From positions 62,001 to 126,000 of the forward strand of contig NZ_VNHM01000004.1 in assembly GCF_008124625.1 (NCBI RefSeq): a stretch of 64,000 bases of DNA, given 5' to 3'. The stretch comes from Desulfallas thermosapovorans DSM 6562 (GTDB taxonomy: Bacteria > Bacillota > Desulfotomaculia > Desulfotomaculales > Desulfallaceae). Under the pieces are notes generated by a model. The model made no database searches and was not told the origin of the DNA. It worked only from the letters and a program-made list of their open reading frames with translations. Below, one piece after another: positions 1-64,000 of the stretch (position 1 is its first letter; each line of letters begins with the position of its first letter). The position numbers and the translations under genes were made by a program.

Positions 1-1
1 T

Positions 2-874
2 TTCATTGCCCCGCCAACTGTTGCAAAGTCCACCGGTATTGGAGCCGGTCTGGAAGAACAGCCGCCCCCGGCTGAGCCGCAAGTAGCCCGGTTGACGGAT
101 CCTTTAAATATACTGGTGGTTGGCATAGATAAGGCTTCCTCCATTAACGGCCCGCCCCGCCCGGGTCCCTGGCGGGCTGATGTTATTATACTGGTCCGGG
201 TGGATCCGGATAGCCGGCAGGTCAGCCTTTTATCCATTCCCCGGGATACCAGGGCCCATATTCCCGGGCACGGTACGGAAAAAATCGCCCACGCCCATGC
301 TTACGGTGCCATGCCCCTTACCATTGCTGCGGTGGAGGAATTGCTTCAAGTGCAGGTGGATCATTATATGAGCCTTGACTATGTAACCTTTGCCCGTATG
401 GTGGATATACTGGGCGGCATAGAAATTGACGTGCCCAGGGAGGCAGTAACCAATCACATGCATTTTAAGCCCGGCAAGCAAATGATGGATGGGCGCACGG
501 CCTATGAATATATTCACAGCCGGGATGAGCCGCAGGGGGATATCGCCCGCATCGAAAGGCAGCAGCTATTTTTGCGTGCTCTGCTGGAAACAGTACGAGA
601 TAAAGCCGGGGGGCTTGATTTGGTACGGATGTACCTGGAATTCAGAAAAAGCTCGGAAATATCCCTTTCCCTGGCGGACACGCTAAAGTTAGTTCTTTTT
701 GCCCGGGAGTTGAGTATGGACAATCTCAGCATGCAGACATTGCCGGGCAAACCGGAATACATTCACGGCATCAGTTACTGGATAGCGGATCAACAAAGCC
801 TGAGAACCCTGCACCGGCAATTGTCTCCGGTGCAGTTGTCTTCAGTGCCGGGTGTTGAAAGGTTGAAAGATTAA
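2..874 (+). CDS. LCP (LytR-CpsA-Psr) family wall-polymer ligase, 5' end missing
   Basis: The family attaches anionic polymers or polysaccharides from lipid carriers to peptidoglycan on the outer face of the membrane. The frame is open back to base 2, so the N-terminus, with the expected membrane anchor, lies outside the window; the TTG at 92 is only an internal candidate. Visible LCP signatures are an ILVVGID strand, RADVI, a SIPRDT motif, the central VDHYMSLDY and VDILGGIEIDVP blocks, and the ARIERQQ segment that supplies pyrophosphate-binding arginines. The last residues and the stop codon are written by the start of a dispersed palindromic repeat (845 onward), so the C-terminus is probably repeat-derived. 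The family assignment is firm; which polymer is ligated cannot be told. Confidence 0.88.
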   Translation, partial: FIAPPTVAKSTGIGAGLEEQPPPAEPQVARLTDPLNILVVGIDKASSINGPPRPGPWRADVIILVRVDPDSRQVSLLSIPRDTRAHIPGHGTEKIAHAHAYGAMPLTIAAVEELLQVQVDHYMSLDYVTFARMVDILGGIEIDVPREAVTNHMHFKPGKQMMDGRTAYEYIHSRDEPQGDIARIERQQLFLRALLETVRDKAGGLDLVRMYLEFRKSSEISLSLADTLKLVLFARELSMDNLSMQTLPGKPEYIHGISYWIADQQSLRTLHRQLSPVQLSSVPGVERLKD

Positions 875-985
875 AATCTTTCAACCTTTCCAATACCCGG
901 CACCTGCGTGAGCACCACAAGAGCCTGCCAACCTGGAGATTGATAATATAAGTGGACCTTACGCGGGCTTTCCGAACAGCCTCTT
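845..985. repeat. Dispersed repeat copy R1 (palindromic core plus right end)
   Basis: A near-perfect inverted repeat (845-904) with arms GTGCCGGGTGTTGAAAGG and its complement is followed by a tail (905-985) containing TGAGCACC, GCCTGCCAAC, TAAGTGG and a right end GCGGGCTTTCCGAACAG. The tail matches copies R3 (37007-37180) and R4 (55579-55732), and the core matches R2 (28373-28484). No left terminal repeat is seen, so this copy is truncated on that side. Its left arm is the 3' end of the LCP coding region. Confidence 0.75.
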
Positions 986-1063
986 ATTGGTTTTGGAGTA
1001 AGTCAATTTGATAATTTACCGAATAGCCAACTGTTAGATGAGAAAACAATTCTGTGTAAGTGT

Positions 1064-2308
1064 TTATTGCCTCGTACCGGGGGACAGTCGATCCCGCAAG
1101 CGGTTCAGGACCGCAGCGAATTCCCCCCAGGTTACCGGCGTATTGGGAAGGTGATCATTCACTATTAAACCGTCATTTTTAAGGCGATCAATCTCGGCCT
1201 GGGGATTCCAGCCACCACTGTTTTGCGGGCTGTTTGCCGGCCTAGGGGGCGATGGCGTAACTTCATCTACAAATTTAGTCATATAATCCCTCACTATACT
1301 GACCCCGTAATCCGGGGATGGCGCCCATTTGCCCCCCAGGTCTTCCACTGCGTGCAGTGTGCCACCCCAGCCCGCGCTTAAAACCGCATTTCGCCGGGGG
1401 TCCAGGACGGGTCTGCCCGGGGGCAGCTTATTGCCGTAAAAATAGGCGTGCCAGTGTTGAAATTGGGCTTCAATGCCCGTTTCGGGAGTGGCAAAGGAGG
1501 CTCCTTCCCGGCCGTTAAAGGCATCCAGCCCGGCAAAGTTGTTTTGTTCCGGCCGGACATCACCGCCGAATTTCCAGTAAGCGGTCTCCTTCAAGGACTG
1601 GGCAAATACGGCATCCCAGCGGATACGGTAGATATCTCCCATTTTAACGTATATGGCCACGTAATCCGGGGCTGCCGGGTTGCGGGATTTAAGCAACTGC
1701 CTGGCTTTGGCCGGCGAGGCGGCGGTGGGGATCCTGGTGGGGGTAGCACCGGTCCCCGCAGTTTTGGTATTTAATTGCAGCGCCCGGGCGATGCCTTCAC
1801 CTATGGCTTCCCCCAGCTGCATAAGCCCGGTTCGGTTGGTTAATAACGACAGGTCATGGCTGTTATCGATGAACAAATTCTCCAGCAGTATCGCCGGCAT
1901 GGCTGTGTCGCGGAGTACGGCGAAATCAGCTGATTTCTTGCCTCTGTCCGGGAAGCCCTTGGTTTTATAAAAAGCTGCCACCCGGTCATGCAGCAGATCC
2001 CGGTAACTGCGTGTTGCGGCACCGGCGCCGGTGTAGATATAACTTTCAAAACCTGTGCCCCGCCCGGCATTAATATGCAGCGATACAAAATAATGAGCCT
2101 TTAAGTCATTGGCAAAATTAGCTCTTTCGGAAAGTTCCATGGTAATATCCGATATTCTGGTCAGGTAGACCGCTGCATTGTATCGCCTGTTGATGTGACG
2201 GGCTGTTTCCCCGGCAATGGATAAGTTGAAATTTTTTTCATAATGGCTGCCGTTGGTAGCCCCGGGATCATTGCCTCCATGTCCCGGATCAAGAACAATC
2301 TTTAACAC
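1064..2308 (-). CDS. N-acetylmuramoyl-L-alanine amidase (Amidase_3) with C-terminal glucosaminidase-like domain
   Basis: A predicted two-activity peptidoglycan hydrolase of 414 residues. The N-terminal domain opens at once with VLDPGHGGNDPGA (zinc His about residue 10), Glu24, a SLHINAG motif (His about 77) and ILLEN (catalytic Glu about 142), the Amidase_3 ligand set. After a linker, residues about 220-350 carry FAQSLKETAYW, GGDV and QNNFAGLDA, typical of the N-acetylglucosaminidase fold of autolysins and endolysins. The last 45 residues resemble a single S-layer-homology-like unit. There is no signal peptide: the GTG start sits 10 bases after GGAGGTG and the first domain begins at residue 2. 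It is therefore either cytoplasmic until cell lysis or exported by another route. Phage-endolysin ancestry is possible, but no phage genes are adjacent. Confidence 0.85.
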   Translation of the reverse strand: MLKIVLDPGHGGNDPGATNGSHYEKNFNLSIAGETARHINRRYNAAVYLTRISDITMELSERANFANDLKAHYFVSLHINAGRGTGFESYIYTGAGAATRSYRDLLHDRVAAFYKTKGFPDRGKKSADFAVLRDTAMPAILLENLFIDNSHDLSLLTNRTGLMQLGEAIGEGIARALQLNTKTAGTGATPTRIPTAASPAKARQLLKSRNPAAPDYVAIYVKMGDIYRIRWDAVFAQSLKETAYWKFGGDVRPEQNNFAGLDAFNGREGASFATPETGIEAQFQHWHAYFYGNKLPPGRPVLDPRRNAVLSAGWGGTLHAVEDLGGKWAPSPDYGVSIVRDYMTKFVDEVTPSPPRPANSPQNSGGWNPQAEIDRLKNDGLIVNDHLPNTPVTWGEFAAVLNRLRDRLSPGTRQ

Positions 2309-2658
2309 GGTTTTTTAGCACCTCCGGTTGTTCATTAATTTATTTTATTGGCTGAGTTTACCAGATTATTTTATTATAATATACATTTAATGTTATTTTT
2401 GTTCTTTTACTTGATTTACGCGGCGATTTTAGATTTATTAAGTTAATCAATTAAATGCCGTTACCGGAGAGCAGCTTTTTTCACCTGTTATATTTGCTTT
2501 TCTCCTTTGGTTAATTTAGGAAGGAAAGTTGGGTTTTTTGTGTTTTCCCAAATATCCCAATATGGACATATTTTACTATAATTTGCAATATGAGTTTTTG
2601 TATCCATTTACTATCTTAAATCATAATATGGTTACAAATTCAAGGTAGGAGGGATTTA
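2309..2658. other. AT-rich intergenic region
   Basis: This 350-base stretch separates the divergent amidase and secreted-protein genes and is clearly more AT-rich than its flanks. It holds the ribosome binding site of the amidase on the minus strand, a TATAAT hexamer at 2577-2582 without a convincing -35 partner, and GGTAGGAGGG just before the 2659 start. No RNA gene or repeat was recognised. Confidence 0.4.
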
Positions 2659-3105
2659 ATGAAAAAACCAAAGTATCTATTAGTATTAATAACTACTTTG
2701 ATGTTGCTGTTTGCTTCGGTTTCAGGAGTATGGGCTCAGGACCCGGCACAGAACTCATACGAAGGGGAAGGCTTCCATTTTATATCCGGTGAAAGTTTCC
2801 CCACCGCCATTCAAGTCGCCGGCTATGACCAAAAAACCAAAAGATATTATTTAAACTATACACTGCATACCACAAAGGATGTTGGAGTTTCAGAAACTGC
2901 TACTTTTAGTTATGTAATTGAGGTATTTGATGAAAATGGTGCACAAATCGGTAATTTGGGCACTTTTGATACTCCTGAAACAGCCACCGGGGAAGTAGGT
3001 TCCAGTGACGCGAGTGTAGAAAACAGCGAAATCACAATTGCTGACCCAGGGCTTCCTGCCGCTTACCGGGTTGTGATTACAATCGTTGAAACAGCAGTGG
3101 CTTAA
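2659..3105 (+). CDS. Secreted protein of unknown function, paralogue A
   Basis: A 148-residue protein whose family I do not recognise. Residues 1-26 are a clear Sec signal peptide (KKPK, a hydrophobic run, then a likely cleavage after VWA). The mature part is a compact beta-rich domain containing FPTAIQVAGYD, YYLNYTLHTTKDV, a FSYVIEVFDENG strand, IGNLGTFDTPE and a final LPAAYRVVITIVET. The same landmarks recur in the same order in the next gene, so the two are tandem duplicates. Start: ATG after GTAGGAGGG. It ends at a strong hairpin terminator. An extracellular or cell-surface role is inferred only from the signal peptide and the anchored protein two genes downstream. Confidence 0.7.
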   Translation: MKKPKYLLVLITTLMLLFASVSGVWAQDPAQNSYEGEGFHFISGESFPTAIQVAGYDQKTKRYYLNYTLHTTKDVGVSETATFSYVIEVFDENGAQIGNLGTFDTPETATGEVGSSDASVENSEITIADPGLPAAYRVVITIVETAVA

Positions 3106-3111
3106 ATTAAC

Positions 3112-3150
3112 AAATACTGGATGGAGCTTTGTTCCATCCAGTATTTGTTT
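3112..3150 (+). terminator. Hairpin terminator after secreted protein A
   Basis: AAATACTGGATGGA pairs with TCCATCCAGTATTT across a loop of about six bases, followed by GTTT. The stem is strong but the U-tract is short, so readthrough into the paralogue is possible. Confidence 0.65.
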
Positions 3151-3175
3151 CCCTGTTTTATAGTAGCAGCAAACC

Positions 3176-3835
3176 TTGCTTGTTCATATAGTGATATCGA
3201 GAAGTGATTGTGAGGCAGGGATAGAGTTGCGACCGTTCAAAATTTTATTAAGCTTTTTTATAATTGCCCTGATGCTGAACTTTTTATTTCTTGCGGAGTG
3301 GGCCCGTGGTTCACCAAATTACCAAAATGAACCGGATGAGTTGCAAAATCCTGAGCCGGTCATGAACTCTCCTGTGCCGGCATATGTTGGTGAATCACAT
3401 GAATCTGCCGGCGAAGCACACATGGCGGAGCCTGTGGAAGTTTTGCCTGAGCCAGTACACGACGTAGACCAGTCGGAATTTTACATCCCTCTTGAGGCTG
3501 AAAACAATCAAATACATAATCTAAGTTTTCCTATCACCATTCAGGTTGCCGGCTATAACTCAAAGTCGAACTACTTATACATTAATTACACCCTGATGAC
3601 CACTAAAGCCGTTCTTTCTTCAGAAAGAGCGATTTTCAATTATGTTGTTCAGGTTTTCAACGCCCATGACGTACTAATCGGCAATATTGGTTCCTTCGAG
3701 TCACCGGAACAAGTAGTCGGAATGTGGGGTCAAAATTCGATAGATATCAGAAATAGCGGAATAAAGATTACTACAAAGAACCTTCCTGCAACATACCGGA
3801 TCATAATTACTGTAATAGAAACTATCATCATTTAA
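3176..3835 (+). CDS. Secreted or membrane-anchored protein of unknown function, paralogue B
   Basis: This paralogue of the preceding gene has a longer N-terminal half. A hydrophobic segment (FKILLSFFIIALMLNFLFL) near residues 22-41 acts as signal or anchor. An acidic, Pro/Glu-rich linker of about 65 residues follows, then the shared domain: FPITIQVAGYN, YLYINYTLMTTKAV, FNYVVQVFNAHD, IGNIGSFESPE and LPATYRIIITVIET. The start is uncertain. The outermost start is TTG at 3176 with no good ribosome binding site; a TTG near 3227, directly before the RPFKILL anchor, would give a more normal signal sequence. The domain is unassigned; function unknown. Confidence 0.62.
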   Translation: MLVHIVISRSDCEAGIELRPFKILLSFFIIALMLNFLFLAEWARGSPNYQNEPDELQNPEPVMNSPVPAYVGESHESAGEAHMAEPVEVLPEPVHDVDQSEFYIPLEAENNQIHNLSFPITIQVAGYNSKSNYLYINYTLMTTKAVLSSERAIFNYVVQVFNAHDVLIGNIGSFESPEQVVGMWGQNSIDIRNSGIKITTKNLPATYRIIITVIETIII

Positions 3836-3889
3836 ATGATGTGCCGTTAATAAAGCACGCACCTATTTGTGAGGGAAGGAGGAAAATAA

Positions 3890-4720
3890 TTGTCAGATAA
3901 CCACGAAACAGAAGTAATTTCAGGCAAGAAGCCAGGTAAAAAGAAATTTTTTATATTGGCCACCTTATTAGTGATTATTATCATTATTGTAGTATTGTGC
4001 CATTGTTGTTCCCCAAAACCGACTCCACCGGAGGAAGTCTGGTTTGAGGAATATTTTGAGCACGGCCTGGGGGACTGGGAATATTTAGACGCTAACTGGG
4101 TTAACGACCAGGGAGTAGTTCACAATACCTCAGCCAGAGTAGCCAGGAAAGTCTACCTGTCTCCATATTTAAGCTATAAGCTTGATACTCCAATTCATAG
4201 TAATCAGATTGTCGTTGAATTCTATGTTAAATTAGAGAACATTGCCGGTGTAGTCACCCTGGCCTCCCTGGATTTTCCTACCGGAGAGATAACGGTGGTG
4301 ATAAACAAGGACAGATACCTCGGAATAGCATTTGGGCTTTTTGAACCTGTTCAATACAGTACTCAGCGCCTGACTCTGGGAAAGTGGGAAAAGGTTCAAA
4401 TTTATGTTAACACTTCTGAAAGTAAGTTATCTTTATACCATAACGACTTGGAAATATTGAACACTCACTGGCCCGGAACACAACCCCTGATGAAAATCTG
4501 GTTAGGTTCAGTCTGGATTGCCGGTGCAGAAAACTACGAATCCATTTTAGATTGCTATTATGACGCCATTCGGGTTGGGAACCCCGGCCTCCTTGCCCCA
4601 CAAACCCTGTTGGATAAAATAAAGGTAACTATTCCCGGCCTCTGGCGTAAGCCCGCAACCTCACCAGAGGTGCACCAGCCCAAAGAAGAACTTGATCCAG
4701 CCAAAAGCACATACTCATAA
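3890..4720 (+). CDS. Membrane-anchored LamG/concanavalin-like domain protein
   Basis: A 276-residue protein starting at TTG (3890) after GGAAGGAGG. Residues about 18-41 form one membrane segment rich in Ile and Val ending in LCHCC, so a cytoplasmic N-terminus and an extracellular body are likely; the cysteines could be acylated. Residues about 48-230 read like a concanavalin-type beta sandwich (EEYFEHGLGDW, VVEFYVKLENIAG, GKWEKVQIYVN, YYDAIRVGNPG), the fold of many carbohydrate- or surface-binding modules. No catalytic residues of a known hydrolase were recognised. It closes the low-GC patch with the two secreted paralogues and may act with them at the surface (inference). Confidence 0.6.
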   Translation: MSDNHETEVISGKKPGKKKFFILATLLVIIIIIVVLCHCCSPKPTPPEEVWFEEYFEHGLGDWEYLDANWVNDQGVVHNTSARVARKVYLSPYLSYKLDTPIHSNQIVVEFYVKLENIAGVVTLASLDFPTGEITVVINKDRYLGIAFGLFEPVQYSTQRLTLGKWEKVQIYVNTSESKLSLYHNDLEILNTHWPGTQPLMKIWLGSVWIAGAENYESILDCYYDAIRVGNPGLLAPQTLLDKIKVTIPGLWRKPATSPEVHQPKEELDPAKSTYS

Positions 4721-4761
4721 TACATTTCAAACCGGCTTATTTTCTGCAGGCAATGAATAAA

Positions 4762-4810
4762 GGCCGTCCCCACCTCCAATATGGTCACCCCGGGCGGCCA
4801 TTTTTCTTTT
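4762..4810 (+). terminator. Probable rho-independent terminator
   Basis: GGCCGTCC pairs imperfectly with GGGCGGCC about 25 bases further on, followed by ATTTTTCTTTT. The position is right for ending the secreted-protein group. The rest of the gap to 5018 shows nothing I can name. Confidence 0.5.
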
Positions 4811-5017
4811 GCGGTTCATTAATAATAATAATTATAATAAAATTATAAATATTTCAAAGGAGTTACAGGTAAAAATGCAGAATAATTAGAATATGCCACA
4901 ACCGGCAAGAATCAAGTGTACAGCCTGGCAAACGTTACATCTCCGTTACGCAGGCCTCTAGCTCTATTTCTATAATCAGTCAGTGTTCAAAATTTTTGCC
5001 CCGGGAGGTTTGGTATT

Positions 5018-5242
5018 TTGTCCGGCCAGGACTTTATTATTGAATTTAATACCGCCAGATGCAAAAAGTGTGGGCTCTGCAGCCATTATTGTCCCCAGGG
5101 GGTTATCGCCCGGGACAAGCAGGGTTACCCTTACGTGTCGGCACCGGAAAAATGTAAACAGTGCTATCTTTGTTATCATCGCTGCCCAGACTTTGCACTG
5201 GAGGTGAAGGATTTTGACCGGGAATCAGTTTCTGCAGGGTAA
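5018..5242 (+). CDS. korD: 2-oxoacid:ferredoxin oxidoreductase, ferredoxin-like delta subunit
   Basis: A 74-residue 2[4Fe-4S] ferredoxin-type subunit. The cluster ligands are CKKCGLCSHYCPQG near residues 13-24 and CKQCYLCYHRCPD near 46-56. It starts at TTG (5018) downstream of GGGAGG and overlaps the next gene by 29 bases. In four-subunit KOR/VOR enzymes this subunit carries electrons from the TPP-site cluster to free ferredoxin. It is the first gene of a tight korDABC operon, which implies assembly into one soluble cytoplasmic complex. Confidence 0.85.
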   Translation: MSGQDFIIEFNTARCKKCGLCSHYCPQGVIARDKQGYPYVSAPEKCKQCYLCYHRCPDFALEVKDFDRESVSAG

Positions 5243-6347
5243 TGAAGCATGCACTTACGGTGGCCTGGCTGCGGGAGCCCTTTTTTTCGCCGGTTACCCC
5301 ATCAGCCCGGCCACCGAAATAGCGGAATTGTGTTCCAACCTGCTGCCCGCCAAAGGGGGCGTATTCATCCAAATGGAGGACGAAATCGCCAGTATCGCCG
5401 CCGTTATCGGTGCCAGTCTCGGCGGTATGAAAGCTTTTACCGCCACCAGCGGGCCGGGTTTGTCGCTAATGCAGGAGAATATCGGCCTGGCTATCATGGC
5501 CGAAGTGCCCTGCGTAATTATTAATGTGCAACGATTCGGCCTTTCCACCGGAATTGCCACCCAACCGGGACAAAGCGACATTATGGCCACCAGGTGGGGT
5601 ACCCACGGGGACCACAGTATTATAGCCCTGGCGCCGTCGTCGGTTCAGGAGTGCTTTGATCTTACTGTGGAGGCCTTCAACCTGGCTGAACGTTTCCGCA
5701 CGCCGGTGGTGGTGCTCACCGACGCGGTGATTGCCCACCTGCGGGAATCTGTATATATACCGGAGCAGGTCAAAATTATTAACCGGACCAGGCCCTCGGG
5801 ACCGGTGGAAGGCTACCGGCCTTATGCCCCGGGGGAGAACCTGGTGCCCGTGCCGCCTAATTTCGGCGATGAATATATATTACGGGTCACCGGCCTGGTG
5901 CACGATGAATACGGCTATTCCTCGGATAACCCGGATGTGGGCGGCCAACTGGTAAACCGCTTGATTGATAAGATAGAAAACTACACCCGCGAATTGCCGC
6001 AACCCGAATATACCGGGCCGGAGAACCCCGACGTGATAATTATTTCCTACGGTATTTCCGCCCGCTCCGCCCTGGCCGCCGCCCGGCGCATTCGCTGCCA
6101 GGGAATTTCCCTGGGGGTACTGAAACTAAAAACCATCTGGCCCTTCCCGGAGCAGGCCGTGGCAAAAATCTGTGCCCGTGCCCCCCGGGTGGTGGTGGCG
6201 GAAATGAACAAAGGACAAATACTCAGGGAAGTTAAGGCTGCCGGTATAACCCGGGCCATAGGGCTTAACCGTACCGATACCAGGGTAATCATGCCCGGGG
6301 AAATAATCTCTTACGTGAAGGAGAGGTGTGCCTGTGCAACCGGTTAA
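5214..6347 (+). CDS. korA: 2-oxoglutarate:ferredoxin oxidoreductase-type alpha subunit
   Basis: The alpha subunit (377 residues) of a four-subunit 2-oxoacid:ferredoxin oxidoreductase, which oxidatively decarboxylates a 2-oxoacid to its acyl-CoA while reducing ferredoxin. It opens with the family hallmark FLQGNEACTYGGLAAG, then GYPISPATEIAE, EDEIASIAAVIGAS and ATSGPGLSLMQENIG. The C-terminal third is the transketolase-C-like domain (IISYGISARSAL, KTIWPFPEQ). It starts at TTG (5214) and overlaps korB by 20 bases. The sequence looks most like KorA (2-oxoglutarate), but branched-chain substrates cannot be excluded by eye. Together with icd at 28.7 kb it could interconvert isocitrate, 2-oxoglutarate and succinyl-CoA. 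Confidence 0.85.
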   Translation: MTGNQFLQGNEACTYGGLAAGALFFAGYPISPATEIAELCSNLLPAKGGVFIQMEDEIASIAAVIGASLGGMKAFTATSGPGLSLMQENIGLAIMAEVPCVIINVQRFGLSTGIATQPGQSDIMATRWGTHGDHSIIALAPSSVQECFDLTVEAFNLAERFRTPVVVLTDAVIAHLRESVYIPEQVKIINRTRPSGPVEGYRPYAPGENLVPVPPNFGDEYILRVTGLVHDEYGYSSDNPDVGGQLVNRLIDKIENYTRELPQPEYTGPENPDVIIISYGISARSALAAARRIRCQGISLGVLKLKTIWPFPEQAVAKICARAPRVVVAEMNKGQILREVKAAGITRAIGLNRTDTRVIMPGEIISYVKERCACATG

Positions 6348-7146
6348 AGATATCAACCAGTACCTGGCTCAGCACAAATTGCCCCATATGTGGTGCCCGG
6401 GCTGCGGCAACGGCCTCATTCTAAAACAACTGCTGACGGGCCTGGCCGAATTGCAGATTGCCAGGGAAAAGGCGGTGCTGGTTTCGGGCATCGGTTGTTC
6501 CGGCCGGGCCGGTGACTATGTAAATTTTCACCGTTTTCAGGGCACCCACGGCCGGGCCATTGCCTTTGCCACCGGCATCCACCTGGCCAACCCCCGGCTA
6601 ACCGTAGTATGTTTGATGGGTGACGGGGACTGCGGGGCCATTGGATTGAGCCACCTGATCCATGCCGCCCGGCGCAATATAAATATCACTGCCATCGTAG
6701 CCAATAACCTGAATTATGGTATGACCGGCGGGCAGTATTCTCCTTCCACCCCGGATGCATCCGTCACCAGTACCTCCCGTCCGGGTAAGGTTGGGGACGC
6801 CCTTGACCTGTGCAGCCTGACTGCAAGTGCCGGTGCCGGTTACGTGGCCCGGAGCACGGTTTACCATATCTTTGAAGCGCAAAAAATGATCCGGGAGGCG
6901 CTGAAAACCGGTGGTTTTGGGTTGGTGGAAATATTAACCCCCTGCCCCACTTATTTCGGGCGTTATAACAAGCTGGGCAGCGCGGTGGATATGATGGAAT
7001 GGTTGAAGAAAAAAACAGTGCCGCTGGACCGGTTCCGTCAAATGAATGAACGGCAGCAGCAGGAACACTTCTGGCGAGGAGTACTGGCAAAGCACGACAA
7101 GCCTGATTTTTTAAGCCGTTACCGGGATAGGGGGATAAACCAATGA
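6328..7146 (+). CDS. korB: 2-oxoglutarate:ferredoxin oxidoreductase-type beta subunit (TPP binding)
   Basis: The catalytic beta subunit, 272 residues. MWCPGCGNG and GIGCSGR supply cysteines for the [4Fe-4S] cluster. GDGDCGAIG followed by NNLNYGMTGGQYSPSTP is the Mg-TPP binding motif with the KOR-type continuation, and a further cluster cysteine lies in EILTPCPTYFGR. It starts at GTG (6328), or possibly the GTG six bases later, overlapping korA, and ends four bases into korC. Length and motifs are complete. Confidence 0.88.
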   Translation: MPVQPVKDINQYLAQHKLPHMWCPGCGNGLILKQLLTGLAELQIAREKAVLVSGIGCSGRAGDYVNFHRFQGTHGRAIAFATGIHLANPRLTVVCLMGDGDCGAIGLSHLIHAARRNINITAIVANNLNYGMTGGQYSPSTPDASVTSTSRPGKVGDALDLCSLTASAGAGYVARSTVYHIFEAQKMIREALKTGGFGLVEILTPCPTYFGRYNKLGSAVDMMEWLKKKTVPLDRFRQMNERQQQEHFWRGVLAKHDKPDFLSRYRDRGINQ

Positions 7147-7703
7147 AAAGATGGCAAATACTGCTTTGCGGGTCAGGCGGGCAGGGTTTGGGCCTGGCGG
7201 GCAAAATACTGGCCACGGCTGCTCTGTACGATGGCTTATATGCCGTTCAGAGTCAAAGCTACGGGGCCAGGGCCCGGGGTGGATACAGTGCATCCGGGGT
7301 GGTGATAAACAACCGTAATATTTATTTTCCTTTAATTGAACAACCCAACCTGCTGCTGGTGCTCACCGAAGAGGCTTACCAAAAAAACGTCACCCCGGGG
7401 CATGATGTGGAGCATATTATATTCGACAGCGATTATGTGCCCCTGGCACCGGGGCAGCAAAAATACGGCTTGCCGCTGGCCCGGTGGGCCGGAGAACTGG
7501 ATAATCCCAAAGGGGTGGCCATTCTTTCCCTGGGGGTAATTACCGCGTTGTTCGGTTTAGTTACACCTGAAAACGTGGAAAGGGCCATAGCGGAAAATAT
7601 TGCACCGGCTTTGCTGGAGGCTAACCTGCGCTGCTACCGGAAAGGCATGGAAGTTGGGGGATCGGAAAAATACACTTTTTCACCCCTGAAAAATCTCAAT
7701 TAG
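7143..7703 (+). CDS. korC: 2-oxoacid:ferredoxin oxidoreductase gamma subunit
   Basis: The gamma subunit, 186 residues, with the family's CGSGGQGLGLAGKILA nucleotide-loop start, the QSYGARARGGYS motif that contacts CoA in related enzymes, and ALGV-type C-terminal packing. Its ATG overlaps the korB stop. The last 24 bases overlap the convergent Uma2 gene on the other strand, so the operon ends without room for a terminator before that gene. Confidence 0.86.
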   Translation: MKRWQILLCGSGGQGLGLAGKILATAALYDGLYAVQSQSYGARARGGYSASGVVINNRNIYFPLIEQPNLLLVLTEEAYQKNVTPGHDVEHIIFDSDYVPLAPGQQKYGLPLARWAGELDNPKGVAILSLGVITALFGLVTPENVERAIAENIAPALLEANLRCYRKGMEVGGSEKYTFSPLKNLN

Positions 7704-8231
7704 TTTTATTTCCAGTCCGGGTAACAAGGTGGAATTCAAAATGTCATCCTGGTCAAAGGTGCCTACCCATCGCCATTCTTGCTCACCGGCTTTAAACACA
7801 TCTACAATTTTAGCATCCGGATCCACTAGCCAGTATTCCTTTACCCCGTGTTTAAGGTATAACTGGCTTTTTTTCTTTTTATCGTGGGCGGCGGTGGAAG
7901 GAGACAATACCTCAACCACCAGGTCCGGCGCGCTCTGGATGTTTAGTTCCCCAATAATATCCAATCGTTCTTTGGCAATAAATATTACATCAGGCTGAAC
8001 TATATGTTTTCCTAAAACAATATCAATAGGAGCGTGAAAAACTTCTCCCAGGTTATTGTTTCTTAGAAAGTTCTCAAACTGGTAAAAAATCCTCCCGCTA
8101 ACCTTCTGGTGTTTTGGCCTTGGGCTAGGTACCACAAACAATTCCCCCCCAATCAACTCATATCGCCTGCCGTCATCCATTTTCATATAATCCTCAACGG
8201 TGTAGATCCTGTCCGATAAAACTACCGGCAT
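7680..8231 (-). CDS. Uma2 family (DUF820) putative restriction-like endonuclease
   Basis: 183 residues, full length for the family. It has the N-terminal YTVEDYMKMDDGRRYELIGGEL block (conserved E near residue 26). The PD-(D/E)xK core follows as QPDVIFI, then DLVVEVLSPST and the KKKKSQLYLKHGVKEYWLVDP stretch. Such proteins are abundant, often multicopy and largely uncharacterised; a nuclease fold is established but a cellular role is not. It runs convergently into korC, overlapping it by 24 bases, and appears to be a lone gene. Confidence 0.85.
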   Translation of the reverse strand: MPVVLSDRIYTVEDYMKMDDGRRYELIGGELFVVPSPRPKHQKVSGRIFYQFENFLRNNNLGEVFHAPIDIVLGKHIVQPDVIFIAKERLDIIGELNIQSAPDLVVEVLSPSTAAHDKKKKSQLYLKHGVKEYWLVDPDAKIVDVFKAGEQEWRWVGTFDQDDILNSTLLPGLEIKLIEIFQG

Positions 8232-8393
8232 CCCAGATCACCCCTTAAAGTTTCTTTGCTCCATTATAAACATTTCTCCAAACAATAGTCCAGCAACCAG
8301 TCACCGGTTACCGTTAACGGGGTCCGGGAACAATGGATGCCGGCACCGGGTAAAACGAAATAAAACCACCGGAACACCATACGGGCAACAAAA

Positions 8394-8436
8394 AGGCCTC
8401 CGCGGGATTTTAGTAAATCCACGGAGGCCTTTTTGT
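8394..8436. terminator. Bidirectional intrinsic terminator
   Basis: AAAAGGCCTCCGCGG pairs with CCACGGAGGCCTTTTT across a 13-base loop, with A- and T-runs on either side. It ends right beside the 3' end of the tRNA gene and probably terminates the tRNA transcript on the minus strand. Confidence 0.8.
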
Positions 8437-8438
8437 AC

Positions 8439-8513
8439 TGGAGCGGGTGAAGGGGATCGAACCCTCAGCCCTCAGCTTGGGAAGCTGATGCTCTACCATT
8501 GAGCTACACCCGC
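8439..8513 (-). tRNA. tRNA-Gly (anticodon CCC)
   Basis: Read on the minus strand, the gene folds as a complete cloverleaf. The acceptor arm is GCGGGTG paired with CACCCGC; the D arm contains GCTCAATGGTAGAGC; the anticodon stem TCAGC/GCTGA encloses TTCCCAA, giving anticodon CCC. The T arm is GGGTTCGATCCC, and CCA is encoded at the 3' end. The bidirectional terminator lies immediately downstream. Confidence 0.95.
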
Positions 8514-8847
8514 ATGTATCGAACGCAATTTATTATAGCGCATTATACCCCCAAAAGTCAAGATGCCGTACAAGGTTCAATAGTACCGGCTATCACTGCT
8601 TTTCCATGATAAATTACTTGCCCGCCTGGAGTATAATATAACTTAATGAGGACCTTCTCTTGCTTTTGGTGGGTGTTGGTTTGGCCGCTTTCATTTTACC
8701 AAAAAACAGGGGGCTTTTTTATTTTTCGCCTGCAATTGTTTTGCAACGGGTGAAAAAATTAAACAATATTCAGAGGGCGCTGCATTTTCCAGCTGTATTT
8801 TTTTAATGGTCGTTTATTTTGTAATAATTAAAATAAGGGGGTTACCT
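8514..8847. other. Intergenic region between tRNA-Gly and PHP phosphatase
   Basis: Contains AT-rich upstream sequence for both divergent genes and a TATAAT-like hexamer near 8633 without a well-spaced -35. AAGGGGGTTACC at 8836-8847 is the ribosome binding site that fixes the next start at GTG 8848. No RNA gene or repeat was seen. Confidence 0.35.
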
Positions 8848-9705
8848 GTGAAATCTATCAAAACCGATTATCACATTCACCCAAACTATTCCATAGATGC
8901 CTCTCCGGTTCAGATGAAGGATTATTGTTATCAAGCGTTGGAATTGGGGCTGGCTGAGATTTGTTTCACCACCCATGTTGAACTGGACCCGGTGCGAAGT
9001 GAAATGGATAATTTTGCTGTTTTGGACGGGGAAAGAATACCGGTATTAAACCACACCTGGCTGGAAAAATATTTTCTCGAAATTACCGGGCTCCAGGAGG
9101 AGTTTAAAATGGAAAACCTTGGAATAAAAGCCGGAGTGGAAATCGGTTACTGCCGGGGTGTGGAAAAAGACATTGAAAAGATTATCAACAATTATCCATT
9201 TGATTATGTAATGGGGGCTATTCATTGCTTAGACCACATTGCCATTTCTTCCAGGAAAGAAAGCCCGCGTTATTTCCAGGCCAAAAGTTTACATGCACTG
9301 CGCGCGGATTATTTTACAACATTGAAAGAGGCAGTGGCCACCGGGTTTTTTGATTGTATTGCCCATGTTGATCTTTACCGGCGATACGGTATCCAGCATT
9401 ACGGTCCAGGGGTGCTTTCCATACATCGCGGGGTTATAGAACCAATTTTCAGGGAAATGGCCCGCAGGGAAATGGGATTGGAAATCAACACTTCAAGCAT
9501 TCGCAGGGGGCTAAATGAATTTCACCCCACCAGGGAGATAATCGACCTGGCGGCAAAGGAAGGCCTTAAAGTTTTTACTGTGGGTTCCGATGCCCATACT
9601 CCCGGTGAACTGGGTGAATATATAGATGAAGCCCTGGCTTTGTTGGAAGAATTTAATCTTTCCAATCACGTTTTTACCCGCAGGCGCGCCCGTCCCATCA
9701 TTTAA
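8848..9705 (+). CDS. PHP-domain phosphoesterase, histidinol-phosphatase (HisK) family
   Basis: 285 residues from the GTG that follows AAGGGGGTTACC; an upstream in-frame ATG at 8806 lacks a ribosome binding site. The metal-binding PHP motifs occur in order: TDYHIHPNYSIDA, CFTTHVE, GVEIGYC, GAIHCLD, IAHVDL and SDAHTPGE, which together build a trinuclear metal site. The closest family is the HisK-type histidinol-phosphate phosphatase of Firmicutes (last-but-one step of histidine synthesis). No his operon is adjacent, though a HisF-like gene lies 12 kb away, so the substrate is only inferred. Confidence 0.78.
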   Translation: MKSIKTDYHIHPNYSIDASPVQMKDYCYQALELGLAEICFTTHVELDPVRSEMDNFAVLDGERIPVLNHTWLEKYFLEITGLQEEFKMENLGIKAGVEIGYCRGVEKDIEKIINNYPFDYVMGAIHCLDHIAISSRKESPRYFQAKSLHALRADYFTTLKEAVATGFFDCIAHVDLYRRYGIQHYGPGVLSIHRGVIEPIFREMARREMGLEINTSSIRRGLNEFHPTREIIDLAAKEGLKVFTVGSDAHTPGELGEYIDEALALLEEFNLSNHVFTRRRARPII

Positions 9706-9779
9706 CAGCTATTCTGAAAATAGGGTTGGGTGATTTTCATCTCCTGCCGGTGCTGCGCTGGCAGCATGGCTGCCTGTTT

Positions 9780-11108
9780 TTACGCTAGTTTACGGGCATT
9801 GTAAAGGCGGATCAATGTCTGCAGGTGAGTTACTGCCGCTAATAAAATCAAAGTAAATGGAAGCAGATTGAAAATACCGCCAAGCATGATAATAAACAGC
9901 CTGCCGTCACGGTTGGCCAAAAGGTAACGGGATATGCCGTCATAACCGGGTAAAAAGGGCTTGCCGGTGACGGCCTGAAATTTTTCCTTGAAAAGCATGG
10001 ACATGGGCATCCCGGTCAGTGCGGCCGAACCAACCAGCAGCGCTGTGGTGTTGCCCGTGGCAGCATACCAGGCATATGTCATGCCAATAATAATCAAAAA
10101 ATCTGCATAACGATCCAGGATAGAATCAAAAATTCCTCCGTAATTGCTTTTGAGAAATTTTAAACGGGCCATTTCTCCATCAACCCCATCAACTATGGAA
10201 CTGAACTGCGCCAGAAGCCCCCCGCAAAGGGGGTTAGCCGTGGCAAAACAAATAGCTGAAGCCACAGCGATCAAGAACGAAAAAAAGGTAATTTGATTTG
10301 GTGTTGCCCCGGTTTGGGCCAAAAATTTTGTAATCACCAGGGAGAATTTGCGGTTAATAAACTTGGAAACCAAACCGTCCTTTGGTGGTATTAATGATTG
10401 CAACAGCATTTTTTCGGCATGTTTATAGCTGGCTAAATCATCCACATCCACCCAGGGACCGTCTATAAAATGCAATTTAACCCTATTTAGCCCGGCCAGC
10501 CTGTTTACCGCATCGGTGAGGGCATACCTTCCCTCGGCTATGGAGCCGGACAAAGCATCCAGAAGTGCTCCGGTACCAATAAAAAGACCACAGTCCACAG
10601 CGTTAAATTCCTGCAGGCCTTTGCCCAGCTCTAGGGCATAATTGTTTTCGGCTTTGATTTTGGTACACTCGGGTAAGTCATAAACACCTTCCAATCGCCT
10701 GTCGGCGGCAAGCAAAATTTCATTTTGTTTAATATTGCCTGCTTCGGCAACAAAATCTTTTATTACATCAGATCCAATAATATGATCCGCCATCATTAAA
10801 ATAAATTTTTCATCCCGTTTAAATTCTTTATGAAAAGTGTGTGCTGATAAACCGTTGCCCAGTTTCCAATCCGGGTTATACAAATATTTTATATTTATCC
10901 CCATTTTTTCTCCGGTACCCAAACAATCCCGCAGTGCACTGTCATAACAACCGGTTATAATTATAAAATCTTTAATACCGCATTCCCGTAGGGTAAGAAT
11001 ATTCCGTTCTATCAAAGGGAGCCCCAATAAATGTATAAGAGGCTTGGGCCTCTTAAAATAATGCCTTAGCCTCTTTCCTTCGCCGGCAGCAAGCAGGACA
11101 GCTCTCAC
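9780..11108 (-). CDS. Bifunctional CTP:inositol-1-phosphate cytidylyltransferase / CDP-alcohol phosphatidyltransferase (IPCT-DIPPS-like)
   Basis: A 442-residue two-domain protein. Residues 1 to about 230 are a nucleotidyltransferase with LLAAGEGKRLR, KPLIHLLGLPLIERN and MMADHI (metal Asp). Residues about 240-440 are a multi-pass CDP-alcohol transferase with the signature DGVDGEMARL followed by FDSILDRYAD. This domain order and length match the IPCT-DIPPS enzymes of hyperthermophiles, which activate L-myo-inositol-1-phosphate with CTP and condense it with a second inositol phosphate to give phosphorylated di-myo-inositol phosphate, a compatible solute. The upstream gene, overlapping by one base, is an inositol-1-phosphate synthase, which supports this reading. 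A different CDP-inositol product, such as a phosphoinositide lipid, remains possible. The start is GTG sharing its G with the upstream stop. Confidence 0.8.
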   Translation of the reverse strand: MRAVLLAAGEGKRLRHYFKRPKPLIHLLGLPLIERNILTLRECGIKDFIIITGCYDSALRDCLGTGEKMGINIKYLYNPDWKLGNGLSAHTFHKEFKRDEKFILMMADHIIGSDVIKDFVAEAGNIKQNEILLAADRRLEGVYDLPECTKIKAENNYALELGKGLQEFNAVDCGLFIGTGALLDALSGSIAEGRYALTDAVNRLAGLNRVKLHFIDGPWVDVDDLASYKHAEKMLLQSLIPPKDGLVSKFINRKFSLVITKFLAQTGATPNQITFFSFLIAVASAICFATANPLCGGLLAQFSSIVDGVDGEMARLKFLKSNYGGIFDSILDRYADFLIIIGMTYAWYAATGNTTALLVGSAALTGMPMSMLFKEKFQAVTGKPFLPGYDGISRYLLANRDGRLFIIMLGGIFNLLPFTLILLAAVTHLQTLIRLYNARKLA

Positions 11109-12199
11109 TAGCGCTCCCTCCCGCCACTGATAAATTCAGCCACCATCCTTTTCGCCTCTGTATCGGTATACTGAACTGGCGGTGATTTCATGGTAAAAGC
11201 TGAGATGGAATTCAATATACCGCCGGTTTTGCGATCTAAAGCCAGTTTCATGCACCTGATGGCATCTATCATAACGCCTCCGCTGTTGGGCGCGTCCTCC
11301 ACGGAAAGTTTAACCTCCAGGGTTAATGGAACATTGCCAAACCCTCTCCCCTCCATGCGTATATGGCAGATTTTATTGTCATTTAACCAGGGGATGTAAT
11401 CGCTGGGTCCAATATGAATATTGTTATCAGCCAGGGCAGTTTTCAGTTCGGCCTGCACCGACTGGGTTTTTGATTTTTTCTTGGAAACAAGCCTGCTGCG
11501 GTTAAGCATATTTAAAAAGTCAGTATTCCCGCCAAAATTCAGCTGGTAAGTGCGGTCAAGGATTACACCGCGATTCTCAAATAACTTGGTTAACGTGCGA
11601 TGGACAATGGTTGCTCCCACCTGGCTTTTTACGTCATCACCGATAATTGGAATATTTTTATCGCTGAATTTTTTGGCCCAGGCTTCATCTGAAGCAATGA
11701 ACACCGGCATGGCATTGATAAAACCGACATTGGCTTCAAGGCATGCTTGGGCATAAAATTTGGCGGCATTTTCAGAGCCCACGGGCAGGTAATTGATTAA
11801 AATTTCCGCGCCGCTTTCCTTTAACACTTTAACCACATCACAGGGTTCTTCAGCGGCGACCACAAAACTCTTATCCGGTTCGTAATCAGCCATGTGTTCT
11901 GAAACGCCATCCATAACAGGCCCCATCTGCACTTCAACCGTATAGTCAGGTAACTGGTCATAAAACACAGCAGTGCAATTTGGTTTGGCAAACACTGCTT
12001 CCTGCAGCTTTTTGCCCACTTTCCGCTTATCAATATCAAAGGCTGCAACTACGTTAATGTCACCCGGTTTGTAACCGCCAACCTCATAATTCATCAGCCC
12101 GACAGCCTCTTGGGGCGAGTTTTTGTACATTTCTATTCCTTGCAATAAAGCGCTTGCACAATTCCCAACGCCTGCAATGGCTATGTTGATTTTAGACAA
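11108..12199 (-). CDS. ino1: myo-Inositol-1-phosphate synthase (Ino1-like)
   Basis: 363 residues. It converts glucose-6-phosphate to L-myo-inositol-1-phosphate, using NAD as bound cofactor. Visible features are the Rossmann start IAIAGVGNCASALLQGIE, VVAAFDIDKRKVGKKL, a LPVGSENAAKFYAQA block, the catalytic region GDDVKSQVGATIVHR and the NFGGNTDFLN motif, as in the archaeal/actinobacterial short form of the enzyme. The start is TTG after AAAGGGAGG. It is the first gene of a two-gene operon with the IPCT-DIPPS-like gene. It is preceded by a 250-base leader with a promoter and a terminator/antiterminator arrangement (12315-12488). Confidence 0.87.
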   Translation of the reverse strand: MSKINIAIAGVGNCASALLQGIEMYKNSPQEAVGLMNYEVGGYKPGDINVVAAFDIDKRKVGKKLQEAVFAKPNCTAVFYDQLPDYTVEVQMGPVMDGVSEHMADYEPDKSFVVAAEEPCDVVKVLKESGAEILINYLPVGSENAAKFYAQACLEANVGFINAMPVFIASDEAWAKKFSDKNIPIIGDDVKSQVGATIVHRTLTKLFENRGVILDRTYQLNFGGNTDFLNMLNRSRLVSKKKSKTQSVQAELKTALADNNIHIGPSDYIPWLNDNKICHIRMEGRGFGNVPLTLEVKLSVEDAPNSGGVMIDAIRCMKLALDRKTGGILNSISAFTMKSPPVQYTDTEAKRMVAEFISGGRER

Positions 12200-12316
12200 T
12201 ACAATACCTCCCTTTGTAATGAAAAAAATCTAACTATAGACAGTTACATTTGTTGGCAATTGCAATGTTTGTTAATGGATTTTTATGCCTTCAACGCACC
12301 TCCTTTTTGGTACCAT

Positions 12317-12379
12317 AAAAAAACCCCCGGCATAAGCTGGGAGTGTTATTGCTGTTGTAGTAATTTGGAATCACTCCCA
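12317..12379 (-). promoter_or_regulatory. Candidate attenuator: terminator and competing hairpin in the ino1 leader
   Basis: On the minus strand, CCCAGC-TTAT-GCCGGG plus GG and seven U residues (12341 down to 12317) is an intrinsic terminator placed before, not after, the ino1 operon. Just upstream TGGGAGTG (12379-12372) can pair with CACTCCCA (12345-12338), using the same CCCA that forms the terminator's 5' arm. The two hairpins are therefore mutually exclusive. About 75 transcribed bases lie further upstream and could hold a sensor domain. I do not recognise a known riboswitch class in them. Confidence 0.55.
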
Positions 12380-12459
12380 ATTCGCCAATCTTAATAAAAT
12401 CAGAAGCCTTTCCAATCATTATTTGCAGCTGTTAGCACTCAACTAATTTGGCTGATAAT

Positions 12460-12488
12460 AATATAGCAAAACTTGTCCTATCTTTCAA
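12460..12488 (-). promoter_or_regulatory. Sigma-A type promoter of the ino1 operon
   Basis: On the minus strand: TTGAAA (12488-12483), a 17-base spacer, TATATT (12465-12460). Transcription would start near 12453 and give a leader of about 250 bases before the TTG start codon. Confidence 0.6.
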
Positions 12489-12765
12489 GTATTGAGTATA
12501 AATGCCAGTATATTCTTTTTACAGGGTAGACACCCATGCCGCTATCGCGGCACCAGCAGAGGATAAAAATTACCTAACGCTATTTTCAGGGTAGAGAACA
12601 CCCCGGGCCGGTTGAGACGCAACCCGCCCCTGCCATATATTTAGGCCCCGGTTATTTTTGCCAGCCGGGCCAGGTGGCATATTACACTTTTTTGCATATT
12701 TTGGTGGTATATCAACCCCCGGTTGGCGGGGTGGTTGTCAAGAAAACGTGAACAGGTGGGCATGC

Positions 12766-14145
12766 ATGAGTTTATACGAAAAAATAGTCAACAGGCAACA
12801 AAAAATCTCTGTGATTGGTTTGGGTTATGTTGGTCTGCCCATAGCCATTGCCTTTGCCAGGAAGGCATTGGTTATTGGTTTCGATGTCAATACAAAAAAA
12901 ATTGGTTTGTATAAATCCGGTATTGATCCCACCGGCGAGGTGGGCAGCGAAGCTATAAAAAATACCACCGTGGAATTCACCGCCGGCGAAAGAAAATTAA
13001 GGGAGGCCAGGTTTCACATTATTGCCGTGCCGACTCCTGTAAATAAGGATCACACACCTGATTTGACGGCACTTAAAAGTGCCAGTTGTATCCTGGGCAG
13101 AAACCTGGCCCGGGGATCGATTGTGGTTTATGAATCCACGGTATACCCGGGTGTCACCGAAGAAATTTGCCTGCCCATCTTGGAAAAGGAATCGGGCTTA
13201 AAGGGCGGCAGTGATTTTAAAATCGCCTATTCTCCGGAACGTATCAACCCGGGTGATATGAATCACCGCCTGGAGAATATCGTGAAAATAGTATCAGGCA
13301 TGGACCATGAAACGCTGGATACCGTGGCCAGGGTTTATGAGCTGGTGGTTAAGGCCGGTGTTTATAGAGCCGAAAGTATTAAAGTGGCCGAGGCAGCCAA
13401 GGTGATTGAAAATTCCCAAAGGGATATTAATATTGCTTTCATGAATGAGCTCTCCATTATTTTCAACAAAATGGGCATTGATACCAAGGCTGTTTTGAAG
13501 GCGGCGGGGACCAAATGGAATTTCCTAAAGTTTTACCCCGGGCTGGTGGGCGGCCACTGTATAGGGGTTGACCCTTACTACCTGACTTATAAAGCGGAAG
13601 AAATGGGCTACCACTCCCAAATTATCCTGGCCGGCAGGCAGATAAACGACCACATGCCCAAATACGTCGCTGAAAACGTAGTTAAGAAAATGATCAAGGC
13701 CAACAAGCAAATTAAAGGCTCAAAGGTGGCGATATTCGGCGTAACCTTCAAAGAAAACTGCCCGGATGTCAGAAATACCAAAGTGGTGGATATCGTTAAA
13801 GAACTGGAGGAGTATGGCATTGAGGTAAAAATAGTGGACCCGGTGGCTGATCAAGAGGACCTGTGGGAGACCTATAAAATCAGCCCCCGTAATGCGGAAG
13901 AAATTGTAGATATGGATGCGGTAATTTTTGCGGTGCCCCATGAAGCTTTCAAGTCCATCAAATTAAAAGATATTAAGAAAATGTTCAATCATCAAGACCA
14001 ATATCCCCGTACCATGGACGAATCTGCCGCAGCAACCCAGCCCGGTGCGGGCCAGGGGCAAAATGTATATGTGCTAATTGACGTTAAAGGAATGTTTGAC
14101 AAAAAAGAGGCGGAGGACATGAATTTTTTGTATTGGAGGCTTTGA
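12766..14145 (+). CDS. Nucleotide-sugar 6-dehydrogenase (WbpA/TviB family, UDP-HexNAc dehydrogenase)
   Basis: 459 residues from the ATG at 12766 (after AACAGGTGGGC; the open frame reaches 12658 but without a start signal). It oxidises C6 of a UDP-N-acetylhexosamine to the uronate in two NAD-dependent steps. Visible features are the Rossmann motif VIGLGYVGLPIAIAF, the AVPTPVN loop, the YSPERINPGD block, the N-x-x-R-D-I-N-I-A helix region, and the active-site GGHCIGVDPYYLT containing the catalytic cysteine. A C-terminal UDP-binding domain follows (GVTFKENCPDVRNTK). It is paired with the next gene, an epimerase, so UDP-GalNAcA or a related sugar for a surface polysaccharide is the likely product. 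Confidence 0.85.
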   Translation: MSLYEKIVNRQQKISVIGLGYVGLPIAIAFARKALVIGFDVNTKKIGLYKSGIDPTGEVGSEAIKNTTVEFTAGERKLREARFHIIAVPTPVNKDHTPDLTALKSASCILGRNLARGSIVVYESTVYPGVTEEICLPILEKESGLKGGSDFKIAYSPERINPGDMNHRLENIVKIVSGMDHETLDTVARVYELVVKAGVYRAESIKVAEAAKVIENSQRDINIAFMNELSIIFNKMGIDTKAVLKAAGTKWNFLKFYPGLVGGHCIGVDPYYLTYKAEEMGYHSQIILAGRQINDHMPKYVAENVVKKMIKANKQIKGSKVAIFGVTFKENCPDVRNTKVVDIVKELEEYGIEVKIVDPVADQEDLWETYKISPRNAEEIVDMDAVIFAVPHEAFKSIKLKDIKKMFNHQDQYPRTMDESAAATQPGAGQGQNVYVLIDVKGMFDKKEAEDMNFLYWRL

Positions 14146-14162
14146 GGGGAGAATACCTGACC

Positions 14163-15137
14163 ATGGGTTATAAGGATGTTGTGTTTGACAGGGATGCGGT
14201 TTTTCTTGTTACCGGGGGGGCGGGCTTTATTGGTGCCAACCTGTGCGAAGCGCTGTTAAAAAAGGGTTACCGGGTGCGCTGCCTTGATAATTTTTCCAGC
14301 GGGAAGCCGGAGAATATAACCCCCTTTGCGGGTAATCCCAACTTTACCTTCATTAAAGGCGATATTCGTGATTTGGATGTTTGCATGAGGGCCTGTGCCG
14401 GCGTGGATTATGTGCTGCATCAAGCAGCCTGGGGCAGCGTGCCCAAAAGCATAGAAATGCCTTTACTATATGAAGAAATAAACATCAGGGGAACGCTCAA
14501 CATGATGGAGGCGGCCAGGCGGCAGGGGGTGCGTAAATTCGTTTATGCTTCCAGTTCCTCCGTTTACGGTGATGAGCCAAACCTGCCCAAAAGGGAGGGC
14601 CGGGAGGGACGCCCTTTATCACCCTATGCTTTGACGAAACGCGCCAACGAAGAATACGGCAGGCTGTACAGCAAGCTATACAATCTTGATACTTACGGCT
14701 TGCGCTATTTTAACGTATTTGGCCCAAGGCAAGACCCCAATGGTGCCTATGCCGCCGTTATTCCCAAATTCATCAAACAGTTAATGAATGACCAGCGCCC
14801 TACCATTTATGGCGATGGAAAACAAAGCCGTGATTTTACCTATATAGACAATGTCATCGGGGCCAATCTAAAAGCCTGCCAGGCCCCCAGTGCCGCGGCC
14901 GGCATGGCCTATAACATCGCCTGCGGTGCCAGGGATTACCTGATTGATATTTATTATGCACTGTGCAGGGCGTTGGGTAAAGACATTGAACCCGGATTCG
15001 GACCAGAGCGTAAAGGCGATATCAAGCATTCCCATGCCGATATAAGCATGGCCAGGGGTATGCTGGGTTATGCGCCCGACTATGATTTTGCCCGGGGATT
15101 GGCGCTCACCATTGATTGGTATAAGGAGAAATTGTGA
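14163..15137 (+). CDS. NAD-dependent UDP-HexNAc 4-epimerase (WbpP/TviC-like)
   Basis: 324 residues from the ATG at 14163, chosen because GAGGGGAG lies 11 bases upstream; an ATG at 14133 overlapping the previous gene has no such site. It is an extended SDR with VTGGAGFIGANL, the YASSSSVYGDEPNLPKRE segment carrying the catalytic Ser, the YALTKRANE catalytic Tyr-Lys pair, and the NVFGPRQDPNGAYAAVIP block typical of the WbpP/TviC group that inverts C4 of UDP-GlcNAc(A). Together with the upstream dehydrogenase it would supply UDP-GalNAc-type uronic acids for glycan synthesis. Confidence 0.84.
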   Translation: MGYKDVVFDRDAVFLVTGGAGFIGANLCEALLKKGYRVRCLDNFSSGKPENITPFAGNPNFTFIKGDIRDLDVCMRACAGVDYVLHQAAWGSVPKSIEMPLLYEEINIRGTLNMMEAARRQGVRKFVYASSSSVYGDEPNLPKREGREGRPLSPYALTKRANEEYGRLYSKLYNLDTYGLRYFNVFGPRQDPNGAYAAVIPKFIKQLMNDQRPTIYGDGKQSRDFTYIDNVIGANLKACQAPSAAAGMAYNIACGARDYLIDIYYALCRALGKDIEPGFGPERKGDIKHSHADISMARGMLGYAPDYDFARGLALTIDWYKEKL

Positions 15138-15239
15138 TTTTTTTACCTGCCATGTTCTGCTGCAGTTTAACTATTTCATATCACCGGGCAGGCAGGAAAG
15201 TTTTCTTTTTTGTTGAAGTTAGGTGAGAGGTGAAGGTAA

Positions 15240-15407
15240 ATGACCACTGCTGATCACAAAATAATCATCGAACAAAATAAAGAGCAGATCTTACAACTTA
15301 AACAGCAGGTGGCCGAAGCTGCGGACCCCCGGGAAAAACGCAGGCTTAAACGCCGGCTGCGGCAAGCTCAAATTGAACAAATAAAATACCTGAATAAGCT
15401 GGCCTGA
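15240..15407 (+). CDS. Small charged helical protein, unknown function
   Basis: A 55-residue reading frame starting with ATG after AGGTGAGAGGTGAAGG. The product is almost entirely charged and glutamine-rich helix (EQILQLKQQVAEAADPREKRR..., then KYLNKLA), likely a short coiled coil or a two-helix hairpin with a Pro at about residue 30. No family was recognised. A good ribosome binding site and sensible composition suggest it is real. It sits alone between the sugar genes and SCIFF. Confidence 0.55.
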   Translation: MTTADHKIIIEQNKEQILQLKQQVAEAADPREKRRLKRRLRQAQIEQIKYLNKLA

Positions 15408-15544
15408 AAGCAATTTTGGGATTAACCCGGCGTGACCGGGTGTAAAGGCTGTCTTTTAAAAGATAATAACAGCTAAAACTCCTTGCTTATTATTCCCTGG
15501 TTGGCATATAATTTTATTAGTCAATTAACAAGGAGGCAAGTATA

Positions 15545-15694
15545 TTGGGTAAACACATCAAGACCATTAACAGCCGGACGCTGCAAAGCACCGTGCGCAG
15601 CGGGGGTTGCGGTGAGTGTCAGACTTCTTGCCAATCGGCTTGCAAGACATCTTGCACGGTGGGCAACCAGGCTTGCGCCAAAAAGAAAAACTAA
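15545..15694 (+). CDS. scfA: SCIFF ranthipeptide precursor (six cysteines in forty-five)
   Basis: A 49-residue peptide starting at TTG (15545) after AACAAGGAGGCAAG. The conserved leader KHIKTINSRTLQSTVRSGG is followed by the core with six cysteines (positions 22, 25, 29, 33, 37 and 44) and a basic tail. This is the near-universal clostridial SCIFF substrate, whose cysteines are thioether-linked by the radical SAM enzyme encoded next. The mature function is not settled in the literature I know; quorum sensing and stress roles have been proposed. A strong terminator separates it from the maturase gene, which would favour excess precursor over enzyme. Confidence 0.93.
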   Translation: MGKHIKTINSRTLQSTVRSGGCGECQTSCQSACKTSCTVGNQACAKKKN

Positions 15695-15698
15695 CTGC

Positions 15699-15732
15699 AC
15701 CTGATCCCGTTTCGGGATGAGGTCTTTTTTTT
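15699..15732 (+). terminator. Intrinsic terminator between SCIFF and its maturase
   Basis: ACCTGATCCCG pairs with CGGGATGAGGT (one G-G mismatch) around TTT, followed by a T8 tract. It would set a high precursor-to-enzyme ratio, with the maturase expressed by readthrough. Confidence 0.8.
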
Positions 15733-15748
15733 GAAGGGAATGATAAAG

Positions 15749-17098
15749 TTGATCCACGCCTTTACCTTTGACGGCACCAATATAGTGCTGGATGTCAACA
15801 GTAATGCCGTGCATGAGGTGGATGAGCCCACCTTGCAAATTATAAAAGATTACCAGGCCATGTCCGAAACCGGGCTGGTGCATAAATACGGTCCTATTTA
15901 CGGGAACGATGTGGTAATGGAAATAATCGGGGAGATTAAAGAGCTAACGGACAGCGGCCTGCTTTTTTCCCCGGACCCGCTGCCGGGCGGGTACGAGCCG
16001 CCCGGGGGTGAAACGGTCAAAGCGCTTTGTTTGAACCTGGCCCACGACTGCAACTTGCGCTGTCGCTATTGTTTTGCCGGCCAGGGTGACTTTGGCGGCG
16101 GGCGTGAGTTGATGCCGGCGGAAGTGGGCCGGGCCGCCCTGGATTTTTTAATGCGGGCCTCGGGTGATCGGCGGCATGTGGAGGTGGATTTTTTCGGCGG
16201 CGAGCCGCTGATGAACCGGGCGGTGCTGGCGGATTTGGTGGAGTATGGCCGGACCAAAGCCCGGGAGGCGGGTAAGGAGATCAAGTTTACCCTTACCACC
16301 AATGTCACCCTGCTGGACCGGGAGATGCAGCAATTTATCGGCCATCACGATCTGGCGGTGGTTCTTTCCGTTGACGGGCGACCCCAGGTGCATGACCGCA
16401 TGCGGGTTACCGCAGCAGGCGGGGGTAGTTACCGGCAGGTGATGGATAAAATCATGGAATTCACGGGCTCGCCCCATTGCCGGGAGTATATCATCAGGGG
16501 TACCTTTACCCGCCACAACCTGGATTTTTCCGCCGATGTGAAACACCTGGCCGAGGCGGGGTTAAACCACATTTCCGTAGAACCCGTGGTGGCCGGGGCT
16601 GACACTGATTATACCTTTAGAGATGAGGACATACCGGTATTGATGGAGGAGTATGACAAGCTGACCAGGTATTTACTGGAAAGGCACCGCCAGGGCCGGC
16701 CGGTGGATTTTTTCCATTTCAATATCGATCTGGAGGACGGGCCCTGCCTGCCCAAACGTCTCACGGGCTGCAGCGCCGGTTCCGAATACCTGGCGGTGGT
16801 GCCCGGCGGGGTGCTGTACCCCTGCCACCAGTTCGTGGGCAAAGATGACTTCCAGGTTGGCACGGTTTATGAAGGGGTTGTCAAAAAAAATATAGCAAAT
16901 ATATTCCGCAGCGCGCATATTTATAATAAAAACGAATGCTGCCAGTGTTGGGCCAAGTTCCATTGCAGTGGCGGCTGTCATGCCAATGCCTATGCCTTTA
17001 ACGGCGATTTGCTTAAACCTTACTCACTGGGATGTATACTGGCCCGCAAAAGGTTGGAGTGCGCGTTATATCTTAAAATTAAGACCAGGGTGGATTAA
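15749..17098 (+). CDS. scfB: SCIFF radical SAM maturase
   Basis: About 449 residues. It forms sulfur-to-carbon thioether links in SCIFF using SAM and several Fe-S clusters. The radical SAM motif is CNLRCRYCFAGQGDFGG (CxxxCxxC near residue 105); the C-terminal SPASM/twitch region carries CSAGSEY, LYPCHQF, CCQCWAKFHCSGGCHANAY and a final GCILARKRLECAL. Start: GAAGGGA lies 9 bases before TTG 15749, which gives the MIHAFTFDG opening typical of the family. ATG 15740 and TTG 15731 are in frame but badly placed. The N-terminal part (VLDVNSNAVHEVD) is the peptide-recognition domain. It sits directly behind the precursor gene. Confidence 0.93.
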   Translation: MIHAFTFDGTNIVLDVNSNAVHEVDEPTLQIIKDYQAMSETGLVHKYGPIYGNDVVMEIIGEIKELTDSGLLFSPDPLPGGYEPPGGETVKALCLNLAHDCNLRCRYCFAGQGDFGGGRELMPAEVGRAALDFLMRASGDRRHVEVDFFGGEPLMNRAVLADLVEYGRTKAREAGKEIKFTLTTNVTLLDREMQQFIGHHDLAVVLSVDGRPQVHDRMRVTAAGGGSYRQVMDKIMEFTGSPHCREYIIRGTFTRHNLDFSADVKHLAEAGLNHISVEPVVAGADTDYTFRDEDIPVLMEEYDKLTRYLLERHRQGRPVDFFHFNIDLEDGPCLPKRLTGCSAGSEYLAVVPGGVLYPCHQFVGKDDFQVGTVYEGVVKKNIANIFRSAHIYNKNECCQCWAKFHCSGGCHANAYAFNGDLLKPYSLGCILARKRLECALYLKIKTRVD

Positions 17099-17112
17099 TT
17101 GCACATAGACAC

Positions 17113-17143
17113 AAAAAAGGAAGCGCCGTGCTTCCCTTTTTTG
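17113..17143 (+). terminator. Intrinsic terminator after the SCIFF maturase
   Basis: AAAAAAGGAAGC-GCCGT-GCTTCCCTTTTTT, a short perfect stem with A- and T-runs on either side. Confidence 0.75.
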
Positions 17144-17156
17144 TGTACATGTAAAG

Positions 17157-17185
17157 TTTACGACAAATGTTTTGGATGTTATAAT
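17157..17185 (+). promoter_or_regulatory. Sigma-A type promoter of the M23 endopeptidase gene
   Basis: TTTACG (17157-17162), 17-base spacer, perfect TATAAT (17180-17185). It lies about 45 bases before the coding region. Confidence 0.6.
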
Positions 17186-17228
17186 GAATACTGCCCAAGT
17201 TTGATTTATTCTGCTAAATTACGCATAT

Positions 17229-18626
17229 TTGTGCAGGGGAGGGATTGACATTCAAAATAATATACACCAATTAACCGGTAAGTTAAAAGCTGCCTGGACG
17301 GAAATGCTAGGTTCCCGTACGGGTATTAAAACACTGTTGTTATTGGGTATTCCCGTACTTGTTATTTGTGCCTTCTTCAGCCTGACCCGCTGTGCCGTGG
17401 TCTGGGACGGTGAGGTTGTGGTGGTGGCCAGGGACCGTGAAATTGCTGAAGCTGCTGTCAATGATTACCTGGAGCAATTGGAAAGCTCGGCGGGGATGCC
17501 TGTCAAAATAAATGCGGATACTGTCAAATATCGCCCCACCTGGCGGTTTGGTGCGGTGGAGGATAAAAAGGAGATACAGCTTTGTTTGGCGCAAAAGTTG
17601 GACCACCAGTATGAAGCCAGCGGTATCTTCGTTGACGGCAAACAAATCGTGGCAGTTAAAGATAAAGCGGTGGCCCAACAAGTACTGGATAAACTATTAA
17701 ATACATACAGTGTCGATGAAGATGAAAAGGGAAAATTGTCCTTTAAGCAACAGGTGGAAATTAAACCGGTTACCGTGGACCGTTATGACTTAATGGATGC
17801 TGACCGGGCGGTGGAATATATCCGGTTTGGCGGTGTGGAAGTGCGGGAGTACAAGGTTAAGGAAGGGGATACCTTGTGGGATGTGGCCATTGCGGCCAAG
17901 CTGCCGGTTGAGGAGCTAATGGAGGCCAACCCGGACTTAACACCTGAAACCATGCAAATCGGACAGCAAATAAAAATATCCCGGCCCGCGCCGCTGGTTG
18001 ATGTGCTAACCACTTATCAAGATGTGCGCCGGGAAGAGATGAGCTTTAGGGTCCAGGAGAAGGTTGACCAAAACCTTTACTGGGGTGAACAAAAACTGGT
18101 GCAAAAGGGCAGCCCCGGCCAGCGGGAAGTGGTTTACGAAGTCACCCTGGAAAACGGCCTGGAAACAAAACGGAGGGTTTTGGAACAGAAGGTAATCAAA
18201 GAGCCGGTACCCCAGGTTATCGCCAAAGGTAATAAAAAGTTGCTGGCCTTCAGGGGCGGCAACGGGCGCCTTGCTTACCCCACCGTAGGTTCCATTGTAT
18301 CACCCTTTGGCCAGCGCTGGGGGAGAGTGCATGAGGGAGTGGATATTGCGGCCAATTACGGCAGCCCGGTGGTGGCGGCTGAAGCCGGTACGGTACAGCG
18401 GGCCGGTTACCGGGGCGGCTATGGACTCTGTATTGATATAAGTCATGGTAGCGGTGTGGTGACCCGGTACGCGCACCTATCCTCTGCGGCGGTAAAACCG
18501 GGGCAGCGTGTGGAAAGGGGCCAGTTTATCGGCCGGGCCGGTTCATCGGGCAATTCCACCGGACCACACCTGCATTTCGAGGTAATAGTTAACGGTGTGC
18601 CAAAAAACCCCGCTTTATTTATTTAA
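17229..18626 (+). CDS. Murein DD-endopeptidase, M23 family, with LysM and G5 domains
   Basis: 465 residues from the outermost start. Order: one membrane segment (LLLLGIPVLVICAFFSL, about 36-54), a YPEB/SafA-like stretch, LysM (EYKVKEGDTLWDVAIAAKL to IGQQIKISRP, about 207-250), a G5-type domain (about 255-335), and peptidase M23 (GQRWGRVHEGVDIAANYGS, YAHLSS, GPHLHFE; zinc ligands His and Asp in HEGVD and His in HLH). It cleaves peptide cross-links outside the membrane. Start: the open frame begins at TTG 17229 with no ribosome binding site, while GGGGAGGG lies just before in-frame ATT codons at 17244 and 17250. A non-standard ATT start is therefore possible; ATG 17304 would cut into the protein close to the anchor. 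Confidence 0.85.
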   Translation: MCRGGIDIQNNIHQLTGKLKAAWTEMLGSRTGIKTLLLLGIPVLVICAFFSLTRCAVVWDGEVVVVARDREIAEAAVNDYLEQLESSAGMPVKINADTVKYRPTWRFGAVEDKKEIQLCLAQKLDHQYEASGIFVDGKQIVAVKDKAVAQQVLDKLLNTYSVDEDEKGKLSFKQQVEIKPVTVDRYDLMDADRAVEYIRFGGVEVREYKVKEGDTLWDVAIAAKLPVEELMEANPDLTPETMQIGQQIKISRPAPLVDVLTTYQDVRREEMSFRVQEKVDQNLYWGEQKLVQKGSPGQREVVYEVTLENGLETKRRVLEQKVIKEPVPQVIAKGNKKLLAFRGGNGRLAYPTVGSIVSPFGQRWGRVHEGVDIAANYGSPVVAAEAGTVQRAGYRGGYGLCIDISHGSGVVTRYAHLSSAAVKPGQRVERGQFIGRAGSSGNSTGPHLHFEVIVNGVPKNPALFI

Positions 18627-18731
18627 AACATTAAATAAATTGCCAGGGAATGCTGTTTCCTATCCCTTATGATTAATGTATAATATATTTGTGTAAAAAT
18701 GTGTGGAAATAAAGTAGGGAGGGCAGCAGTC

Positions 18732-19370
18732 TTGGTTAAAAAAGATAACAAGCAGTCTGCAAAAAATACAGGTTCCTTTGCCAATTTACCCAGGAAGAAA
18801 AAGCGGCAAAAAATCGTTTTCGGTATACTTGCTGTGGTGCTTGGGGTGGGGTTGGTCGGCTCCTCCATGTTTTGGGCCTTCGGCGATAGCAATATACCAT
18901 CCAAAGCCGGCACGGCTGGCGTGCAGCAAGCAGGTTCCACCGAACAAAAAATAGCCGATCTGGAATCCCAATTAAAAGAGGACCAGCAAAACACGGCATT
19001 AATGGGCCAGCTGGCCAAGCTGTACAGAGATAACGGCGAAGGCCAAAAGGCGGTGGATACTTATAATAAAGCGCTTAAAATTAAGCCGGACGATGTGGAA
19101 ATGCACAAAGAACTGGGTGTAACTTATTTCTTGCTGGGCGATTATGACAAGGCCACCGCCCAGATGGATGAGGCATTGGAATTAAAACCGGACGATGCCT
19201 ATGCCCATTATTACGCCGGCCAGTTTTATGCTTTCCGCAGTGACGAAGGCCGTGATGTTGGCAAGGGCATAAAAGAATTGGAAGAATTTGTGCGCCTCCA
19301 AAAAGAAGGACCTGATGTGGAAAAGGCCAAGCAGTATATCAATGAATTACAAGCGGGCCAAACTAATTAG
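18732..19370 (+). CDS. Membrane-anchored TPR protein
   Basis: 212 residues from the TTG at 18732, which follows GGGAGGG at good spacing; an ATG at 18699 lacks one. The N-terminus is very basic (KKDNK, RKKKRQK). One membrane helix follows at about residues 33-55 (IVFGILAVVLGVGLVGSSMFW), then a linker, then a coiled start and three to four tetratricopeptide repeats (LAKLYRDNGEGQKAVDTYNK, LGVTYFLLGDYDKATAQMDE, AHYYAGQFYAFRSD). TPR arrays bind protein partners; none can be named. It sits between cell-wall genes. Confidence 0.75.
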   Translation: MVKKDNKQSAKNTGSFANLPRKKKRQKIVFGILAVVLGVGLVGSSMFWAFGDSNIPSKAGTAGVQQAGSTEQKIADLESQLKEDQQNTALMGQLAKLYRDNGEGQKAVDTYNKALKIKPDDVEMHKELGVTYFLLGDYDKATAQMDEALELKPDDAYAHYYAGQFYAFRSDEGRDVGKGIKELEEFVRLQKEGPDVEKAKQYINELQAGQTN

Positions 19371-19373
19371 ACG

Positions 19374-19402
19374 GGCCAGGGCTACCTGGCTCTTTCTGTT
19401 AT
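19374..19402 (+). terminator. Weak terminator after the TPR gene
   Basis: GCCAGG-GCTA-CCTGGC followed by TCTTTCTGTT. The stem is short and the U-tract interrupted. Confidence 0.45.
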
Positions 19403-19472
19403 AAATTACCGTAGGCATGTATTTTAGTTGATTATATAATTGAATTATTAACTAAGTTAAAGGGGAATTGGC

Positions 19473-20411
19473 ATGACCATGAAGCAGCAATATATACTGC
19501 AGGAACAGGAGCAACCCGCTTCACATATAGTAAAGCTGCTGTCCGTAGTGCTGGCAGTGCTGTTCATGGTCGGCACATTTATGTTGATCAGGGTACCGGG
19601 AGGTATCAAGGGATATTTATACGGGTTCTTTAGAGAAATAGCCCGGGCTCAGACGCTACTGCGCACCCACGGGTGGCAGCATGCCGAGGATGACTATTTA
19701 ATTATCCGTTACCGGGGTGATCAAGAGGGAGCGGAACTGGTACAGGAAACCACCCGGCTTTTTTACCAGCGCATCTGTGACGATTTTAATTTTACACCGG
19801 CCCGAAAGATTCCCATCATTATCCATGCTTCCAGAGAAGAATTAAATGCCAGTTTCGGCTGGCCGGCCAGTGAAAACGCCATGGGCGTATACTGGGGGGG
19901 CGTGATCAGGGTACTGGCACCCCGGGCCTGGATAAATGAAGATGATCCCGAGGCAATGAAACGAATTTTCTGGCAGGCCGGCCCCATGGCCCATGAAATG
20001 ACTCACCTGGTGCTGGATTACGTGGCCCGGGGCAATTATCCCCGCTGGTTTACAGAAGGCCTGGCCCAGTACGAAGAATACAAAATTACCGGTTTTTTGT
20101 TCAGCCAGCCGCCGGGAATCTGGGATCGGGGATTATACCCGTTGGAACGCATGGACCGGAATTTTGATGCACTGCTCGATCAAACCCTGGCTTACAGGCA
20201 ATCGTTATCGGCGGTGGAATACATTGTAGCGGTCTATGGGGAAGACGGGTTGCATAAAATTATTAACAATCTGGCACAGGGTAAAAACTTTCACGACTCG
20301 ATGATACAGGCCCTGGGAACGACTCCGGAACAGTTTGAAAACGGGTGGCATACCTGGCTGTCCGGGGAACTGAACCAGCCATTGTATATTAAGCGGGAGG
20401 ATAAGGTTTAA
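19473..20411 (+). CDS. Membrane-anchored gluzincin metallopeptidase (peptidase MA-like)
   Basis: 312 residues. An N-terminal membrane helix at about 22-42 (IVKLLSVVLAVLFMVGTFML) is followed by an extracytoplasmic domain. The zinc motif is MAHEMTHLVLDY (HExxH near residue 175), with the third ligand Glu in RWFTEGLAQYEEYK about 20 residues later, the gluzincin arrangement. The C-terminal half resembles the MA-like domain used to annotate such proteins. The stop codon of this gene abuts the ATG of murA (no spacer), so the two are translationally coupled. A link to wall synthesis or turnover is inferred from that, not shown. Confidence 0.75.
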   Translation: MTMKQQYILQEQEQPASHIVKLLSVVLAVLFMVGTFMLIRVPGGIKGYLYGFFREIARAQTLLRTHGWQHAEDDYLIIRYRGDQEGAELVQETTRLFYQRICDDFNFTPARKIPIIIHASREELNASFGWPASENAMGVYWGGVIRVLAPRAWINEDDPEAMKRIFWQAGPMAHEMTHLVLDYVARGNYPRWFTEGLAQYEEYKITGFLFSQPPGIWDRGLYPLERMDRNFDALLDQTLAYRQSLSAVEYIVAVYGEDGLHKIINNLAQGKNFHDSMIQALGTTPEQFENGWHTWLSGELNQPLYIKREDKV

Positions 20412-21665
20412 ATGGACAAACTGATTATTGACGGGGGGCGGCCGCTGCAGGGGAAGGTGCGTATCAGCGGTGCTAAAAATGCAGCTTTGGCTATTTTATG
20501 CGCAGCCATTATGGCCGGCGATGAAGTAGTATTGGAAAATATCCCTGATATCAGCGATGTGCGGGTAATGATCGAGATCATAAAACATATCGGGGCCGAG
20601 GTAAAATGGCTGAGCAATTCATCGCTCAAGATCATGGCACCCTCTCGCATAGCGGCAGATCCGCCTTGCGACTTGGTTAAAAAGCTCCGTGCTTCCAACC
20701 TGCTTTTAGGACCGCTGCTGGCCAGGTTTGGATACGCCAAGCTTTCCTTGCCCGGTGGTTGCAATATCGGGGTCAGGCCCATGGATTTACATTTTAAAGG
20801 ACTGGCCGGTATGGGGGCGCAAATCAGCCTGGAAAGCGGATACGCCGTGGGCAAAACCGCCGGTCGCCTGCAGGGGGCCCGTATTTACCTGGACTTCCCC
20901 AGTGTGGGGGCCACGGAAAACATTATGATGGCGGCCTGCCTGGCTGAGGGACAAACTGTGCTGGAGAATGTGGCCAAGGAACCCGAGATAGTGGATTTGG
21001 CCAACTTCCTTAACTGCCTGGGCGCCAAAGTACGGGGAGCGGGTACCGATGTAATCAAGGTGGAAGGGGTGCCCGAATTGGGCGGGTGTGTGCGTTATGC
21101 CGTCATTCCGGACCGTATCGAATCCGGCACCTTCATGGTGGCCGCTGCAGCCACCCGGGGACATTTAGTGCTGGAAAATGTCATCCCCCTGCACGTGGAA
21201 CCCATCTGCGCCAAACTGCGTGAATCCGGTGTACAGGTTTGGGAAGAAGATGATATGCTTACCGTTGACGCCACGGGCGAACTGCGTCCCGTGGATATAA
21301 AAACCATGCCTTATCCCGGTTTCCCCACCGATATGCAGTCGCAAATGATGGCCTTTTTATCCACCGTGCAGGGTACCAGTATTATCATTGAAAATATTTT
21401 TGAGAACCGGTTTCAGATCGCCGATGAGTTGAAAAGAATGGGGGCCTGTATCAAGGTGGAGGGCCGTATGGCTGTGGTCGAGGGAGTAACCAAGCTGCAC
21501 GGCGCCAGGGTAAAGTCCACGGATTTAAGGGCCGGCGCGGCCCTGGTGATTGCAGCCCTCATGGCCGAAGGGCAAACCGAAATAGAAAACACCCATTATA
21601 TTGAACGTGGTTATCACATGCTGGATGAAAAGCTGAAAAGCCTTGGGGTCAGGCTTAAAGTTTGA
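20412..21665 (+). CDS. murA: UDP-N-acetylglucosamine 1-carboxyvinyltransferase (MurA)
   Basis: 417 residues, full length. It transfers enolpyruvate from PEP to UDP-GlcNAc, the first committed step of peptidoglycan synthesis, in the cytoplasm. Recognisable blocks are GAKNAALAILCAAIM, the catalytic loop SLPGGCNIGVRPMDLH with the active-site cysteine (the form targeted by fosfomycin), FPSVGATENIMMAA, the PGFPTDMQSQ segment and DLRAGAALVIAALMAEG. The ATG abuts the upstream peptidase stop. It ends at an intrinsic terminator. Confidence 0.95.
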   Translation: MDKLIIDGGRPLQGKVRISGAKNAALAILCAAIMAGDEVVLENIPDISDVRVMIEIIKHIGAEVKWLSNSSLKIMAPSRIAADPPCDLVKKLRASNLLLGPLLARFGYAKLSLPGGCNIGVRPMDLHFKGLAGMGAQISLESGYAVGKTAGRLQGARIYLDFPSVGATENIMMAACLAEGQTVLENVAKEPEIVDLANFLNCLGAKVRGAGTDVIKVEGVPELGGCVRYAVIPDRIESGTFMVAAAATRGHLVLENVIPLHVEPICAKLRESGVQVWEEDDMLTVDATGELRPVDIKTMPYPGFPTDMQSQMMAFLSTVQGTSIIIENIFENRFQIADELKRMGACIKVEGRMAVVEGVTKLHGARVKSTDLRAGAALVIAALMAEGQTEIENTHYIERGYHMLDEKLKSLGVRLKV

Positions 21666-21677
21666 TCAACTTATCTA

Positions 21678-21706
21678 CAAAAGGCGTCAATTTGCGCCTT
21701 TTTTAC
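21678..21706 (+). terminator. Intrinsic terminator after murA
   Basis: AAAAGGCG-TCAATTTG-CGCCTTTTTT, a compact stem with a U6 tract. Confidence 0.8.
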
Positions 21707-21766
21707 TTTGCTGGCACCAGTAAAGTAAAGACCGCTCCAACTTGCCCGCTTTTTTAGAATAACAGC

Positions 21767-21796
21767 TTGCTAAAGAAATAAAGCAGGTGTTATACT
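21767..21796 (+). promoter_or_regulatory. Probable sigma-A promoter of the hisF-like gene
   Basis: TTGCTA (21767-21772), 18-base spacer, TATACT (21791-21796), about 77 bases before the ATG. Confidence 0.5.
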
Positions 21797-21872
21797 CGTG
21801 AAAGGGGTTTCCAAAACAGTTTGAAGAATAAACAGGTAGTTATTCTTTAGTGAAGGGAAGATAGCATTACTT

Positions 21873-22634
21873 ATGAAAAAAGTACTGGTTATGCCATGCC
21901 TGGACATCAAAGAGGGCAGGGTGGTCAAGGGTGTTCAGTTTGTTAATTTGCGTGATGCCGGCGATCCCGTGGAATGTACCCGTACATACTGTGAAAACGG
22001 GGCCGATGAATTGGCCTTTCTGGATATTACCGCCACTTTGGAAAAAAGAAAGACCACCCTGGACGTGGTGCGCCGGGTGGCCGGGGTAACCACTGTTCCC
22101 TTTACAGTAGGCGGCGGCATTGCCACCCTGGCCGATGCCGAGGCGGTTTTGGCGGCCGGGGCGGACCGTGTTTCCATCAGCAGCGCGGGTTATCGCCACC
22201 CGGAATTGCTGGAGGAAGCCGCCAAAAGGTTCGGCTCGGAAAAAGTGGTGGTGGCCATTGACGCGGATAAAAATCCTTCGTTACCATCGGGTTACGAGGT
22301 GTACATAGACGGGGGCAAAACCGCCACCGGGACGGACGCCGTAGAATGGGCCAAACAAGCTGAAGCCAGGGGTGCGGGAATTATTCTACCTACCAGCAAA
22401 GCCTGTGACGGTGCCAAAAGCGGGTATGATCTACCCTTGATCAAGGGCATTAAAGATGCAGTACAGGTACCCGTTATCGCCTCGGGGGGTGCCGGAAAAA
22501 TGGAACATTTTTTGGAAGCGGTGAAAATTGGCGGGGCTGATATACTGCTGGCGGCATCTGTTTTCCATTTCGGCGAAATTATTATTGCTGACTTGAAAAA
22601 GTACCTGCGGGATAACGGCGTGGCCACAGCGTGA
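21873..22634 (+). CDS. hisF: HisF family cyclase (imidazole glycerol phosphate synthase-like), stand-alone and divergent
   Basis: 253 residues, a complete (beta/alpha)8 HisF-family protein. Canonical parts are CLDIKEGRVVKG with the first catalytic Asp, VNLRDAGDPVE, TVGGGI, VVAIDADKN with the second catalytic Asp, and IASGGAGKMEHFLEA. Two usually invariant loops differ: the NSAAV loop reads SSAGY, and the TSxDxDGTKxGYD loop reads TSKACDGAKSGYD, so its first Asp is Ala. HisF normally works with HisH to make IGP and AICAR in histidine synthesis; no hisH or other his gene is nearby. It could be a second, specialised copy. A probable promoter lies upstream, and it has no operon partner. Confidence 0.78.
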   Translation: MKKVLVMPCLDIKEGRVVKGVQFVNLRDAGDPVECTRTYCENGADELAFLDITATLEKRKTTLDVVRRVAGVTTVPFTVGGGIATLADAEAVLAAGADRVSISSAGYRHPELLEEAAKRFGSEKVVVAIDADKNPSLPSGYEVYIDGGKTATGTDAVEWAKQAEARGAGIILPTSKACDGAKSGYDLPLIKGIKDAVQVPVIASGGAGKMEHFLEAVKIGGADILLAASVFHFGEIIIADLKKYLRDNGVATA

Positions 22635-22713
22635 TGGACTACCCTTGCATGCCAGTATAAAAAACAAGATAGGTTAAATACTAACAGTAATCATTTACAG
22701 GAGGTGGACCAGG

Positions 22714-23208
22714 TTGGCATTTAACCTATCTCAAAAGGAAAACTTACTGCTGCAGGATCAAAAGAAACATGAACAGCTGTGTATACAAAAGTATCAAAGT
22801 TATGCCCGGCAGGCTCAGGATCCTCAACTTAAACAGCTGTTTAATTCGCTGGCCCAGCAAGAACAACAGCATTTGAATACCATAAACCAGTTGTTGAACG
22901 GCCAGGTTCCCAATCTCCACCAAAACCAGCAAAACCAGCAAGGCCAAAACCAGGGCCAGAACCAAAACCAGTACCTGCAGGCTGCCCAAAACATGACTCC
23001 GGGCACGGCAAACCAGAATGATATTGATTTGTGTAACGATATGCTGGTTACCGAAAAATATATTTCCGGTACCTACGATAATACTATTTTTGAATGCACC
23101 AATTCCAATGCCCGGCAGGTATTAAACCACATTCAAAAAGAAGAACAGCAGCATGGTGAAGCTATCTTCAATTATTTGCAAAGCCAGGGCGCGTACGAGG
23201 TGCAGTAA
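22714..23208 (+). CDS. Spore coat protein CotF family (ferritin-like helical)
   Basis: 164 residues starting at TTG after CAGGAGGTGGACCAGG. An N-terminal helical hairpin (LLLQDQKKHEQLCIQKYQSYA, then LKQLFNSLAQQEQQHLNTI) and the C-terminal CotF block (DIDLCNDMLVTEKYISGTYDN, then VLNHIQKEEQQHGEAIFNYL) are separated by a very Gln/Asn-rich linker (about residues 70-90). CotF-type proteins are deposited in the coat or at the forespore surface. It supports the view that the organism makes endospores. Confidence 0.85.
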   Translation: MAFNLSQKENLLLQDQKKHEQLCIQKYQSYARQAQDPQLKQLFNSLAQQEQQHLNTINQLLNGQVPNLHQNQQNQQGQNQGQNQNQYLQAAQNMTPGTANQNDIDLCNDMLVTEKYISGTYDNTIFECTNSNARQVLNHIQKEEQQHGEAIFNYLQSQGAYEVQ

Positions 23209-23232
23209 TAAAAACCATTAAACTTAAGTTGC

Positions 23233-23262
23233 AAAAGGCGTCATTTGGCGCCTTTTTTGTGG
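23233..23262 (+). terminator. Intrinsic terminator after the coat protein gene
   Basis: AAAAGGCG-TCATTTGG-CGCCTTTTTT. Confidence 0.78.
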
Positions 23263-23281
23263 TTTAGGAAGGCGGTTCAAG

Positions 23282-23761
23282 ATGAGGATAACGGTAGCTG
23301 CGGTGGGTAAATTAAAGGAAAAATACTGGCGCGAGGCCGCATACGAATACAGTAAGCGGCTGGGAGCCTATTGCCGCCTGGAGATAAAAGAGGTGGCCGA
23401 CGAGGGCTATGCCGAGGGACTACCGGCGGCGGAAGAAGAGAAGATAAAACAGCGGGAATGGCAGAAAATAACCCGGCAGCTTCGCCCGGACACCTACCTG
23501 GTGGCCCTGGACGTGCGGGGGGAACAGGTATCCTCGGAACAGCTTTCAGCCCGCCTGGATAAACTGGCTTTGGACGGGTGCAGTGATGTTACCTTTATCA
23601 TTGGGGGCAGCCTGGGACTGCCGGACCAGGCCCTGAGGCGGGTCCACTGGCGTTTGTCCTTTTCCCGCCTGACCTTCCCCCACCAGCTGATGCGGGTAAT
23701 GCTGTTGGAGCAGATTTACCGGGCCTTTAAAATATCCCGTGGTGAGCCCTACCACAAATGA
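23282..23761 (+). CDS. rlmH: 23S rRNA pseudouridine-1915 N3-methyltransferase (RlmH)
   Basis: 159 residues, the normal size for this small SPOUT-class enzyme, which uses SAM to methylate pseudouridine 1915 in helix 69 of 23S rRNA. Signatures are VGKLKEKYWREAAYEYSKRL at the start, ALDVRGEQVSSE, FIIGGSLGLPDQ (knot glycine loop), and the C-terminal LTFPHQLMRVMLLEQIYRAFKI ending in GEPYHK. Start ATG after TTAGGAAGGCGG. Confidence 0.96.
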   Translation: MRITVAAVGKLKEKYWREAAYEYSKRLGAYCRLEIKEVADEGYAEGLPAAEEEKIKQREWQKITRQLRPDTYLVALDVRGEQVSSEQLSARLDKLALDGCSDVTFIIGGSLGLPDQALRRVHWRLSFSRLTFPHQLMRVMLLEQIYRAFKISRGEPYHK

Positions 23762-23834
23762 GTCTAAAGTAGGTTTCATTAAGGTTTTTGTAAACGTTCT
23801 ATATGGATAGTGGTATAATAACTTTGAGGTGGTA

Positions 23835-24056
23835 ATGATGAGAAAGTTGAATTTCACAATCCTTATTGAAAAGGATTAGGATGGAATATATATTGCTTCT
23901 GTTCCTGCACTAAAAGGTTGCCATACTCAGGCTAAAACAGTAGAAGAATTGCTTCCGAGAATAAAAGAGGCAATTGAATTATGCCTGGAAACAGAAGATG
24001 ATGGGTTCTTCCCAAATGAGTTTGTAGGAGTCCAGCAAATCGAAGTTGTCATATAA
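23835..24056 (+). pseudogene. HicB-family antitoxin, interrupted by an in-frame TAG
   Basis: From ATG 23835 (after TTGAGGTGG) the frame reads MMRKLNFTILIEKD, then TAG at 23877-23879, then DGIYIASVPALKGCHTQAKT and VEELLPRIKEAIELCLE to TAA at 24056, a complete HicB fold apart from the stop. HicB is the antitoxin of HicAB modules; no HicA mRNase frame is visible on either side, so this looks like a decayed orphan. A sequencing error is possible. Amber suppression or pyrrolysine is conceivable but unsupported here. The flank is AT-rich, unlike the neighbours. Confidence 0.7.
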
Positions 24057-24065
24057 ACATTTTCT

Positions 24066-24110
24066 TTCACCCCTGTGGCTAGAGTAGCAACAGGGGTGAT
24101 GCTCTTTTCC
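24066..24110 (+). terminator. Possible terminator hairpin after the hicB remnant
   Basis: TCACCCCTGT pairs with ACAGGGGTGA around about 16 bases, followed by TGCTCTTTTCC. The U-tract is weak. Confidence 0.4.
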
Positions 24111-24254
24111 GGGAGCAATTTAACAATTAAACCGGAAAGGAGTTTTTTTTGCGCCGCTTTAAAATGATAGGGTTTTAAACCGGATTCTGAATCAAATCTT
24201 GCATTCTTGGAATTATATAGGAGGAACATATTATTTGTATTTTGGGAAAAGGTG

Positions 24255-24797
24255 ATGATTGTTTTGACGCAACCTCAGGAAATCGATGTTACTAAGCCCC
24301 TGGAGCGAGAATTTTCCAAGGAGAAATATGACCAGCTGGAATCCTTTATCAACAGCTTAGAAACCACCAAGGGGGCTTTAATTGAAATCCTTCATAAAGC
24401 CCAGGATATTTTTGGCTACCTGTCGCGGGATGTGCAGCTTTTTATTGCCCGCAAGCTGGGTATTCCCGGTGCAGAGGTGCATGGAGTAGTAAGCTTCTAC
24501 TCCTACTTCACCACCAAGCCCAGCGGGATACATACCATCAATATTTGCATGGGAACAGCCTGTTTTGTGCGGGGAGCGGATAAAATTGCTGAAAGATTTA
24601 AAGAAAGGCTCGGTATTGAATCCAATGAAACCACCGGGGACGGGCTGTTTACCATCAAGGATGTTCGCTGTATCGGCGCTTGCGGCCTTGCCCCTGTCGT
24701 CATGGTGGATGACAAGGTTTATGGCAAGGTTAAGGTGGAGGACGTGGACGATATTATAAATACATACCGGCGAACAGGAGGGGCAGTATGCGGGTAA
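24255..24797 (+). CDS. hydC: [FeFe]-hydrogenase HydC / NuoE-like subunit
   Basis: 180 residues from ATG 24255. A thioredoxin-fold [2Fe-2S] protein of the NuoE/HydC type: an N-terminal helical part (ALIEILHKAQDIFGYLS, EVHGVVSFYSYFTTKPSG), then the four cluster cysteines in NICMGTACFVRGA and VRCIGACGLAPVVMV. It passes electrons between the HydB flavin and HydA. Start choice: AAAAGGTG directly precedes ATG 24255 and lies 9 bases before TTG 24264, so either may be used; the ATG at 24207 is unlikely. It overlaps hydB by 10 bases. Confidence 0.87.
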   Translation: MIVLTQPQEIDVTKPLEREFSKEKYDQLESFINSLETTKGALIEILHKAQDIFGYLSRDVQLFIARKLGIPGAEVHGVVSFYSYFTTKPSGIHTINICMGTACFVRGADKIAERFKERLGIESNETTGDGLFTIKDVRCIGACGLAPVVMVDDKVYGKVKVEDVDDIINTYRRTGGAVCG

Positions 24798-26515
24798 AAT
24801 CGCTGGCGGAGTTAAATAAAATAAAACAGTCGGCCATAAGCGCCGTAAGGCCGAGGCTGCACCGGGATGCTCCAACAGAAGAGAAAAATATTTTAGTCTG
24901 TGGAGGCACGGGTTGCCTGGCCAACAATAGCGATAAAATCATTCAAATATTGACGGCCCTGTTGAAAACCCGGGGCATGGCCGGGCAAGTGAAGGTAGTC
25001 CGCACAGGTTGCTTTGGATTTTGTGAGCAGGGGCCCATCGTAAAAATAGAACCCGATAATGTATTTTATGTCCGGGTGGGACTAAAGGATGTCAAGGAAA
25101 TTGTAGAAGAGCACATCATGAAGGGCAAGAGGGTAGACAGGCTTTTGTATGAAGATCCACGGATAAAGGAAAAGGTTCATACCCAGGAAGAGATGACCTT
25201 TTATAAAAAACAACTTCGTGTTGCACTACGCAACTGCGGGTTGATTAATCCCGAGGATATTTATGAATACATAGCACTGGGCGGCTATGAAGCATTGGGA
25301 AAGGCACTGACCCAAATGTCCCGGGACGAGGTTATCGAGACCATAAAAAAATCCGGCCTCCGGGGGCGGGGAGGCGGGGGGTTCCCAACGGGGCTCAAGT
25401 GGGAGATTACTAAACAGCAAGAAGATGAAGTGAAATTCATTATCTGCAATGCGGATGAGGGTGACCCGGGTGCCTTCATGGACCGGAGTATTTTGGAAGG
25501 TGATCCCCATAGTGTAATAGAGGCGATGGCCATCGGTGCCTATGCCATCGGTGCAGATAAGGGTATAGTTTATATTCGGGCCGAATACCCCCTGGCCATC
25601 TCCCGGTTGACCACGGCCATGGAGCAAGCCAGGGAACTGGGGTTTCTGGGTAAGGAAATCTTTGGCACAAGCTTCAACTTTGATATTAGACTCAAATATG
25701 GTGCCGGTGCCTTTGTTTGTGGAGAGGAAACCGCCCTGATCAACTCCTGTGAAGGCAAGCGGGGCGAACCTAATTATAAGCCGCCATACCCGGCTGAAGA
25801 GGGCTATTGGGGACACCCCACCTGTGTAAACAATGTGGAGACATTTGCCAATATCCCGGTGATTATATCCAGGGGAGCGGATTGGTTTGCGGCCATGGGT
25901 ACGGAAAAAAGTAAAGGTACCAAGGTTTTTGCCCTGGCGGGTAAGATAAATAATGTGGGATTGGTGGAAGTGCCAATGGGAATTACCTTGCGTGAAATAA
26001 TTTTTGATATCGGCGGAGGTATTCCCAATGGGAAAAAGTTTAAAGCCGTGCAAACGGGAGGTCCCTCCGGCGGGGTAATCACCGAAAAGGACCTGGATAC
26101 ACCCATTGATTATGACAACCTATTGGAGATAGGTTCCATGATGGGTTCGGGCGGCATGATTGTTATGGACGAAGACGACAATATGGTCAACATAGCCAAG
26201 TTTTACCTTGAGTTTACCATGGATGAGGCCTGTGGCAGGTGCGTGCCGGGGCGCATAGGCACCAAAAGGCTTTTTGAAATGCTCCACAAAATAACATCGG
26301 GCCAGGCTACCATGGCGGACCTGGATGCCTTAAAACAGTTGGCCTACATGGTCAAGGACAGCTCTCTGTGCGGGCTATGCCAGACAGCCCCCAATCCCAT
26401 CATTAGTACCATGAAACATTTCTGGCCCGAATATTTGGCCTTTGTCAAGGATGTGGATCATCCCCGGGGAGAGGGAAGGTATGTGCCCAAGAATAAAATT
26501 GGCTTGAAATCATAA
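24788..26515 (+). CDS. hydB: [FeFe]-hydrogenase HydB / NuoF-like flavoprotein subunit, lacking the C-terminal ferredoxin domain
   Basis: 575 residues. Residues about 30-120 form a second thioredoxin-like [2Fe-2S] domain (CGGTGCLANNSD, RTGCFGFCEQGP). Residues about 150-560 are the NuoF core: GRGGGGFPTGLKWE (NADH), CNADEGDPGAFMDRSI and FVCGEETALINSCEGKRGEP (FMN), and the [4Fe-4S] motif CGRCVPGRIGT with the final cysteine in SLCGLCQTAPNP. HydB of characterised bifurcating enzymes continues with a CPAGVC-type segment and two [4Fe-4S] clusters. Here the protein ends at YVPKNKIGLKS with none of these. It starts at ATG overlapping hydC and is followed closely by hydA. Confidence 0.9.
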   Translation: MRVKSLAELNKIKQSAISAVRPRLHRDAPTEEKNILVCGGTGCLANNSDKIIQILTALLKTRGMAGQVKVVRTGCFGFCEQGPIVKIEPDNVFYVRVGLKDVKEIVEEHIMKGKRVDRLLYEDPRIKEKVHTQEEMTFYKKQLRVALRNCGLINPEDIYEYIALGGYEALGKALTQMSRDEVIETIKKSGLRGRGGGGFPTGLKWEITKQQEDEVKFIICNADEGDPGAFMDRSILEGDPHSVIEAMAIGAYAIGADKGIVYIRAEYPLAISRLTTAMEQARELGFLGKEIFGTSFNFDIRLKYGAGAFVCGEETALINSCEGKRGEPNYKPPYPAEEGYWGHPTCVNNVETFANIPVIISRGADWFAAMGTEKSKGTKVFALAGKINNVGLVEVPMGITLREIIFDIGGGIPNGKKFKAVQTGGPSGGVITEKDLDTPIDYDNLLEIGSMMGSGGMIVMDEDDNMVNIAKFYLEFTMDEACGRCVPGRIGTKRLFEMLHKITSGQATMADLDALKQLAYMVKDSSLCGLCQTAPNPIISTMKHFWPEYLAFVKDVDHPRGEGRYVPKNKIGLKS

Positions 26516-26529
26516 AGGGGGTGTGAAAA

Positions 26530-28314
26530 ATTTTAGCCAAACAGCATCATGATGCAGAAAGGAAAAAAATACATATCCGTATCAACGACCAGGAGTTAAG
26601 CGTCCCCGAAGGTATAACAATCCTGGAGGCTGCCCATGAAGCGGGTGTCAAGATACCCACCCTGTGCCACCTGGACTTGCACGATTTCCAACTATACAAT
26701 AAAACAGCTTCCTGTAGAGTATGTATGGTGGAACTGGTAGATACAAGGAGTAATCGCAATAAACTGGTGCCCTCCTGCGTTACCAAAGTACAGGAGGGCA
26801 TGGTGGTGCGCACCGATACCATTCGGGCCATTACCGCCAGGAGAATGGCGGTGGAATTGTTATTATCAAACCATCCCAATGAATGTTTCACATGTCCCAA
26901 AAATTTGGAATGTGAGCTTCAATCCCTTGCCGAGGAGCTGAATGTAAGGGAGATTCGCTGGGAAGGGGAGCGGATGGACTATCCCAAGGATATATCCAGC
27001 GACGCCATCGTTAAGGATGCCAACAAGTGTATCTATTGCCGGCGCTGCGAGACTGCCTGCAATGAGGTGCAGACCTGCGGTATTCTTTCCGGCATTGGCC
27101 GTGGCTTTAATGCCTTTGTAGGCCCCTTTGCCAATATCCCCATGGTGGAGTCTTCCTGTACCTATTGTGGACAATGCGTGCAGGTTTGTCCCACCGCAGC
27201 CCTCACCGAGGCCTTTCATTGCGATAAGGTTTGGGAGGCCATCAATGACCCCGATAAGCATGTGGTGGTCCAAACCGCCCCCGCCATCCGTGTTACCCTG
27301 GGGGAACTTTTCGGTATGGAACCCGGTACGGTTGTTACCGGCAAAATGGTGACGGCTTTAAAACGGATGGGATTTGACGCGGTATTCGATACCAATTTTG
27401 GAGCAGACCTTACTGTTATGGAGGAAGCTGCGGAGTTTATTTATCGCCTGAAAAACAACAAAACGCTACCGATATTAACAAACTGCTGTCCCGCCTGGGT
27501 CAAGTTTATTGAACACCAATTTCCGGAGTTGATCAATGTTCCTTCCACCTGCAAGTCACCGCATATTATGCTGGGCACCATTGCCAAAACTTATTATGCA
27601 GAAAAAAAGGGTTTGGACCCTGATAATATAGTGGTGGTATCGGTCATGCCCTGCATAGCCAAAAAGGCCGAGGCCAAGCGCCCGGAACTTACCAAGGATG
27701 CCCATAATAATGTGGATATCGTCATTACAACCCGGGAATTGGGAGCAATGATTAAAGAAGCGGGAATTGAATTCGTTAAGCTGCCGGACAGCGAATTTGA
27801 CAGTCCCCTGGGGGAAGCAACCGGTGCATCAGTTATATTCGGCACAGCCGGAGGAGTCATTGAAGCGGCACTGCGAACCGCTGCGGAATGGATGACGGGT
27901 AAACCGCTGGAAAAGATTGAGTTTGAGGAGTTAAGGGGCATGGAAGGTGTTCGCAGGGCTACCGTTAAAATAGGTGACCAGGAGCTTAATATCGGCATTG
28001 CCAGCGGGCTGGGTAATGCACGGCATATTCTGGAGGATATTCGGGATGGCAGAGCTAATTATCATGCCATTGAAATCATGGCTTGCCCCGGCGGTTGTAT
28101 CGCCGGAGGGGGACAACCCTACCACCATGGCAATGATGAAATTATCAAGAAACGCAGAGCAGCCATATATGCCGAGGATAGAAACAAAAAAATAAGAAAA
28201 TCCCATGAGAATAAGGAGATCCTGGAACTCTATAAAAATTACCTGGGCAAGCCCTTTGGCCAGCGGGCCCGTGAACTTCTTCATACCCATTTTGAGGAAA
28301 GGGAAAGAATATAG
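26530..28314 (+). CDS. hydA: [FeFe]-hydrogenase catalytic subunit HydA
   Basis: About 594 residues. N-terminal plant-type [2Fe-2S] domain (VPEGITILEAAHEAGVKIP, TLCHLD, CRVCMVEL), a His-Cys3 cluster segment (NHPNECFTCPKNLECEL), two [4Fe-4S] clusters (CIYCRRCETAC; CTYCGQCVQVCPTAA), then the H-cluster domain: TNCCPAWVKF (L1), MPCIAKKAEAKRPEL (L2), EIMACPGGCIAGGGQPYH (L3), ending in the small-subunit-like FGQRARELLHTHFEE. It reduces protons or oxidises H2. Start problem: no ATG/GTG/TTG exists upstream of 26677 in frame, yet the 2Fe-2S domain requires it. AAAGGGGGTG is placed for an ATT start at 26530; ATA 26566 after AAAGGA is the alternative. Confidence 0.9.
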   Translation: MLAKQHHDAERKKIHIRINDQELSVPEGITILEAAHEAGVKIPTLCHLDLHDFQLYNKTASCRVCMVELVDTRSNRNKLVPSCVTKVQEGMVVRTDTIRAITARRMAVELLLSNHPNECFTCPKNLECELQSLAEELNVREIRWEGERMDYPKDISSDAIVKDANKCIYCRRCETACNEVQTCGILSGIGRGFNAFVGPFANIPMVESSCTYCGQCVQVCPTAALTEAFHCDKVWEAINDPDKHVVVQTAPAIRVTLGELFGMEPGTVVTGKMVTALKRMGFDAVFDTNFGADLTVMEEAAEFIYRLKNNKTLPILTNCCPAWVKFIEHQFPELINVPSTCKSPHIMLGTIAKTYYAEKKGLDPDNIVVVSVMPCIAKKAEAKRPELTKDAHNNVDIVITTRELGAMIKEAGIEFVKLPDSEFDSPLGEATGASVIFGTAGGVIEAALRTAAEWMTGKPLEKIEFEELRGMEGVRRATVKIGDQELNIGIASGLGNARHILEDIRDGRANYHAIEIMACPGGCIAGGGQPYHHGNDEIIKKRRAAIYAEDRNKKIRKSHENKEILELYKNYLGKPFGQRARELLHTHFEERERI

Positions 28315-28372
28315 GTGGCAACGCTGTACAGCACTTACAGTTGATGATTATAAGGGATAGGGACAATGCCCC

Positions 28373-28484
28373 GGTGCCGGGGTGCAAGGTTGAAGGATGA
28401 AAATCCTTCAACCTTATATTTATGCCTTTCCAGGGCACGAAACGCCGTGAAGGAATTTCTTTCATACTTTCAACACCCGGCACC
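28373..28484. repeat. Dispersed repeat copy R2 (palindromic core)
   Basis: Bounded by GGTGCCGG and CACCCGGCACC, with an inner inverted repeat AAGGTTGAAGGAT/ATCCTTCAACCTT. A segment of about 50 bases after it (TGCCTTTCCAGGGCAC, then TGAAGGAATTTC) is shared almost base for base with copy R3 at 37007-37180. The tail and terminal repeats seen in R1, R3 and R4 are absent. Confidence 0.7.
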
Positions 28485-28545
28485 AAAGTTTAAACTTGAA
28501 GGCGACCGGGAGCGGTAAGCGTTGATTGAATGATTAAAGCTTAGC

Positions 28546-28574
28546 TTTACAATTCAGTGGATATCAAGTATAAA
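28546..28574 (+). promoter_or_regulatory. Sigma-A type promoter of icd
   Basis: TTTACA (28546-28551), 17-base spacer, TATAAA (28569-28574), about 100 bases before the icd start. Confidence 0.55.
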
Positions 28575-28676
28575 ATAGAGGATAACATAACCAAAAGACC
28601 AACTTAAAGCGGGTGTTGAGTTATTTATTAATATCCGCTGACAAAAAATCGGCTGCAAAAAGGGGAGTAGCTTAAC

Positions 28677-29879
28677 ATGGAAAAAATTCAAATGCAAGTT
28701 CCGCTGGTGGAAATGGACGGCGACGAAATGACCAGGGTTATCTGGCAGGATATCAAAGATACTCTGTTAACCCCCTACATAGATTTGAAAACGGTATACT
28801 TTGACCTGGGGCTGAAAAAGAGGGACGAAACTGAAGACCGCATTACATTGGAAGCTGCCCGGGCCACCAAAGAATATGGTGTGGCGGTCAAGTGCGCCAC
28901 CATCACCCCCAACGCCCAGCGGGTTCAGGAATATAACCTGAAACAAATGTGGAAAAGCCCCAACGGGACTATCCGGGCGGTTTTGGACGGCACGGTTTTC
29001 CGTACCCCCATAGTGGTCAATAATATCAAACCCTTTATAAAGACATGGATCAAGCCCATCACCATCGCCAGGCATGCCTACGGTGATATATACAAAGGGG
29101 TGGAAATGAAGGTCGAGAGGCCGGGCCGGGCTGAGATTGTTTTTACGGGGGAAGATGGACGGGAAACCAGGGAGGTAATTCATGATTTTGCCGGTCCCGG
29201 CATTATCATGGCCATGCATAACCTGGACAAATCCATTGCCAGTTTTGCCCGGGCCTGCTTTAACTTTGCACTGGACCAAAGGCAGGATTTGTGGTTTGCT
29301 ACCAAGGATACCATCTCCAAAAAATATGACCATAATTTTAAAGACATTTTCCAAGACATTTATGACAGGGAATACGCGGGTAAATTCGCGGCGGCGGGGA
29401 TTGAGTATTTCTATACCCTGATTGATGACGCCGTGGCCCGGGTGGTGCGCAGCTCCGGCGGTTTTATCTGGGCTTGTAAAAACTACGACGGTGATGTGAT
29501 GTCCGATATGGTGGCCACCGCCTTCGGCAGCCTGGCCATGATGACATCGGTACTGGTTTCGCCGGACGGCTGCTATGAATACGAAGCCGCCCATGGAACG
29601 GTAACCAGGCATTATTACCAGTACCTTGAGGGTAAGGAAACATCAACCAACCCGGTGGCCACCCTGTTTGCCTGGACCGGGGCATTGAAAAAAAGGGGTG
29701 AACTGGACGGTATTCCCGCCCTGGTGCAATTCGCCGGCGATTTGGAAAAGGCGGTCACTGACACCATAGAAGCGGGGATTATGACCAGGGATCTGGCACA
29801 GCTGGCGGAAGGGGAGAAGAGGATAGTCAATACCCGGGAATTTTTGCAGGAAGTTAAAGCCCGTTTGGGGCGCGGTTAA
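28677..29879 (+). CDS. icd: NADP-dependent isocitrate dehydrogenase (eukaryote-like subfamily)
   Basis: 400 residues. It decarboxylates isocitrate to 2-oxoglutarate. It belongs to the dimeric subfamily also found in mitochondria and cytosol of eukaryotes: [17 protein letters not shown] at the start, [16 protein letters not shown], the substrate loop [40 protein letters not shown] and the metal and cofactor region [21 protein letters not shown] and [12 protein letters not shown]. Start ATG after AAAAGGGGAG. Monocistronic, between its own promoter and a strong terminator. With korDABC it offers a route between isocitrate and succinyl-CoA; the direction of flux is not visible. Confidence 0.93.
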
Positions 29880-29941
29880 GGCATGTGAGCAAGCGCAGGC
29901 AGAGAGTAAGAATACGGTAAGTATAATAGCGGGCAATTTGC

Positions 29942-29991
29942 AAAAGGCCTGGCTGCTGCATACCATAATGCCCGGCAGCCAGGCCTTTTGT
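29942..29991. terminator. Strong intrinsic terminator
   Basis: AAAAGGCCTGGCTGC pairs with GCAGCCAGGCCTTTT over a loop of about 18 bases. It can work in both directions, ending icd on the plus strand and possibly the histidine kinase operon on the minus strand. Confidence 0.8.
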
Positions 29992-30155
29992 CTCTCCTTA
30001 AACAACCCTGTCTGTTTTTGCAAGCTTGAGTATGACAATTGCCAGCAACATTTACCTGCGAGCCAGGCGAAGTTATTTACGAGGCGCGTTGTAAAGGGAT
30101 AGGCAAGTGGCGGCTATGATAATGGCAAACTGAATAAACAAATAAAAAAATGATT

Positions 30156-31841
30156 TCAAGTTAAATTACTTAACAGGATATTAAGCTGTGGCCCTGATCG
30201 CCTGAAAACAACGAAAAACGTGGTGCCACCGGTACCGGTATCCACTTTAATGGTTGCGTTGTGGCGCGCGGCGATACTGTAGCAAACCGCCAGGCCAAGC
30301 CCCGTCCCTTCCGCTTTGGTGGTAAAAAAAGGTGTACCAATTTTATCGAGCACCTCCGGGTTAATTCCGCAGCCCTGATCTTTTACTGCTAATATTACCT
30401 CATCATCTTTGCTGACAAATGTTTTTATGGTTAGTTTGCCTTTGGGCTCCATGGCGTCCAGCCCGTTGCGCACCAGATTCAGCAACAACTGCCGGATTTC
30501 CTTTTCATCAAGCAGCAGGTCAGGCACTTTCTGTAAATCAAGTTCTATGATTTTGTCCGCGTTGGTAGCATCGGCCGTTATCAGCGGGGTTATGGCCGCT
30601 ACAATATCAGTGAGGTTTTGCAGCTTATAATCAACGGGCCTGTCCTTGGCCAGGGAAAGATATTCCGTAATTATTGAGTTGGCCCGGTCCAGTTCCTGGA
30701 TCATTAAATAAAAATATTCCCTGTACTCCCGGCAGTTCTCCTTGCCGCTCAATAATTGTAAAAAACCACGCACCGTAGTCATGGGATTTCTTATCTCATG
30801 CCCTATGCCGGCGGCCATTTCGCCCACCAGGTTCAGCCGTTCCAGGTTGGCCATTTCCTTTTCCAACTGCTTTTTCTCGGTGACATCCTCGGCAAATTTT
30901 AAAATATGTGTAACCCGGCCACCGGAATCCCTGAGGGAAAAAAAGAAGGCATTTTCCCAGTAATATTTTCCACCGGCTTTTCTGCTGATTATTTCACCCT
31001 TCCAATTCCTACCCGTTTTGATTATCTCCGATAATTCATCTAAATTTCCGGTATGGTTCTCCATAAAGTTAAAAAAATTTTTACCCATGACATCTTTGGG
31101 CATATAGCCGGTGGTGCGGGTAAAACTGTCGTTGACATACTCTATTATGCCGCTGGTGTTTGCTATTACCACCATCACCGGGCTTTGCTCCACAGCACAG
31201 GATAATACCCTCAGTTGTTCTTCGGCCTTTTTTCTGGAAGTAATCTCTTCTTTCAGTGTTTGCAGGCTTCGGTGCAAATGCTTGCGGTGTTCCGCCTCCA
31301 TGCTGGTCAATCCCCCTACAAGCCAGCCCACCACATACATCATGCCGATAAAAAGCAAATTCGCTTCCATGGCCTGGTAAATGTTTGTGCTGCCAATAAA
31401 GAATTTGTTATAGAGCAACAATATCAAAGTGCAAAGGGTGGACGTGGCTAACCCGCCTGTTTTGCCGGTCAGTGAAGCGGTTACCAGAACGGGCAGCAGC
31501 AGGATAGTTTCGGTGTTATCGATGCTGTTATTTACAACCAGTAACGTGGTCACTGTGACCGTAAAGGGAAAGAATATGTAAGTCGCCTTGGTTAGAGAAA
31601 TAGTATTGATACCGTCCGTTAAAGAGCCGTTTCTGGTTTTTACAAGTACAATAAAGCACAGCCCAACCAGCCCGGCCATAATAAAGAAACGAACATTTAT
31701 AACAGGATATATTTGGTCCGGTATAAAAAATTTATTGCTGAGCACCAGTGAAGATATCATGATCAAAAGGCAAAGCATATGGGTGGTGATTAAATATTCC
31801 TGTACTTCATTTTCCCTTTGACGCAAATTGTCTGTTGTCAT
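30156..31841 (-). CDS. PAS-domain sensor histidine kinase, last gene of an agr-like operon
   Basis: 561 residues from ATG 31841 (AAAAAGG nine bases upstream; GTG 31850 is also in frame). About six membrane helices occupy residues 15-195 (ending YVVGWLVGG). A coiled linker (TLKEEITSRKKAEEQL) follows, then one PAS domain (AVEQSPVMVVIANTSGIIEY to FAEDVTEKKQLE), HisKA with GEMAAGIGHEIRNPMTTVRG (phospho-acceptor His), and HATPase_c (N box LLLNLVRNGLDAM, G1 VKDQGCGIN, G2 TTKAEGTGLGLAVC). This is the layout of sporulation-type (KinB/Spo0A phosphorelay) kinases rather than of AgrC, which has a GHKL domain. No response regulator is adjacent, so the target is unknown; Spo0F/Spo0A is one candidate (inference). 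Confidence 0.85.
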   Translation of the reverse strand: MTTDNLRQRENEVQEYLITTHMLCLLIMISSLVLSNKFFIPDQIYPVINVRFFIMAGLVGLCFIVLVKTRNGSLTDGINTISLTKATYIFFPFTVTVTTLLVVNNSIDNTETILLLPVLVTASLTGKTGGLATSTLCTLILLLYNKFFIGSTNIYQAMEANLLFIGMMYVVGWLVGGLTSMEAEHRKHLHRSLQTLKEEITSRKKAEEQLRVLSCAVEQSPVMVVIANTSGIIEYVNDSFTRTTGYMPKDVMGKNFFNFMENHTGNLDELSEIIKTGRNWKGEIISRKAGGKYYWENAFFFSLRDSGGRVTHILKFAEDVTEKKQLEKEMANLERLNLVGEMAAGIGHEIRNPMTTVRGFLQLLSGKENCREYREYFYLMIQELDRANSIITEYLSLAKDRPVDYKLQNLTDIVAAITPLITADATNADKIIELDLQKVPDLLLDEKEIRQLLLNLVRNGLDAMEPKGKLTIKTFVSKDDEVILAVKDQGCGINPEVLDKIGTPFFTTKAEGTGLGLAVCYSIAARHNATIKVDTGTGGTTFFVVFRRSGPQLNILLSNLT

Positions 31842-31936
31842 GGTCTTCACCCTTTTTCATAAAATAGGAAATAGGGGTGGAAATTACCACCCCAATGCAA
31901 TGGCGGAACGCGATAAACTAGCAAATACAGGCTAAT

Positions 31937-32074
31937 TTATTTTCTTAATGCTTCAGGCACTTCGGGCTGGTAGGCGGAAATCAGGCAGGCAGAGGCGGCG
32001 GCAGCGGTGACTTTGGCCAACAACAACAGTGCTGCAACGGCAAATACCCAAAGCCGGGACGTAATCTTTTTCAT
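31937..32074 (-). CDS. agrD: AgrD-like cyclic lactone autoinducer prepeptide
   Basis: A 45-residue peptide too short for most gene finders. The ATG at 32074 has AAGGAGGTG nine bases upstream, within the end of agrB. Layout: basic, amphipathic N-terminus (MKKITSRLWVFAVAALLLLA), an Ala-rich bridge, then the core SACLISAYQPEVPEALRK. A Cys followed by a short segment and a YQPE(V/M)P-x-x-LRK tail is the clostridial AgrD pattern, in which AgrB cuts after the ring and joins the Cys side chain to the new C-terminus. The ring probably spans Cys30 to about Tyr35. It lies four bases after the agrB stop. Confidence 0.88.
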   Translation of the reverse strand: MKKITSRLWVFAVAALLLLAKVTAAAASACLISAYQPEVPEALRK

Positions 32075-32078
32075 TTCA

Positions 32079-32729
32079 TTACACCTCCTTTGGTTTGGTT
32101 TTTAATGAAATACTGTCCACAAGCGACATTAACTTATGCCCCCAAGGGGTAAGCATAAAACTGCTCCAGAACAAAGTTAAGGCAATACACGGCTGGGCTG
32201 TTTCGGTATACGGCCATGGAGTATTTCTAAGCCATATCGCCATGACGGTGGCCAGCACAACAAATAAAACAGAGATCTTTTTCAGTTTTGCCCTGCGCAG
32301 CGGGGATATAATGGGGGCGGCGGGAGAATCCACGGGGGCCAGCAATAGCATGGCGTTTATCCCCACCCCAAAGGCTATGGCCGTAAGTATATCGACAAAC
32401 ATCTGTCCCAGGCCGCTAAAATATGCACCCAGCAGGGCCAAAAGGGGAAAAACGGCAATGGTGACGGTAGCACAGCGCCAGGGGGAATTGGAGTGGGCTC
32501 CCCCGGCGCTGTGCCTGAACAATATAGTGGTGGCCAGGCAGGCGATGGTGCCGGGCAGCACACCCAGCAATGCCCCCAGCAGGAGGGTGAAAGAAATATT
32601 CAAAAAATTTAATGCCAGCACCTCCAAAACATAGGCCAGGATGATTTCCTGCTCTGCTGTGAGGCGAGTTTTCCGGCTAAGATAACCCGCCCAGCGCTTG
32701 CTGAAGGATAGATAACTCATATTCTCCAC
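32079..32729 (-). CDS. agrB: AgrB-like accessory gene regulator protease
   Basis: 216 residues, an integral membrane cysteine protease that trims and cyclises the AgrD peptide. The catalytic pair is in FRHSAGGAHSNSPWRC: the conserved R-x-x-A-G-G-x-H with the active His, and the Cys eight residues on. Five to six hydrophobic helices surround it. It begins inside the end of the upstream membrane-protein gene (13-base overlap, GTG 32729 or ATG 32720), and its own end carries the ribosome binding site for agrD, so expression of all three is coupled. Confidence 0.9.
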   Translation of the reverse strand: MENMSYLSFSKRWAGYLSRKTRLTAEQEIILAYVLEVLALNFLNISFTLLLGALLGVLPGTIACLATTILFRHSAGGAHSNSPWRCATVTIAVFPLLALLGAYFSGLGQMFVDILTAIAFGVGINAMLLLAPVDSPAAPIISPLRRAKLKKISVLFVVLATVMAIWLRNTPWPYTETAQPCIALTLFWSSFMLTPWGHKLMSLVDSISLKTKPKEV

Positions 32730-33178
32730 ATTCCTTCCTGGGCTCTTCTATATTTTGCGGTAATAAAGGCAACAGCGATCAGAATAAAGCCCTGGGGTAA
32801 CCCGATTAACGTTCGCGTATGCTGATTGGACATTAAAAGGCTGGCTTCCGTATTTAGAAGTGTTCCGAATAATTCGTATACGGCTAATTCCAATAATCCC
32901 AGCAGAGCATAGGCAGCGAACACGACAATAAAGCTTGTGAATGGCGGCACCCTGGTAAACCTGGCGATGAACAGTGTGCTCAGCAATATTCCCGCCAAGG
33001 TGTGCAGCCCGAAGGTGACCGGCATATTTCTGATAACATAAATTACCATGGTTAATGCGCTCGCAAAAGCCAGGATCACCCCCCAGCGCAGTTTTACCCT
33101 GGCCAGAGCCAGGCTGCAGGCAACAACACCTGCAGTTTCGGGGATTCCCTGTGCAAAGAACAAAAGTGTCTGCAGCAT
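32717..33178 (-). CDS. Small polytopic membrane protein of the agr-like operon, paralogue 1
   Basis: 153 residues, about five hydrophobic helices. The start is ATG 33178 after GAGGTGTGAAG; GTG 33184 is also in frame. Landmarks are MLQTLLFFAQGIPETAGVVACSLALARV, IRNMPVTFGLHT, RVPPFTSF and GLPQGFILI, ending in MWRI. It is clearly related to the next gene. The pattern (helix, IR-x-(L/M)-P-x-x-FG-x-HT, R(V/L)P, GLP) resembles the membrane sensor half of AgrC/GHKL-type kinases in this group of bacteria, here without any kinase part. That resemblance is my reading and was not tested by search. It lies directly upstream of agrB. Confidence 0.7.
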   Translation of the reverse strand: MLQTLLFFAQGIPETAGVVACSLALARVKLRWGVILAFASALTMVIYVIRNMPVTFGLHTLAGILLSTLFIARFTRVPPFTSFIVVFAAYALLGLLELAVYELFGTLLNTEASLLMSNQHTRTLIGLPQGFILIAVAFITAKYRRAQEGMWRI

Positions 33179-33284
33179 CTTCACACCTCAATAAGCGGTA
33201 GTGTCAAAGGGACAACCAGTGCCTGGCGGCGGCGTAAACGCTAAATCCTAATCAGCTTATCTTATACCGGGCAATGAAGGCGGT

Positions 33285-33746
33285 TCATATTCTCCACATA
33301 TCATCCACCGGTTTCCTGTATTTTGAAATTAATATCGCACCTGCAATCAGCAATATGCCCTGGGGCAATCCTGTTAATTGCCATAAAGAATAAGCCGATA
33401 GCATGATGGTTATTTCATTGCTTAGCAGAGCTCGAAACAGTTCGCTGATGCGGGCCTCCACAAATAATAAAACAGCCACAGTGATAAATACCGCCATAAA
33501 GCTTATTGAAGGGGGAACTCTGGTGGCTTTGGAAATGAACACAGCGTAAATTAAGATAGCCACTACGGTATGCAAACCAAAGGTGACGGGTAAATTTCTT
33601 ATGATGTAAATAATCCCTGTAAAAACAACGGCGGTGGTAATAACTATTTTCCAGCGAATCTCCACCCTGACCAGAGCCAAAGTGCAGGCAAGCAGCCCCG
33701 TGCATTCAGGAATTCCCTGGGTAAAGAACAATAATGTCTGCAACAT
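33285..33746 (-). CDS. Small polytopic membrane protein of the agr-like operon, paralogue 2
   Basis: 153 residues from ATG 33746 (GAGGTGCGTA immediately upstream; the frame continues to 33851 but without a start signal). It shares with paralogue 1 the opening MLQTLLFFTQGIPECTGLLAC, IRNLPVTFGLHT, RVPPSISF, GLPQGILLI and the end MWRI. The two are tandem duplicates at roughly 45-50% identity by eye. This is the first gene of the operon. Possible roles are stand-alone receptors or partners for the peptide; unknown. Confidence 0.7.
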   Translation of the reverse strand: MLQTLLFFTQGIPECTGLLACTLALVRVEIRWKIVITTAVVFTGIIYIIRNLPVTFGLHTVVAILIYAVFISKATRVPPSISFMAVFITVAVLLFVEARISELFRALLSNEITIMLSAYSLWQLTGLPQGILLIAGAILISKYRKPVDDMWRI

Positions 33747-34020
33747 TACGCACCTCAAATGGCAGTACAGTGGGGTTTTGTCCGGACGGTGCCAAACAGC
33801 CGCCCCGGTGGGAAACCGCAAAAACCCGCGTAATCCAGCAAAGCTGGCCATAGAAACTATACCCAGTATTGCAAAAACTTTCTTTTCAACAGTTTAGCAA
33901 AAAATCCTTTTAAATACAGCATGTTTTTATCGCAATTTACGCGACCAACCACCAAATTTCGGCAATTTGAAGTGGCATGTGGTGGTGGTCCCGGTCCGGG
34001 GACGGGCATTCAGATTTGGC

Positions 34021-34065
34021 AAAAAAAGCTCAACTGCCGCATACGGGAGGGCAGTTGAGCTTTTA
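34021..34065 (-). terminator. Intrinsic terminator after the M3-VanX gene
   Basis: AAAAGCTCAACTGCC pairs with GGCAGTTGAGCTTTT, with A and T runs on both sides. It is placed to end the minus-strand peptidase transcript before the agr-like operon. Confidence 0.75.
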
Positions 34066-34081
34066 ACAATAATACATTTAT

Positions 34082-36820
34082 TTATTGCACCGGGAAATCA
34101 AAATACTTATCCGGGTAGGGTTCATCCTTTAATGTATAATGCCACCATTCCTCCGGGTAAGCCGCAAAACCGTGCTTTTCCATCAGGCCCTTAAGTAGTT
34201 GGCGGTTCTCCCTTTGCTCCTCTGTAATCAATTCGGTATCATGGTGGGAAATGGGGCCGAAAAAGTCAAAGGGACTGCCCATATCCAGTTCCTCTCCGTT
34301 ATCAAGCCTGATGATGGTCAGGTCGATGGTGCTGCCCCGGGAGTGACCGGATTTATGAGCAATGTATCCCAGGTTGAATAAGTTGCTTTTATCGATGTCA
34401 GGATAAAATTGACTTTTCATCTTGGTGTCTTTTACATCGGCGGCCCACCGGGCAAAATTATCAACCGCCCGCTGGGGCCGGTAAGCGTCGAATATTTTTA
34501 ATCCCAGACCCTGTTGATTTAATTCCTGCTGCACTTTTTTCAAAGCACTGGCCGCCGGTTCGGAGATTACGGCCCGGGGGGCCAGATAACCGTCCACCGG
34601 CCGCCCGGTGAAATTGTTCTCCCCAAAGTAACGGATATCCAACTCCACGTTGGGTATTACTTCATCCAGATAGACAAACCCCTCCGGTATAAAATGTTTT
34701 GTTTCAATATTAAAATCTTCCAGCAGCGCGTCAATACCGGCATCCCGGCCGCGGAATCTCTGGTAAAGCAACGCCGGGTGTTCCGAGGCCCCCCTGGCAA
34801 GGATATTATCCCTGAATGATGCAGCCGTGGCTTTGTTGAAGATGCCGTTCTTTTCAAAGGCAACAAAGGCGTCGGCGGCCAGGACTTCGGACCACAAATA
34901 ACTGTAGTACCCCGCAGCATATCCGCCGGCAAAAATATGAGAGAAGCTGTTGCTTACCAGGCACCCTTCCACAAGGGGCAGCAGTGCGGGCTCTTCACTG
35001 GCTTCCCTTTCAAATTGGCTTACCGGCACTTGCACCGGGGAAGTGATGGTGTGCCAGGCCAGATCAATATTTCCCAGGCGCACTTGCTGCAGCCTGTTAA
35101 AGGCAATATGGAACCTCTTTTGCTCCCGGATTTTTTCCACTAATGCCGCAGGTATTTTTTCTCCTGTTTTATAGTGCACCGCAAACATGTCCAGGAACTC
35201 TTTTTGGTAGACCCAGTTTTCCATAAGCTGCGAAGGCAATTCAATAAAATCCCAGTGGGCATAATAACTGGAGGTTGCAGCATAGGTAACATCCGCAAGC
35301 AGCATATGGAGCGCATGCCCGAACTCATGGAGTAATGTGGTTACTTCGTGCAATGTCAGCAATGACGGCTCGGTTTTGGTGGGTTTAGTAAAATTACATA
35401 CCACCATCACCTGAGGCCTTAAATTCTGTCCCTGGTACTTTTCCGGGGCGGCCAGCTGTGCGGTCCAGGCCCCGTCGGCCTTACCGGCCCGGGGAAAATA
35501 ATCCAGGTATAACACGCCCAAAAAGCTGTTGTCGGCATCAAAAACCTCATAGGCCGTTACTTCGGGATTGTAGACCGGTATGTCTTTATTAACCTTAAAT
35601 TTTAAACCATATAAACGCCCGGCCAGTTGGAAAACACCCTTCTGGACGTTCTCCAGGCGAAAATAGGGCCGGAGTTCTTCTTCGTTGAAGGATAATTTTT
35701 GGTCCTTTAGTTTGTTTTCATAATAACTCCAGTCGTAAGGCCGCAGCTCTGATTCCAACCCCAGCCCGGCGGCAAATTTCTGCAGCTTTTGAACCTCTTC
35801 TTTGGCCGCACCCTGGAGGGCATAATACAACTTGTTTTGAAAATCTTCCACCGTGCGGGGGTTTCGCGCCATGCGTTCTTCAAGCACATAGTGGGCATGG
35901 GTGGGGTAGCCCAGTAACTTGGCTGCCTGAAGTCTCAAGTTGGCTATTTCCACTACGATGGCACTGTTATCATTTTTACCGTTGCTGCCCAGGCCGCCGT
36001 AAGTTTTATACATCCGCTCCCTTAACCCGCGGTTATCGGCATAACTCATCACAGAAATATAAGTGGGGTAATCCAGGGTAAACACCCAACCCGTCATGTT
36101 CTGTGCCCGGGCGGTATCTGCCGCTGATTCCACCACAGCTTGGGGCAAGCCGGCTAGCTCGCGTTTATCGGTGACGTGTACATAACTGTTTTTGGTGTCC
36201 GCCAGCACGTTTTCCATGAACCTCATTTCCAGCTCCGCAAGGCGCCGGGAAATTTGCCGCATTCTTTCCTTTTCCCCATCCTCCAGTTCGGCACCGTTTC
36301 TGACGAATTGCCGGTAGGTATTCTCCAGCAGTGTTTTTTGTTCGGCGGTAAGCAGGTTGCGGTCACAATTTTCGTAAACATACTTTACTTTGGCGAAAAG
36401 GTTTTCGTTAAGGGTGATGTCATTGTAAAAATCGGCCAGGATGGGGGAAACCTCCGCGGCAACCTCCTGTAACTCCGGATTGGTGTCGGCTTCGTTCAAC
36501 TGAAATAAAATACTGGCGGTTCTTTTCAGTAAACGCCCGCTTTTCTCCAGTGCCTCGATGGTGTTGGCAAAGGTAGGCGTTTCGGGGTTGTTAATAATGT
36601 TCTCAATTTCTGCCCGGCCCTGTTTTATGGATTCCTCAATGGCCGGCATAAAATGCCCGGTTTTAATTTGGTCAAAGGGCGGTGTTTGATGGGGGGTATT
36701 GAATGGTCCCAGTAATGGATTTACGGCACCCGTCGCTCCATGGGCTGCGGGTATGGTTATGGCCAGCATGTAGATAAAGGCCAGTATAAAAAGCCATAAC
36801 CGGCTCTTATTGTTAAACAC
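34082..36820 (-). CDS. Exported M3 metallopeptidase fused to a VanX-type D-Ala-D-Ala dipeptidase
   Basis: 912 residues. Residues 1-29 are a Sec signal peptide (KSRLWLFILAFIYMLAITIPAAHG). Residues about 35-705 are a full M3 oligopeptidase, with LLHEFGHALHMLL near residue 498 supplying the HExxH zinc site and a YAHWDFIELPSQLMENW block after it. Residues about 713-912 are a complete VanX-like domain: DAYRPQRAV (the conserved Arg), SGHSRGSTIDLT (SxHxxGxxxD zinc ligands) and PEEWWHYTL (catalytic Glu and third ligand His). VanX hydrolyses D-Ala-D-Ala in the cytoplasm of vancomycin-resistant bacteria; an exported fusion would instead attack peptides and D-Ala-containing dipeptides outside. The start is GTG after AGGAGG. 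No van resistance genes are adjacent. Confidence 0.88.
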   Translation of the reverse strand: MFNNKSRLWLFILAFIYMLAITIPAAHGATGAVNPLLGPFNTPHQTPPFDQIKTGHFMPAIEESIKQGRAEIENIINNPETPTFANTIEALEKSGRLLKRTASILFQLNEADTNPELQEVAAEVSPILADFYNDITLNENLFAKVKYVYENCDRNLLTAEQKTLLENTYRQFVRNGAELEDGEKERMRQISRRLAELEMRFMENVLADTKNSYVHVTDKRELAGLPQAVVESAADTARAQNMTGWVFTLDYPTYISVMSYADNRGLRERMYKTYGGLGSNGKNDNSAIVVEIANLRLQAAKLLGYPTHAHYVLEERMARNPRTVEDFQNKLYYALQGAAKEEVQKLQKFAAGLGLESELRPYDWSYYENKLKDQKLSFNEEELRPYFRLENVQKGVFQLAGRLYGLKFKVNKDIPVYNPEVTAYEVFDADNSFLGVLYLDYFPRAGKADGAWTAQLAAPEKYQGQNLRPQVMVVCNFTKPTKTEPSLLTLHEVTTLLHEFGHALHMLLADVTYAATSSYYAHWDFIELPSQLMENWVYQKEFLDMFAVHYKTGEKIPAALVEKIREQKRFHIAFNRLQQVRLGNIDLAWHTITSPVQVPVSQFEREASEEPALLPLVEGCLVSNSFSHIFAGGYAAGYYSYLWSEVLAADAFVAFEKNGIFNKATAASFRDNILARGASEHPALLYQRFRGRDAGIDALLEDFNIETKHFIPEGFVYLDEVIPNVELDIRYFGENNFTGRPVDGYLAPRAVISEPAASALKKVQQELNQQGLGLKIFDAYRPQRAVDNFARWAADVKDTKMKSQFYPDIDKSNLFNLGYIAHKSGHSRGSTIDLTIIRLDNGEELDMGSPFDFFGPISHHDTELITEEQRENRQLLKGLMEKHGFAAYPEEWWHYTLKDEPYPDKYFDFPVQ

Positions 36821-37006
36821 TTTTGCGCTACCTCCTGATAAGCTCTTTTTCTGTGTGGTTTATTGCCCTCACGGTTAAATTTATAAATTTTGTTAAAATA
36901 TCCTGCCGCAAGGTGAAAAATACTTAATGAGCCATTGGGCCGGCCCAAGTATTATATGCCACTTGCGGAATCTTAATTAAATTAAAGGGTTTGTCCGAAT
37001 AAAGGG

Positions 37007-37180
37007 TTTGTCCGAAAAGCAGGCTTACTTTTTAACCTTATGTGCATGCCTTTCCAGGGCACAAAACGTCATGAAGGAATTTCATTCAACCTGGGGAGCA
37101 CCTGGCACCTGTATGAGCACAGCAAAAGCCAGCCAACTTGGAGACTGTAAGTGATCTCCCGCAGGCTTTTTTGGACAGTC
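37007..37180. repeat. Dispersed repeat copy R3 (MITE-like, with terminal inverted repeats)
   Basis: Left end TTTGTCCGAAAAGCAGGC (37007-37024), right end GCAGGCTTTTTTGGACAG (37161-37178), near-perfect inverted repeats enclosing about 140 bases. The left end is preceded by a second copy of the 17-base unit AAAGGGTTTGTCCGAA(T/A) (36984-37000). The interior shares TGCCTTTCCAGGGCAC and TGAAGGAATTTC with R2, and the tail (CACCTGGCACC, TGAGCACAGCAAAAGCC, CCAACTTGGAGA) with R1 and R4. No coding capacity. It lies in the gap between the M3-VanX and glnS genes, which otherwise holds only the AT-rich start regions of both. Confidence 0.75.
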
Positions 37181-37318
37181 TTTTAAAGGATTATGGATAT
37201 AAATGTAGAACACGAAAATGGATATGCACATAAATGGTAATCTTTCGGGGCAATATATGGAAATATGAACCAGTATTATACCCGTACAATGCCCTGTTTA
37301 AGGAGGAAATCTCAAAAT

Positions 37319-39013
37319 ATGACGGCTCTGAACAACGAATTACCGGCCATGAATTTTATCCACAATATTATCAAGGAAGATTTAAAAAATAATAAAAATG
37401 ACGGGCGGGTGCATACCAGGTTCCCACCCGAGCCCAACGGTTACCTGCACATAGGACATGCCAAGTCCATTTGCCTGAATTTTGGCCTGGCCCGGACCTT
37501 TGGCGGGCTGTGCAACTTGCGTTTTGACGACACCAACCCCACCAAAGAGGAAGTGGAGTATGTGGACTCCATTAAGGAAGACGTTAAATGGCTGGGGTTT
37601 GATTGGGACGACCGGCTTTATTACGCATCTGATTATTTTGAAAAGCTCTACGGCTACGCTGTTGAACTGATCCAGGCCGGGAAGGCCTATGTTTGTGATT
37701 TGACCCCGGAGCAAATCAGGGAGTACCGTGGCACTTTGAAGGAACCGGGGCAAAACAGTCCCTACCGCAACCGCACTGTGGAAGAAAATTTGGATTTATT
37801 CCAGAGGATGAGGGCCGGGGAATTCCCGGACGGATCCAGGGTGCTGCGGGCCAAAATAGATATGGCCTCCCCCAACTTGAATATGCGTGACCCGGTGCTG
37901 TACCGCATCCAAAGGGCCCACCACCACCGTACAGGTGATCAATGGTGCATCTATCCCATGTATGACTTTGCCCATCCCATTTCGGATGCCCTTGAGGGTA
38001 TTACCCACTCGGTTTGCACGCTGGAATTTGAAGACCACCGGCCATTGTACAACTGGGTGCTGGATAATGTGAGCGTTCCCTGTCACCCGCAGCAAATTGA
38101 ATTTGCCCGGCTTAACCTCAGTCATACCGTGATGAGTAAACGCAAGCTGCGGGCGCTGGTGGAAAATGGGGTGGTCAGCGGTTGGGACGACCCCCGTATG
38201 CCCACCATATCGGGCCTGCGCAGGCGCGGCTATACGCCGGAAGCGATTCGTGACTTTTGTGAGCGGATCGGGGTGGCCAAAAGCAACAGTGTTGTTGATA
38301 TAGCCATGCTGGAGCATTGCATCCGGGAGGATTTGAATGCCCGGGCGATGCGGGCCATGGCGGTATTGCGCCCGCTGAAGGTTATCATTGACAACTATCC
38401 CGAAGGCCGGGTGGAAATGCTGGAGGCCGAGAATAATCCCGAGCGTCCCGAGATGGGCTCCCGGCAGGTACCCTTTTCCCGGGAGTTGTATATAGAGCGG
38501 GATGATTTCCGGGAGGATCCTCCCAAAAAATTCTTCCGCCTGGCCCCGGGCCGTGAAGTGCGCCTTAAACATGCCTATATAATAAAATGTGAGCATGTGG
38601 TCAAGGATGAGCAGACCGGTGAAGTGCTGGAACTGCATTGCACCTATGATCCCGGTACCCGCAGCGGCACGGGCACCGAAACGCGCAAGGTCAAGGGCAC
38701 GCTGCACTGGGTTTCGGCCGCCCACGCCGTAAAAGCGGAAGTGCGCTTGTATAACCACTTGTTCACCAAGGAAAACCCGGACGAGGACGAAGACTTCAGG
38801 GCCAATTTGAATCCTGATTCCCTGGAGGTGTTAACCTCCTGCCTGGTGGAACCCAGCCTGGCCGGTGCCCGGCCGGGGAGCAGGTACCAGTTCCTGAGAC
38901 AAGGTTATTTTTGCGTCGATAGGGACACTGTCCCCGGAAGGCCGGTGTTCAACCGGGTAGTCTCGTTAAAGGACACCTGGGCCAAAATACAAAGGGCACA
39001 GGGTAATAAATAA
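37319..39013 (+). CDS. glnS: Glutaminyl-tRNA synthetase
   Basis: 564 residues from ATG 37319, which follows AAGGAGG at 12 bases; an ATG at 37265 has no such site. Class I synthetase: the HIGH motif is [12 protein letters not shown] and the KMSKS loop reads VMSKRKL. The GlnRS-specific [18 protein letters not shown] and the C-terminal anticodon-binding beta barrels ([30 protein letters not shown]) are present. Most Firmicutes instead make Gln-tRNA through GatCAB, and bacterial GlnRS genes are regarded as acquired from eukaryotes, so its presence here hints at lateral transfer. Confidence 0.94.
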
Positions 39014-39018
39014 ACATC

Positions 39019-39056
39019 AAAGAACCTCTCCGGCAATTCCCGGAGAGGTTCTTGGG
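39019..39056. terminator. Hairpin between the convergent glnS and hflX genes
   Basis: AAGAACCTCTCCGG pairs with CCGGAGAGGTTCTT around six bases. The stem is very stable but the T-run is short on either side. Confidence 0.6.
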
Positions 39057-39140
39057 TATTTAGCGGGTAATAACATTGCTTGCCATGGGTTGTACCACAG
39101 GGCGCGTTAATGGGTGAGTTGCCGGTGCCGGTGGCCCCGG

Positions 39141-40952
39141 TCAAACCGGTGGTTCAAAGTCGTTTTGCTGTATGTGGGGTGCCACGGCCGCCCAGTGATT
39201 TTCATCCACCGCCGCCTCCACCCGGATACCCCGGGGGGTGTACTGTTCGCTGTAAACCTCCCCGTGCCGGTGCAGCAATGCCAGCAAATCTGTTCTGTCA
39301 TAGGGCAGCCAGCCTTTAACCCGCCGGCGCAGGCCCAGGGCGTTTTGGATGATTAGATCCTTGAGCCGGTCCAGGCCGGTACCGTCCCGGGAGGACACCT
39401 CCGCCACCTGGCCCCGGTAGGAGAGTTTAACCTGCTCCACAAGCTTGTGGTTTACCGGTTGATCTATTTTGTTTAAAACCAGTATGGTGTTCTTGTCCCG
39501 GGCGCCCAGTTCCTTTAGAACACCCTCCACGGCGGTAATTTGTGCCAACAGTTCCGGATGGGATGCGTCCGCTACGTGGAGCAGGAGATCCGCTTCCACC
39601 ACCTCTTCCAGGGTGGCATGAAAGGCCTTTACCAGGTGGTGGGGTAATTTGCGGATAAACCCCACGGTATCGGTTAAAAGAACCTCCCGGTTTCCGGGTA
39701 GTACCAGGCGGCGGGTGGTGGGATCCAGGGTGGCAAAAAGCTGGTTTGCCGTATATACTTTAGCCCGGGTCAAAGTGTTTAGTAAAGTGCTTTTCCCCGC
39801 ATTGGTATAGCCCACCAGTGCCACCACGGGCGCGGCTGCTTTACGGCGGCCCTGCCTCTGCCGGCGGCGGTGACGCCGCACTTGCTCAATGGCACCGGTT
39901 AGCTCTTCAATGCGCCGCCTGATGTGGCGGCGATCAGTTTCCAGCTTGGTTTCCCCGGGTCCCCGGGTCCCGATGCCGCCGCCCAGGCGGGACAGGACGG
40001 TGCCCAGCCCGGTCAGGCGGGGTAAAAGGTACTGCAACTGGGCCAGTTCCACCTGCAACTGGCCCTCTTTGGTGCGGGCCCGCCGGGCAAAAATATCCAA
40101 TATTAAAGATGTGCGGTCTACAACGCGGCAGCCGATGGAGTTTTCCAGGTTGCGGGTCTGGGTGGGGTTGAGTTCGTCGTCAAATATCACCAAATCCGCC
40201 CCCAGGCGCTGCCTGTGCAGGGCCAATTCTTCCACCTTGCCCCGCCCGATAAAAAATGCCGCGTCGGGCCGCTGCCTGCGCTGGGACACCCTGGCTACGG
40301 GCACCGCCCCGGCGGTCTCGGCCAGCAAGGCCAGTTCGTCCAAAGAGTCTGCACCATCTATGGTAACCAGTATAGCTTTTTCAGCCTGGCGGTCTGCGGT
40401 GGTGGTAATTGAAGCAGGGGGTATGATATTGTCCTCAATGCTTTTAATCAGCTCTGTTAAGGGAAAACCGGTTAACTGCTCAGGGGACAGCGGCCCAAAG
40501 TCCCGAAAATTTTGGGTAAGCTGCCCGTCCCGGGGCTCCAGACAAGCCAGGCGGGCTTCCTTTATTTTACCGTCCAGCACCCCCAGGGCTACCATTGCAT
40601 CAAGGCGCATATCATAAAGGGCGGCATAGTCCACCGCGCTTAATTGCCCGCCGCCTGCAGGGTGGGTATGGATACAGCGCAGGCCCGATAGCCGGTAAGC
40701 ACTGCGCCGTTTGCTTTGCGCTTTGAGCTGTACCGTAGCGGCGTCACCCACACCGACCGATACCACTCGCCCCTGCCGGTCAATAAACACAGCCAGTTCC
40801 CGCTGGCTGCCGCTTGAAATTACAGCCATGGTTCGGGCTATTTCCGGAGAGATGACCTGGTCCTTATCAATTACCATATCATAAATGCTTTGTAACGAAT
40901 CCAGGTCAACCTTTTTTAAACCCCGGGTATTTCCGTAAACGGTTTGGCCCAA
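39141..40952 (-). CDS. hflX: HflX GTPase with an N-terminal JAMM-like domain
   Basis: 603 residues, about 170 more than a plain HflX. Residues about 190-603 are standard: the HflX N-domain (VPVARVSQRRQRPDAAFFIGRG, FDDELNPTQTRNLE), the linker GGIGTRGPGETKLETDRR, and the GTPase with GYTNAGKST (G1), LLTDTVGF (G3) and NKID (G4). HflX splits stalled or hibernating ribosomes. Residues 1 to about 180 contain Glu52 and HTHPAGGGQLSAVD (His95, His97, Ser105, Asp108), exactly the HxHx7Sx2D metal motif of JAMM/MPN+ isopeptidases. Whether it is catalytic is untested. The start is TTG after AAGGATGTGATC. Confidence 0.88.
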   Translation of the reverse strand: MGQTVYGNTRGLKKVDLDSLQSIYDMVIDKDQVISPEIARTMAVISSGSQRELAVFIDRQGRVVSVGVGDAATVQLKAQSKRRSAYRLSGLRCIHTHPAGGGQLSAVDYAALYDMRLDAMVALGVLDGKIKEARLACLEPRDGQLTQNFRDFGPLSPEQLTGFPLTELIKSIEDNIIPPASITTTADRQAEKAILVTIDGADSLDELALLAETAGAVPVARVSQRRQRPDAAFFIGRGKVEELALHRQRLGADLVIFDDELNPTQTRNLENSIGCRVVDRTSLILDIFARRARTKEGQLQVELAQLQYLLPRLTGLGTVLSRLGGGIGTRGPGETKLETDRRHIRRRIEELTGAIEQVRRHRRRQRQGRRKAAAPVVALVGYTNAGKSTLLNTLTRAKVYTANQLFATLDPTTRRLVLPGNREVLLTDTVGFIRKLPHHLVKAFHATLEEVVEADLLLHVADASHPELLAQITAVEGVLKELGARDKNTILVLNKIDQPVNHKLVEQVKLSYRGQVAEVSSRDGTGLDRLKDLIIQNALGLRRRVKGWLPYDRTDLLALLHRHGEVYSEQYTPRGIRVEAAVDENHWAAVAPHIQQNDFEPPV

Positions 40953-41623
40953 AAAAGATCACATCCTTAAATTCAACAACATTATAACATATGTAAAGCA
41001 GCAATAAATAACCGGATAATTTAAAAAAGTAAGGCAGCTGGGGAGGAATATAATAAAGCATAGCGAATAGTTTAGATGGTAGTTGGAGATTTCGGCCCTC
41101 CCGGGTGCGGGTTCAAAACTCAGACCGAACACCAGTCCATATATTTACCACTTATTACCGCCATATAGTCAAGTCGCATGTCCGGTGTATACTCTATTGT
41201 GACCTTTTTAACATACCCGGTGCTGTGTAGCGGCTAAATGTAATTTCAGCCCGGTATGAAAAAAACGCTTCAAAGCGCTGCCGGTAAATTGCCATCTACC
41301 ACCTCTGGACTAGGCTTGATTAATTAGTTACAATAAAAACAAGGCTTTGTTATGGACAAGTTTCTAAAAAAATGAGGTTGACCGGCAGGAATAATGCAGA
41401 AAATAACGAATTTCATACTAAGACGGCTTTTTGTAATGTTATACCAGGATATTATTCCTTAGCCTCAAACGCTTGAGCATTCGTTTGGTGAGGCTGGGTT
41501 TTCGCGTTTTTGCGGCTTTATTATTTGTACTTTGGAAGGAGGTGTCACCGGGCTACTGAAGTCAGGCCATTAAACATACATTTTATTTGCTATTAAGCTT
41601 ATTTAACAAAAGGAGGTATTGCA
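40953..41623. other. Long upstream region of dsrA
   Basis: 671 bases without a gene. It holds a possible 250-base element with imperfect terminal inverted repeats (41066-41315). A stable hairpin AGCCTCAAACG/CGTTTGGTGAGGCT (41461-41495) is followed by GGGTTTTCGCGTTTTT. An AAGGAGGTG ribosome-binding-like site (41537-41544) is not followed by any usable frame. The true dsrA site AAAGGAGGT lies near 41610. No clear promoter pair was found. Confidence 0.4.
41461..41495 (+). promoter_or_regulatory. Stable hairpin in the dsrA leader
   Basis: AGCCTCAAACG pairs with CGTTTGGTGAGGCT; next comes GGGTTTTCGCGTTTTT. It may be an attenuator or an RNA-stabilising 5' structure; it lies about 130 bases before dsrA. 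Confidence 0.4.
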
Positions 41624-43042
41624 GTGCCTTTTGAGCCAAAAGAACCACAAAAGGAAATTAAGTACCAGGAGACAAGAATTTACTCCGATGAAGAATTAAT
41701 GAACTATACAGAAGAAGAACTGAAAAATTTTAAAATCAAGCATGACATTCCTGATTTGGAAGAACTGGAAAAAGGTCCGTGGCCCAGCTTTGTGGCCGAC
41801 GCCAAGCAGGAAGCCCTGCATAGAAGGAAACTGGCCGATGACAGAATGCTCATCGACCGGGATGTTGTCGAGGACATGCTTGGTCAGCTCCAGGTATCCT
41901 TTGACGACGGTGAAACCCACTGGAAACACGGCGGTATCGTCGGCGTGTTTGGTTATGGCGGCGGTGTTATCGGCAGGTATTCCGACCTTCCGGAAAAATA
42001 TCCTTCCATCGCCCATTTCCATACTATCCGGGTTAACCAGCCGGCCAGTAAGTTTTATAATTCTGATTTCCTGCGTACTGTCTGTGACATGTGGGAATAC
42101 CGGGGCAGCGGCCTGATGAACCTGCACGGTTCCACCGGTGACCTGGTACTTCTGGGTACCACCACCGAACAGCTGGAGCCCATTTTCTTCGAATTGACCC
42201 ACGTGCTGGGCCAGGACATCGGTGGTTCCGGTTCCAACCTGCGGACACCTTCCTGCTGCATTGGTAAGGCCCGCTGTGAATTTGCCTGCTACGACACCCA
42301 GGATCTGTGCTATGAACTGACCCAGTACTATCAAGACGAGCTGCACCGTCCGGCTTTCCCGTATAAATTCAAGTTCAAGTTTGACGGCTGCCCGAACGGC
42401 TGCGTGGCTTCCATTGCCCGTTCCGACATGTCCTTCATCGGTACCTGGAGAGATGACATCCGCATTGACCAGGATGCCGTTAAAGCATACATCGCCGGGG
42501 ATGTCGTACCCAACGGCGGTGCCCATAAGGGAAGAGATTGGGGTAAGTTTGATATTCAGAAAGAAGTTATTGACCTGTGCCCCACCAAGTGTATGTCCCT
42601 GGTGGACGGCGAGCTTGTCATCGACAATAAAGAATGCACCCGTTGCATGCACTGCATCAACGTAATGCCCAAAGCCCTTAAACCCGGTAAAGACACCGGT
42701 ATCAGCATCCTTTTGGGTGCCAAGGCCCCCATTCTGGAAGGCGCTCAAATGGCTACCCTGATTGTTCCCTTTATGAAGGCCGAACCGCCTTATGACAACA
42801 TTAAAGAGTTTATCGAAAAAGTATGGGAATTCTGGATGGAAGAAGGTAAAAACCGTGAGCGTCTGGGTGAATTAATGCAGCGCTTTGGTCTGCCTAAATT
42901 CCTTGAAATCATCGGCCTGCCTCCGGCGCCGCAGATGGTTAAAACCCCGCGTGAAAACCCGTACATTTTCTGGAAGGAAGAGGACGTACCCGGCGGCTGG
43001 ACCAGGGATATTAAAGAATATCGGGCCAGACATAAGAGATAG
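41624..43042 (+). CDS. dsrA: Dissimilatory sulfite reductase alpha subunit
   Basis: 472 residues, starting at GTG after AAAGGAGGTATTGCA. With DsrB it forms the alpha2beta2 sirohaem enzyme that reduces sulfite and hands sulfur to DsrC. Sirohaem/[4Fe-4S] ligands lie in CCIGKARCEFACYDT (about residue 209 on) and FDGCPNGCVASIAR; the inserted ferredoxin domain carries CPTKCMSL and CTRCMHCINVMPKAL. THWKHGG near residue 100 is the usual primer target for this gene. It is followed after 12 bases by dsrB. The protein is complete and undamaged, so the host is a genuine sulfite reducer. Confidence 0.97.
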   Translation: MPFEPKEPQKEIKYQETRIYSDEELMNYTEEELKNFKIKHDIPDLEELEKGPWPSFVADAKQEALHRRKLADDRMLIDRDVVEDMLGQLQVSFDDGETHWKHGGIVGVFGYGGGVIGRYSDLPEKYPSIAHFHTIRVNQPASKFYNSDFLRTVCDMWEYRGSGLMNLHGSTGDLVLLGTTTEQLEPIFFELTHVLGQDIGGSGSNLRTPSCCIGKARCEFACYDTQDLCYELTQYYQDELHRPAFPYKFKFKFDGCPNGCVASIARSDMSFIGTWRDDIRIDQDAVKAYIAGDVVPNGGAHKGRDWGKFDIQKEVIDLCPTKCMSLVDGELVIDNKECTRCMHCINVMPKALKPGKDTGISILLGAKAPILEGAQMATLIVPFMKAEPPYDNIKEFIEKVWEFWMEEGKNRERLGELMQRFGLPKFLEIIGLPPAPQMVKTPRENPYIFWKEEDVPGGWTRDIKEYRARHKR

Positions 43043-43054
43043 GAGGTTTGTTTC

Positions 43055-44242
43055 ATGGCGTTATCTACAGAAAGACTCGGATTGTATGATCCCAAGGATC
43101 CCCTGAAGGACAGGTTGACAGACCTGGGACCCAGACACTTCTGGCAGTACTTCCCTCCTGTCATTCAGAATAACTATGGTAAATGGGCTTATCACGAAGT
43201 ACTGGAACCCGGCATTTTGGTGCACGTATCCGAAACCGGTGACAAAGTATACACCGTAAGATGCGGTGCGGCCCGGTTTATGACCGTGCAGCACGTCAGG
43301 GAAATCTGTGACATCGCTGATAAATACTGTGACGGCTATGTGCGCTTCACCACCCGTAACAACATCGAGTTCCTGGTGGACAGCGTTGAAAAACTGGAAG
43401 CCCTGAAGAAGGACCTGGAAAGCCGTAAATTCGTATCCGGCAGCTACAAGTTCCCCATCGGCGGCACCGGTGCCGGCGTAACCAATATCGTGCATACCCA
43501 GGGTTATGTACACTGCCATACCCCGGCCACTGATGCTTCCTCCATGGTTAAGGCCGTGGCGGATGAGCTGTTTGAATACTTCCAGGGCATGCAACTGCCG
43601 GCCAAAGTGCGCGTATCCATGGCCTGCTGCCTGAATATGTGCGGTGCCGTGCACTGCTCCGACATCGCCCTGTTGGGATACCACCGCAAGCCTCCCATTA
43701 TCGACCACGAAGTTATCGATAAGGTTTGCGAAATTCCGCTGGCCATTGCAGCTTGCCCGGTGGGCGCCATTTCCCCGGACAAAACTCCCGAAGGCGGCAA
43801 AACCGTCAAAATTAAGCAAGATCGCTGCATGTTCTGCGGTAACTGCTACACCATGTGCCAGGCGCTGCCTCTTTCCGACAAGGAAGGCGACGGCGTGACC
43901 ATTCTGGCCGGTGGCAAGATTTCCAACCGGATCAGCCAGCCCAAATTCTCCAAGGTTGTTGTGCCCTGGCTGCCGAACAACTTCCCGAGATTCCCGGAAG
44001 TGGTGGAAAACGTTAAGAAAATTCTGGAAGCCTACGCTGCCGATGCCAACAAGTATGAGCGCCTGGGTGACTGGGCCGAGCGGATCGGCTGGGAGAAATT
44101 CTTCGAAAAGACCGGCCTGGAATTCACCGAGCACCTCATTGACGATTATCGTCTGGCTTACGATACCTGGCGGACCAGCACTCAGTTCAAGTTTACTGAT
44201 GCGGCCTGGAACGTATCAAAAACGGCTGGCGGGATAGAATAA
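43055..44242 (+). CDS. dsrB: Dissimilatory sulfite reductase beta subunit
   Basis: 395 residues from ATG after AGGAGGTTTGTTTC. It provides the catalytic sirohaem site of DsrAB. Recognisable parts are [34 protein letters not shown], the cluster ligands in [16 protein letters not shown], the ferredoxin domain [11 protein letters not shown] and [15 protein letters not shown], and the C-terminal [12 protein letters not shown]. It is the second gene of the operon. A long stable hairpin separates it from dsrD. Confidence 0.97.
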
Positions 44243-44260
44243 TTTTATCCGAATTAAGGT

Positions 44261-44311
44261 AGGGTTTAGACCTGCTGCTGCAAAACCAATTGCAGCAGCA
44301 GGGCTAACCCT
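44261..44311 (+). promoter_or_regulatory. Very stable hairpin between dsrB and dsrD
   Basis: AGGGTTTAGACCTGCTGCTG, continuing CAA, pairs with TTGCAGCAGCAGGGCTAACCCT, a stem of about 22 pairs with a six-base loop, then TTTATTT. It may be a leaky terminator or an RNase barrier that sets the dsrAB to dsrD ratio. Confidence 0.6.
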
Positions 44312-44363
44312 TTATTTACACTATACGCGTTAAACTTGTTTAAGGGAAAGAGAGGGTGTCAAT

Positions 44364-44597
44364 ATGGACGAAATTAAAAAAGCCATTGTGGAATTTGCCG
44401 AGAACAGCAAGAAAACCAAGTTTTATTTTAAAGATATCGAAAAAGCCGTGCAGAAGGTCAACCCGGACGCCAAAATGAGGGACATTAAAAAAGCCTGCAC
44501 AGCACTTATTAATGAAGGAACACTGATTTACTTTTCCACCGGCAGCAGCACCATGTACGGTCTCAAAGGCCGGGGTATGACCGAGGATCCGGAATAA
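44364..44597 (+). CDS. dsrD: DsrD, winged-helix activator of DsrAB
   Basis: 77 residues, the typical size. The helix-turn-helix-like fold reads MDEIKKAIVEFAENSKKTKFY, DIEKAVQK, MRDIKKACTALINEGTLIYFS and STMYGLKGRG. DsrD has been shown in Archaeoglobus to bind and stimulate DsrAB rather than DNA, and it marks reductive sulfite metabolism. Its place directly behind dsrB fits. Start ATG after AAAGAGAGGGTGTC; a terminator follows. Confidence 0.95.
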   Translation: MDEIKKAIVEFAENSKKTKFYFKDIEKAVQKVNPDAKMRDIKKACTALINEGTLIYFSTGSSTMYGLKGRGMTEDPE

Positions 44598-44615
44598 ATC
44601 GTTGAATTTTGGGGG

Positions 44616-44656
44616 GAGAGGCTGTTAGCCCGTTCGGACTATAGCCTCTCTTTTTA
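44616..44656 (+). terminator. Intrinsic terminator after dsrD
   Basis: GAGAGGCT pairs with AGCCTCTC over an 18-base loop, followed by TTTTTAAA. Confidence 0.65.
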
Positions 44657-44763
44657 AAGAGTCTGAAAATCCCGCGCTTTAGATTGAATTAATAGATAAC
44701 CGGCGGTCGGGGTATGCTGATTAATAATACATTTGTAAATTTATGTTAGAAAGGCCGATAATA

Positions 44764-45402
44764 ATGACCAGCCCACAGGATTCCAGAGAATTTATTGAAG
44801 AACAAATTAGCATGCTCAATGAAAACCCTGAATGTGCCAACGCCCAGTATAATTTAGGGGTTTCCCTCATGCAGCAGGGCAAATTTGAAGAGGCCATTAA
44901 CTTTTTCGAAGAGGCCATAGCCAACAGTGGCCGCATGTTTGAGGCCTGTGTCAACCTGGGTTACATCTATTTTAAGCTGGGAGATCTGGAAAAGGTCGTC
45001 CAGGCCAACAAAAAAGCGGTGGAAATAGAGCCCAGGTACGCCCGGGGCTACGCCAACCAGGGCTTTGCCTACCTGCAAATGTCCCGGCCGGATGAGGCCA
45101 TTGAAGTGCTGAAGAAAGCTATTGAATTAAATCCCGAAATTGTTCAGGCTTGGAGCAATTTAATCAACGCCTATATCCAAAAGGACGATATCGACAACGC
45201 CATTGCCACCGGCGAGAAACTGGTCGGTTTCGCCCCGGAATTCGGCCTGGGACAAAACAATCTTGCCTTTGCTTATTACCTGAAGGGCAATTATAAAAAA
45301 GCCATTGAACATGTTGACAGGGCGATGGAAGTTGGCTTTGGGGTACACCCTGACTTTCTAAAAGAATTGGAGCCATATCGTAAAAATGAAACCATACGAT
45401 GA
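44764..45402 (+). CDS. TPR protein in the dsr locus
   Basis: 212 residues from ATG 44764 (AGAAAGG nine bases upstream). The protein is almost entirely tetratricopeptide repeats: NAQYNLGVSLMQQGKFEEAIN, ACVNLGYIYFKLGDLEKVVQ, GYANQGFAYLQMSRPDEAIE, AWSNLINAYIQKDDIDNAIA and GQNNLAFAYYLKGNYKKAIE, five units with no signal or membrane segment. TPR proteins with this context are recurrent near sulfite-reduction genes; a chaperone or assembly role is plausible but unproven. It overlaps the next gene by 17 bases. Confidence 0.82.
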   Translation: MTSPQDSREFIEEQISMLNENPECANAQYNLGVSLMQQGKFEEAINFFEEAIANSGRMFEACVNLGYIYFKLGDLEKVVQANKKAVEIEPRYARGYANQGFAYLQMSRPDEAIEVLKKAIELNPEIVQAWSNLINAYIQKDDIDNAIATGEKLVGFAPEFGLGQNNLAFAYYLKGNYKKAIEHVDRAMEVGFGVHPDFLKELEPYRKNETIR

Positions 45403-46027
45403 TATTTTTCAAGAATATGAACAGCTGCAGGCCAGGGCGGATAAAGCTTTTCGGGATATGGAGAAGGATTACCCGTCATGTATTAAGTGTGCCGAGCAGT
45501 GTTCCGATTGCTGCAACGCTGTGTTTGGCCTCTTTCTGATTGAATCAGCGTACCTCAATAGCAAGGTCGATGCCCTGGATGAAGATAGCAAGAAGGCCCT
45601 GCTGGCCCGGGCGGATCAGGCCGACGAAGCTTTGCTGGCCATGGAAAAAAGGCTGCGGGAAACAAAGGGCGATGACCCTGAAAAAATTACCGAGGCCATC
45701 GGCAAGGAACGGGTCAGGTGCCCGTTATTGGGCGACGATGAAAAATGCGCTCTTTATGCAGCAAGGCCGGTTACCTGCCGGGTCTACGGTATCCCTACCC
45801 TGATTAACGGCAAAGTGCACGCCTGTTTTAAGGCCGGCTTTGAAAAAGGCCAATCCTACCCAGCCTTTAACCTGGACGGTGTTTACCGGGAGCTTTACCG
45901 GTTATCCAATAAATTTTTGGAGAGGGCCGGCGTGAACGATCCGGAGCGGGCCTCACTGCTGCTATCGGTATCCAAATCCATCAAAACACCGGTGGAGGAC
46001 CTGCTCAAGGGCGTAAAACCCCGGTGA
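45386..46027 (+). CDS. YkgJ-type cysteine cluster protein
   Basis: 213 residues. The N-terminal metal cluster is CIKCAEQCSDCCNAVFGLF, completed by RCPLLGDDEKCALYAARPVTCRVYG, the CxxxCxxCC plus C-x7-C-x8-C pattern of the YkgJ (zinc- or iron-binding) family. The C-terminal half is helical. The biochemical role of the family is unknown. Overlap with the upstream TPR gene implies co-translation and possibly a complex. Confidence 0.82.
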   Translation: MKPYDDIFQEYEQLQARADKAFRDMEKDYPSCIKCAEQCSDCCNAVFGLFLIESAYLNSKVDALDEDSKKALLARADQADEALLAMEKRLRETKGDDPEKITEAIGKERVRCPLLGDDEKCALYAARPVTCRVYGIPTLINGKVHACFKAGFEKGQSYPAFNLDGVYRELYRLSNKFLERAGVNDPERASLLLSVSKSIKTPVEDLLKGVKPR

Positions 46028-46069
46028 GGTACCCCTTATCCCATTGCACCCGGTTATGGCCCCAACGTC

Positions 46070-46105
46070 AAAAAAGCACTTCCCGTAACAAGGGAAGTGC
46101 TTTAT
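46070..46105. terminator. Bidirectional terminator
   Basis: AAAAAAGCACTTCCC-GTAACA-GGGAAGTGCTTTAT between convergent genes. Confidence 0.75.
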
Positions 46106-46112
46106 AAGTATG

Positions 46113-47279
46113 TTATCCCTGTCCACCCAGTGCCTCCAGCGCCTCTGTGGCCAGCTGGCCAATGCTTCTTTGCTCCAGGACTCCCCTGGTGTAAATGCCG
46201 ATCACGCGCCGGTCACCGGTGACAGCCGCCAGTTCGGCTTTGGCTTCGGGTACGCCGGGCCTGGTGGTTGTGGATGAAGCCAGGTGTTTTATTAGTAAAA
46301 CGGCGTAACCCCTGGTCCGGTCATCCTCCATGCGGATAAACCCGGTAAAATATGAATAGGTTTTATTAATCAATTCAGGCTTGACCCGGGCAATAACCCC
46401 CATGGCCCTCAATACCGACGGTCTGAGGTTGGCGTCATCTTCCTCCAGAAACTGAAACAAAGTGGGTGTATAACCACCGAATATATCCGGAGAGCCGGCG
46501 ATAATCTCGCCTATGGTATCAACGGCGCCCCAGTTTGAGGAACCGTAACCGGCATCGGAGATGGATGTAAATAACCTTTGCAAAAGCCTGGAAACCGCGT
46601 TGGGTTCGTACCGGGCAATGACTGCGCTAACCTGGCCCAGGACATCTGCTGTTTTTAAGCGCAACAGTTCGTCACCGGTATAAAGCATGCGTTGTAGATA
46701 CCTGATAATTCCTTTGTCGCCGGCGGCAATATCCAGCAGCGGCTCCAGCTGGTAGCCGGCCACCAATTGCTCAATTTCTTTTTTGTCAATTTTTTTAGGC
46801 CTTTTTTGTCTAGCAGCAGGCACAGGCCGGGCAACGGGTTTGGCCTGTTTTAGTTTTGACTGCACCCCCGGCCGGGTCACCTCTTGAATGTCATTGTGCA
46901 TTCTAATAAAATAAAGGGCCCCGGAAATACGCCTGCCCTCGTATGCCCCCACCGGTATGATACAATTGCTCTCAATGTCATAATTTTCCACCAAATCTTC
47001 CAAATAATCCTCACCAGGCAACAAATTCCACGCCAGGTCCCAGTCCATATTACTGGCAAAGACCAGTGCTTCGGAAAAAGCGGTGCCCAGGTTGTGTCCC
47101 GTAGCATCATAGGCATACACAGCTCCGCAGGAACATGCCCCCACCGGCATCTCAAAGGGTCTATGTGTCTTAAGCTCAGCGGGCCTTTCAACGGGCAGCC
47201 CGCAAAAAGGGCATGCAGCCTTTACCCGCGGGTCCCGGCCCGTATACTCTTCCATCAGGTTACGTTTATTTTTATTCAT
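46113..47279 (-). CDS. Zinc-ribbon and HEAT-repeat-like protein of sulfate reducers
   Basis: 388 residues. Near the N-terminus CPFCGLP and GACSCGAVYAYDATGHNLG form a probable zinc ribbon. After a basic linker (about residues 145-165, KRPKKIDKKEIEQLV) come helical repeats of HEAT type with aliphatic spacing (RLKTADVLGQVSAVIARY, VDTIGEIIAGSPDIFGG, SVLRAMGVIARVKPELI). It resembles the DVU0298-type proteins of Desulfovibrio that tend to accompany sulfate-reduction genes; that link is from memory and not verified. It is transcribed against the dsr genes, together with or near fmdB. Function unknown. Confidence 0.65.
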   Translation of the reverse strand: MNKNKRNLMEEYTGRDPRVKAACPFCGLPVERPAELKTHRPFEMPVGACSCGAVYAYDATGHNLGTAFSEALVFASNMDWDLAWNLLPGEDYLEDLVENYDIESNCIIPVGAYEGRRISGALYFIRMHNDIQEVTRPGVQSKLKQAKPVARPVPAARQKRPKKIDKKEIEQLVAGYQLEPLLDIAAGDKGIIRYLQRMLYTGDELLRLKTADVLGQVSAVIARYEPNAVSRLLQRLFTSISDAGYGSSNWGAVDTIGEIIAGSPDIFGGYTPTLFQFLEEDDANLRPSVLRAMGVIARVKPELINKTYSYFTGFIRMEDDRTRGYAVLLIKHLASSTTTRPGVPEAKAELAAVTGDRRVIGIYTRGVLEQRSIGQLATEALEALGGQG

Positions 47280-47338
47280 GGGAAACTAAAAACGCGCCCC
47301 TTTACAAAAAAATGACTGCTTCCCGGTGGTGAACTTGA

Positions 47339-47581
47339 TCACTCGGGACCGGGTATTTCAAAGGAAGTGCAGCTGTTGCCGCTGCTGCAGGATTTGGTGG
47401 TCATTTTAGTTTTGCCGCCGCCCTTGCCGGGTCCCATAACATAATTGGTTTTGCTTATTACGCGCTCCAGGGAATCACTATCGCACTGGGGGCAGTTCAC
47501 TACAAACTCTTCCTGCCTGGTAATAAACAACTTCTCGAAAATTTTACCGCATTTTAAACAGCGGAATTCAAAAATGGGCAT
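47339..47581 (-). CDS. FmdB-family zinc ribbon protein
   Basis: 80 residues from ATG 47581 after AGGAGAAGG. MPIFEFRCLKCGKIFEKLF with a CPQC pair gives the four-cysteine ribbon of the FmdB family, followed by the usual glycine/lysine-rich linker (GPGKGGGKTK) and a C-terminal pair of extra cysteines (SCSSGNSC). The family is linked to regulation of formamidase genes by name only; in anaerobes its role is unknown. Same strand as the HEAT-like gene, 60 bases upstream of it. Confidence 0.85.
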   Translation of the reverse strand: MPIFEFRCLKCGKIFEKLFITRQEEFVVNCPQCDSDSLERVISKTNYVMGPGKGGGKTKMTTKSCSSGNSCTSFEIPGPE

Positions 47582-47716
47582 GTTTACCTTCTCCTTATAA
47601 AAATTAATATTTTGCATTTATATCCAAAGTATTAAAAGCGGCCTGTATTTTTAGTATATCAATAGAGTCAATAAGCGTCAAACAGTTCGGGACGAGCAGT
47701 TTTTTAATATTTATTA

Positions 47717-47745
47717 TTGACATAGGTTCATAAAAAGCTTATAGT
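47717..47745 (+). promoter_or_regulatory. Sigma-A promoter of the NifX-MinD-MinD-Mrp operon
   Basis: Consensus TTGACA (47717-47722), exactly 17 bases, TATAGT (47740-47745). This is the best promoter match in the window. Confidence 0.75.
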
Positions 47746-47799
47746 AGAAATGTAAAAATGAATATATTAAATGCTCAGTACCCCGAAAGGATGATGAAC

Positions 47800-48186
47800 A
47801 TGAAAATAGCGGTTAGCGCTGCCGGTCCGGATGCCGGTGCTCCGGCGGAAGAGCGTTTCGGCCGCTGTGCCTATTTTATTTTATTTGACGAGCAGGGTAA
47901 TCTGCTGGAAGTAATCAATAATAAAGGGGCAGCTTCCGCCGAAGGGGCGGGGATTAAAACCACCCAGGTTCTGTTGCGGCACAATGTGGATGTGGTTTTG
48001 ACGGGCCGGGTGGGTCCAAAAGCCATGACCGCCCTATCCAACGCTGGTGTAGCGGTCTATACCGGTGTTTCCGGCACGGTTGCCCAGACATTGGATAAAT
48101 ATAGAGAGGGCCTGTTGGTGCCTGTAACCGAGCCCAATGCACGCCAGCATTCGGGAGTAAAAGAATCCGGGCGGGTGGTAAAATGA
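47800..48186 (+). CDS. NifX/NifB-associated (dinitrogenase Fe-Mo cofactor) domain protein
   Basis: 128 residues from ATG 47800 (GAAAGG nine bases before). MKIAVSAAGPDAG, EERFGRCAYFILFDE, a GAGIKTTQVLLRHNVDVVLTG core and ALSNAGVAVYTG identify the small cofactor-carrier fold shared by NifX, NafY and the NifB C-terminus. Outside nitrogen fixers such proteins travel with MinD/Mrp ATPases and probably hold Fe-S or metal clusters. It overlaps the next gene by four bases. No nif genes are nearby. Confidence 0.85.
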   Translation: MKIAVSAAGPDAGAPAEERFGRCAYFILFDEQGNLLEVINNKGAASAEGAGIKTTQVLLRHNVDVVLTGRVGPKAMTALSNAGVAVYTGVSGTVAQTLDKYREGLLVPVTEPNARQHSGVKESGRVVK

Positions 48187-49046
48187 TCATTTCGGTGGCC
48201 AGTGGTAAGGGCGGTACCGGTAAAACCACCATCGCTACGAACATAGCTCTGGCCCTGTCCGCAGACAACCGCAGGGTGGCCTATATCGATTGCGATGTGG
48301 AAGAGCCCAACGGTCACATATTTCTTAATCCTGAGATAGAGGACACCCGGGAAATATTTATTGAAGTGCCCCGGATCAATGATGAAAAATGTACTTACTG
48401 CGGTAAGTGTGCCGATTTGTGTGCCTTTGGGGCATTGCTTTGCACTACGGACAGCGTGATTACCTTTTCCGAATTCTGCCATGGCTGCGGTGGCTGCCAG
48501 TATTTCTGCCCGGTGGAGGCCATCACCCCGGTACCCAAAAAAATTGGTAAGGTGGAAAAGGGAGCGGCTGGTGATATAAAATTCGCCCGGGGTTGCCTGG
48601 AAGTGGGTGCCGCCCTCAGCCCTCCCCTGGTGGATGCCGTCAAATCCCGTGTCACCAGCGATATTACGGTACTGGATGCTCCTCCGGGCACTTCCTGTCC
48701 GGTTATCCATACTGTGCGCGGCACGGATTTTTGTTTGCTGGTAACCGAGCCCACCCCCTTTGGATTGAACGACCTTGACCTGGCTGTGCAGATGGTAAGG
48801 ACCCTTTCCGTACCCTGCGGTGTGTTGATTAACCGCGCTCACCACGGTAGCCGGCTAATTGAGCAATATTGTCAACGGGAACAACTGCCCGTATTGCAGA
48901 CTATACCACATAGTAAAAGAATTGCTGAAGCCTATTCCCGGGGTTTACCCATGATTGAGCTGGATAAACAGCTGGAAAACGACTTCTTGCAGTTATACCG
49001 GGATATTGAGGAGCTGGTGGCCAATGAAAGAAATAACCATAATTAG
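48183..49046 (+). CDS. MinD/ParA-type ATPase with inserted ferredoxin domain (1)
   Basis: 287 residues. Deviant Walker A SGKGGTGKTTIATN, then at residues about 62-110 an inserted 2[4Fe-4S] domain (CTYCGKCADLCAFGA; CHGCGGCQYFCPVEA), then LDAPPGTSCPVI (Walker B/switch) and INRAHHG. This architecture is common in anaerobes beside NifX-like proteins and is thought to act in Fe-S or cofactor delivery. It is translationally coupled to both neighbours. Confidence 0.88.
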   Translation: MIISVASGKGGTGKTTIATNIALALSADNRRVAYIDCDVEEPNGHIFLNPEIEDTREIFIEVPRINDEKCTYCGKCADLCAFGALLCTTDSVITFSEFCHGCGGCQYFCPVEAITPVPKKIGKVEKGAAGDIKFARGCLEVGAALSPPLVDAVKSRVTSDITVLDAPPGTSCPVIHTVRGTDFCLLVTEPTPFGLNDLDLAVQMVRTLSVPCGVLINRAHHGSRLIEQYCQREQLPVLQTIPHSKRIAEAYSRGLPMIELDKQLENDFLQLYRDIEELVANERNNHN

Positions 49047-49881
49047 CGGGAAAGGCGGCACCGGTAAAACCAGCATTGCCGCCTCTTTGGCCGTACTGGC
49101 GGAAAACCACGTGCTTTGTGACTGTGACGTGGATGCGGCCAATTTGCACCTGTTGTTAAACCCCTATATTGAAACAAAAAATAATTTTTGGGGGATGCCC
49201 CGGGTGGAGATTGACACCACCCAGTGCAACCAGTGCGGGTTGTGTGAACAATTATGCCATTACGGTGCCATCAAAGCGGGAAGGGTAGACGTGCTGTGCT
49301 GTGAAGGCTGTTTGGTATGTTACCATGCCTGCCCCGAAGCTGCCATTCGCCTGGTGGAAAATCTCGCCGGCCAGTGGTTTGTGTGTGGTACCAGATTTGC
49401 TCCCTTTGTGCATGCCCGGCTGGGTATAGCCCAGGATAATTCGGGTAAATTAGTAGCACAGGTGCGTAAAGAAGCCCGGGCACTGGCAGAAAAGGAAGGT
49501 AAGGAATTAATTATTACCGACGGCCCGCCGGGCATCGGCTGCCCCGTGATTTCATCCCTGGGGGGCACGGATTTGGCACTGGTGGTGGTGGAGCCAAGCC
49601 TTTCCTCCATACACGACCTGTCCAGAGTACTGGATTTAACTAACCATTTTGGGGTAAAAACAGCTGTTTGTGTAAACAAGTGGGATATAAACCCGGAAAA
49701 TACCATGCGGGTGGAGGAGATGTGCCAGGAGGTCGGTGTGCCTGTAATAGGTCGCATTGGTTATGACCCCGCCTTCGTAGCTGCTGCCATCAAAGGTAAA
49801 CCGGTAATTCAAATGGTCAGTACGGTGGTGGAGGATATTATTAACCTCTGGCATTGCATGCAGCGGGAATTGGGTATATGA
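49024..49881 (+). CDS. MinD/ParA-type ATPase with inserted ferredoxin domain (2)
   Basis: 285 residues from ATG 49024, inside the end of the previous gene, with GAGGAGCTGG upstream. Paralogue of the preceding ATPase: SGKGGTGKTSIAASL, CNQCGLCEQLCHYGA and CCEGCLVCYHACPEAA, TDGPPGIGCPVI, CVNKWDIN. The two probably form a heterodimer, as in other NifX-MinD-MinD sets (inference). Confidence 0.88.
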   Translation: MKEITIISGKGGTGKTSIAASLAVLAENHVLCDCDVDAANLHLLLNPYIETKNNFWGMPRVEIDTTQCNQCGLCEQLCHYGAIKAGRVDVLCCEGCLVCYHACPEAAIRLVENLAGQWFVCGTRFAPFVHARLGIAQDNSGKLVAQVRKEARALAEKEGKELIITDGPPGIGCPVISSLGGTDLALVVVEPSLSSIHDLSRVLDLTNHFGVKTAVCVNKWDINPENTMRVEEMCQEVGVPVIGRIGYDPAFVAAAIKGKPVIQMVSTVVEDIINLWHCMQRELGI

Positions 49882-49928
49882 TAATATTTTGAAAGAATGC
49901 TATATTAACAATACAAGGGGGAGAGGAA

Positions 49929-50771
49929 ATGTCTCAAGACGAAAAATGCAGCAGCTGCAATCAGAAAACTGAGGGGTGTTCGCCCGATAAATGCGGTATT
50001 GATATTTTACCCCAGAATGATTATAACGACATCAAGCATGTTATTGCCGTGATGAGCGGTAAAGGCGGCGTTGGTAAATCTTCGGTGTCCGCCCTGGTGG
50101 CCCTCAGCCTGGCCAACAAAGGATACCAGGTGGGTATATTGGATGCCGACATTACCGGTCCCAGTATTCCCAAAATGTTCGGTGTCAGCGGTGTTCCCCA
50201 GCATGATGAAAATGTGATGTATGCCAAACTGACGGATAAGGGCATTAAAATAATGTCGCTGAACCTGCTGCTGGAAAATGAGGACCAGCCCGTAATCTGG
50301 CGCGGGCCCATCATTGCCGGTGCCGTAAAACAGTTTTGGACCGATGTGGCCTGGGGGAAAGTGGACTTTATGGTGGTGGACCTGCCGCCGGGAACGGGTG
50401 ATGTCCCCCTGACGGTTATGCAATCGCTGCCGCTGGACGGAGTGATTATTGTCACCTCGCCCCAGGACCTGGCCAATATGGTGGTGCGTAAAGCCATCAA
50501 CATGGTAAACCACATGCATGTTCCCGTGTTGGGCTTTGTGGAAAATATGAGTTATCTGTGCTGCCCGGACTGCGGCAAGGAAATTAAAGTATTCGGGGAA
50601 AGTCACGCTGCTTCCCTGACCAACACCATGGGATTGCGCCTGCTGGAAAGGCTGCCCATTGACCCCGCCCTGGCCGAGCTTAGCGATACCGGTCAGATAG
50701 AAAAGTATGACCGGGAGCTGTTCAATGGCCTGGATGAAATTGTTGCCAACCGGGTGACCAGCGTTTCCTGA
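49929..50771 (+). CDS. mrp: Mrp/NBP35 (ApbC) Fe-S cluster carrier ATPase
   Basis: 280 residues. Walker A MSGKGGVGKSSVSALVA, DADITGPSIPKMFG, DLPPGTGDVPLT and a C-terminal NMSYLCCPDCGKE with the CxxC that bridges a [4Fe-4S] cluster between two subunits. The N-terminus has extra cysteines (CSSCNQKTEGCSPDKCG), as in NBP35-like members. It transfers Fe-S clusters to apoproteins. It is the last gene of the cluster-handling operon and lies just upstream of the dsrMK unit. Confidence 0.92.
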   Translation: MSQDEKCSSCNQKTEGCSPDKCGIDILPQNDYNDIKHVIAVMSGKGGVGKSSVSALVALSLANKGYQVGILDADITGPSIPKMFGVSGVPQHDENVMYAKLTDKGIKIMSLNLLLENEDQPVIWRGPIIAGAVKQFWTDVAWGKVDFMVVDLPPGTGDVPLTVMQSLPLDGVIIVTSPQDLANMVVRKAINMVNHMHVPVLGFVENMSYLCCPDCGKEIKVFGESHAASLTNTMGLRLLERLPIDPALAELSDTGQIEKYDRELFNGLDEIVANRVTSVS

Positions 50772-51200
50772 CATGCCCCGGTATTTTCCCGCTCATGCCA
50801 AACAGTATTCCAATGTAGTTAACCGCCTGGCGGCAGGCGGTTTTGCCTGTTTTTACCCTGCGGGCCACATATAACCCGGCCCTTTACTGCCATAAGTACC
50901 CTATGGACTGGCTCTGCTCCCTGGTATACAATTAATTATACAGCAGCGGGATCAACCAGTTAATTGACAAAGGTGCATTATGAAGCGCCAGTGCTGGTTT
51001 TTTTCGAGGGTATTTTCTTTATCTTCGAAAAAAAACGCTGTTTATTGTCCATTTGCGGAAGGAATAATTTCGCAAACCACGAATATGGTATAGGGGATTT
51101 GTACGGTTTTACCCGTCGTTATTCGATGGAGGCGGTTTGCCCCTGGGCGAGACCGCCTGCAGAAGTGTACAATCATAATTTTGCTAAGGAGGTGAACGTA
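50772..51200. other. Region between mrp and the ferredoxin-dsrMKC unit
   Basis: Contains the mrp terminator, an AT-rich palindrome GTATA-CAATTAAT-TATAC (50924-50941) overlapping a TATACA hexamer, and a CCAG-TG-CTGG hairpin with seven T (about 50989-51006) that would terminate or attenuate transcription ahead of the ferredoxin. The true ribosome binding site AAGGAGGTGAACGTA precedes 51201. An open frame starting at 50964 runs through, but its first 79 codons look non-coding. Confidence 0.4.
50821..50855 (+). terminator. Intrinsic terminator after mrp
   Basis: AACCGCCTG-GCGG-CAGGCGGTTTT, then GCCTGTTTTT. Confidence 0.7.
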
Positions 51201-51386
51201 ATGTACGTAGTTACCGTTGACCGCGACAAATGTGAGGGCTGTGGTGAATGTGTCGATAATTGCCCGGCATCCGTACTGGAAATGGAGGACGGTAAAGCTG
51301 CTGTGGTAAATGCCGATGATTGCCTCGGTTGCGAGACTTGTGTCAGTGTCTGCCCCAGCGGTGCTGTTACTGTGGAAGAATCTTAA
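51201..51386 (+). CDS. 2[4Fe-4S] ferredoxin upstream of dsrM
   Basis: 61 residues; ATG 51201 follows AAGGAGGTGAACGTA. Two clusters: CEGCGECVDNCPASV and CLGCETCVSVCPSGA. It is a small soluble ferredoxin placed 51 bases before dsrM, so it is a likely electron donor or partner for the DsrMK complex or for DsrAB (inference from position). Confidence 0.92.
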   Translation: MYVVTVDRDKCEGCGECVDNCPASVLEMEDGKAAVVNADDCLGCETCVSVCPSGAVTVEES

Positions 51387-51437
51387 TACGGATTCTAACC
51401 TGTAGCCTTTGGGCTATGCTCCGTGGGAGGTGTGTGA

Positions 51438-52262
51438 GTGAAGTTATTAATTGGACAAATACTTCCGTATATAACGGTAACCTTGTTTACCCTCGGAATA
51501 CTTTACCGTTTGGGGCGCTGGGCCGGTGCGCGCATAGTGCATAACATTACACTGTCACCCTGGCTGCAAACCAATGGCCAGGTTGCCGTGCGTATTGGCT
51601 CGGAAGCATTTTTATTCCGCAATCTTTTTAGGTTCGATAAAGCCCTGTGGGCCGGCGCCTTGCTGATGCACTTTGCTCTGCTAAACGTTCTTGGCGGGCA
51701 CATTGTGGGCTTTGGTTTTTTGGGTGAACAGTTCGCCCTGATTCCGGGCCTGGGTATCACCCCGGAACTCAGTAGGGAATTGTCTGATTTGTTAGGCTCT
51801 ATTATGGGTATAGCATTATTTGTTGGTTTATTGTACCTGCTGATCAGGCGTTTCACCCTGGAAAAAGTCAAGCTGGTAACCAAGCCCAGCGATAACCTGT
51901 GGCTCATTTACCTGCTGGTGCTGGTGGGTATCGGCAATATTATGCGTTTTATCCCCGCTTTCCATATTGAATATGAAATGGTGTTCGACTATATCGCGGC
52001 GCTGATCATGTTCCAGCCCGTGGTGCACATGGAAATCCTCAACAGTGGATTTTTCCTGGCCCACTACCTGCTGGTACAGGTTCTGCTGATTGTGTTCCCG
52101 TTCAGTAAACTGATGCACCTGTTCGGTATGTTTGCCGAGCGCTATATCGTCAACCGGGTCTACCACGATCCCGCCCCCGGTTTGCCCAATGTTGATGTAG
52201 CGGCTGCCCGTAAGGCCGGCCTTGGTGTGCCTGCCGGGGATGCTGCCGAGGAGGGGGTGTAA
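51438..52262 (+). CDS. dsrM: DsrM, membrane haem-b subunit of the DsrMK complex
   Basis: 274 residues, GTG start after GGGAGGTGTGTGA. NarI-like integral membrane protein with about five helices: PYITVTLFTLGILYRLGRWA, ALWAGALLMHFALLNVLGGH, LLGSIMGIALFVGLLYLLI, DNLWLIYLLVLVGIGNIM and FFLAHYLLVQVLLIVFPFSKLMHLFG. Paired histidines within helices (MHFALLNVLGGH; FLAHYLL and KLMHLFG) are positioned for b haems. It oxidises menaquinol and passes electrons to DsrK. Three bases separate it from dsrK. Confidence 0.92.
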   Translation: MKLLIGQILPYITVTLFTLGILYRLGRWAGARIVHNITLSPWLQTNGQVAVRIGSEAFLFRNLFRFDKALWAGALLMHFALLNVLGGHIVGFGFLGEQFALIPGLGITPELSRELSDLLGSIMGIALFVGLLYLLIRRFTLEKVKLVTKPSDNLWLIYLLVLVGIGNIMRFIPAFHIEYEMVFDYIAALIMFQPVVHMEILNSGFFLAHYLLVQVLLIVFPFSKLMHLFGMFAERYIVNRVYHDPAPGLPNVDVAAARKAGLGVPAGDAAEEGV

Positions 52263-52265
52263 GTT

Positions 52266-53648
52266 ATGCCGGAATATAAAGGTATGGTGCAACCACAGCG
52301 GGCAACAGATGCTGAAATGCGTAAAATTCACATTGAGCCGGTGCCCGATGAGCTAAAGCCGGAAAAGGCATTGGAATACTTGGATCAAATTCGCAAAAAA
52401 TTCCGTTCCTTTGTGCTGGCTATGGAATCCTGCACCAAGTGCGGCCAGTGCGCGGAAAACTGCCACACCTATCTTGGTACCAGGGATCCCAACAATATTC
52501 CCACCAACCGGGCTGAGCTTATCCGCAAGATTTACAAGCGGTATTTTACCCTGGAGGGACGCTGGTTCGGTAAACTGGTGGGGGCTGAAGATATCAGCCT
52601 GGATGTCATTGAAGAGTGGTATTCTTACTTTTACCAGTGCAGTCAATGCCGCCGTTGCGCCCATGTCTGTCCCTTCGGTATTGACACCTGTGAAGTGACC
52701 TTCATAGGCCGCCAGATTCTGCACTGGCTGGGTATCACACCCAAGCTGCACGCCACAACTGGTGCGGCCATGGAGAAGGTGGGTAACCATACTGCCTTGC
52801 CCAAACCCGGTATTGTGGATACCCTGGAGTTTATGTCCGAAGAAATCATGGACGAATTTGGCGTGGAAGTGGAGTTTCCCGTTGACAAGCCCGAATCCGA
52901 CATTATGTATATACCTTCGTCGGCGGACTTTTTGCTTAACCCCTACACCCTGATGGGCGCGGGCATGTACTTTACCTATATTGGTGCCAACTGGACCATT
53001 CCCAGTACAGTCACCGAGGCCGGTAACTTTGGTTTCCTGTTTGACCAGTACTGGACCCAGCGGGGTAATGTAATGCGCCTGTTAAACGCCGCACAAGAAC
53101 TGGGCGTTAAGAAAATTGTCTGGGGTGAGTGCGGGCACGGCTGGCGGGCTGCTAAAATGTACATCCCGTCCCTGGCGGATAGGCCGGTGCGCTGGCCCAT
53201 CACCCATATCCACGATGAAGTTGCAGACATGATTCGCAAAAACGAGTTGAAGCTCGATCCAGGTAAAATCACCCGGCCCGTTACCCTGCACGACCCCTGT
53301 AACTATGTGCGGGCCTGCGGGTTGAACGAAAATATGCGCACCATTATGCGGGCCTGCGTTTCCGATTTCCGGGAAATGTACCCCAACGGCGCGGATAACT
53401 TCTGCTGCGGCGGCGGGTCAGCCATTTTGTTCGACGACCCGGAAATGTACCAGCGCCGCATTCTGCTGAGCAAGAAAAAGGCCGAGCAAGTGCGGGCCAC
53501 CGGAGTCGGTAAAGACGGCAACGGCATCCTTTGCGCTCCTTGCTCCATTTGCAAGGCCCAGCTGTATCCCATGGTGGAAGAGCACGAGCTGGGCGTGGAA
53601 GTCAAAGGATTAATTGACCTCGTAGGCATGTCGCTGGTTTGGAAGTGA
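52266..53648 (+). CDS. dsrK: DsrK, HdrD-like catalytic subunit of the DsrMK complex
   Basis: 460 residues. Two [4Fe-4S] motifs, CTKCGQCAENCHTYLG (about residue 57) and CSQCRRCAHVCPFGID (about 126), are followed by CCG-type domains: WGECGHGWRAAK, HDPCNYVRACG, and NFCCGGGSAILFDD, the cysteine-rich signature that binds the non-cubane cluster of HdrB/D relatives. It is thought to reduce the DsrC trisulfide or disulfide at the cytoplasmic face with electrons from DsrM. Gram-positive sulfate reducers carry only this MK pair, as here. Confidence 0.94.
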   Translation: MPEYKGMVQPQRATDAEMRKIHIEPVPDELKPEKALEYLDQIRKKFRSFVLAMESCTKCGQCAENCHTYLGTRDPNNIPTNRAELIRKIYKRYFTLEGRWFGKLVGAEDISLDVIEEWYSYFYQCSQCRRCAHVCPFGIDTCEVTFIGRQILHWLGITPKLHATTGAAMEKVGNHTALPKPGIVDTLEFMSEEIMDEFGVEVEFPVDKPESDIMYIPSSADFLLNPYTLMGAGMYFTYIGANWTIPSTVTEAGNFGFLFDQYWTQRGNVMRLLNAAQELGVKKIVWGECGHGWRAAKMYIPSLADRPVRWPITHIHDEVADMIRKNELKLDPGKITRPVTLHDPCNYVRACGLNENMRTIMRACVSDFREMYPNGADNFCCGGGSAILFDDPEMYQRRILLSKKKAEQVRATGVGKDGNGILCAPCSICKAQLYPMVEEHELGVEVKGLIDLVGMSLVWK

Positions 53649-53688
53649 TGATGTTTGCGGTTGTCTTTAATTGGAGGTGCTTTAAGCA

Positions 53689-54009
53689 ATGCCTTGTTCC
53701 ATTGTCGTGAACGGCGTGGAAATAGAGCTGGACGAGGACGGTTTCATGATTGACCCGGACTTGTGGAATGAAGATGTGGCCATTGCTTTGGCAGCCTCCG
53801 AGGGGATAGCCAGGTTAAACGAAGATCATTGGAAAGTGATTAACTACCTGCGCGATTATTACAAGCAATACCAAATTGCGCCCATGGTCCGAAAACTCTG
53901 TAATGATACGGGCTACAACTTGAATTACGTTTACAGGCTTTTCCCGTCCGGCCCGGCCAGGGGCGCTTGCAAACTGGCGGGGCTGGCCAAGCCGACCGGA
54001 TGTGTTTGA
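53689..54009 (+). CDS. dsrC: DsrC, sulfur-carrier protein of sulfite reduction
   Basis: 106 residues. The C-terminal arm ends GACKLAGLAKPTGCV: two cysteines ten residues apart with the last Cys penultimate, the pattern of true DsrC (rather than TusE-like proteins). It carries the DsrAB product as a trisulfide to DsrK. Other family blocks are LDEDGFMIDPDLWNEDVA, LNEDHWKVINYLRDYY and APMVRKLCNDTG. ATG after TTGGAGGTGC, 40 bases behind dsrK. Confidence 0.96.
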   Translation: MPCSIVVNGVEIELDEDGFMIDPDLWNEDVAIALAASEGIARLNEDHWKVINYLRDYYKQYQIAPMVRKLCNDTGYNLNYVYRLFPSGPARGACKLAGLAKPTGCV

Positions 54010-54051
54010 GGTTGTTTGTGTAAATATGTCTTACAATAGAGATAATATATT

Positions 54052-54108
54052 CAGGCACAGGTTATCACCGGCGCGCCAGGCGACGGGAATGCCGTGCCTG
54101 TTATTTTT
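54052..54108 (+). terminator. Possible terminator after dsrC
   Basis: CAGGCAC pairs with GTGCCTG over a GC-rich 35-base loop, then TTATTTTT. Confidence 0.42.
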
Positions 54109-54155
54109 CACTGCGGTTATCAATTGGATAAACGCCTGTAAGGCGGTGATGAGAT

Positions 54156-55577
54156 ATGATGCATCTTGATATCCCCCGGGTGGTGATGGCCGCGCCCCAC
54201 GGGCGCTCCGGCAAAACCACCGCCACCATCGGGCTGCTGTCGGCCCTGAAATCAGCGGGATACCGTGTGCAGTCTTATAAAAAAGGACCCGACTTTATTG
54301 ATCCCAGCTGGATGACCAGGATCACCGGCCGTCCCTGTCGTAATTTGGACAGCTTCTTAATGGACCGGGAGATCATCCGGGCTTCCTTTGCCCGCAGCGC
54401 CATGGATGTTGATATTGCGGTGGTGGAGGGAGCCATGGGGCTATTCGATGGTGTTGATCTGGAGGGCAGCGGCAGCACGGCCGAAGTGGCCAAAGCTATA
54501 GCAGCACCGGTGCTGCTGGTGGTGGACACCACCCGGATGACCCGTAGTGTGGCGGCCATGGTATCGGGCTACCAGCACTTTGACCCGGGGGTACAGGTGG
54601 CCGGGGTAATTTTAAATAAAGTAGCCCGCCCGCGCCATGAAAACCTGCTCCGGGCGGCCATAGAGCGTTACTGTGGCATACCTGTACTGGGGGTTATCCC
54701 CAAAGGGGAGAAATTCCGTATACCCGACCGGCACCTGGGCCTTGTGCCGGCCGCCGAGGATGATGACCTGGCTGAAGCGGTGGACGGGGCCGGGGGCACG
54801 GCCGGTGCGTTTCTCGACCTGCCCGGTATAATCAATGTAGCCCGCCAGGCCCCCCCCCTGGGGGTGCAAACTTTGCCGGGTGACACCCCGGTGCTGGCGG
54901 GGCCGGGGTTGGACGGGTTAAAACCCGCCATGCCCCGGGCCAGGGTGGCGGTGTTTTGGGACCGGGCCTTTACCTTTTACTACCCGGAAAACCTGGAGGC
55001 ACTGGTGGCGGCCGGTGCCGAGCTGGTGCCGGTGAACGCTTTGGTGGATACCCAAATGCCCCGGGTGGATGCGGCATATATTGGCGGCGGGTTTCCGGAA
55101 ATATTCGCCGGTGAAATCAGTGCCAACAGGGGGTTGCTCAGTGACCTGCGCGGGAGCATTGAAGCGGGATTGCCGGTTTACGCCGAGTGCGGCGGCTTGA
55201 TGTTTTTGGGCCGCAGTATCCGTTGGCGGGGCGCCAAACACGCCATGACCGGTGCGTTGCCCTTCGAAGTGACCATGCTGGACAAGCCCCAGGGGCACGG
55301 TTACATTACCCTGGAGGTGGAAAACTCCAGTCCCTACTTTGAGGCCGGGGAAAGCCTGCAGGGTCATGAGTTTCATAACTCCCGGGTGGAAAACCTGGAG
55401 GAGGATAAGATTAAATTTGCCTTCAGGGTTACCAGGGGGCACGGCATCAACGGTGCATATGACGGTTTGTTGTACAAAAATGTACTGGCTTGCTATACCC
55501 ACCTGCACGCCCTGGTTACCACCAACTGGGCATCCAGGCTGGTGGCCGCCGGTGAGAAGTACGGGACCGGGAAGTGA
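54156..55577 (+). CDS. dsrN: Cobyrinate a,c-diamide synthase family amidase (DsrN/CbiA)
   Basis: 473 residues. N-terminal ATP-binding domain (APHGRSGKTTATIGLL, KKGPDFIDPSWM, VVEGAMGLFDGVD) and a C-terminal class I glutaminase-like domain with the nucleophile in YAECGGLMFLG and its His in GHEFHNSRVE. CbiA amidates cobyrinate; the dsr-linked homologue DsrN is held to amidate sirohaem to the amide form found in DsrAB. The dsr location favours the DsrN role, but cobalamin synthesis cannot be excluded. The stop codon sits two bases before repeat R4. Confidence 0.88.
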   Translation: MMHLDIPRVVMAAPHGRSGKTTATIGLLSALKSAGYRVQSYKKGPDFIDPSWMTRITGRPCRNLDSFLMDREIIRASFARSAMDVDIAVVEGAMGLFDGVDLEGSGSTAEVAKAIAAPVLLVVDTTRMTRSVAAMVSGYQHFDPGVQVAGVILNKVARPRHENLLRAAIERYCGIPVLGVIPKGEKFRIPDRHLGLVPAAEDDDLAEAVDGAGGTAGAFLDLPGIINVARQAPPLGVQTLPGDTPVLAGPGLDGLKPAMPRARVAVFWDRAFTFYYPENLEALVAAGAELVPVNALVDTQMPRVDAAYIGGGFPEIFAGEISANRGLLSDLRGSIEAGLPVYAECGGLMFLGRSIRWRGAKHAMTGALPFEVTMLDKPQGHGYITLEVENSSPYFEAGESLQGHEFHNSRVENLEEDKIKFAFRVTRGHGINGAYDGLLYKNVLACYTHLHALVTTNWASRLVAAGEKYGTGK

Positions 55578-55578
55578 G

Positions 55579-55732
55579 TTTGTATGATAAGCAGGCTTTG
55601 GTGCCGGGTGCTCCCGGGGTTGAAAGCTCTTCACTATCAACCCCGGGAGCACCCGGCACCAGTGTGAGTACCGCAAAAGCCGGTTAACGTAGATATCATA
55701 AGTGGGGTTCCCGTATGGGCTTTTTCCAACAG
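55579..55732. repeat. Dispersed repeat copy R4 (MITE-like, complete)
   Basis: Left end TTTGTATGATAAGCAGGCTT, like R3's TTTGTCCGAAAAGCAGGCTT. The core palindrome (55600-55660) has arms GGTGCCGGGTGCTCCCGGGG and complement. The tail has TGAGTACCGCAAAAGCCGG, TAAGTGG and right end GGGCTTTTTCCAACAG. It starts two bases after the dsrN stop. No coding capacity; the large palindrome could also serve as a terminator for dsrN. Confidence 0.75.
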
Positions 55733-55831
55733 CTTTTAAAAGCCGGTCAATAACTGGCCGGCTTTGGTATACCTGTAAAGACTTGCATTGGTGGTTAGTA
55801 GCAGTACATAATTTCCCGCTAAACTCGCCCG

Positions 55832-55939
55832 TTACTGCGGCTTTCTTTTGCGGTATTCGTAGTAGGCTCCATATGCAAAGGCCAGTAAGCCCCCCACGGC
55901 CAGAAAAATGATAAATAATATTGATTTTATAGTTAACAA
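55832..55939 (-). CDS. Single-pass small membrane protein, unknown
   Basis: A 35-residue frame starting at TTG 55939, nine bases after AGGAG. One membrane helix (SILFIIFLAVGGLLAFAYGAYY) is followed by a very basic tail (EYRKRKPQ). Same strand as, and 23 bases after, the 86-residue gene, so a two-gene operon is likely. No family recognised. Small membrane proteins of this form are common in spore formers, and sleB-ypeB lie beside it. Confidence 0.5.
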   Translation of the reverse strand: MLTIKSILFIIFLAVGGLLAFAYGAYYEYRKRKPQ

Positions 55940-55962
55940 AAATAACAACTCCTAAAGATCCA

Positions 55963-56223
55963 TTAGTGATCCATACCGCTGTTCCCCGGGTTACCTTCCG
56001 AGTTAATCATTTCCGCCACCAGCCGCAGCGTAGCCACGGTATTGGTAACCAGAACCTCATACAGCAGCAGGGGCAGTACGTCCTGCATGGTGGGGTTTAC
56101 CTCGCCCGCGGACACCCTTTGCTGTACAATTTCCCCCGCCCGGTTCAGTGCTGTATTGACCAGCCCGGTAATCTCATCCTGCCTTTGTTTTACAAACTCG
56201 TCCACATCAATATGTTTAACCAA
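55963..56223 (-). CDS. Small hypothetical helical protein
   Basis: 86 residues (TTG start at 56223). Predicted helical: DEFVKQRQDEITGLVNTALNRAGEIVQQRV, then VNPTMQDVLPLLLYEVLVTNTVATLRLVAEMIN. No signal peptide or motif. It lies divergent from sleB and upstream of the 35-residue membrane protein. Function unknown. Confidence 0.6.
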   Translation of the reverse strand: MVKHIDVDEFVKQRQDEITGLVNTALNRAGEIVQQRVSAGEVNPTMQDVLPLLLYEVLVTNTVATLRLVAEMINSEGNPGNSGMDH

Positions 56224-56461
56224 AAATTAACCTGGTTTTGTAAATGCCGTTTCGACTACACGGTGGACAGCAAACCCGCCCCAAAAACCAGGCATCCACC
56301 TCCTTACTTCACTTATTTGGTCCATCCTAAAATTACACTCCCTTGATATATTCTGCCCTGTTATTGCCAATCCTTGCTTGCGGGGCAAAATTTTTTTTAA
56401 CACACATAGCTTTTGTTATTTTTAGAAAAACTATGGGCAAATCAATCAGGGGGTGCTGTTA

Positions 56462-57187
56462 TTGACGAGGTTGAGGTCAGTAAAAAAAATTTTCGCTGTA
56501 ATAATAAGCACAATAATTTTACTATCTGCCGCCCTGATATTGCTGCCGGGCAGTGCCGCCCGGGCCCAGGCCAAGACGCTTTACTGGGGCAGCCGGGGCA
56601 GTGAGGTAACTGTACTGCAGCAAAAGCTTAAACAGTGGGGATATTTCCATGGTTTCGTCGACGGTGCCTATGGTTCCGCCACTTACCGGGCCGTAGTTGA
56701 TTTTCAGCGTAAGAACGGTCTCAGGGCCGATGGTATAGTGGGTCCCCAAACCCGGGCCGCCCTGGGTATGGGAGGGGGCAAAAATATTACCGGTGCCGGT
56801 ACTACACAATATGTGGACCGGGGTTTTTGGGAAACTTCCAGGGATATTCAGCTGCTGGCCCGGGTTATTGAAGGTGAAGCGGCTGATGAACCATACTCGG
56901 GCAAACTGGCGGTGGGGGCGGTAATTTTGAACAGGGTGAAAAGTTCCGCTTTTCCCAATACCCTGTCCGGGGTTATTTACCAGCCCCATGCCTTCGAATC
57001 GGTCACCAACGGGCAATATAACCGGCCCTTGACCAGCGAATCATTGCAGGCGGCCAGGCAGGCCATGGCGGGGATGGACCCCACCGGTGGCGCTACATTT
57101 TTCTGGAACCCGTCCAAACCGGTCAGCCCCTGGATTTGGAGCAGGAACATTATCACCCGGATTGGCCGCCATGTGTTTGCCCGTTAA
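56462..57187 (+). CDS. sleB: Spore cortex-lytic enzyme SleB
   Basis: 241 residues from TTG 56462, eight bases after GGGGG. Signal peptide (KKIFAVIISTIILLSAALILLPGSAARA), a peptidoglycan-binding domain (GSEVTVLQQKLKQWGYFHGFVDGAYGSAT, DFQRKNGLRADGIVGPQTRAAL), then the SleB hydrolase domain (LLARVIEGEAADEPYSGKLAVGAVILNRV, with the catalytic Glu; AFESVTNGQY; ATFFWNPSK). It is a lytic transglycosylase that cuts cortex at muramic-lactam residues during germination. Directly followed by ypeB, its partner. Confidence 0.93.
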   Translation: MTRLRSVKKIFAVIISTIILLSAALILLPGSAARAQAKTLYWGSRGSEVTVLQQKLKQWGYFHGFVDGAYGSATYRAVVDFQRKNGLRADGIVGPQTRAALGMGGGKNITGAGTTQYVDRGFWETSRDIQLLARVIEGEAADEPYSGKLAVGAVILNRVKSSAFPNTLSGVIYQPHAFESVTNGQYNRPLTSESLQAARQAMAGMDPTGGATFFWNPSKPVSPWIWSRNIITRIGRHVFAR

Positions 57188-57227
57188 TGCGGAAACATTG
57201 AAATTATTTAAACAGGGGGGATGGCCT

Positions 57228-58595
57228 GTGAGAAAATGGTTTGCCGCGCTCGGGATACTGGCTGCTGCTGCCCTTGGCATAGGCTACTGGGGTTACCAGG
57301 AACATAATTCCAAACTGGCCTTGCAGACGGTTATAAACAATAGCTACCAGCGGGCATTTTATAATTTGACCGACCATGTGCAAACCATGGAGGTTTTACT
57401 GGGTAAAAGTTTGGTCCTGGCGGACCCGGAAAAAAGTGAACAGTTTTTTGAAGAAATTTGGCAGCAAGCCAACCAGGCGCTGGACAGCCTGACCCAGCTG
57501 CCGGTGGGAGATGCCGTATTGGGACGGACGAGCAAGTTTATTACCCAACTGGGGGACTACTCCAACATGCTGGCCCGGCAGGTGGACGAGGGTAAACCCC
57601 TCACTCCCGAGCAGTGGGATACGTTGAACCGGCTTTATAATCAGGCATCGGAGCTGAATAAGGAATTGAACAATATTCATGCCGGCATGGCTGACGGAAG
57701 TTTAAACCTTTATGAGCTGGCCGTGGCCGGAACAAGCCGCCTGGCCCGGCAGGGTCAAAAACTGGCCAGCGACAACTTCCAAACCATAGACCGGCAAATG
57801 CAGGCCTACCCTACCCTTATTTATGACGGCCCCTTTTCGGATCACCTGGAACAGGGTAAGGCCCGCGGTATAACCGGTGAAAATATCAGCCAGGCCAGGG
57901 CAAAATCCATAGCCATGCAATATTATGATAATCCCGGGGATGTGAATGTTGTAGCCCAGGTAACCGGTGAGGTGGATGGCAATATCCGGGCCCACCGGGT
58001 GGAAATAGCCCGGCGCCAGGGGGGCAAAGTGGTGGGAGAACCGGCAGTGGCCGATGTTTCCATACAGGGGGGGCATCTGATCTGGATGGTCATCCCCCGC
58101 AGCGTAGACGAGGCCAACTGGAGCATAGACCAAGCCCAGTCTCGGGCCGCGGAATATTTAAAGGACCGGGGCTACAAAAATATGCAACTCAGCTACCACC
58201 AGCGCAACGACCATACAGTAACCTTTAATTATGCCCTCAAGCAAGACGGGGTCATCATCTACCCGGATTTGGTCAAGGTGACGGTGGCTTTGGATAATGG
58301 CCAGGTGGTAGCCTTTGATGCCCGGAGTTACTTAATGTCGCATCACCCGCGCAAACTGGCCAGGCCGAAGGTAACGGAGCGCCAGGCCCGCCTGCTGGTC
58401 AGTGACAGGCTGAACATAGAGGGTACGGGTCGGCTGGCTGTTATCCCGGTGGGGGTGGAGGATGAAATACTAACCTGGGAATTCAAGGGTACCCGGGGAA
58501 ATGAGACATACCTGGTGTATATTAACGCGCTCACCGGAGATGAGGAAAATGTGCTCCGACTGGTGAAGAGCGCCGGTGGCGAACTTACCCTGTAA
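57228..58595 (+). CDS. ypeB: Germination protein YpeB
   Basis: 455 residues from GTG 57228 after AACAGGGGGGATGG. Basic N-terminus and one membrane helix (WFAALGILAAAALGIGYWGY), a helical region, then PepSY-like repeats in the C-terminal half (ISQARAKSIAMQYYDNPGDVNVV; VTERQARLLVSDRLNIEG). YpeB stabilises and localises SleB in the spore and is co-expressed with it; the 40-base spacing here fits. Confidence 0.93.
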   Translation: MRKWFAALGILAAAALGIGYWGYQEHNSKLALQTVINNSYQRAFYNLTDHVQTMEVLLGKSLVLADPEKSEQFFEEIWQQANQALDSLTQLPVGDAVLGRTSKFITQLGDYSNMLARQVDEGKPLTPEQWDTLNRLYNQASELNKELNNIHAGMADGSLNLYELAVAGTSRLARQGQKLASDNFQTIDRQMQAYPTLIYDGPFSDHLEQGKARGITGENISQARAKSIAMQYYDNPGDVNVVAQVTGEVDGNIRAHRVEIARRQGGKVVGEPAVADVSIQGGHLIWMVIPRSVDEANWSIDQAQSRAAEYLKDRGYKNMQLSYHQRNDHTVTFNYALKQDGVIIYPDLVKVTVALDNGQVVAFDARSYLMSHHPRKLARPKVTERQARLLVSDRLNIEGTGRLAVIPVGVEDEILTWEFKGTRGNETYLVYINALTGDEENVLRLVKSAGGELTL

Positions 58596-58699
58596 TACGC
58601 GCCCGGCCGGTAAACCAAACCATCAGCGACAACAGTTTCCTCCCGGGTTTTATGGCCGGTATTATTGACACCTTTGATGGCCCGTGCTAGAATAATGCT

Positions 58700-58975
58700 A
58701 ATTCAGCGTTGACAGAAGAAGGCTGGGAAGGGGAATAAGGGTGATTATGCACCGCTCAGCGAGCCGGGAATGGTGAGAGCCCGGTGGGTGTGTGTGCCCG
58801 TGCCGCCCCGGAGCCGCAGGCTGAACACCGTGGCTGAGCCGCGGGTAGTAAGCTGTGCCGTTTAGCCCCCGTTAAAGGGCCCCGAGAGGATCGTCCTTAT
58901 TAATGCATGGCGATCAATCAGGGTGGTACCGCGAGTTAATACCTCGTCCCTTGCTTTTGGGGACGGGGTTTTTTA
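58700..58975 (+). promoter_or_regulatory. T-box leader (tRNA-sensing riboswitch)
   Basis: Contains the Stem I motifs AGCGAGCCGGGAATGGTGAG and GGCTGAGCC, the diagnostic T-box sequence AGGGTGGTACCGCG (58920-58933) and a terminator CCTCGTCCC/GGGACGGGG with six T (58942-58975). It controls the Lrp-aminotransferase operon instead of a tRNA synthetase gene. The specifier lies in CTGAACACCGTGG; by alignment to textbook T-boxes it is AAC (Asn) or CAC (His), which I cannot settle by eye. Confidence 0.88.
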
Positions 58976-59021
58976 ATGTCCCGGTTACCCGGGTCATATT
59001 AACCCGAAAGGGGTGATGGTG

Positions 59022-59513
59022 TTGGACAATATTACCAGACAAATATTGGAGTTGCTCGAGGATAACGCCAAACTGGCACCGGAGGAAATCGCGGTCATGC
59101 TCGATATTGACGTGGCCGAGGTGCAGGGCATTATCAGGGAATTGGAGGACAAAAAAGCCATCCTCAGTTATATGACGCTGATTAACTGGGAAAAGGTGGG
59201 CGAAGAAAAGGTCAGTGCATTAATTGAGGTGCGTATCACCCCCCAGCGGGATGTCGGCTTCGATGCCGTGGCCGAGCGCATCTACCGGTTCCCGGAAGTG
59301 CGCAGTATGCGCCTCATGAGCGGCACATACGATTTGGCGGTTTTTTTGGAAGGCCGCAGCATGAAAGAAGTATCCCATTTTGTATCCACCAAGCTGGCTA
59401 CCATTGAAGGCGTGGTCAGCACCACCACACATTTTGTCCTGAAAACATATAAACAGGACGGGGTAATAATGGAAGATGGTGAGGAAGACAGGAGGCTGAT
59501 GATTTCCCCATGA
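59022..59513 (+). CDS. Lrp/AsnC family transcriptional regulator
   Basis: 163 residues from TTG 59022 (AAAGGGG eight bases upstream). N-terminal winged helix (ITRQILELLEDNAKLAPEEIAVMLDIDVAEVQGIIRELEDKKAI) and C-terminal RAM ligand-binding domain (VSALIEVRITPQRD, RLMSGTYDLAVFLEG, STKLATIEGVVSTTTHFV). Feast/famine regulators sense amino acids. Its stop overlaps the start of the aminotransferase (ATGA), so it probably tunes this operon or related amino-acid catabolism. Confidence 0.9.
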   Translation: MDNITRQILELLEDNAKLAPEEIAVMLDIDVAEVQGIIRELEDKKAILSYMTLINWEKVGEEKVSALIEVRITPQRDVGFDAVAERIYRFPEVRSMRLMSGTYDLAVFLEGRSMKEVSHFVSTKLATIEGVVSTTTHFVLKTYKQDGVIMEDGEEDRRLMISP

Positions 59514-60766
59514 CGCAAACAAACTGGTCGGATAAAGTCAACCCGGTGGTCCGTAATTTACCGCCCTCGGGTATCAGAAAATTCTTTGATTTGGTGGCCG
59601 AGACCAGGGGCGTAATTTCCCTGGGGGTGGGCGAGCCTGATTTTGTAACCCCCTGGCATATCCGGGAGGCCTGCATTTATTCCCTGGAAAAGGGCTACAC
59701 CATGTACACCTCCAACTGGGGGCTGTTGGAACTGCGGGAAGCCGTGGCTGCCGATCTTGCCCGCACCTATAACGTTAACTATAACCCCCGGAACGAAATA
59801 CTGATCACCGTGGGGGTCAGTGAAGCGCTGGATTTGGCCATGCGTGTACTGCTACAGCCCGGGGACGAGGTGTTGATACCTGAACCCTCCTACGTATCTT
59901 ACGCCCCCTGCACCACCCTGGCCGGTGGGGTACCCGTATTTATGCCCACCGGGATGGAAAACGGGTTCCGTATTTCGGCGGAGCAGGTGCAGGCTTCCAT
60001 TACCCCCCGGACCAAGGTTTTATTGTTGTGCTATCCCAATAACCCCACCGGCGCTGTGATGGACCGGGAGGAACTGGCCAAAATCGCCGAAGTGGCGGTG
60101 GCAAACGACCTGATGGTGATCTCCGATGAAATCTATGACCGGTTGACCTATACCGGCCGGCACACCTGTATGTCGTCACTGCCCGGTATGCGGGAGCGCA
60201 CCGTGCTGCTCAACGGTTTCAGCAAAGCCTATGCCATGACGGGCTGGCGAGTTGGCTACGCCGCCGGTCATCCCGAAATTATCGGTGCCATGACTAAAAT
60301 ACACCAGTATTCCATGCTGTGTACCTCCATCACCGCCCAGATGGCCGCGCTGGAGGCCCTGAAAAACGGCCAGCCCGGCATGCGCCGGATGGTGGAGCAC
60401 TATAACCGCCGCCGTCACCTGGTGGTGCAATCCTTCAAGGATATGGGGTTGCCCTGTTTTGAGCCCGGCGGAGCCTTTTACGCCTTTCCCCAGGTAACCG
60501 GGACCGGCCTTACCAGCGAGGAGTTCGCCGAGCAATTGCTTAAACAGGAGCAGGTGGCCCTGGTGCCCGGCAACGCCTTCGGCGGGTCCGGCGAAGGTTT
60601 TGTAAGGGTTTCCTATGCCGCCTCCATTGACGATTTGAGCGAGGCTTTCCGGCGCATGACCCGTTTTGTACGCCGCTGTGGTGTACGGCCCAGGGTAATC
60701 TCCGCACCGGTAAAAATTTCAGGCAGTCAAAGTGCCCGGATTGAAGGAATTTGTCAAACAATATAG
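59510..60766 (+). CDS. Class I PLP-dependent aminotransferase
   Basis: 418 residues. Fold-type I aminotransferase: SLGVGEPDFVTP, GVSEALDLAMRVLLQPGDEVL, CYPNNPTGAV, SDEIYDRL and the PLP lysine in NGFSKAYAMTGWRVGY. Family members act on aspartate or aromatic amino acids. Its place between an Lrp regulator and iorAB, which oxidise aryl-pyruvates, favours an aromatic substrate, while a T-box specifier for Asn or His would not. The last 25 or so residues after RRMTRFV form an extra tail (VRPRVISAPVKISGSQS...) not usual for the family. Confidence 0.88.
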   Translation: MTQTNWSDKVNPVVRNLPPSGIRKFFDLVAETRGVISLGVGEPDFVTPWHIREACIYSLEKGYTMYTSNWGLLELREAVAADLARTYNVNYNPRNEILITVGVSEALDLAMRVLLQPGDEVLIPEPSYVSYAPCTTLAGGVPVFMPTGMENGFRISAEQVQASITPRTKVLLLCYPNNPTGAVMDREELAKIAEVAVANDLMVISDEIYDRLTYTGRHTCMSSLPGMRERTVLLNGFSKAYAMTGWRVGYAAGHPEIIGAMTKIHQYSMLCTSITAQMAALEALKNGQPGMRRMVEHYNRRRHLVVQSFKDMGLPCFEPGGAFYAFPQVTGTGLTSEEFAEQLLKQEQVALVPGNAFGGSGEGFVRVSYAASIDDLSEAFRRMTRFVRRCGVRPRVISAPVKISGSQSARIEGICQTI

Positions 60767-60871
60767 AAATAAATTTTATTTACATTAACTATACCGATAA
60801 CTAATGCAACCATGCCGGGCTGTGCCCGGCAAAGTTTATGATGGACCACTCAAGTAGGGGAGGTTGGAATA

Positions 60872-62629
60872 TTGAAGGAATTGCTTTCCGGCAACGCTGC
60901 CATTGCCAGGGGAGCCTATGAATATGGCATTACCCTGGCCGCGGGTTACCCGGGCACACCCAGTACGGAAATTCTGGAAACCCTGTCCCGCTACGAAGGG
61001 ATTTACAGCGAATGGGCACCTAACGAAAAGGTGGCCCTGGAAGTGGGCATCGGTGCCGCCATGGCCGGTGCCCGGGCGCTGGTGACCATGAAACACGTGG
61101 GGGTCAATGTGGCCGCCGACCCGTTGTTCACCGTAGCCTATACCGGTGTCAACGGGGGGTTGGTGCTGGTTTCAGCCGATGACCCCGGCATGCACAGCTC
61201 ACAAAACGAACAGGACAACCGCTATTACGCCCGGTTTGCCAAAATCGCGCTATTGGAACCTTCGGACAGCCAGGAGGCCAAGGACATGGTGGGGTTGGCC
61301 CTTACCATCAGCGAGCAGTACGACATTCCTGTAATGCTGCGCACCACCACCCGGGTAGCCCACTCCCAGAGCATGGTGGAACTGGGCGAGCCGGTGGCCC
61401 GGGAAATAAAGCCATACCAACGGGACGTCAAGAAAAACCTGATGGTACCCGCCTTCGGCCGCCTGCGCCGGGTCAGCCTGGCCCAAAGGATGGCCAGGCT
61501 GGCGGAATATAGTGAAAACACTCCGGTGAACTTTATTGTCCCGGGGAGTGATAAAATAGGTGTCATCACCAGCGGGATCAGCTATCAACTGGTCAGGGAA
61601 GTACTACCCGAAGCTGCAGTGCTTAAACTGGGCATGACCAACCCGCTACCCGTGGGATTGATTAAAAAGTTCGCCGCCCAGGTCCAGACCCTGTATGTGG
61701 TGGAAGAACTGGAACCATACCTGGAGGAACAAATCCGCATGCTGGGCATTAAAGTGACCGGCAAGGAAATATTCCCGGATACCGGCGAATTTGACCAGGG
61801 TTTGCTGCGGCGCTGCCTGGCCAAAGCCGGGGTGCTGCCCGCTCCGGCCGGGCAGGAGGAGATGCTGGCCGGCCTGCCCCAGGCGCCCCCCCGCCCGCCG
61901 GTATTGTGCGCGGGCTGCCCGCACCGTGGTGTGTTTTATACCCTGCGGCGGCTTAAACTAACCGTCACCGGTGACATCGGCTGCTATACCCTGGGCGGTC
62001 TACCGCCCCTGGAGGGGATCGACAGCTGCGTATGCATGGGGGCCAGCATTGGCATGGCCCACGGCATTGACAAGGCGATTCCGGAGCTAAGGGGGCGCAC
62101 CGTTGCCGTTATCGGCGATTCCACCTTCCTGCACTCGGGTATCACCGGACTTTTGAACGCGGTTTACAATAACAGTGACAGCACCGTAATTATATTGGAC
62201 AACCGTACCACCGCCATGACGGGGCACCAGGACCACCCGGCCACCGGCCGCAACCTGATGGGCCACGAGGCCCCCGAAGTGGACATAACCATGCTGTGCC
62301 GGTCCCTGGGGGTAAAAAGGGTGGAAGTGGTGGATCCCCTGGATATATCCCGGCTGCAGGAAGTAATTAAGGCTGAAACAGCTGCGCCCGGCCCGTCGGT
62401 GATCATTGCCCGGCGCCCCTGCGCCCTGCTCAAGCGGGAAGTGAGGCCGGCCGTTACGGTGGATCAGGACAAGTGCACCGGGTGCAAAACCTGCCTGAGA
62501 CTGAGCTGCCCGGCTATTTCGGTCATTGAAAATAAAGCTTTGGTGGATGCAGGGGCCTGCGTGGGCTGCAATTTATGCGTGCAGGTATGTAAAACCGGGG
62601 CAATCCAAGGGGGTCAGGCTGATGCTTAA
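60872..62629 (+). CDS. iorA: Indolepyruvate ferredoxin oxidoreductase alpha subunit
   Basis: 585 residues, TTG start after GGGGAGG. It oxidatively decarboxylates aryl-pyruvates to aryl-acetyl-CoA with ferredoxin as acceptor. N-terminal pyrimidine-binding half (LSGNAAIARGAYEYG, AAGYPGTPSTEILE, KHVGVNVAADPLF), TPP half (GDIGCYTLGGLPPLEGIDSCVCMGASI, GDSTFLHSGITGLLNAVYNN, MTGHQDHPATGRNLMG) and C-terminal 2[4Fe-4S] part (CTGCKTCLRLSCPAIS; CVGCNLCVQVCKTGA). It overlaps iorB by eight bases. Confidence 0.94.
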   Translation: MKELLSGNAAIARGAYEYGITLAAGYPGTPSTEILETLSRYEGIYSEWAPNEKVALEVGIGAAMAGARALVTMKHVGVNVAADPLFTVAYTGVNGGLVLVSADDPGMHSSQNEQDNRYYARFAKIALLEPSDSQEAKDMVGLALTISEQYDIPVMLRTTTRVAHSQSMVELGEPVAREIKPYQRDVKKNLMVPAFGRLRRVSLAQRMARLAEYSENTPVNFIVPGSDKIGVITSGISYQLVREVLPEAAVLKLGMTNPLPVGLIKKFAAQVQTLYVVEELEPYLEEQIRMLGIKVTGKEIFPDTGEFDQGLLRRCLAKAGVLPAPAGQEEMLAGLPQAPPRPPVLCAGCPHRGVFYTLRRLKLTVTGDIGCYTLGGLPPLEGIDSCVCMGASIGMAHGIDKAIPELRGRTVAVIGDSTFLHSGITGLLNAVYNNSDSTVIILDNRTTAMTGHQDHPATGRNLMGHEAPEVDITMLCRSLGVKRVEVVDPLDISRLQEVIKAETAAPGPSVIIARRPCALLKREVRPAVTVDQDKCTGCKTCLRLSCPAISVIENKALVDAGACVGCNLCVQVCKTGAIQGGQADA

Positions 62630-63221
62630 ACCGGTGGACGTTTTAATGGTAGGTGTGGGCGGTCAGGGTACCATTCTGGCCAGTAAAGTACTGGCCGCAG
62701 CGGCCCGGGCCGCCGGTTATGATATCAAGGTTTCCGAAATCCACGGCATGGCCCAGCGGGGCGGCAGTGTGGTCACCCAGGTGCGCCTGGGGGAAAAGGT
62801 ATACTCGCCCCTGATTTCCCAGGGGGAAGCCGACGTTATTCTGGCCTTTGAAGAACTGGAGGCGCTGCGCTGGCTTGCCTATCTCAAACCGGGCGGTACA
62901 CTGATCATCAACAACCAGCAGATTTACCCGGTACCCGTGCTGGCCGGTGCCGCCCAGTACCCGGAAAATATCATCGACCAAATTAAAGCCCGGGGGATAA
63001 ATGTACAGGTGCTGGAAGCCACGAAACAAGCCATTGCATGCGGCAACGCCAAAGCGGCCAACGTGGTGTTGCTGGGCGCCCTGGCCCAAAAACTGCCCAT
63101 CGAAGAAGCCACCTGGCGCCAGGCCCTGGCGGCCACCGTACCACCCCGCTTCCTGGAGGTAAACAACGCCGCCTTCACCGCCGGCTTTACCGCCGCCACG
63201 GGCTCCGGTGCCGGGTGTTGA
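62622..63221 (+). CDS. iorB: Indolepyruvate ferredoxin oxidoreductase beta subunit
   Basis: 199 residues from ATG 62622 (GGGGGTCAGGCTG upstream). Gamma/beta-type subunit with VGVGGQGTILASKVLAAAA and the EIHGMAQRGGSVVTQVR loop. It forms the (alpha beta)2 enzyme with IorA. The final residues GSGAGC and the stop are encoded by a 16-base match to the dispersed repeat (63207-63222), so the C-terminus may have been reshaped by repeat insertion. Confidence 0.92.
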   Translation: MLKPVDVLMVGVGGQGTILASKVLAAAARAAGYDIKVSEIHGMAQRGGSVVTQVRLGEKVYSPLISQGEADVILAFEELEALRWLAYLKPGGTLIINNQQIYPVPVLAGAAQYPENIIDQIKARGINVQVLEATKQAIACGNAKAANVVLLGALAQKLPIEEATWRQALAATVPPRFLEVNNAAFTAGFTAATGSGAGC

Positions 63222-63222
63222 A
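63207..63222. repeat. Fragment of the dispersed repeat (R5)
   Basis: GGTGCCGGGTGTTGAA, identical to the family core arm. The complementary arm and tail are missing. Confidence 0.45.
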
Positions 63223-63270
63223 TGGCTGAGGGGTGACAGGAAATTTTCGGTATTTAAGTCTTTCTTTTGT

Positions 63271-63303
63271 GGAAGATGGCGTCATGTGCCATCTTCCTTT
63301 TTA
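63271..63303 (+). terminator. Intrinsic terminator after iorB
   Basis: GGAAGATGGC-GTCATGT-GCCATCTTCC followed by TTTTTAT. Confidence 0.82.
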
Positions 63304-63504
63304 TGGGGGCACGGCCAAGTGTTTATGCCCTGCGGTTAAATCGCTTTGCATATGCACTATGAATTTGGTGTATAATTTTCGACGAAGGAGTTTTATCCAT
63401 AAAAGTATTTAGAAGGTTATTCCTGTGGCAGGTAACGTGATATACTGTAATTTAGTGTTGATTTGCGAGGAGAACGTCCTTAACAAGGAGGCTTGTTTAA
63501 CACA

Positions 63505-64000
63505 GTGAGTGAAGTAACCAGTGTAGTGGAAGAAATGCGCGCGGCGCTTGAGAAAGCCCTGGTGGAGGCTGTGGATAAAGCGGTGCAGGCGGGGGAATTA
63601 CCGCCGGTGGAATTGCCGGATTTTGTGGTGGAGGTCCCCCGGGAGCGGGAGCACGGGGATTTTGCCACCAACCTGGCCATGCTGCTGCCCAAACAAGCCC
63701 GCATGGCCCCGCGGAAAATTGCCGGGGTCCTGGTCCAGTACCTGCCCCGTACCACCCGCTGGCTGCAGCATATCGATGTAGCCGGCCCCGGTTTTATCAA
63801 CTTTACCCTGGACCCCCGGTGGGTGCTTCAGGCGGTGCCGCTGGCGGTAGAGCGTCAATCCGACTACGGGCGGGTGCAGCTGGGGGCTAATAAAAGGGTG
63901 CAGGTGGAATTTGTCAGTGCCAATCCCACCGGTCTTTTGCACATGGGTAATGCCCGGGGTGCCGCCCTGGGGGATGCCATAGCGGCCATACTGGATTTCG
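63505..64000 (+). CDS. argS: Arginyl-tRNA synthetase, 3' end beyond the window
   Basis: The first 165 residues are present. N-terminal additional domain (DFVVEVPREREHGDFATNLAM, KIAGVLVQYLP, VAGPGFINFTL), then VQVEFVSANPTGLLHMGNARG, the class I HIGH motif in its ArgRS form (HMGN). GTG 63505 follows AAGGAGG at a long 14-base spacing; TTG 63493 is in frame but too close. A TTGCAT/TATAAT pair 19 bases apart near 63347-63377 may be its promoter. Confidence 0.9.
   Translation, partial: MSEVTSVVEEMRAALEKALVEAVDKAVQAGELPPVELPDFVVEVPREREHGDFATNLAMLLPKQARMAPRKIAGVLVQYLPRTTRWLQHIDVAGPGFINFTLDPRWVLQAVPLAVERQSDYGRVQLGANKRVQVEFVSANPTGLLHMGNARGAALGDAIAAILDF

What the first reader, a model, noticed from the sequence alone, without database searches (positions are those of the whole stretch)
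30156..33746. agr-like peptide-signalling operon with duplicated membrane proteins and a sporulation-type kinase
The order is two paralogous five-helix proteins, AgrB, AgrD (core SACLISAYQPEVPEALRK), then a six-helix PAS-HisKA kinase; there is no GHKL AgrC and no response regulator. The paralogues look like detached sensor domains. The kinase layout resembles KinB-type kinases, so the peptide may feed the sporulation phosphorelay. All genes are translationally coupled. The combination looks distinct from staphylococcal and clostridial agr.
Basis: partly seen in the sequence, partly recalled or inferred. Interest (0 to 1): 0.7.

Follow-up and report, generated by a model that had tools for sequence, protein, structure and literature searches.

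The report
agr peptide operon with split receptor
A spore-forming sulfate reducer carries a peptide cell-to-cell signalling operon in which the usual one-piece receptor appears to be split into a small membrane sensor and a separate kinase built like those that trigger sporulation; relatives swap the kinase for a c-di-GMP enzyme, a peptide-signalling layout I could not find described.

Summary
All five genes are present at the stated coordinates, on the minus strand. AgrB and AgrD pass curated models. The two 150-aa paralogues ("P") have no Pfam or NCBIfam family, but profile searches find P as the N-terminal half of AgrC-like GHKL kinases beside AgrB and LytTR regulators, or as a separate gene before a truncated 2-TM GHKL kinase. 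The kinase pairs a 6-TM N-terminal module ("Nmod") with PAS-HisKA. Nmod is found almost only in P/agrBD operons (63 of 69 strong hits) and carries interchangeable outputs: GGDEF-HD-GYP in most (including a second operon in this genome), HisKA here, hybrid kinases elsewhere. The window kinase has phosphorelay specificity residues TTGFQL, identical to Dtox_1918, shown in vitro to phosphorylate Spo0F. Spo0F, Spo0B and Spo0A are all encoded in this genome. Best explanation: AgrD cyclic peptide is sensed by P plus Nmod and drives the Spo0F phosphorelay. Receptor assembly, ligand binding and phosphotransfer are inferred, not shown. Corrections: the ring is probably C-L-I-S-A (five residues), and only P2-agrB-agrD are translationally coupled. 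A new variant of agr signalling.

The parts
33285..33746 (-). P1, 153-aa five-helix membrane protein, detached AgrC-type sensor domain (copy 1)
   Evidence: no Pfam family above cut-off
32717..33184 (-). P2, 155-aa paralogue of P1 (51% identical); five-helix AlphaFold model, pLDDT 93.9
32079..32729 (-). AgrB, processing and cyclising membrane peptidase; GGAH-x6-C catalytic pair present; likely start ATG at 32720 in an ATGA overlap with the P2 stop
   Evidence: PF04647 1.1e-36; sequence
31937..32074 (-). AgrD precursor; predicted five-residue ring C-L-I-S-A followed by the YQPEVPEALRK tail
   Evidence: TIGR04223 32.4 bits; C-x4-aromatic-x-P spacing in the family
31874..31893 (-). hairpin GGGGTGG-TAATTT-CCACCCC in the agrD-kinase gap, present in 8 of 9 window-type operons
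30156..31850 (-). Orphan histidine kinase: N-terminal 6-TM module (Nmod) + PAS + HisKA + HATPase_c; specificity residues TTGFQL
31206..31850 (-). Nmod, the N-terminal module shared with GGDEF-HD-GYP proteins of related agrBD operons

Best explanation
An agr-type peptide quorum-sensing operon with a split receptor. AgrB trims and cyclises AgrD into a five-residue thiolactone (probably C-L-I-S-A). The exported peptide is sensed in the membrane by the detached AgrC sensor domain P (two copies here) together with the 6-TM module of the neighbouring kinase. That gates the PAS-HisKA kinase, which phosphorylates Spo0F and so feeds the Spo0F-Spo0B-Spo0A sporulation phosphorelay. The same P + agrBD + Nmod front end drives GGDEF-HD-GYP enzymes elsewhere, including a second operon in this genome. 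Shown by sequence: gene content and order, homology of P to AgrC-type sensor domains, the shared Nmod with exchanged outputs, the kinase specificity residues and the complete phosphorelay gene set. Inferred: peptide structure, P-Nmod complex, ligand binding, sign of the effect and phosphotransfer.
For: P is the N-terminal part of 445-477-aa GHKL kinases beside AgrB and/or LytTR regulators (12 P-GHKL fusions in fetched loci) and a separate gene before 276-300-aa 2-TM GHKL kinases beside AgrB. The split falls at the cytoplasmic loop after TM5 of the fused forms (hydropathy and positive charges). Order conserved in eight other genomes; 63 of 69 strong Nmod genes have P, AgrB or AgrD directly upstream. 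Nmod tree: the window kinase sits in a 100/100 HisKA clade nested in a 98/94 clade with 13 GGDEF proteins; supported branches force at least 7 changes of the GGDEF label. Kinase specificity residues TTGFQL equal Dtox_1918, which phosphorylates Spo0F in vitro (PMC6136694). In this genome, signatures of the form xxGFQL occur in 6 kinases with no regulator beside them and in none of the kinases beside a receiver gene (window kinase). Spo0F lies between pyrG and fba, Spo0B next to obg, and Spo0A is present. The only LytTR regulator lies elsewhere in the genome, and the only SPOB_a (AgrC-type) hits are Spo0B and a sensor kinase paired with its own regulator.
Against: No complex model or experiment links P to the kinase. 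The AgrD core covaries weakly with both P and Nmod in one subset, but with all 70 operons only Nmod stood out, so P is not singled out as ligand binder. Nmod could sense alone. The TTGFQL signature is shared by two other orphan kinases in this genome, so it marks a class, not a proven partner. Homology of P to staphylococcal AgrC was not tested, and no solved structure resembles P.
Confidence: 0.58

Rival explanations
1. Nmod of the kinase is the peptide receptor on its own, and P is an accessory (for example for folding, peptide export or immunity-like desensitisation) rather than a sensor.
For: With all 70 operons, AgrD core distance keeps a partial correlation with Nmod (0.154, 0 of 500 permutations) but not with P (0.030). 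Nmod always travels with its output.
Against: P is fused to, or directly precedes, GHKL kinases that lack Nmod, which places P in the receptor. Dropping the divergent AgrB-AgrD-P layout restores an independent P signal. P is kept in nearly all operons.
Confidence: 0.2
2. The receptor is split as proposed, but the kinase serves another receiver or set of receivers (for example the second Spo0F-like regulator at L073:3253-3672) and not the sporulation phosphorelay.
For: Orphan kinases can have unlinked partners; this genome holds 23 receiver domains and a second stand-alone Spo0F-like one. The same front end drives c-di-GMP enzymes, so sporulation is not a fixed output.
Against: TTGFQL is identical to the tested Spo0F kinase Dtox_1918 and differs from the kinases that sit beside receiver genes in this genome.
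Confidence: 0.22
3. A conventional agr system: the true receptor is an AgrC/AgrA pair elsewhere in the genome, and P and the kinase are neighbours by chance.
For: In other clostridia agrBD can lie apart from agrAC (established knowledge).
Against: One LytTR regulator in the genome, elsewhere; SPOB_a hits are Spo0B and a sensor kinase with its own regulator. The P-agrB-agrD-Nmod order recurs in many genera.
Confidence: 0.05

Closest known systems
Staphylococcal agrBDCA (AgrC GHKL receptor kinase, AgrA LytTR regulator)
   Same: AgrB and AgrD families; cyclic peptide precursor with the Cys-x4 ring spacing; membrane receptor made of a polytopic sensor domain coupled to a kinase.
   Different: The sensor domain is a separate protein, present twice; the kinase is HisKA with its own 6-TM module and PAS, not GHKL; no LytTR regulator; output is probably a phosphorelay.
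Clostridial agr acting on sporulation (for example C. difficile Agr1, C. acetobutylicum agr)
   Same: AgrBD with an effect on, or suspected input to, sporulation; for AgrD1 the pathway is unknown (PMC11210211).
   Different: No P-Nmod receptor has been described there to my knowledge; C. acetobutylicum has a six-residue ring (PMC4916163).
Orphan sporulation kinases (KinA-KinE; Dtox_1918 of Desulfotomaculum acetoxidans)
   Same: Orphan, PAS-HisKA, TTGFQL specificity residues as in Dtox_1918.
   Different: Embedded in an agrBD operon with a dedicated membrane partner; in the passages of PMC6136694 that I read, no verified kinase is reported with such a partner.
MASE-type membrane diguanylate cyclases (fold match: P. 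aeruginosa ImcA, 8wcn)
   Same: Nmod fold match, Foldseek probability 0.98 but E only 0.079; Nmod of the sister operons carries GGDEF-HD-GYP.
   Different: No agr peptide system is known to me for these; the match rests on a model of modest confidence.

Membership tests
agr peptide biosynthesis (AgrB/AgrD) | AgrB family membrane peptidase with His/Cys pair | tested here: met
   PF04647 1.1e-36, 126 bits against cut-off 23; GGAH-x6-C present in the sequence
agr peptide biosynthesis (AgrB/AgrD) | AgrD precursor with central Cys and conserved C-terminal tail | tested here: met
   TIGR04223 above cut-off; 79 of 89 non-redundant AgrD of the family show C-x4-[aromatic or similar]-x-P, and some others have Ser for Cys
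agr peptide biosynthesis (AgrB/AgrD) | Secreted thiolactone peptide | not testable with these tools
   needs mass spectrometry
Canonical agrBDCA system | One-piece AgrC with GHKL (HATPase_c_5/SPOB_a) kinase domain | tested here: not met
   window kinase is PAS-HisKA-HATPase_c; sensor domain is separate
Canonical agrBDCA system | LytTR response regulator AgrA in the operon | tested here: not met
   no receiver domain in these loci; the only LytTR of the genome is on another contig
AgrC sensor domain | Homology to the N-terminal membrane part of AgrC-type GHKL kinases encoded with AgrB/LytTR | tested here: met
   profile A1 and phmmer hits in fused P-GHKL proteins next to AgrB and LytTR genes
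AgrC sensor domain | Homology to Staphylococcus AgrC itself | not tested
   no staphylococcal AgrC was fetched; PDB holds no match by sequence or fold
Sporulation phosphorelay kinase | Orphan HisKA kinase with PAS domain | tested here: met
   no regulator nearby
Sporulation phosphorelay kinase | Specificity residues like verified Spo0F kinases | tested here: met
   TTGFQL, identical to Dtox_1918; internal control
Sporulation phosphorelay kinase | Spo0F, Spo0B and Spo0A in the genome | tested here: met
   canonical neighbourhoods
Sporulation phosphorelay kinase | Phosphotransfer to Spo0F | not testable with these tools
   needs in vitro assay

The most novel reading that the evidence does not exclude
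A widespread class of agr peptide signalling in which the AgrC sensor domain works in trans as a stand-alone subunit that plugs into a 6-TM MASE-like module with exchangeable outputs, so that one cyclic peptide front end directly controls either the sporulation phosphorelay or c-di-GMP turnover, with no dedicated two-component regulator.
Probability: 0.5. Interest if true: 0.85.

Novelty: new variant of a known kind. Interest (0 to 1): 0.74.

Why it matters
How agr peptides reach the sporulation machinery in bacteria without a linked AgrC/AgrA is open (for C. difficile AgrD1 the pathway is unknown, PMC11210211). Here a peptide operon contains its own phosphorelay-type kinase with the specificity residues of a tested Spo0F kinase, so the link becomes directly testable. 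The sister operons would be a direct path from a secreted cyclic peptide to c-di-GMP; searches of the held open-access papers found no description of it. Natural fusion, splitting and output exchange also give a handle on how AgrC-type sensors couple to kinases.

Tried and rejected
Fold search of P against the PDB: nothing with E below 1; of Nmod: only ImcA, best E 0.079. Sequence search of AgrB and P against PDB: nothing. Rfam on the locus: only two sub-threshold microRNA-model matches at one place outside the operon. Promoter scan: fewer sites than in shuffles, not used. Search for P-Nmod single-chain fusions in the fetched loci: none. Partial Mantel tests of AgrD core against P, Nmod, AgrB: weak and subset-dependent; the subset without the divergent layout was chosen after the first result, so this is exploratory. 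Weak Nmod hits L182-L191 were mostly set aside as unrelated multi-TM kinases and GGDEF proteins. First Nmod tree lacked the window row by a de-duplication slip and was redone. A single tandem P duplication was not established: the upstream copies of L040, L045 and the window group at 86/87 only, and the L042/L046 pairs look separate.
Full report
What is there. The five genes are on the minus strand at 33746-30156. P1 and P2 are 153 and 155 aa, 51% identical, and match no Pfam or NCBIfam family above cut-off. AgrB and AgrD are recognised by Pfam and NCBIfam models above cut-off. The kinase has PAS, HisKA and HATPase_c. Only P2-agrB (ATGA overlap) and agrB-agrD (4-nt gap) look translationally coupled; P1-P2 are 100 nt apart and agrD-kinase 86 nt.

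What P is. phmmer and a 26-sequence profile (A1) find P homologues as the N-terminal 150 residues of 445-457-aa proteins with SPOB_a and HATPase_c_5, that is AgrC-type GHKL kinases, next to AgrB genes or LytTR regulators (L034-L038). Elsewhere P is a separate gene directly before a 276-300-aa GHKL kinase with two TM helices, again with AgrB or LytTR nearby (L060, L062, L064, L085, L094, L096, L097, L100, L101, L105). Twelve P-GHKL fusions were counted in the fetched loci. P2 models with high confidence as five helices (pLDDT 93.9); hydropathy and charge suggest a cytoplasmic C-terminus, and the split point falls in the cytoplasmic loop after the fifth helix of the fused forms (inference). G59, H61 and E99 are invariant across stand-alone and fused forms. 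P is therefore most probably the sensor half of AgrC as a separate protein. In a sample of 399 genomes of the phylum P occurs in 153 (112 of 265 genera).

What the kinase is. Its first 200 residues (Nmod) are shared with a protein of a second operon in the same genome, P-agrB-agrD-Nmod-GGDEF-HD-GYP (L033). In the phylum sample Nmod matches 69 of 399 genomes, some of the weakest being unrelated. Of 69 distinct strong Nmod genes, 63 have P, AgrB or AgrD directly upstream; the outputs are GGDEF (mostly with HD-GYP) in 50, HisKA in 15 and hybrid HisKA-receiver in 4. Many of the GGDEF proteins show the GG(D/E)EF and HD-GYP motifs by simple pattern; a good part do not show one or both, and many rows of that count are cut by locus ends. 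A maximum-likelihood tree of 89 Nmods puts the window kinase in a 100/100 clade of nine HisKA proteins, inside a 98/94 clade with 13 GGDEF proteins; well-supported branches force at least seven changes of the GGDEF label. The output has thus been exchanged repeatedly behind a stable front end.

Where the signal goes. Davidson et al. 2018 (PMC6136694) showed a Spo0F-Spo0B-Spo0A phosphorelay in Desulfotomaculum acetoxidans and listed specificity residues: KinA TAGFQL, Dtox_1918 TTGFQL, the latter tested in vitro and acting on Spo0F. Applying the same positions, the window kinase reads TTGFQL, as do six of its eight close relatives, the other two reading TTGFQI. Among the HisKA kinases of this genome, signatures of the form xxGFQL occur in six (the window kinase and five), none beside a receiver gene, while the kinases beside a receiver gene read otherwise. 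This genome has Spo0F between pyrG and fba on the same contig as the window, Spo0B next to obg and rplU, and Spo0A. There is no receiver domain in the operon, and the genome's single LytTR regulator lies on another contig. So the phosphorelay is the most likely target; it is not proven, and two other orphan kinases here share the same six residues.

The peptide. In 79 of 89 non-redundant AgrDs of the family the spacing is Cys-x4-aromatic (or similar)-x-Pro, and in several others Ser replaces Cys. In Listeria the proven peptide is the five-residue ring CFMFV (PMC4916163), and its precursor continues with Tyr-Glu-Pro (my own knowledge). By analogy the window peptide is the ring C-L-I-S-A, with Tyr as first residue of the discarded tail. 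A six-residue ring, as in C. acetobutylicum, is not excluded.

Who binds the peptide. Exploratory distance tests are weak. With all 70 operons the AgrD core correlates beyond the other genes mainly with Nmod (0.154, 0 of 500 permutations; AgrB 0.062, 23 of 500; P 0.030). Without the divergent agrB-agrD-P-kinase layout both P (0.105, 4 of 500) and Nmod (0.108, 3 of 500) keep a partial correlation and AgrB does not. This fits a P-Nmod receptor but does not prove it, and the second subset was chosen after seeing the first.

In the window-type clade the kinase is always with P and agrBD. In a distant sister clade two genomes, this one included, keep the Nmod-PAS-HisKA kinase with a truncated P and no agrBD (L136, L142); this looks like decay. 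No cognate regulator was found.

Comparison and novelty. AgrB/AgrD membership is met. Membership in canonical agrBDCA is not met (no GHKL kinase, no LytTR). The kinase meets the sequence criteria of a phosphorelay sporulation kinase; phosphotransfer is untested. Searches of the held open-access papers found no description of agrBD operons with such split receptors or c-di-GMP outputs; subscription papers are not covered. I rate it a new variant of a known kind.

Noticed in passing
window 31874-31893 (-): Hairpin GGGGTGG-TAATTT-CCACCCC in the agrD-kinase gap, kept in 8 of 9 window-type operons (absent in L040) while flanks vary; the only exact copy in the genome. Attenuator, processing site or operator for the kinase gene?
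   Followed up: partly
G000:C8, L033:6740-9680: Second operon in the same genome: P-agrB-agrD-Nmod-GGDEF-HD-GYP, with intact GGDEF and HD-GYP motifs.
   Followed up: yes
L136:3544-5979 (G000:C4) and L142: Nmod-PAS-HisKA kinase with a truncated P and no agrBD, a decayed or solo receptor locus.
   Followed up: partly
L141 (G091:C68): One gene row with an Nmod-HisKA kinase (TTGFQV), P, agrB, agrD and Nmod-GGDEF-HD-GYP: both outputs side by side.
   Followed up: partly
window 34082-36820 (-): 912-aa protein that joins a Peptidase_M3 domain to a Peptidase_M15 (D-Ala-D-Ala dipeptidase) domain, directly upstream of the operon behind an apparent terminator.
   Followed up: no
window 31206-31850 (-): The model of Nmod resembles the diguanylate cyclase ImcA (8wcn; probability 0.98, E 0.079), hinting at a MASE-like origin.
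   Followed up: partly
L168, L169, L171, L174: Nmod fused to hybrid HisKA-receiver kinases, a third kind of output; L168 and L174 have Ser in place of Cys in AgrD (lactone rather than thiolactone?).
   Followed up: no
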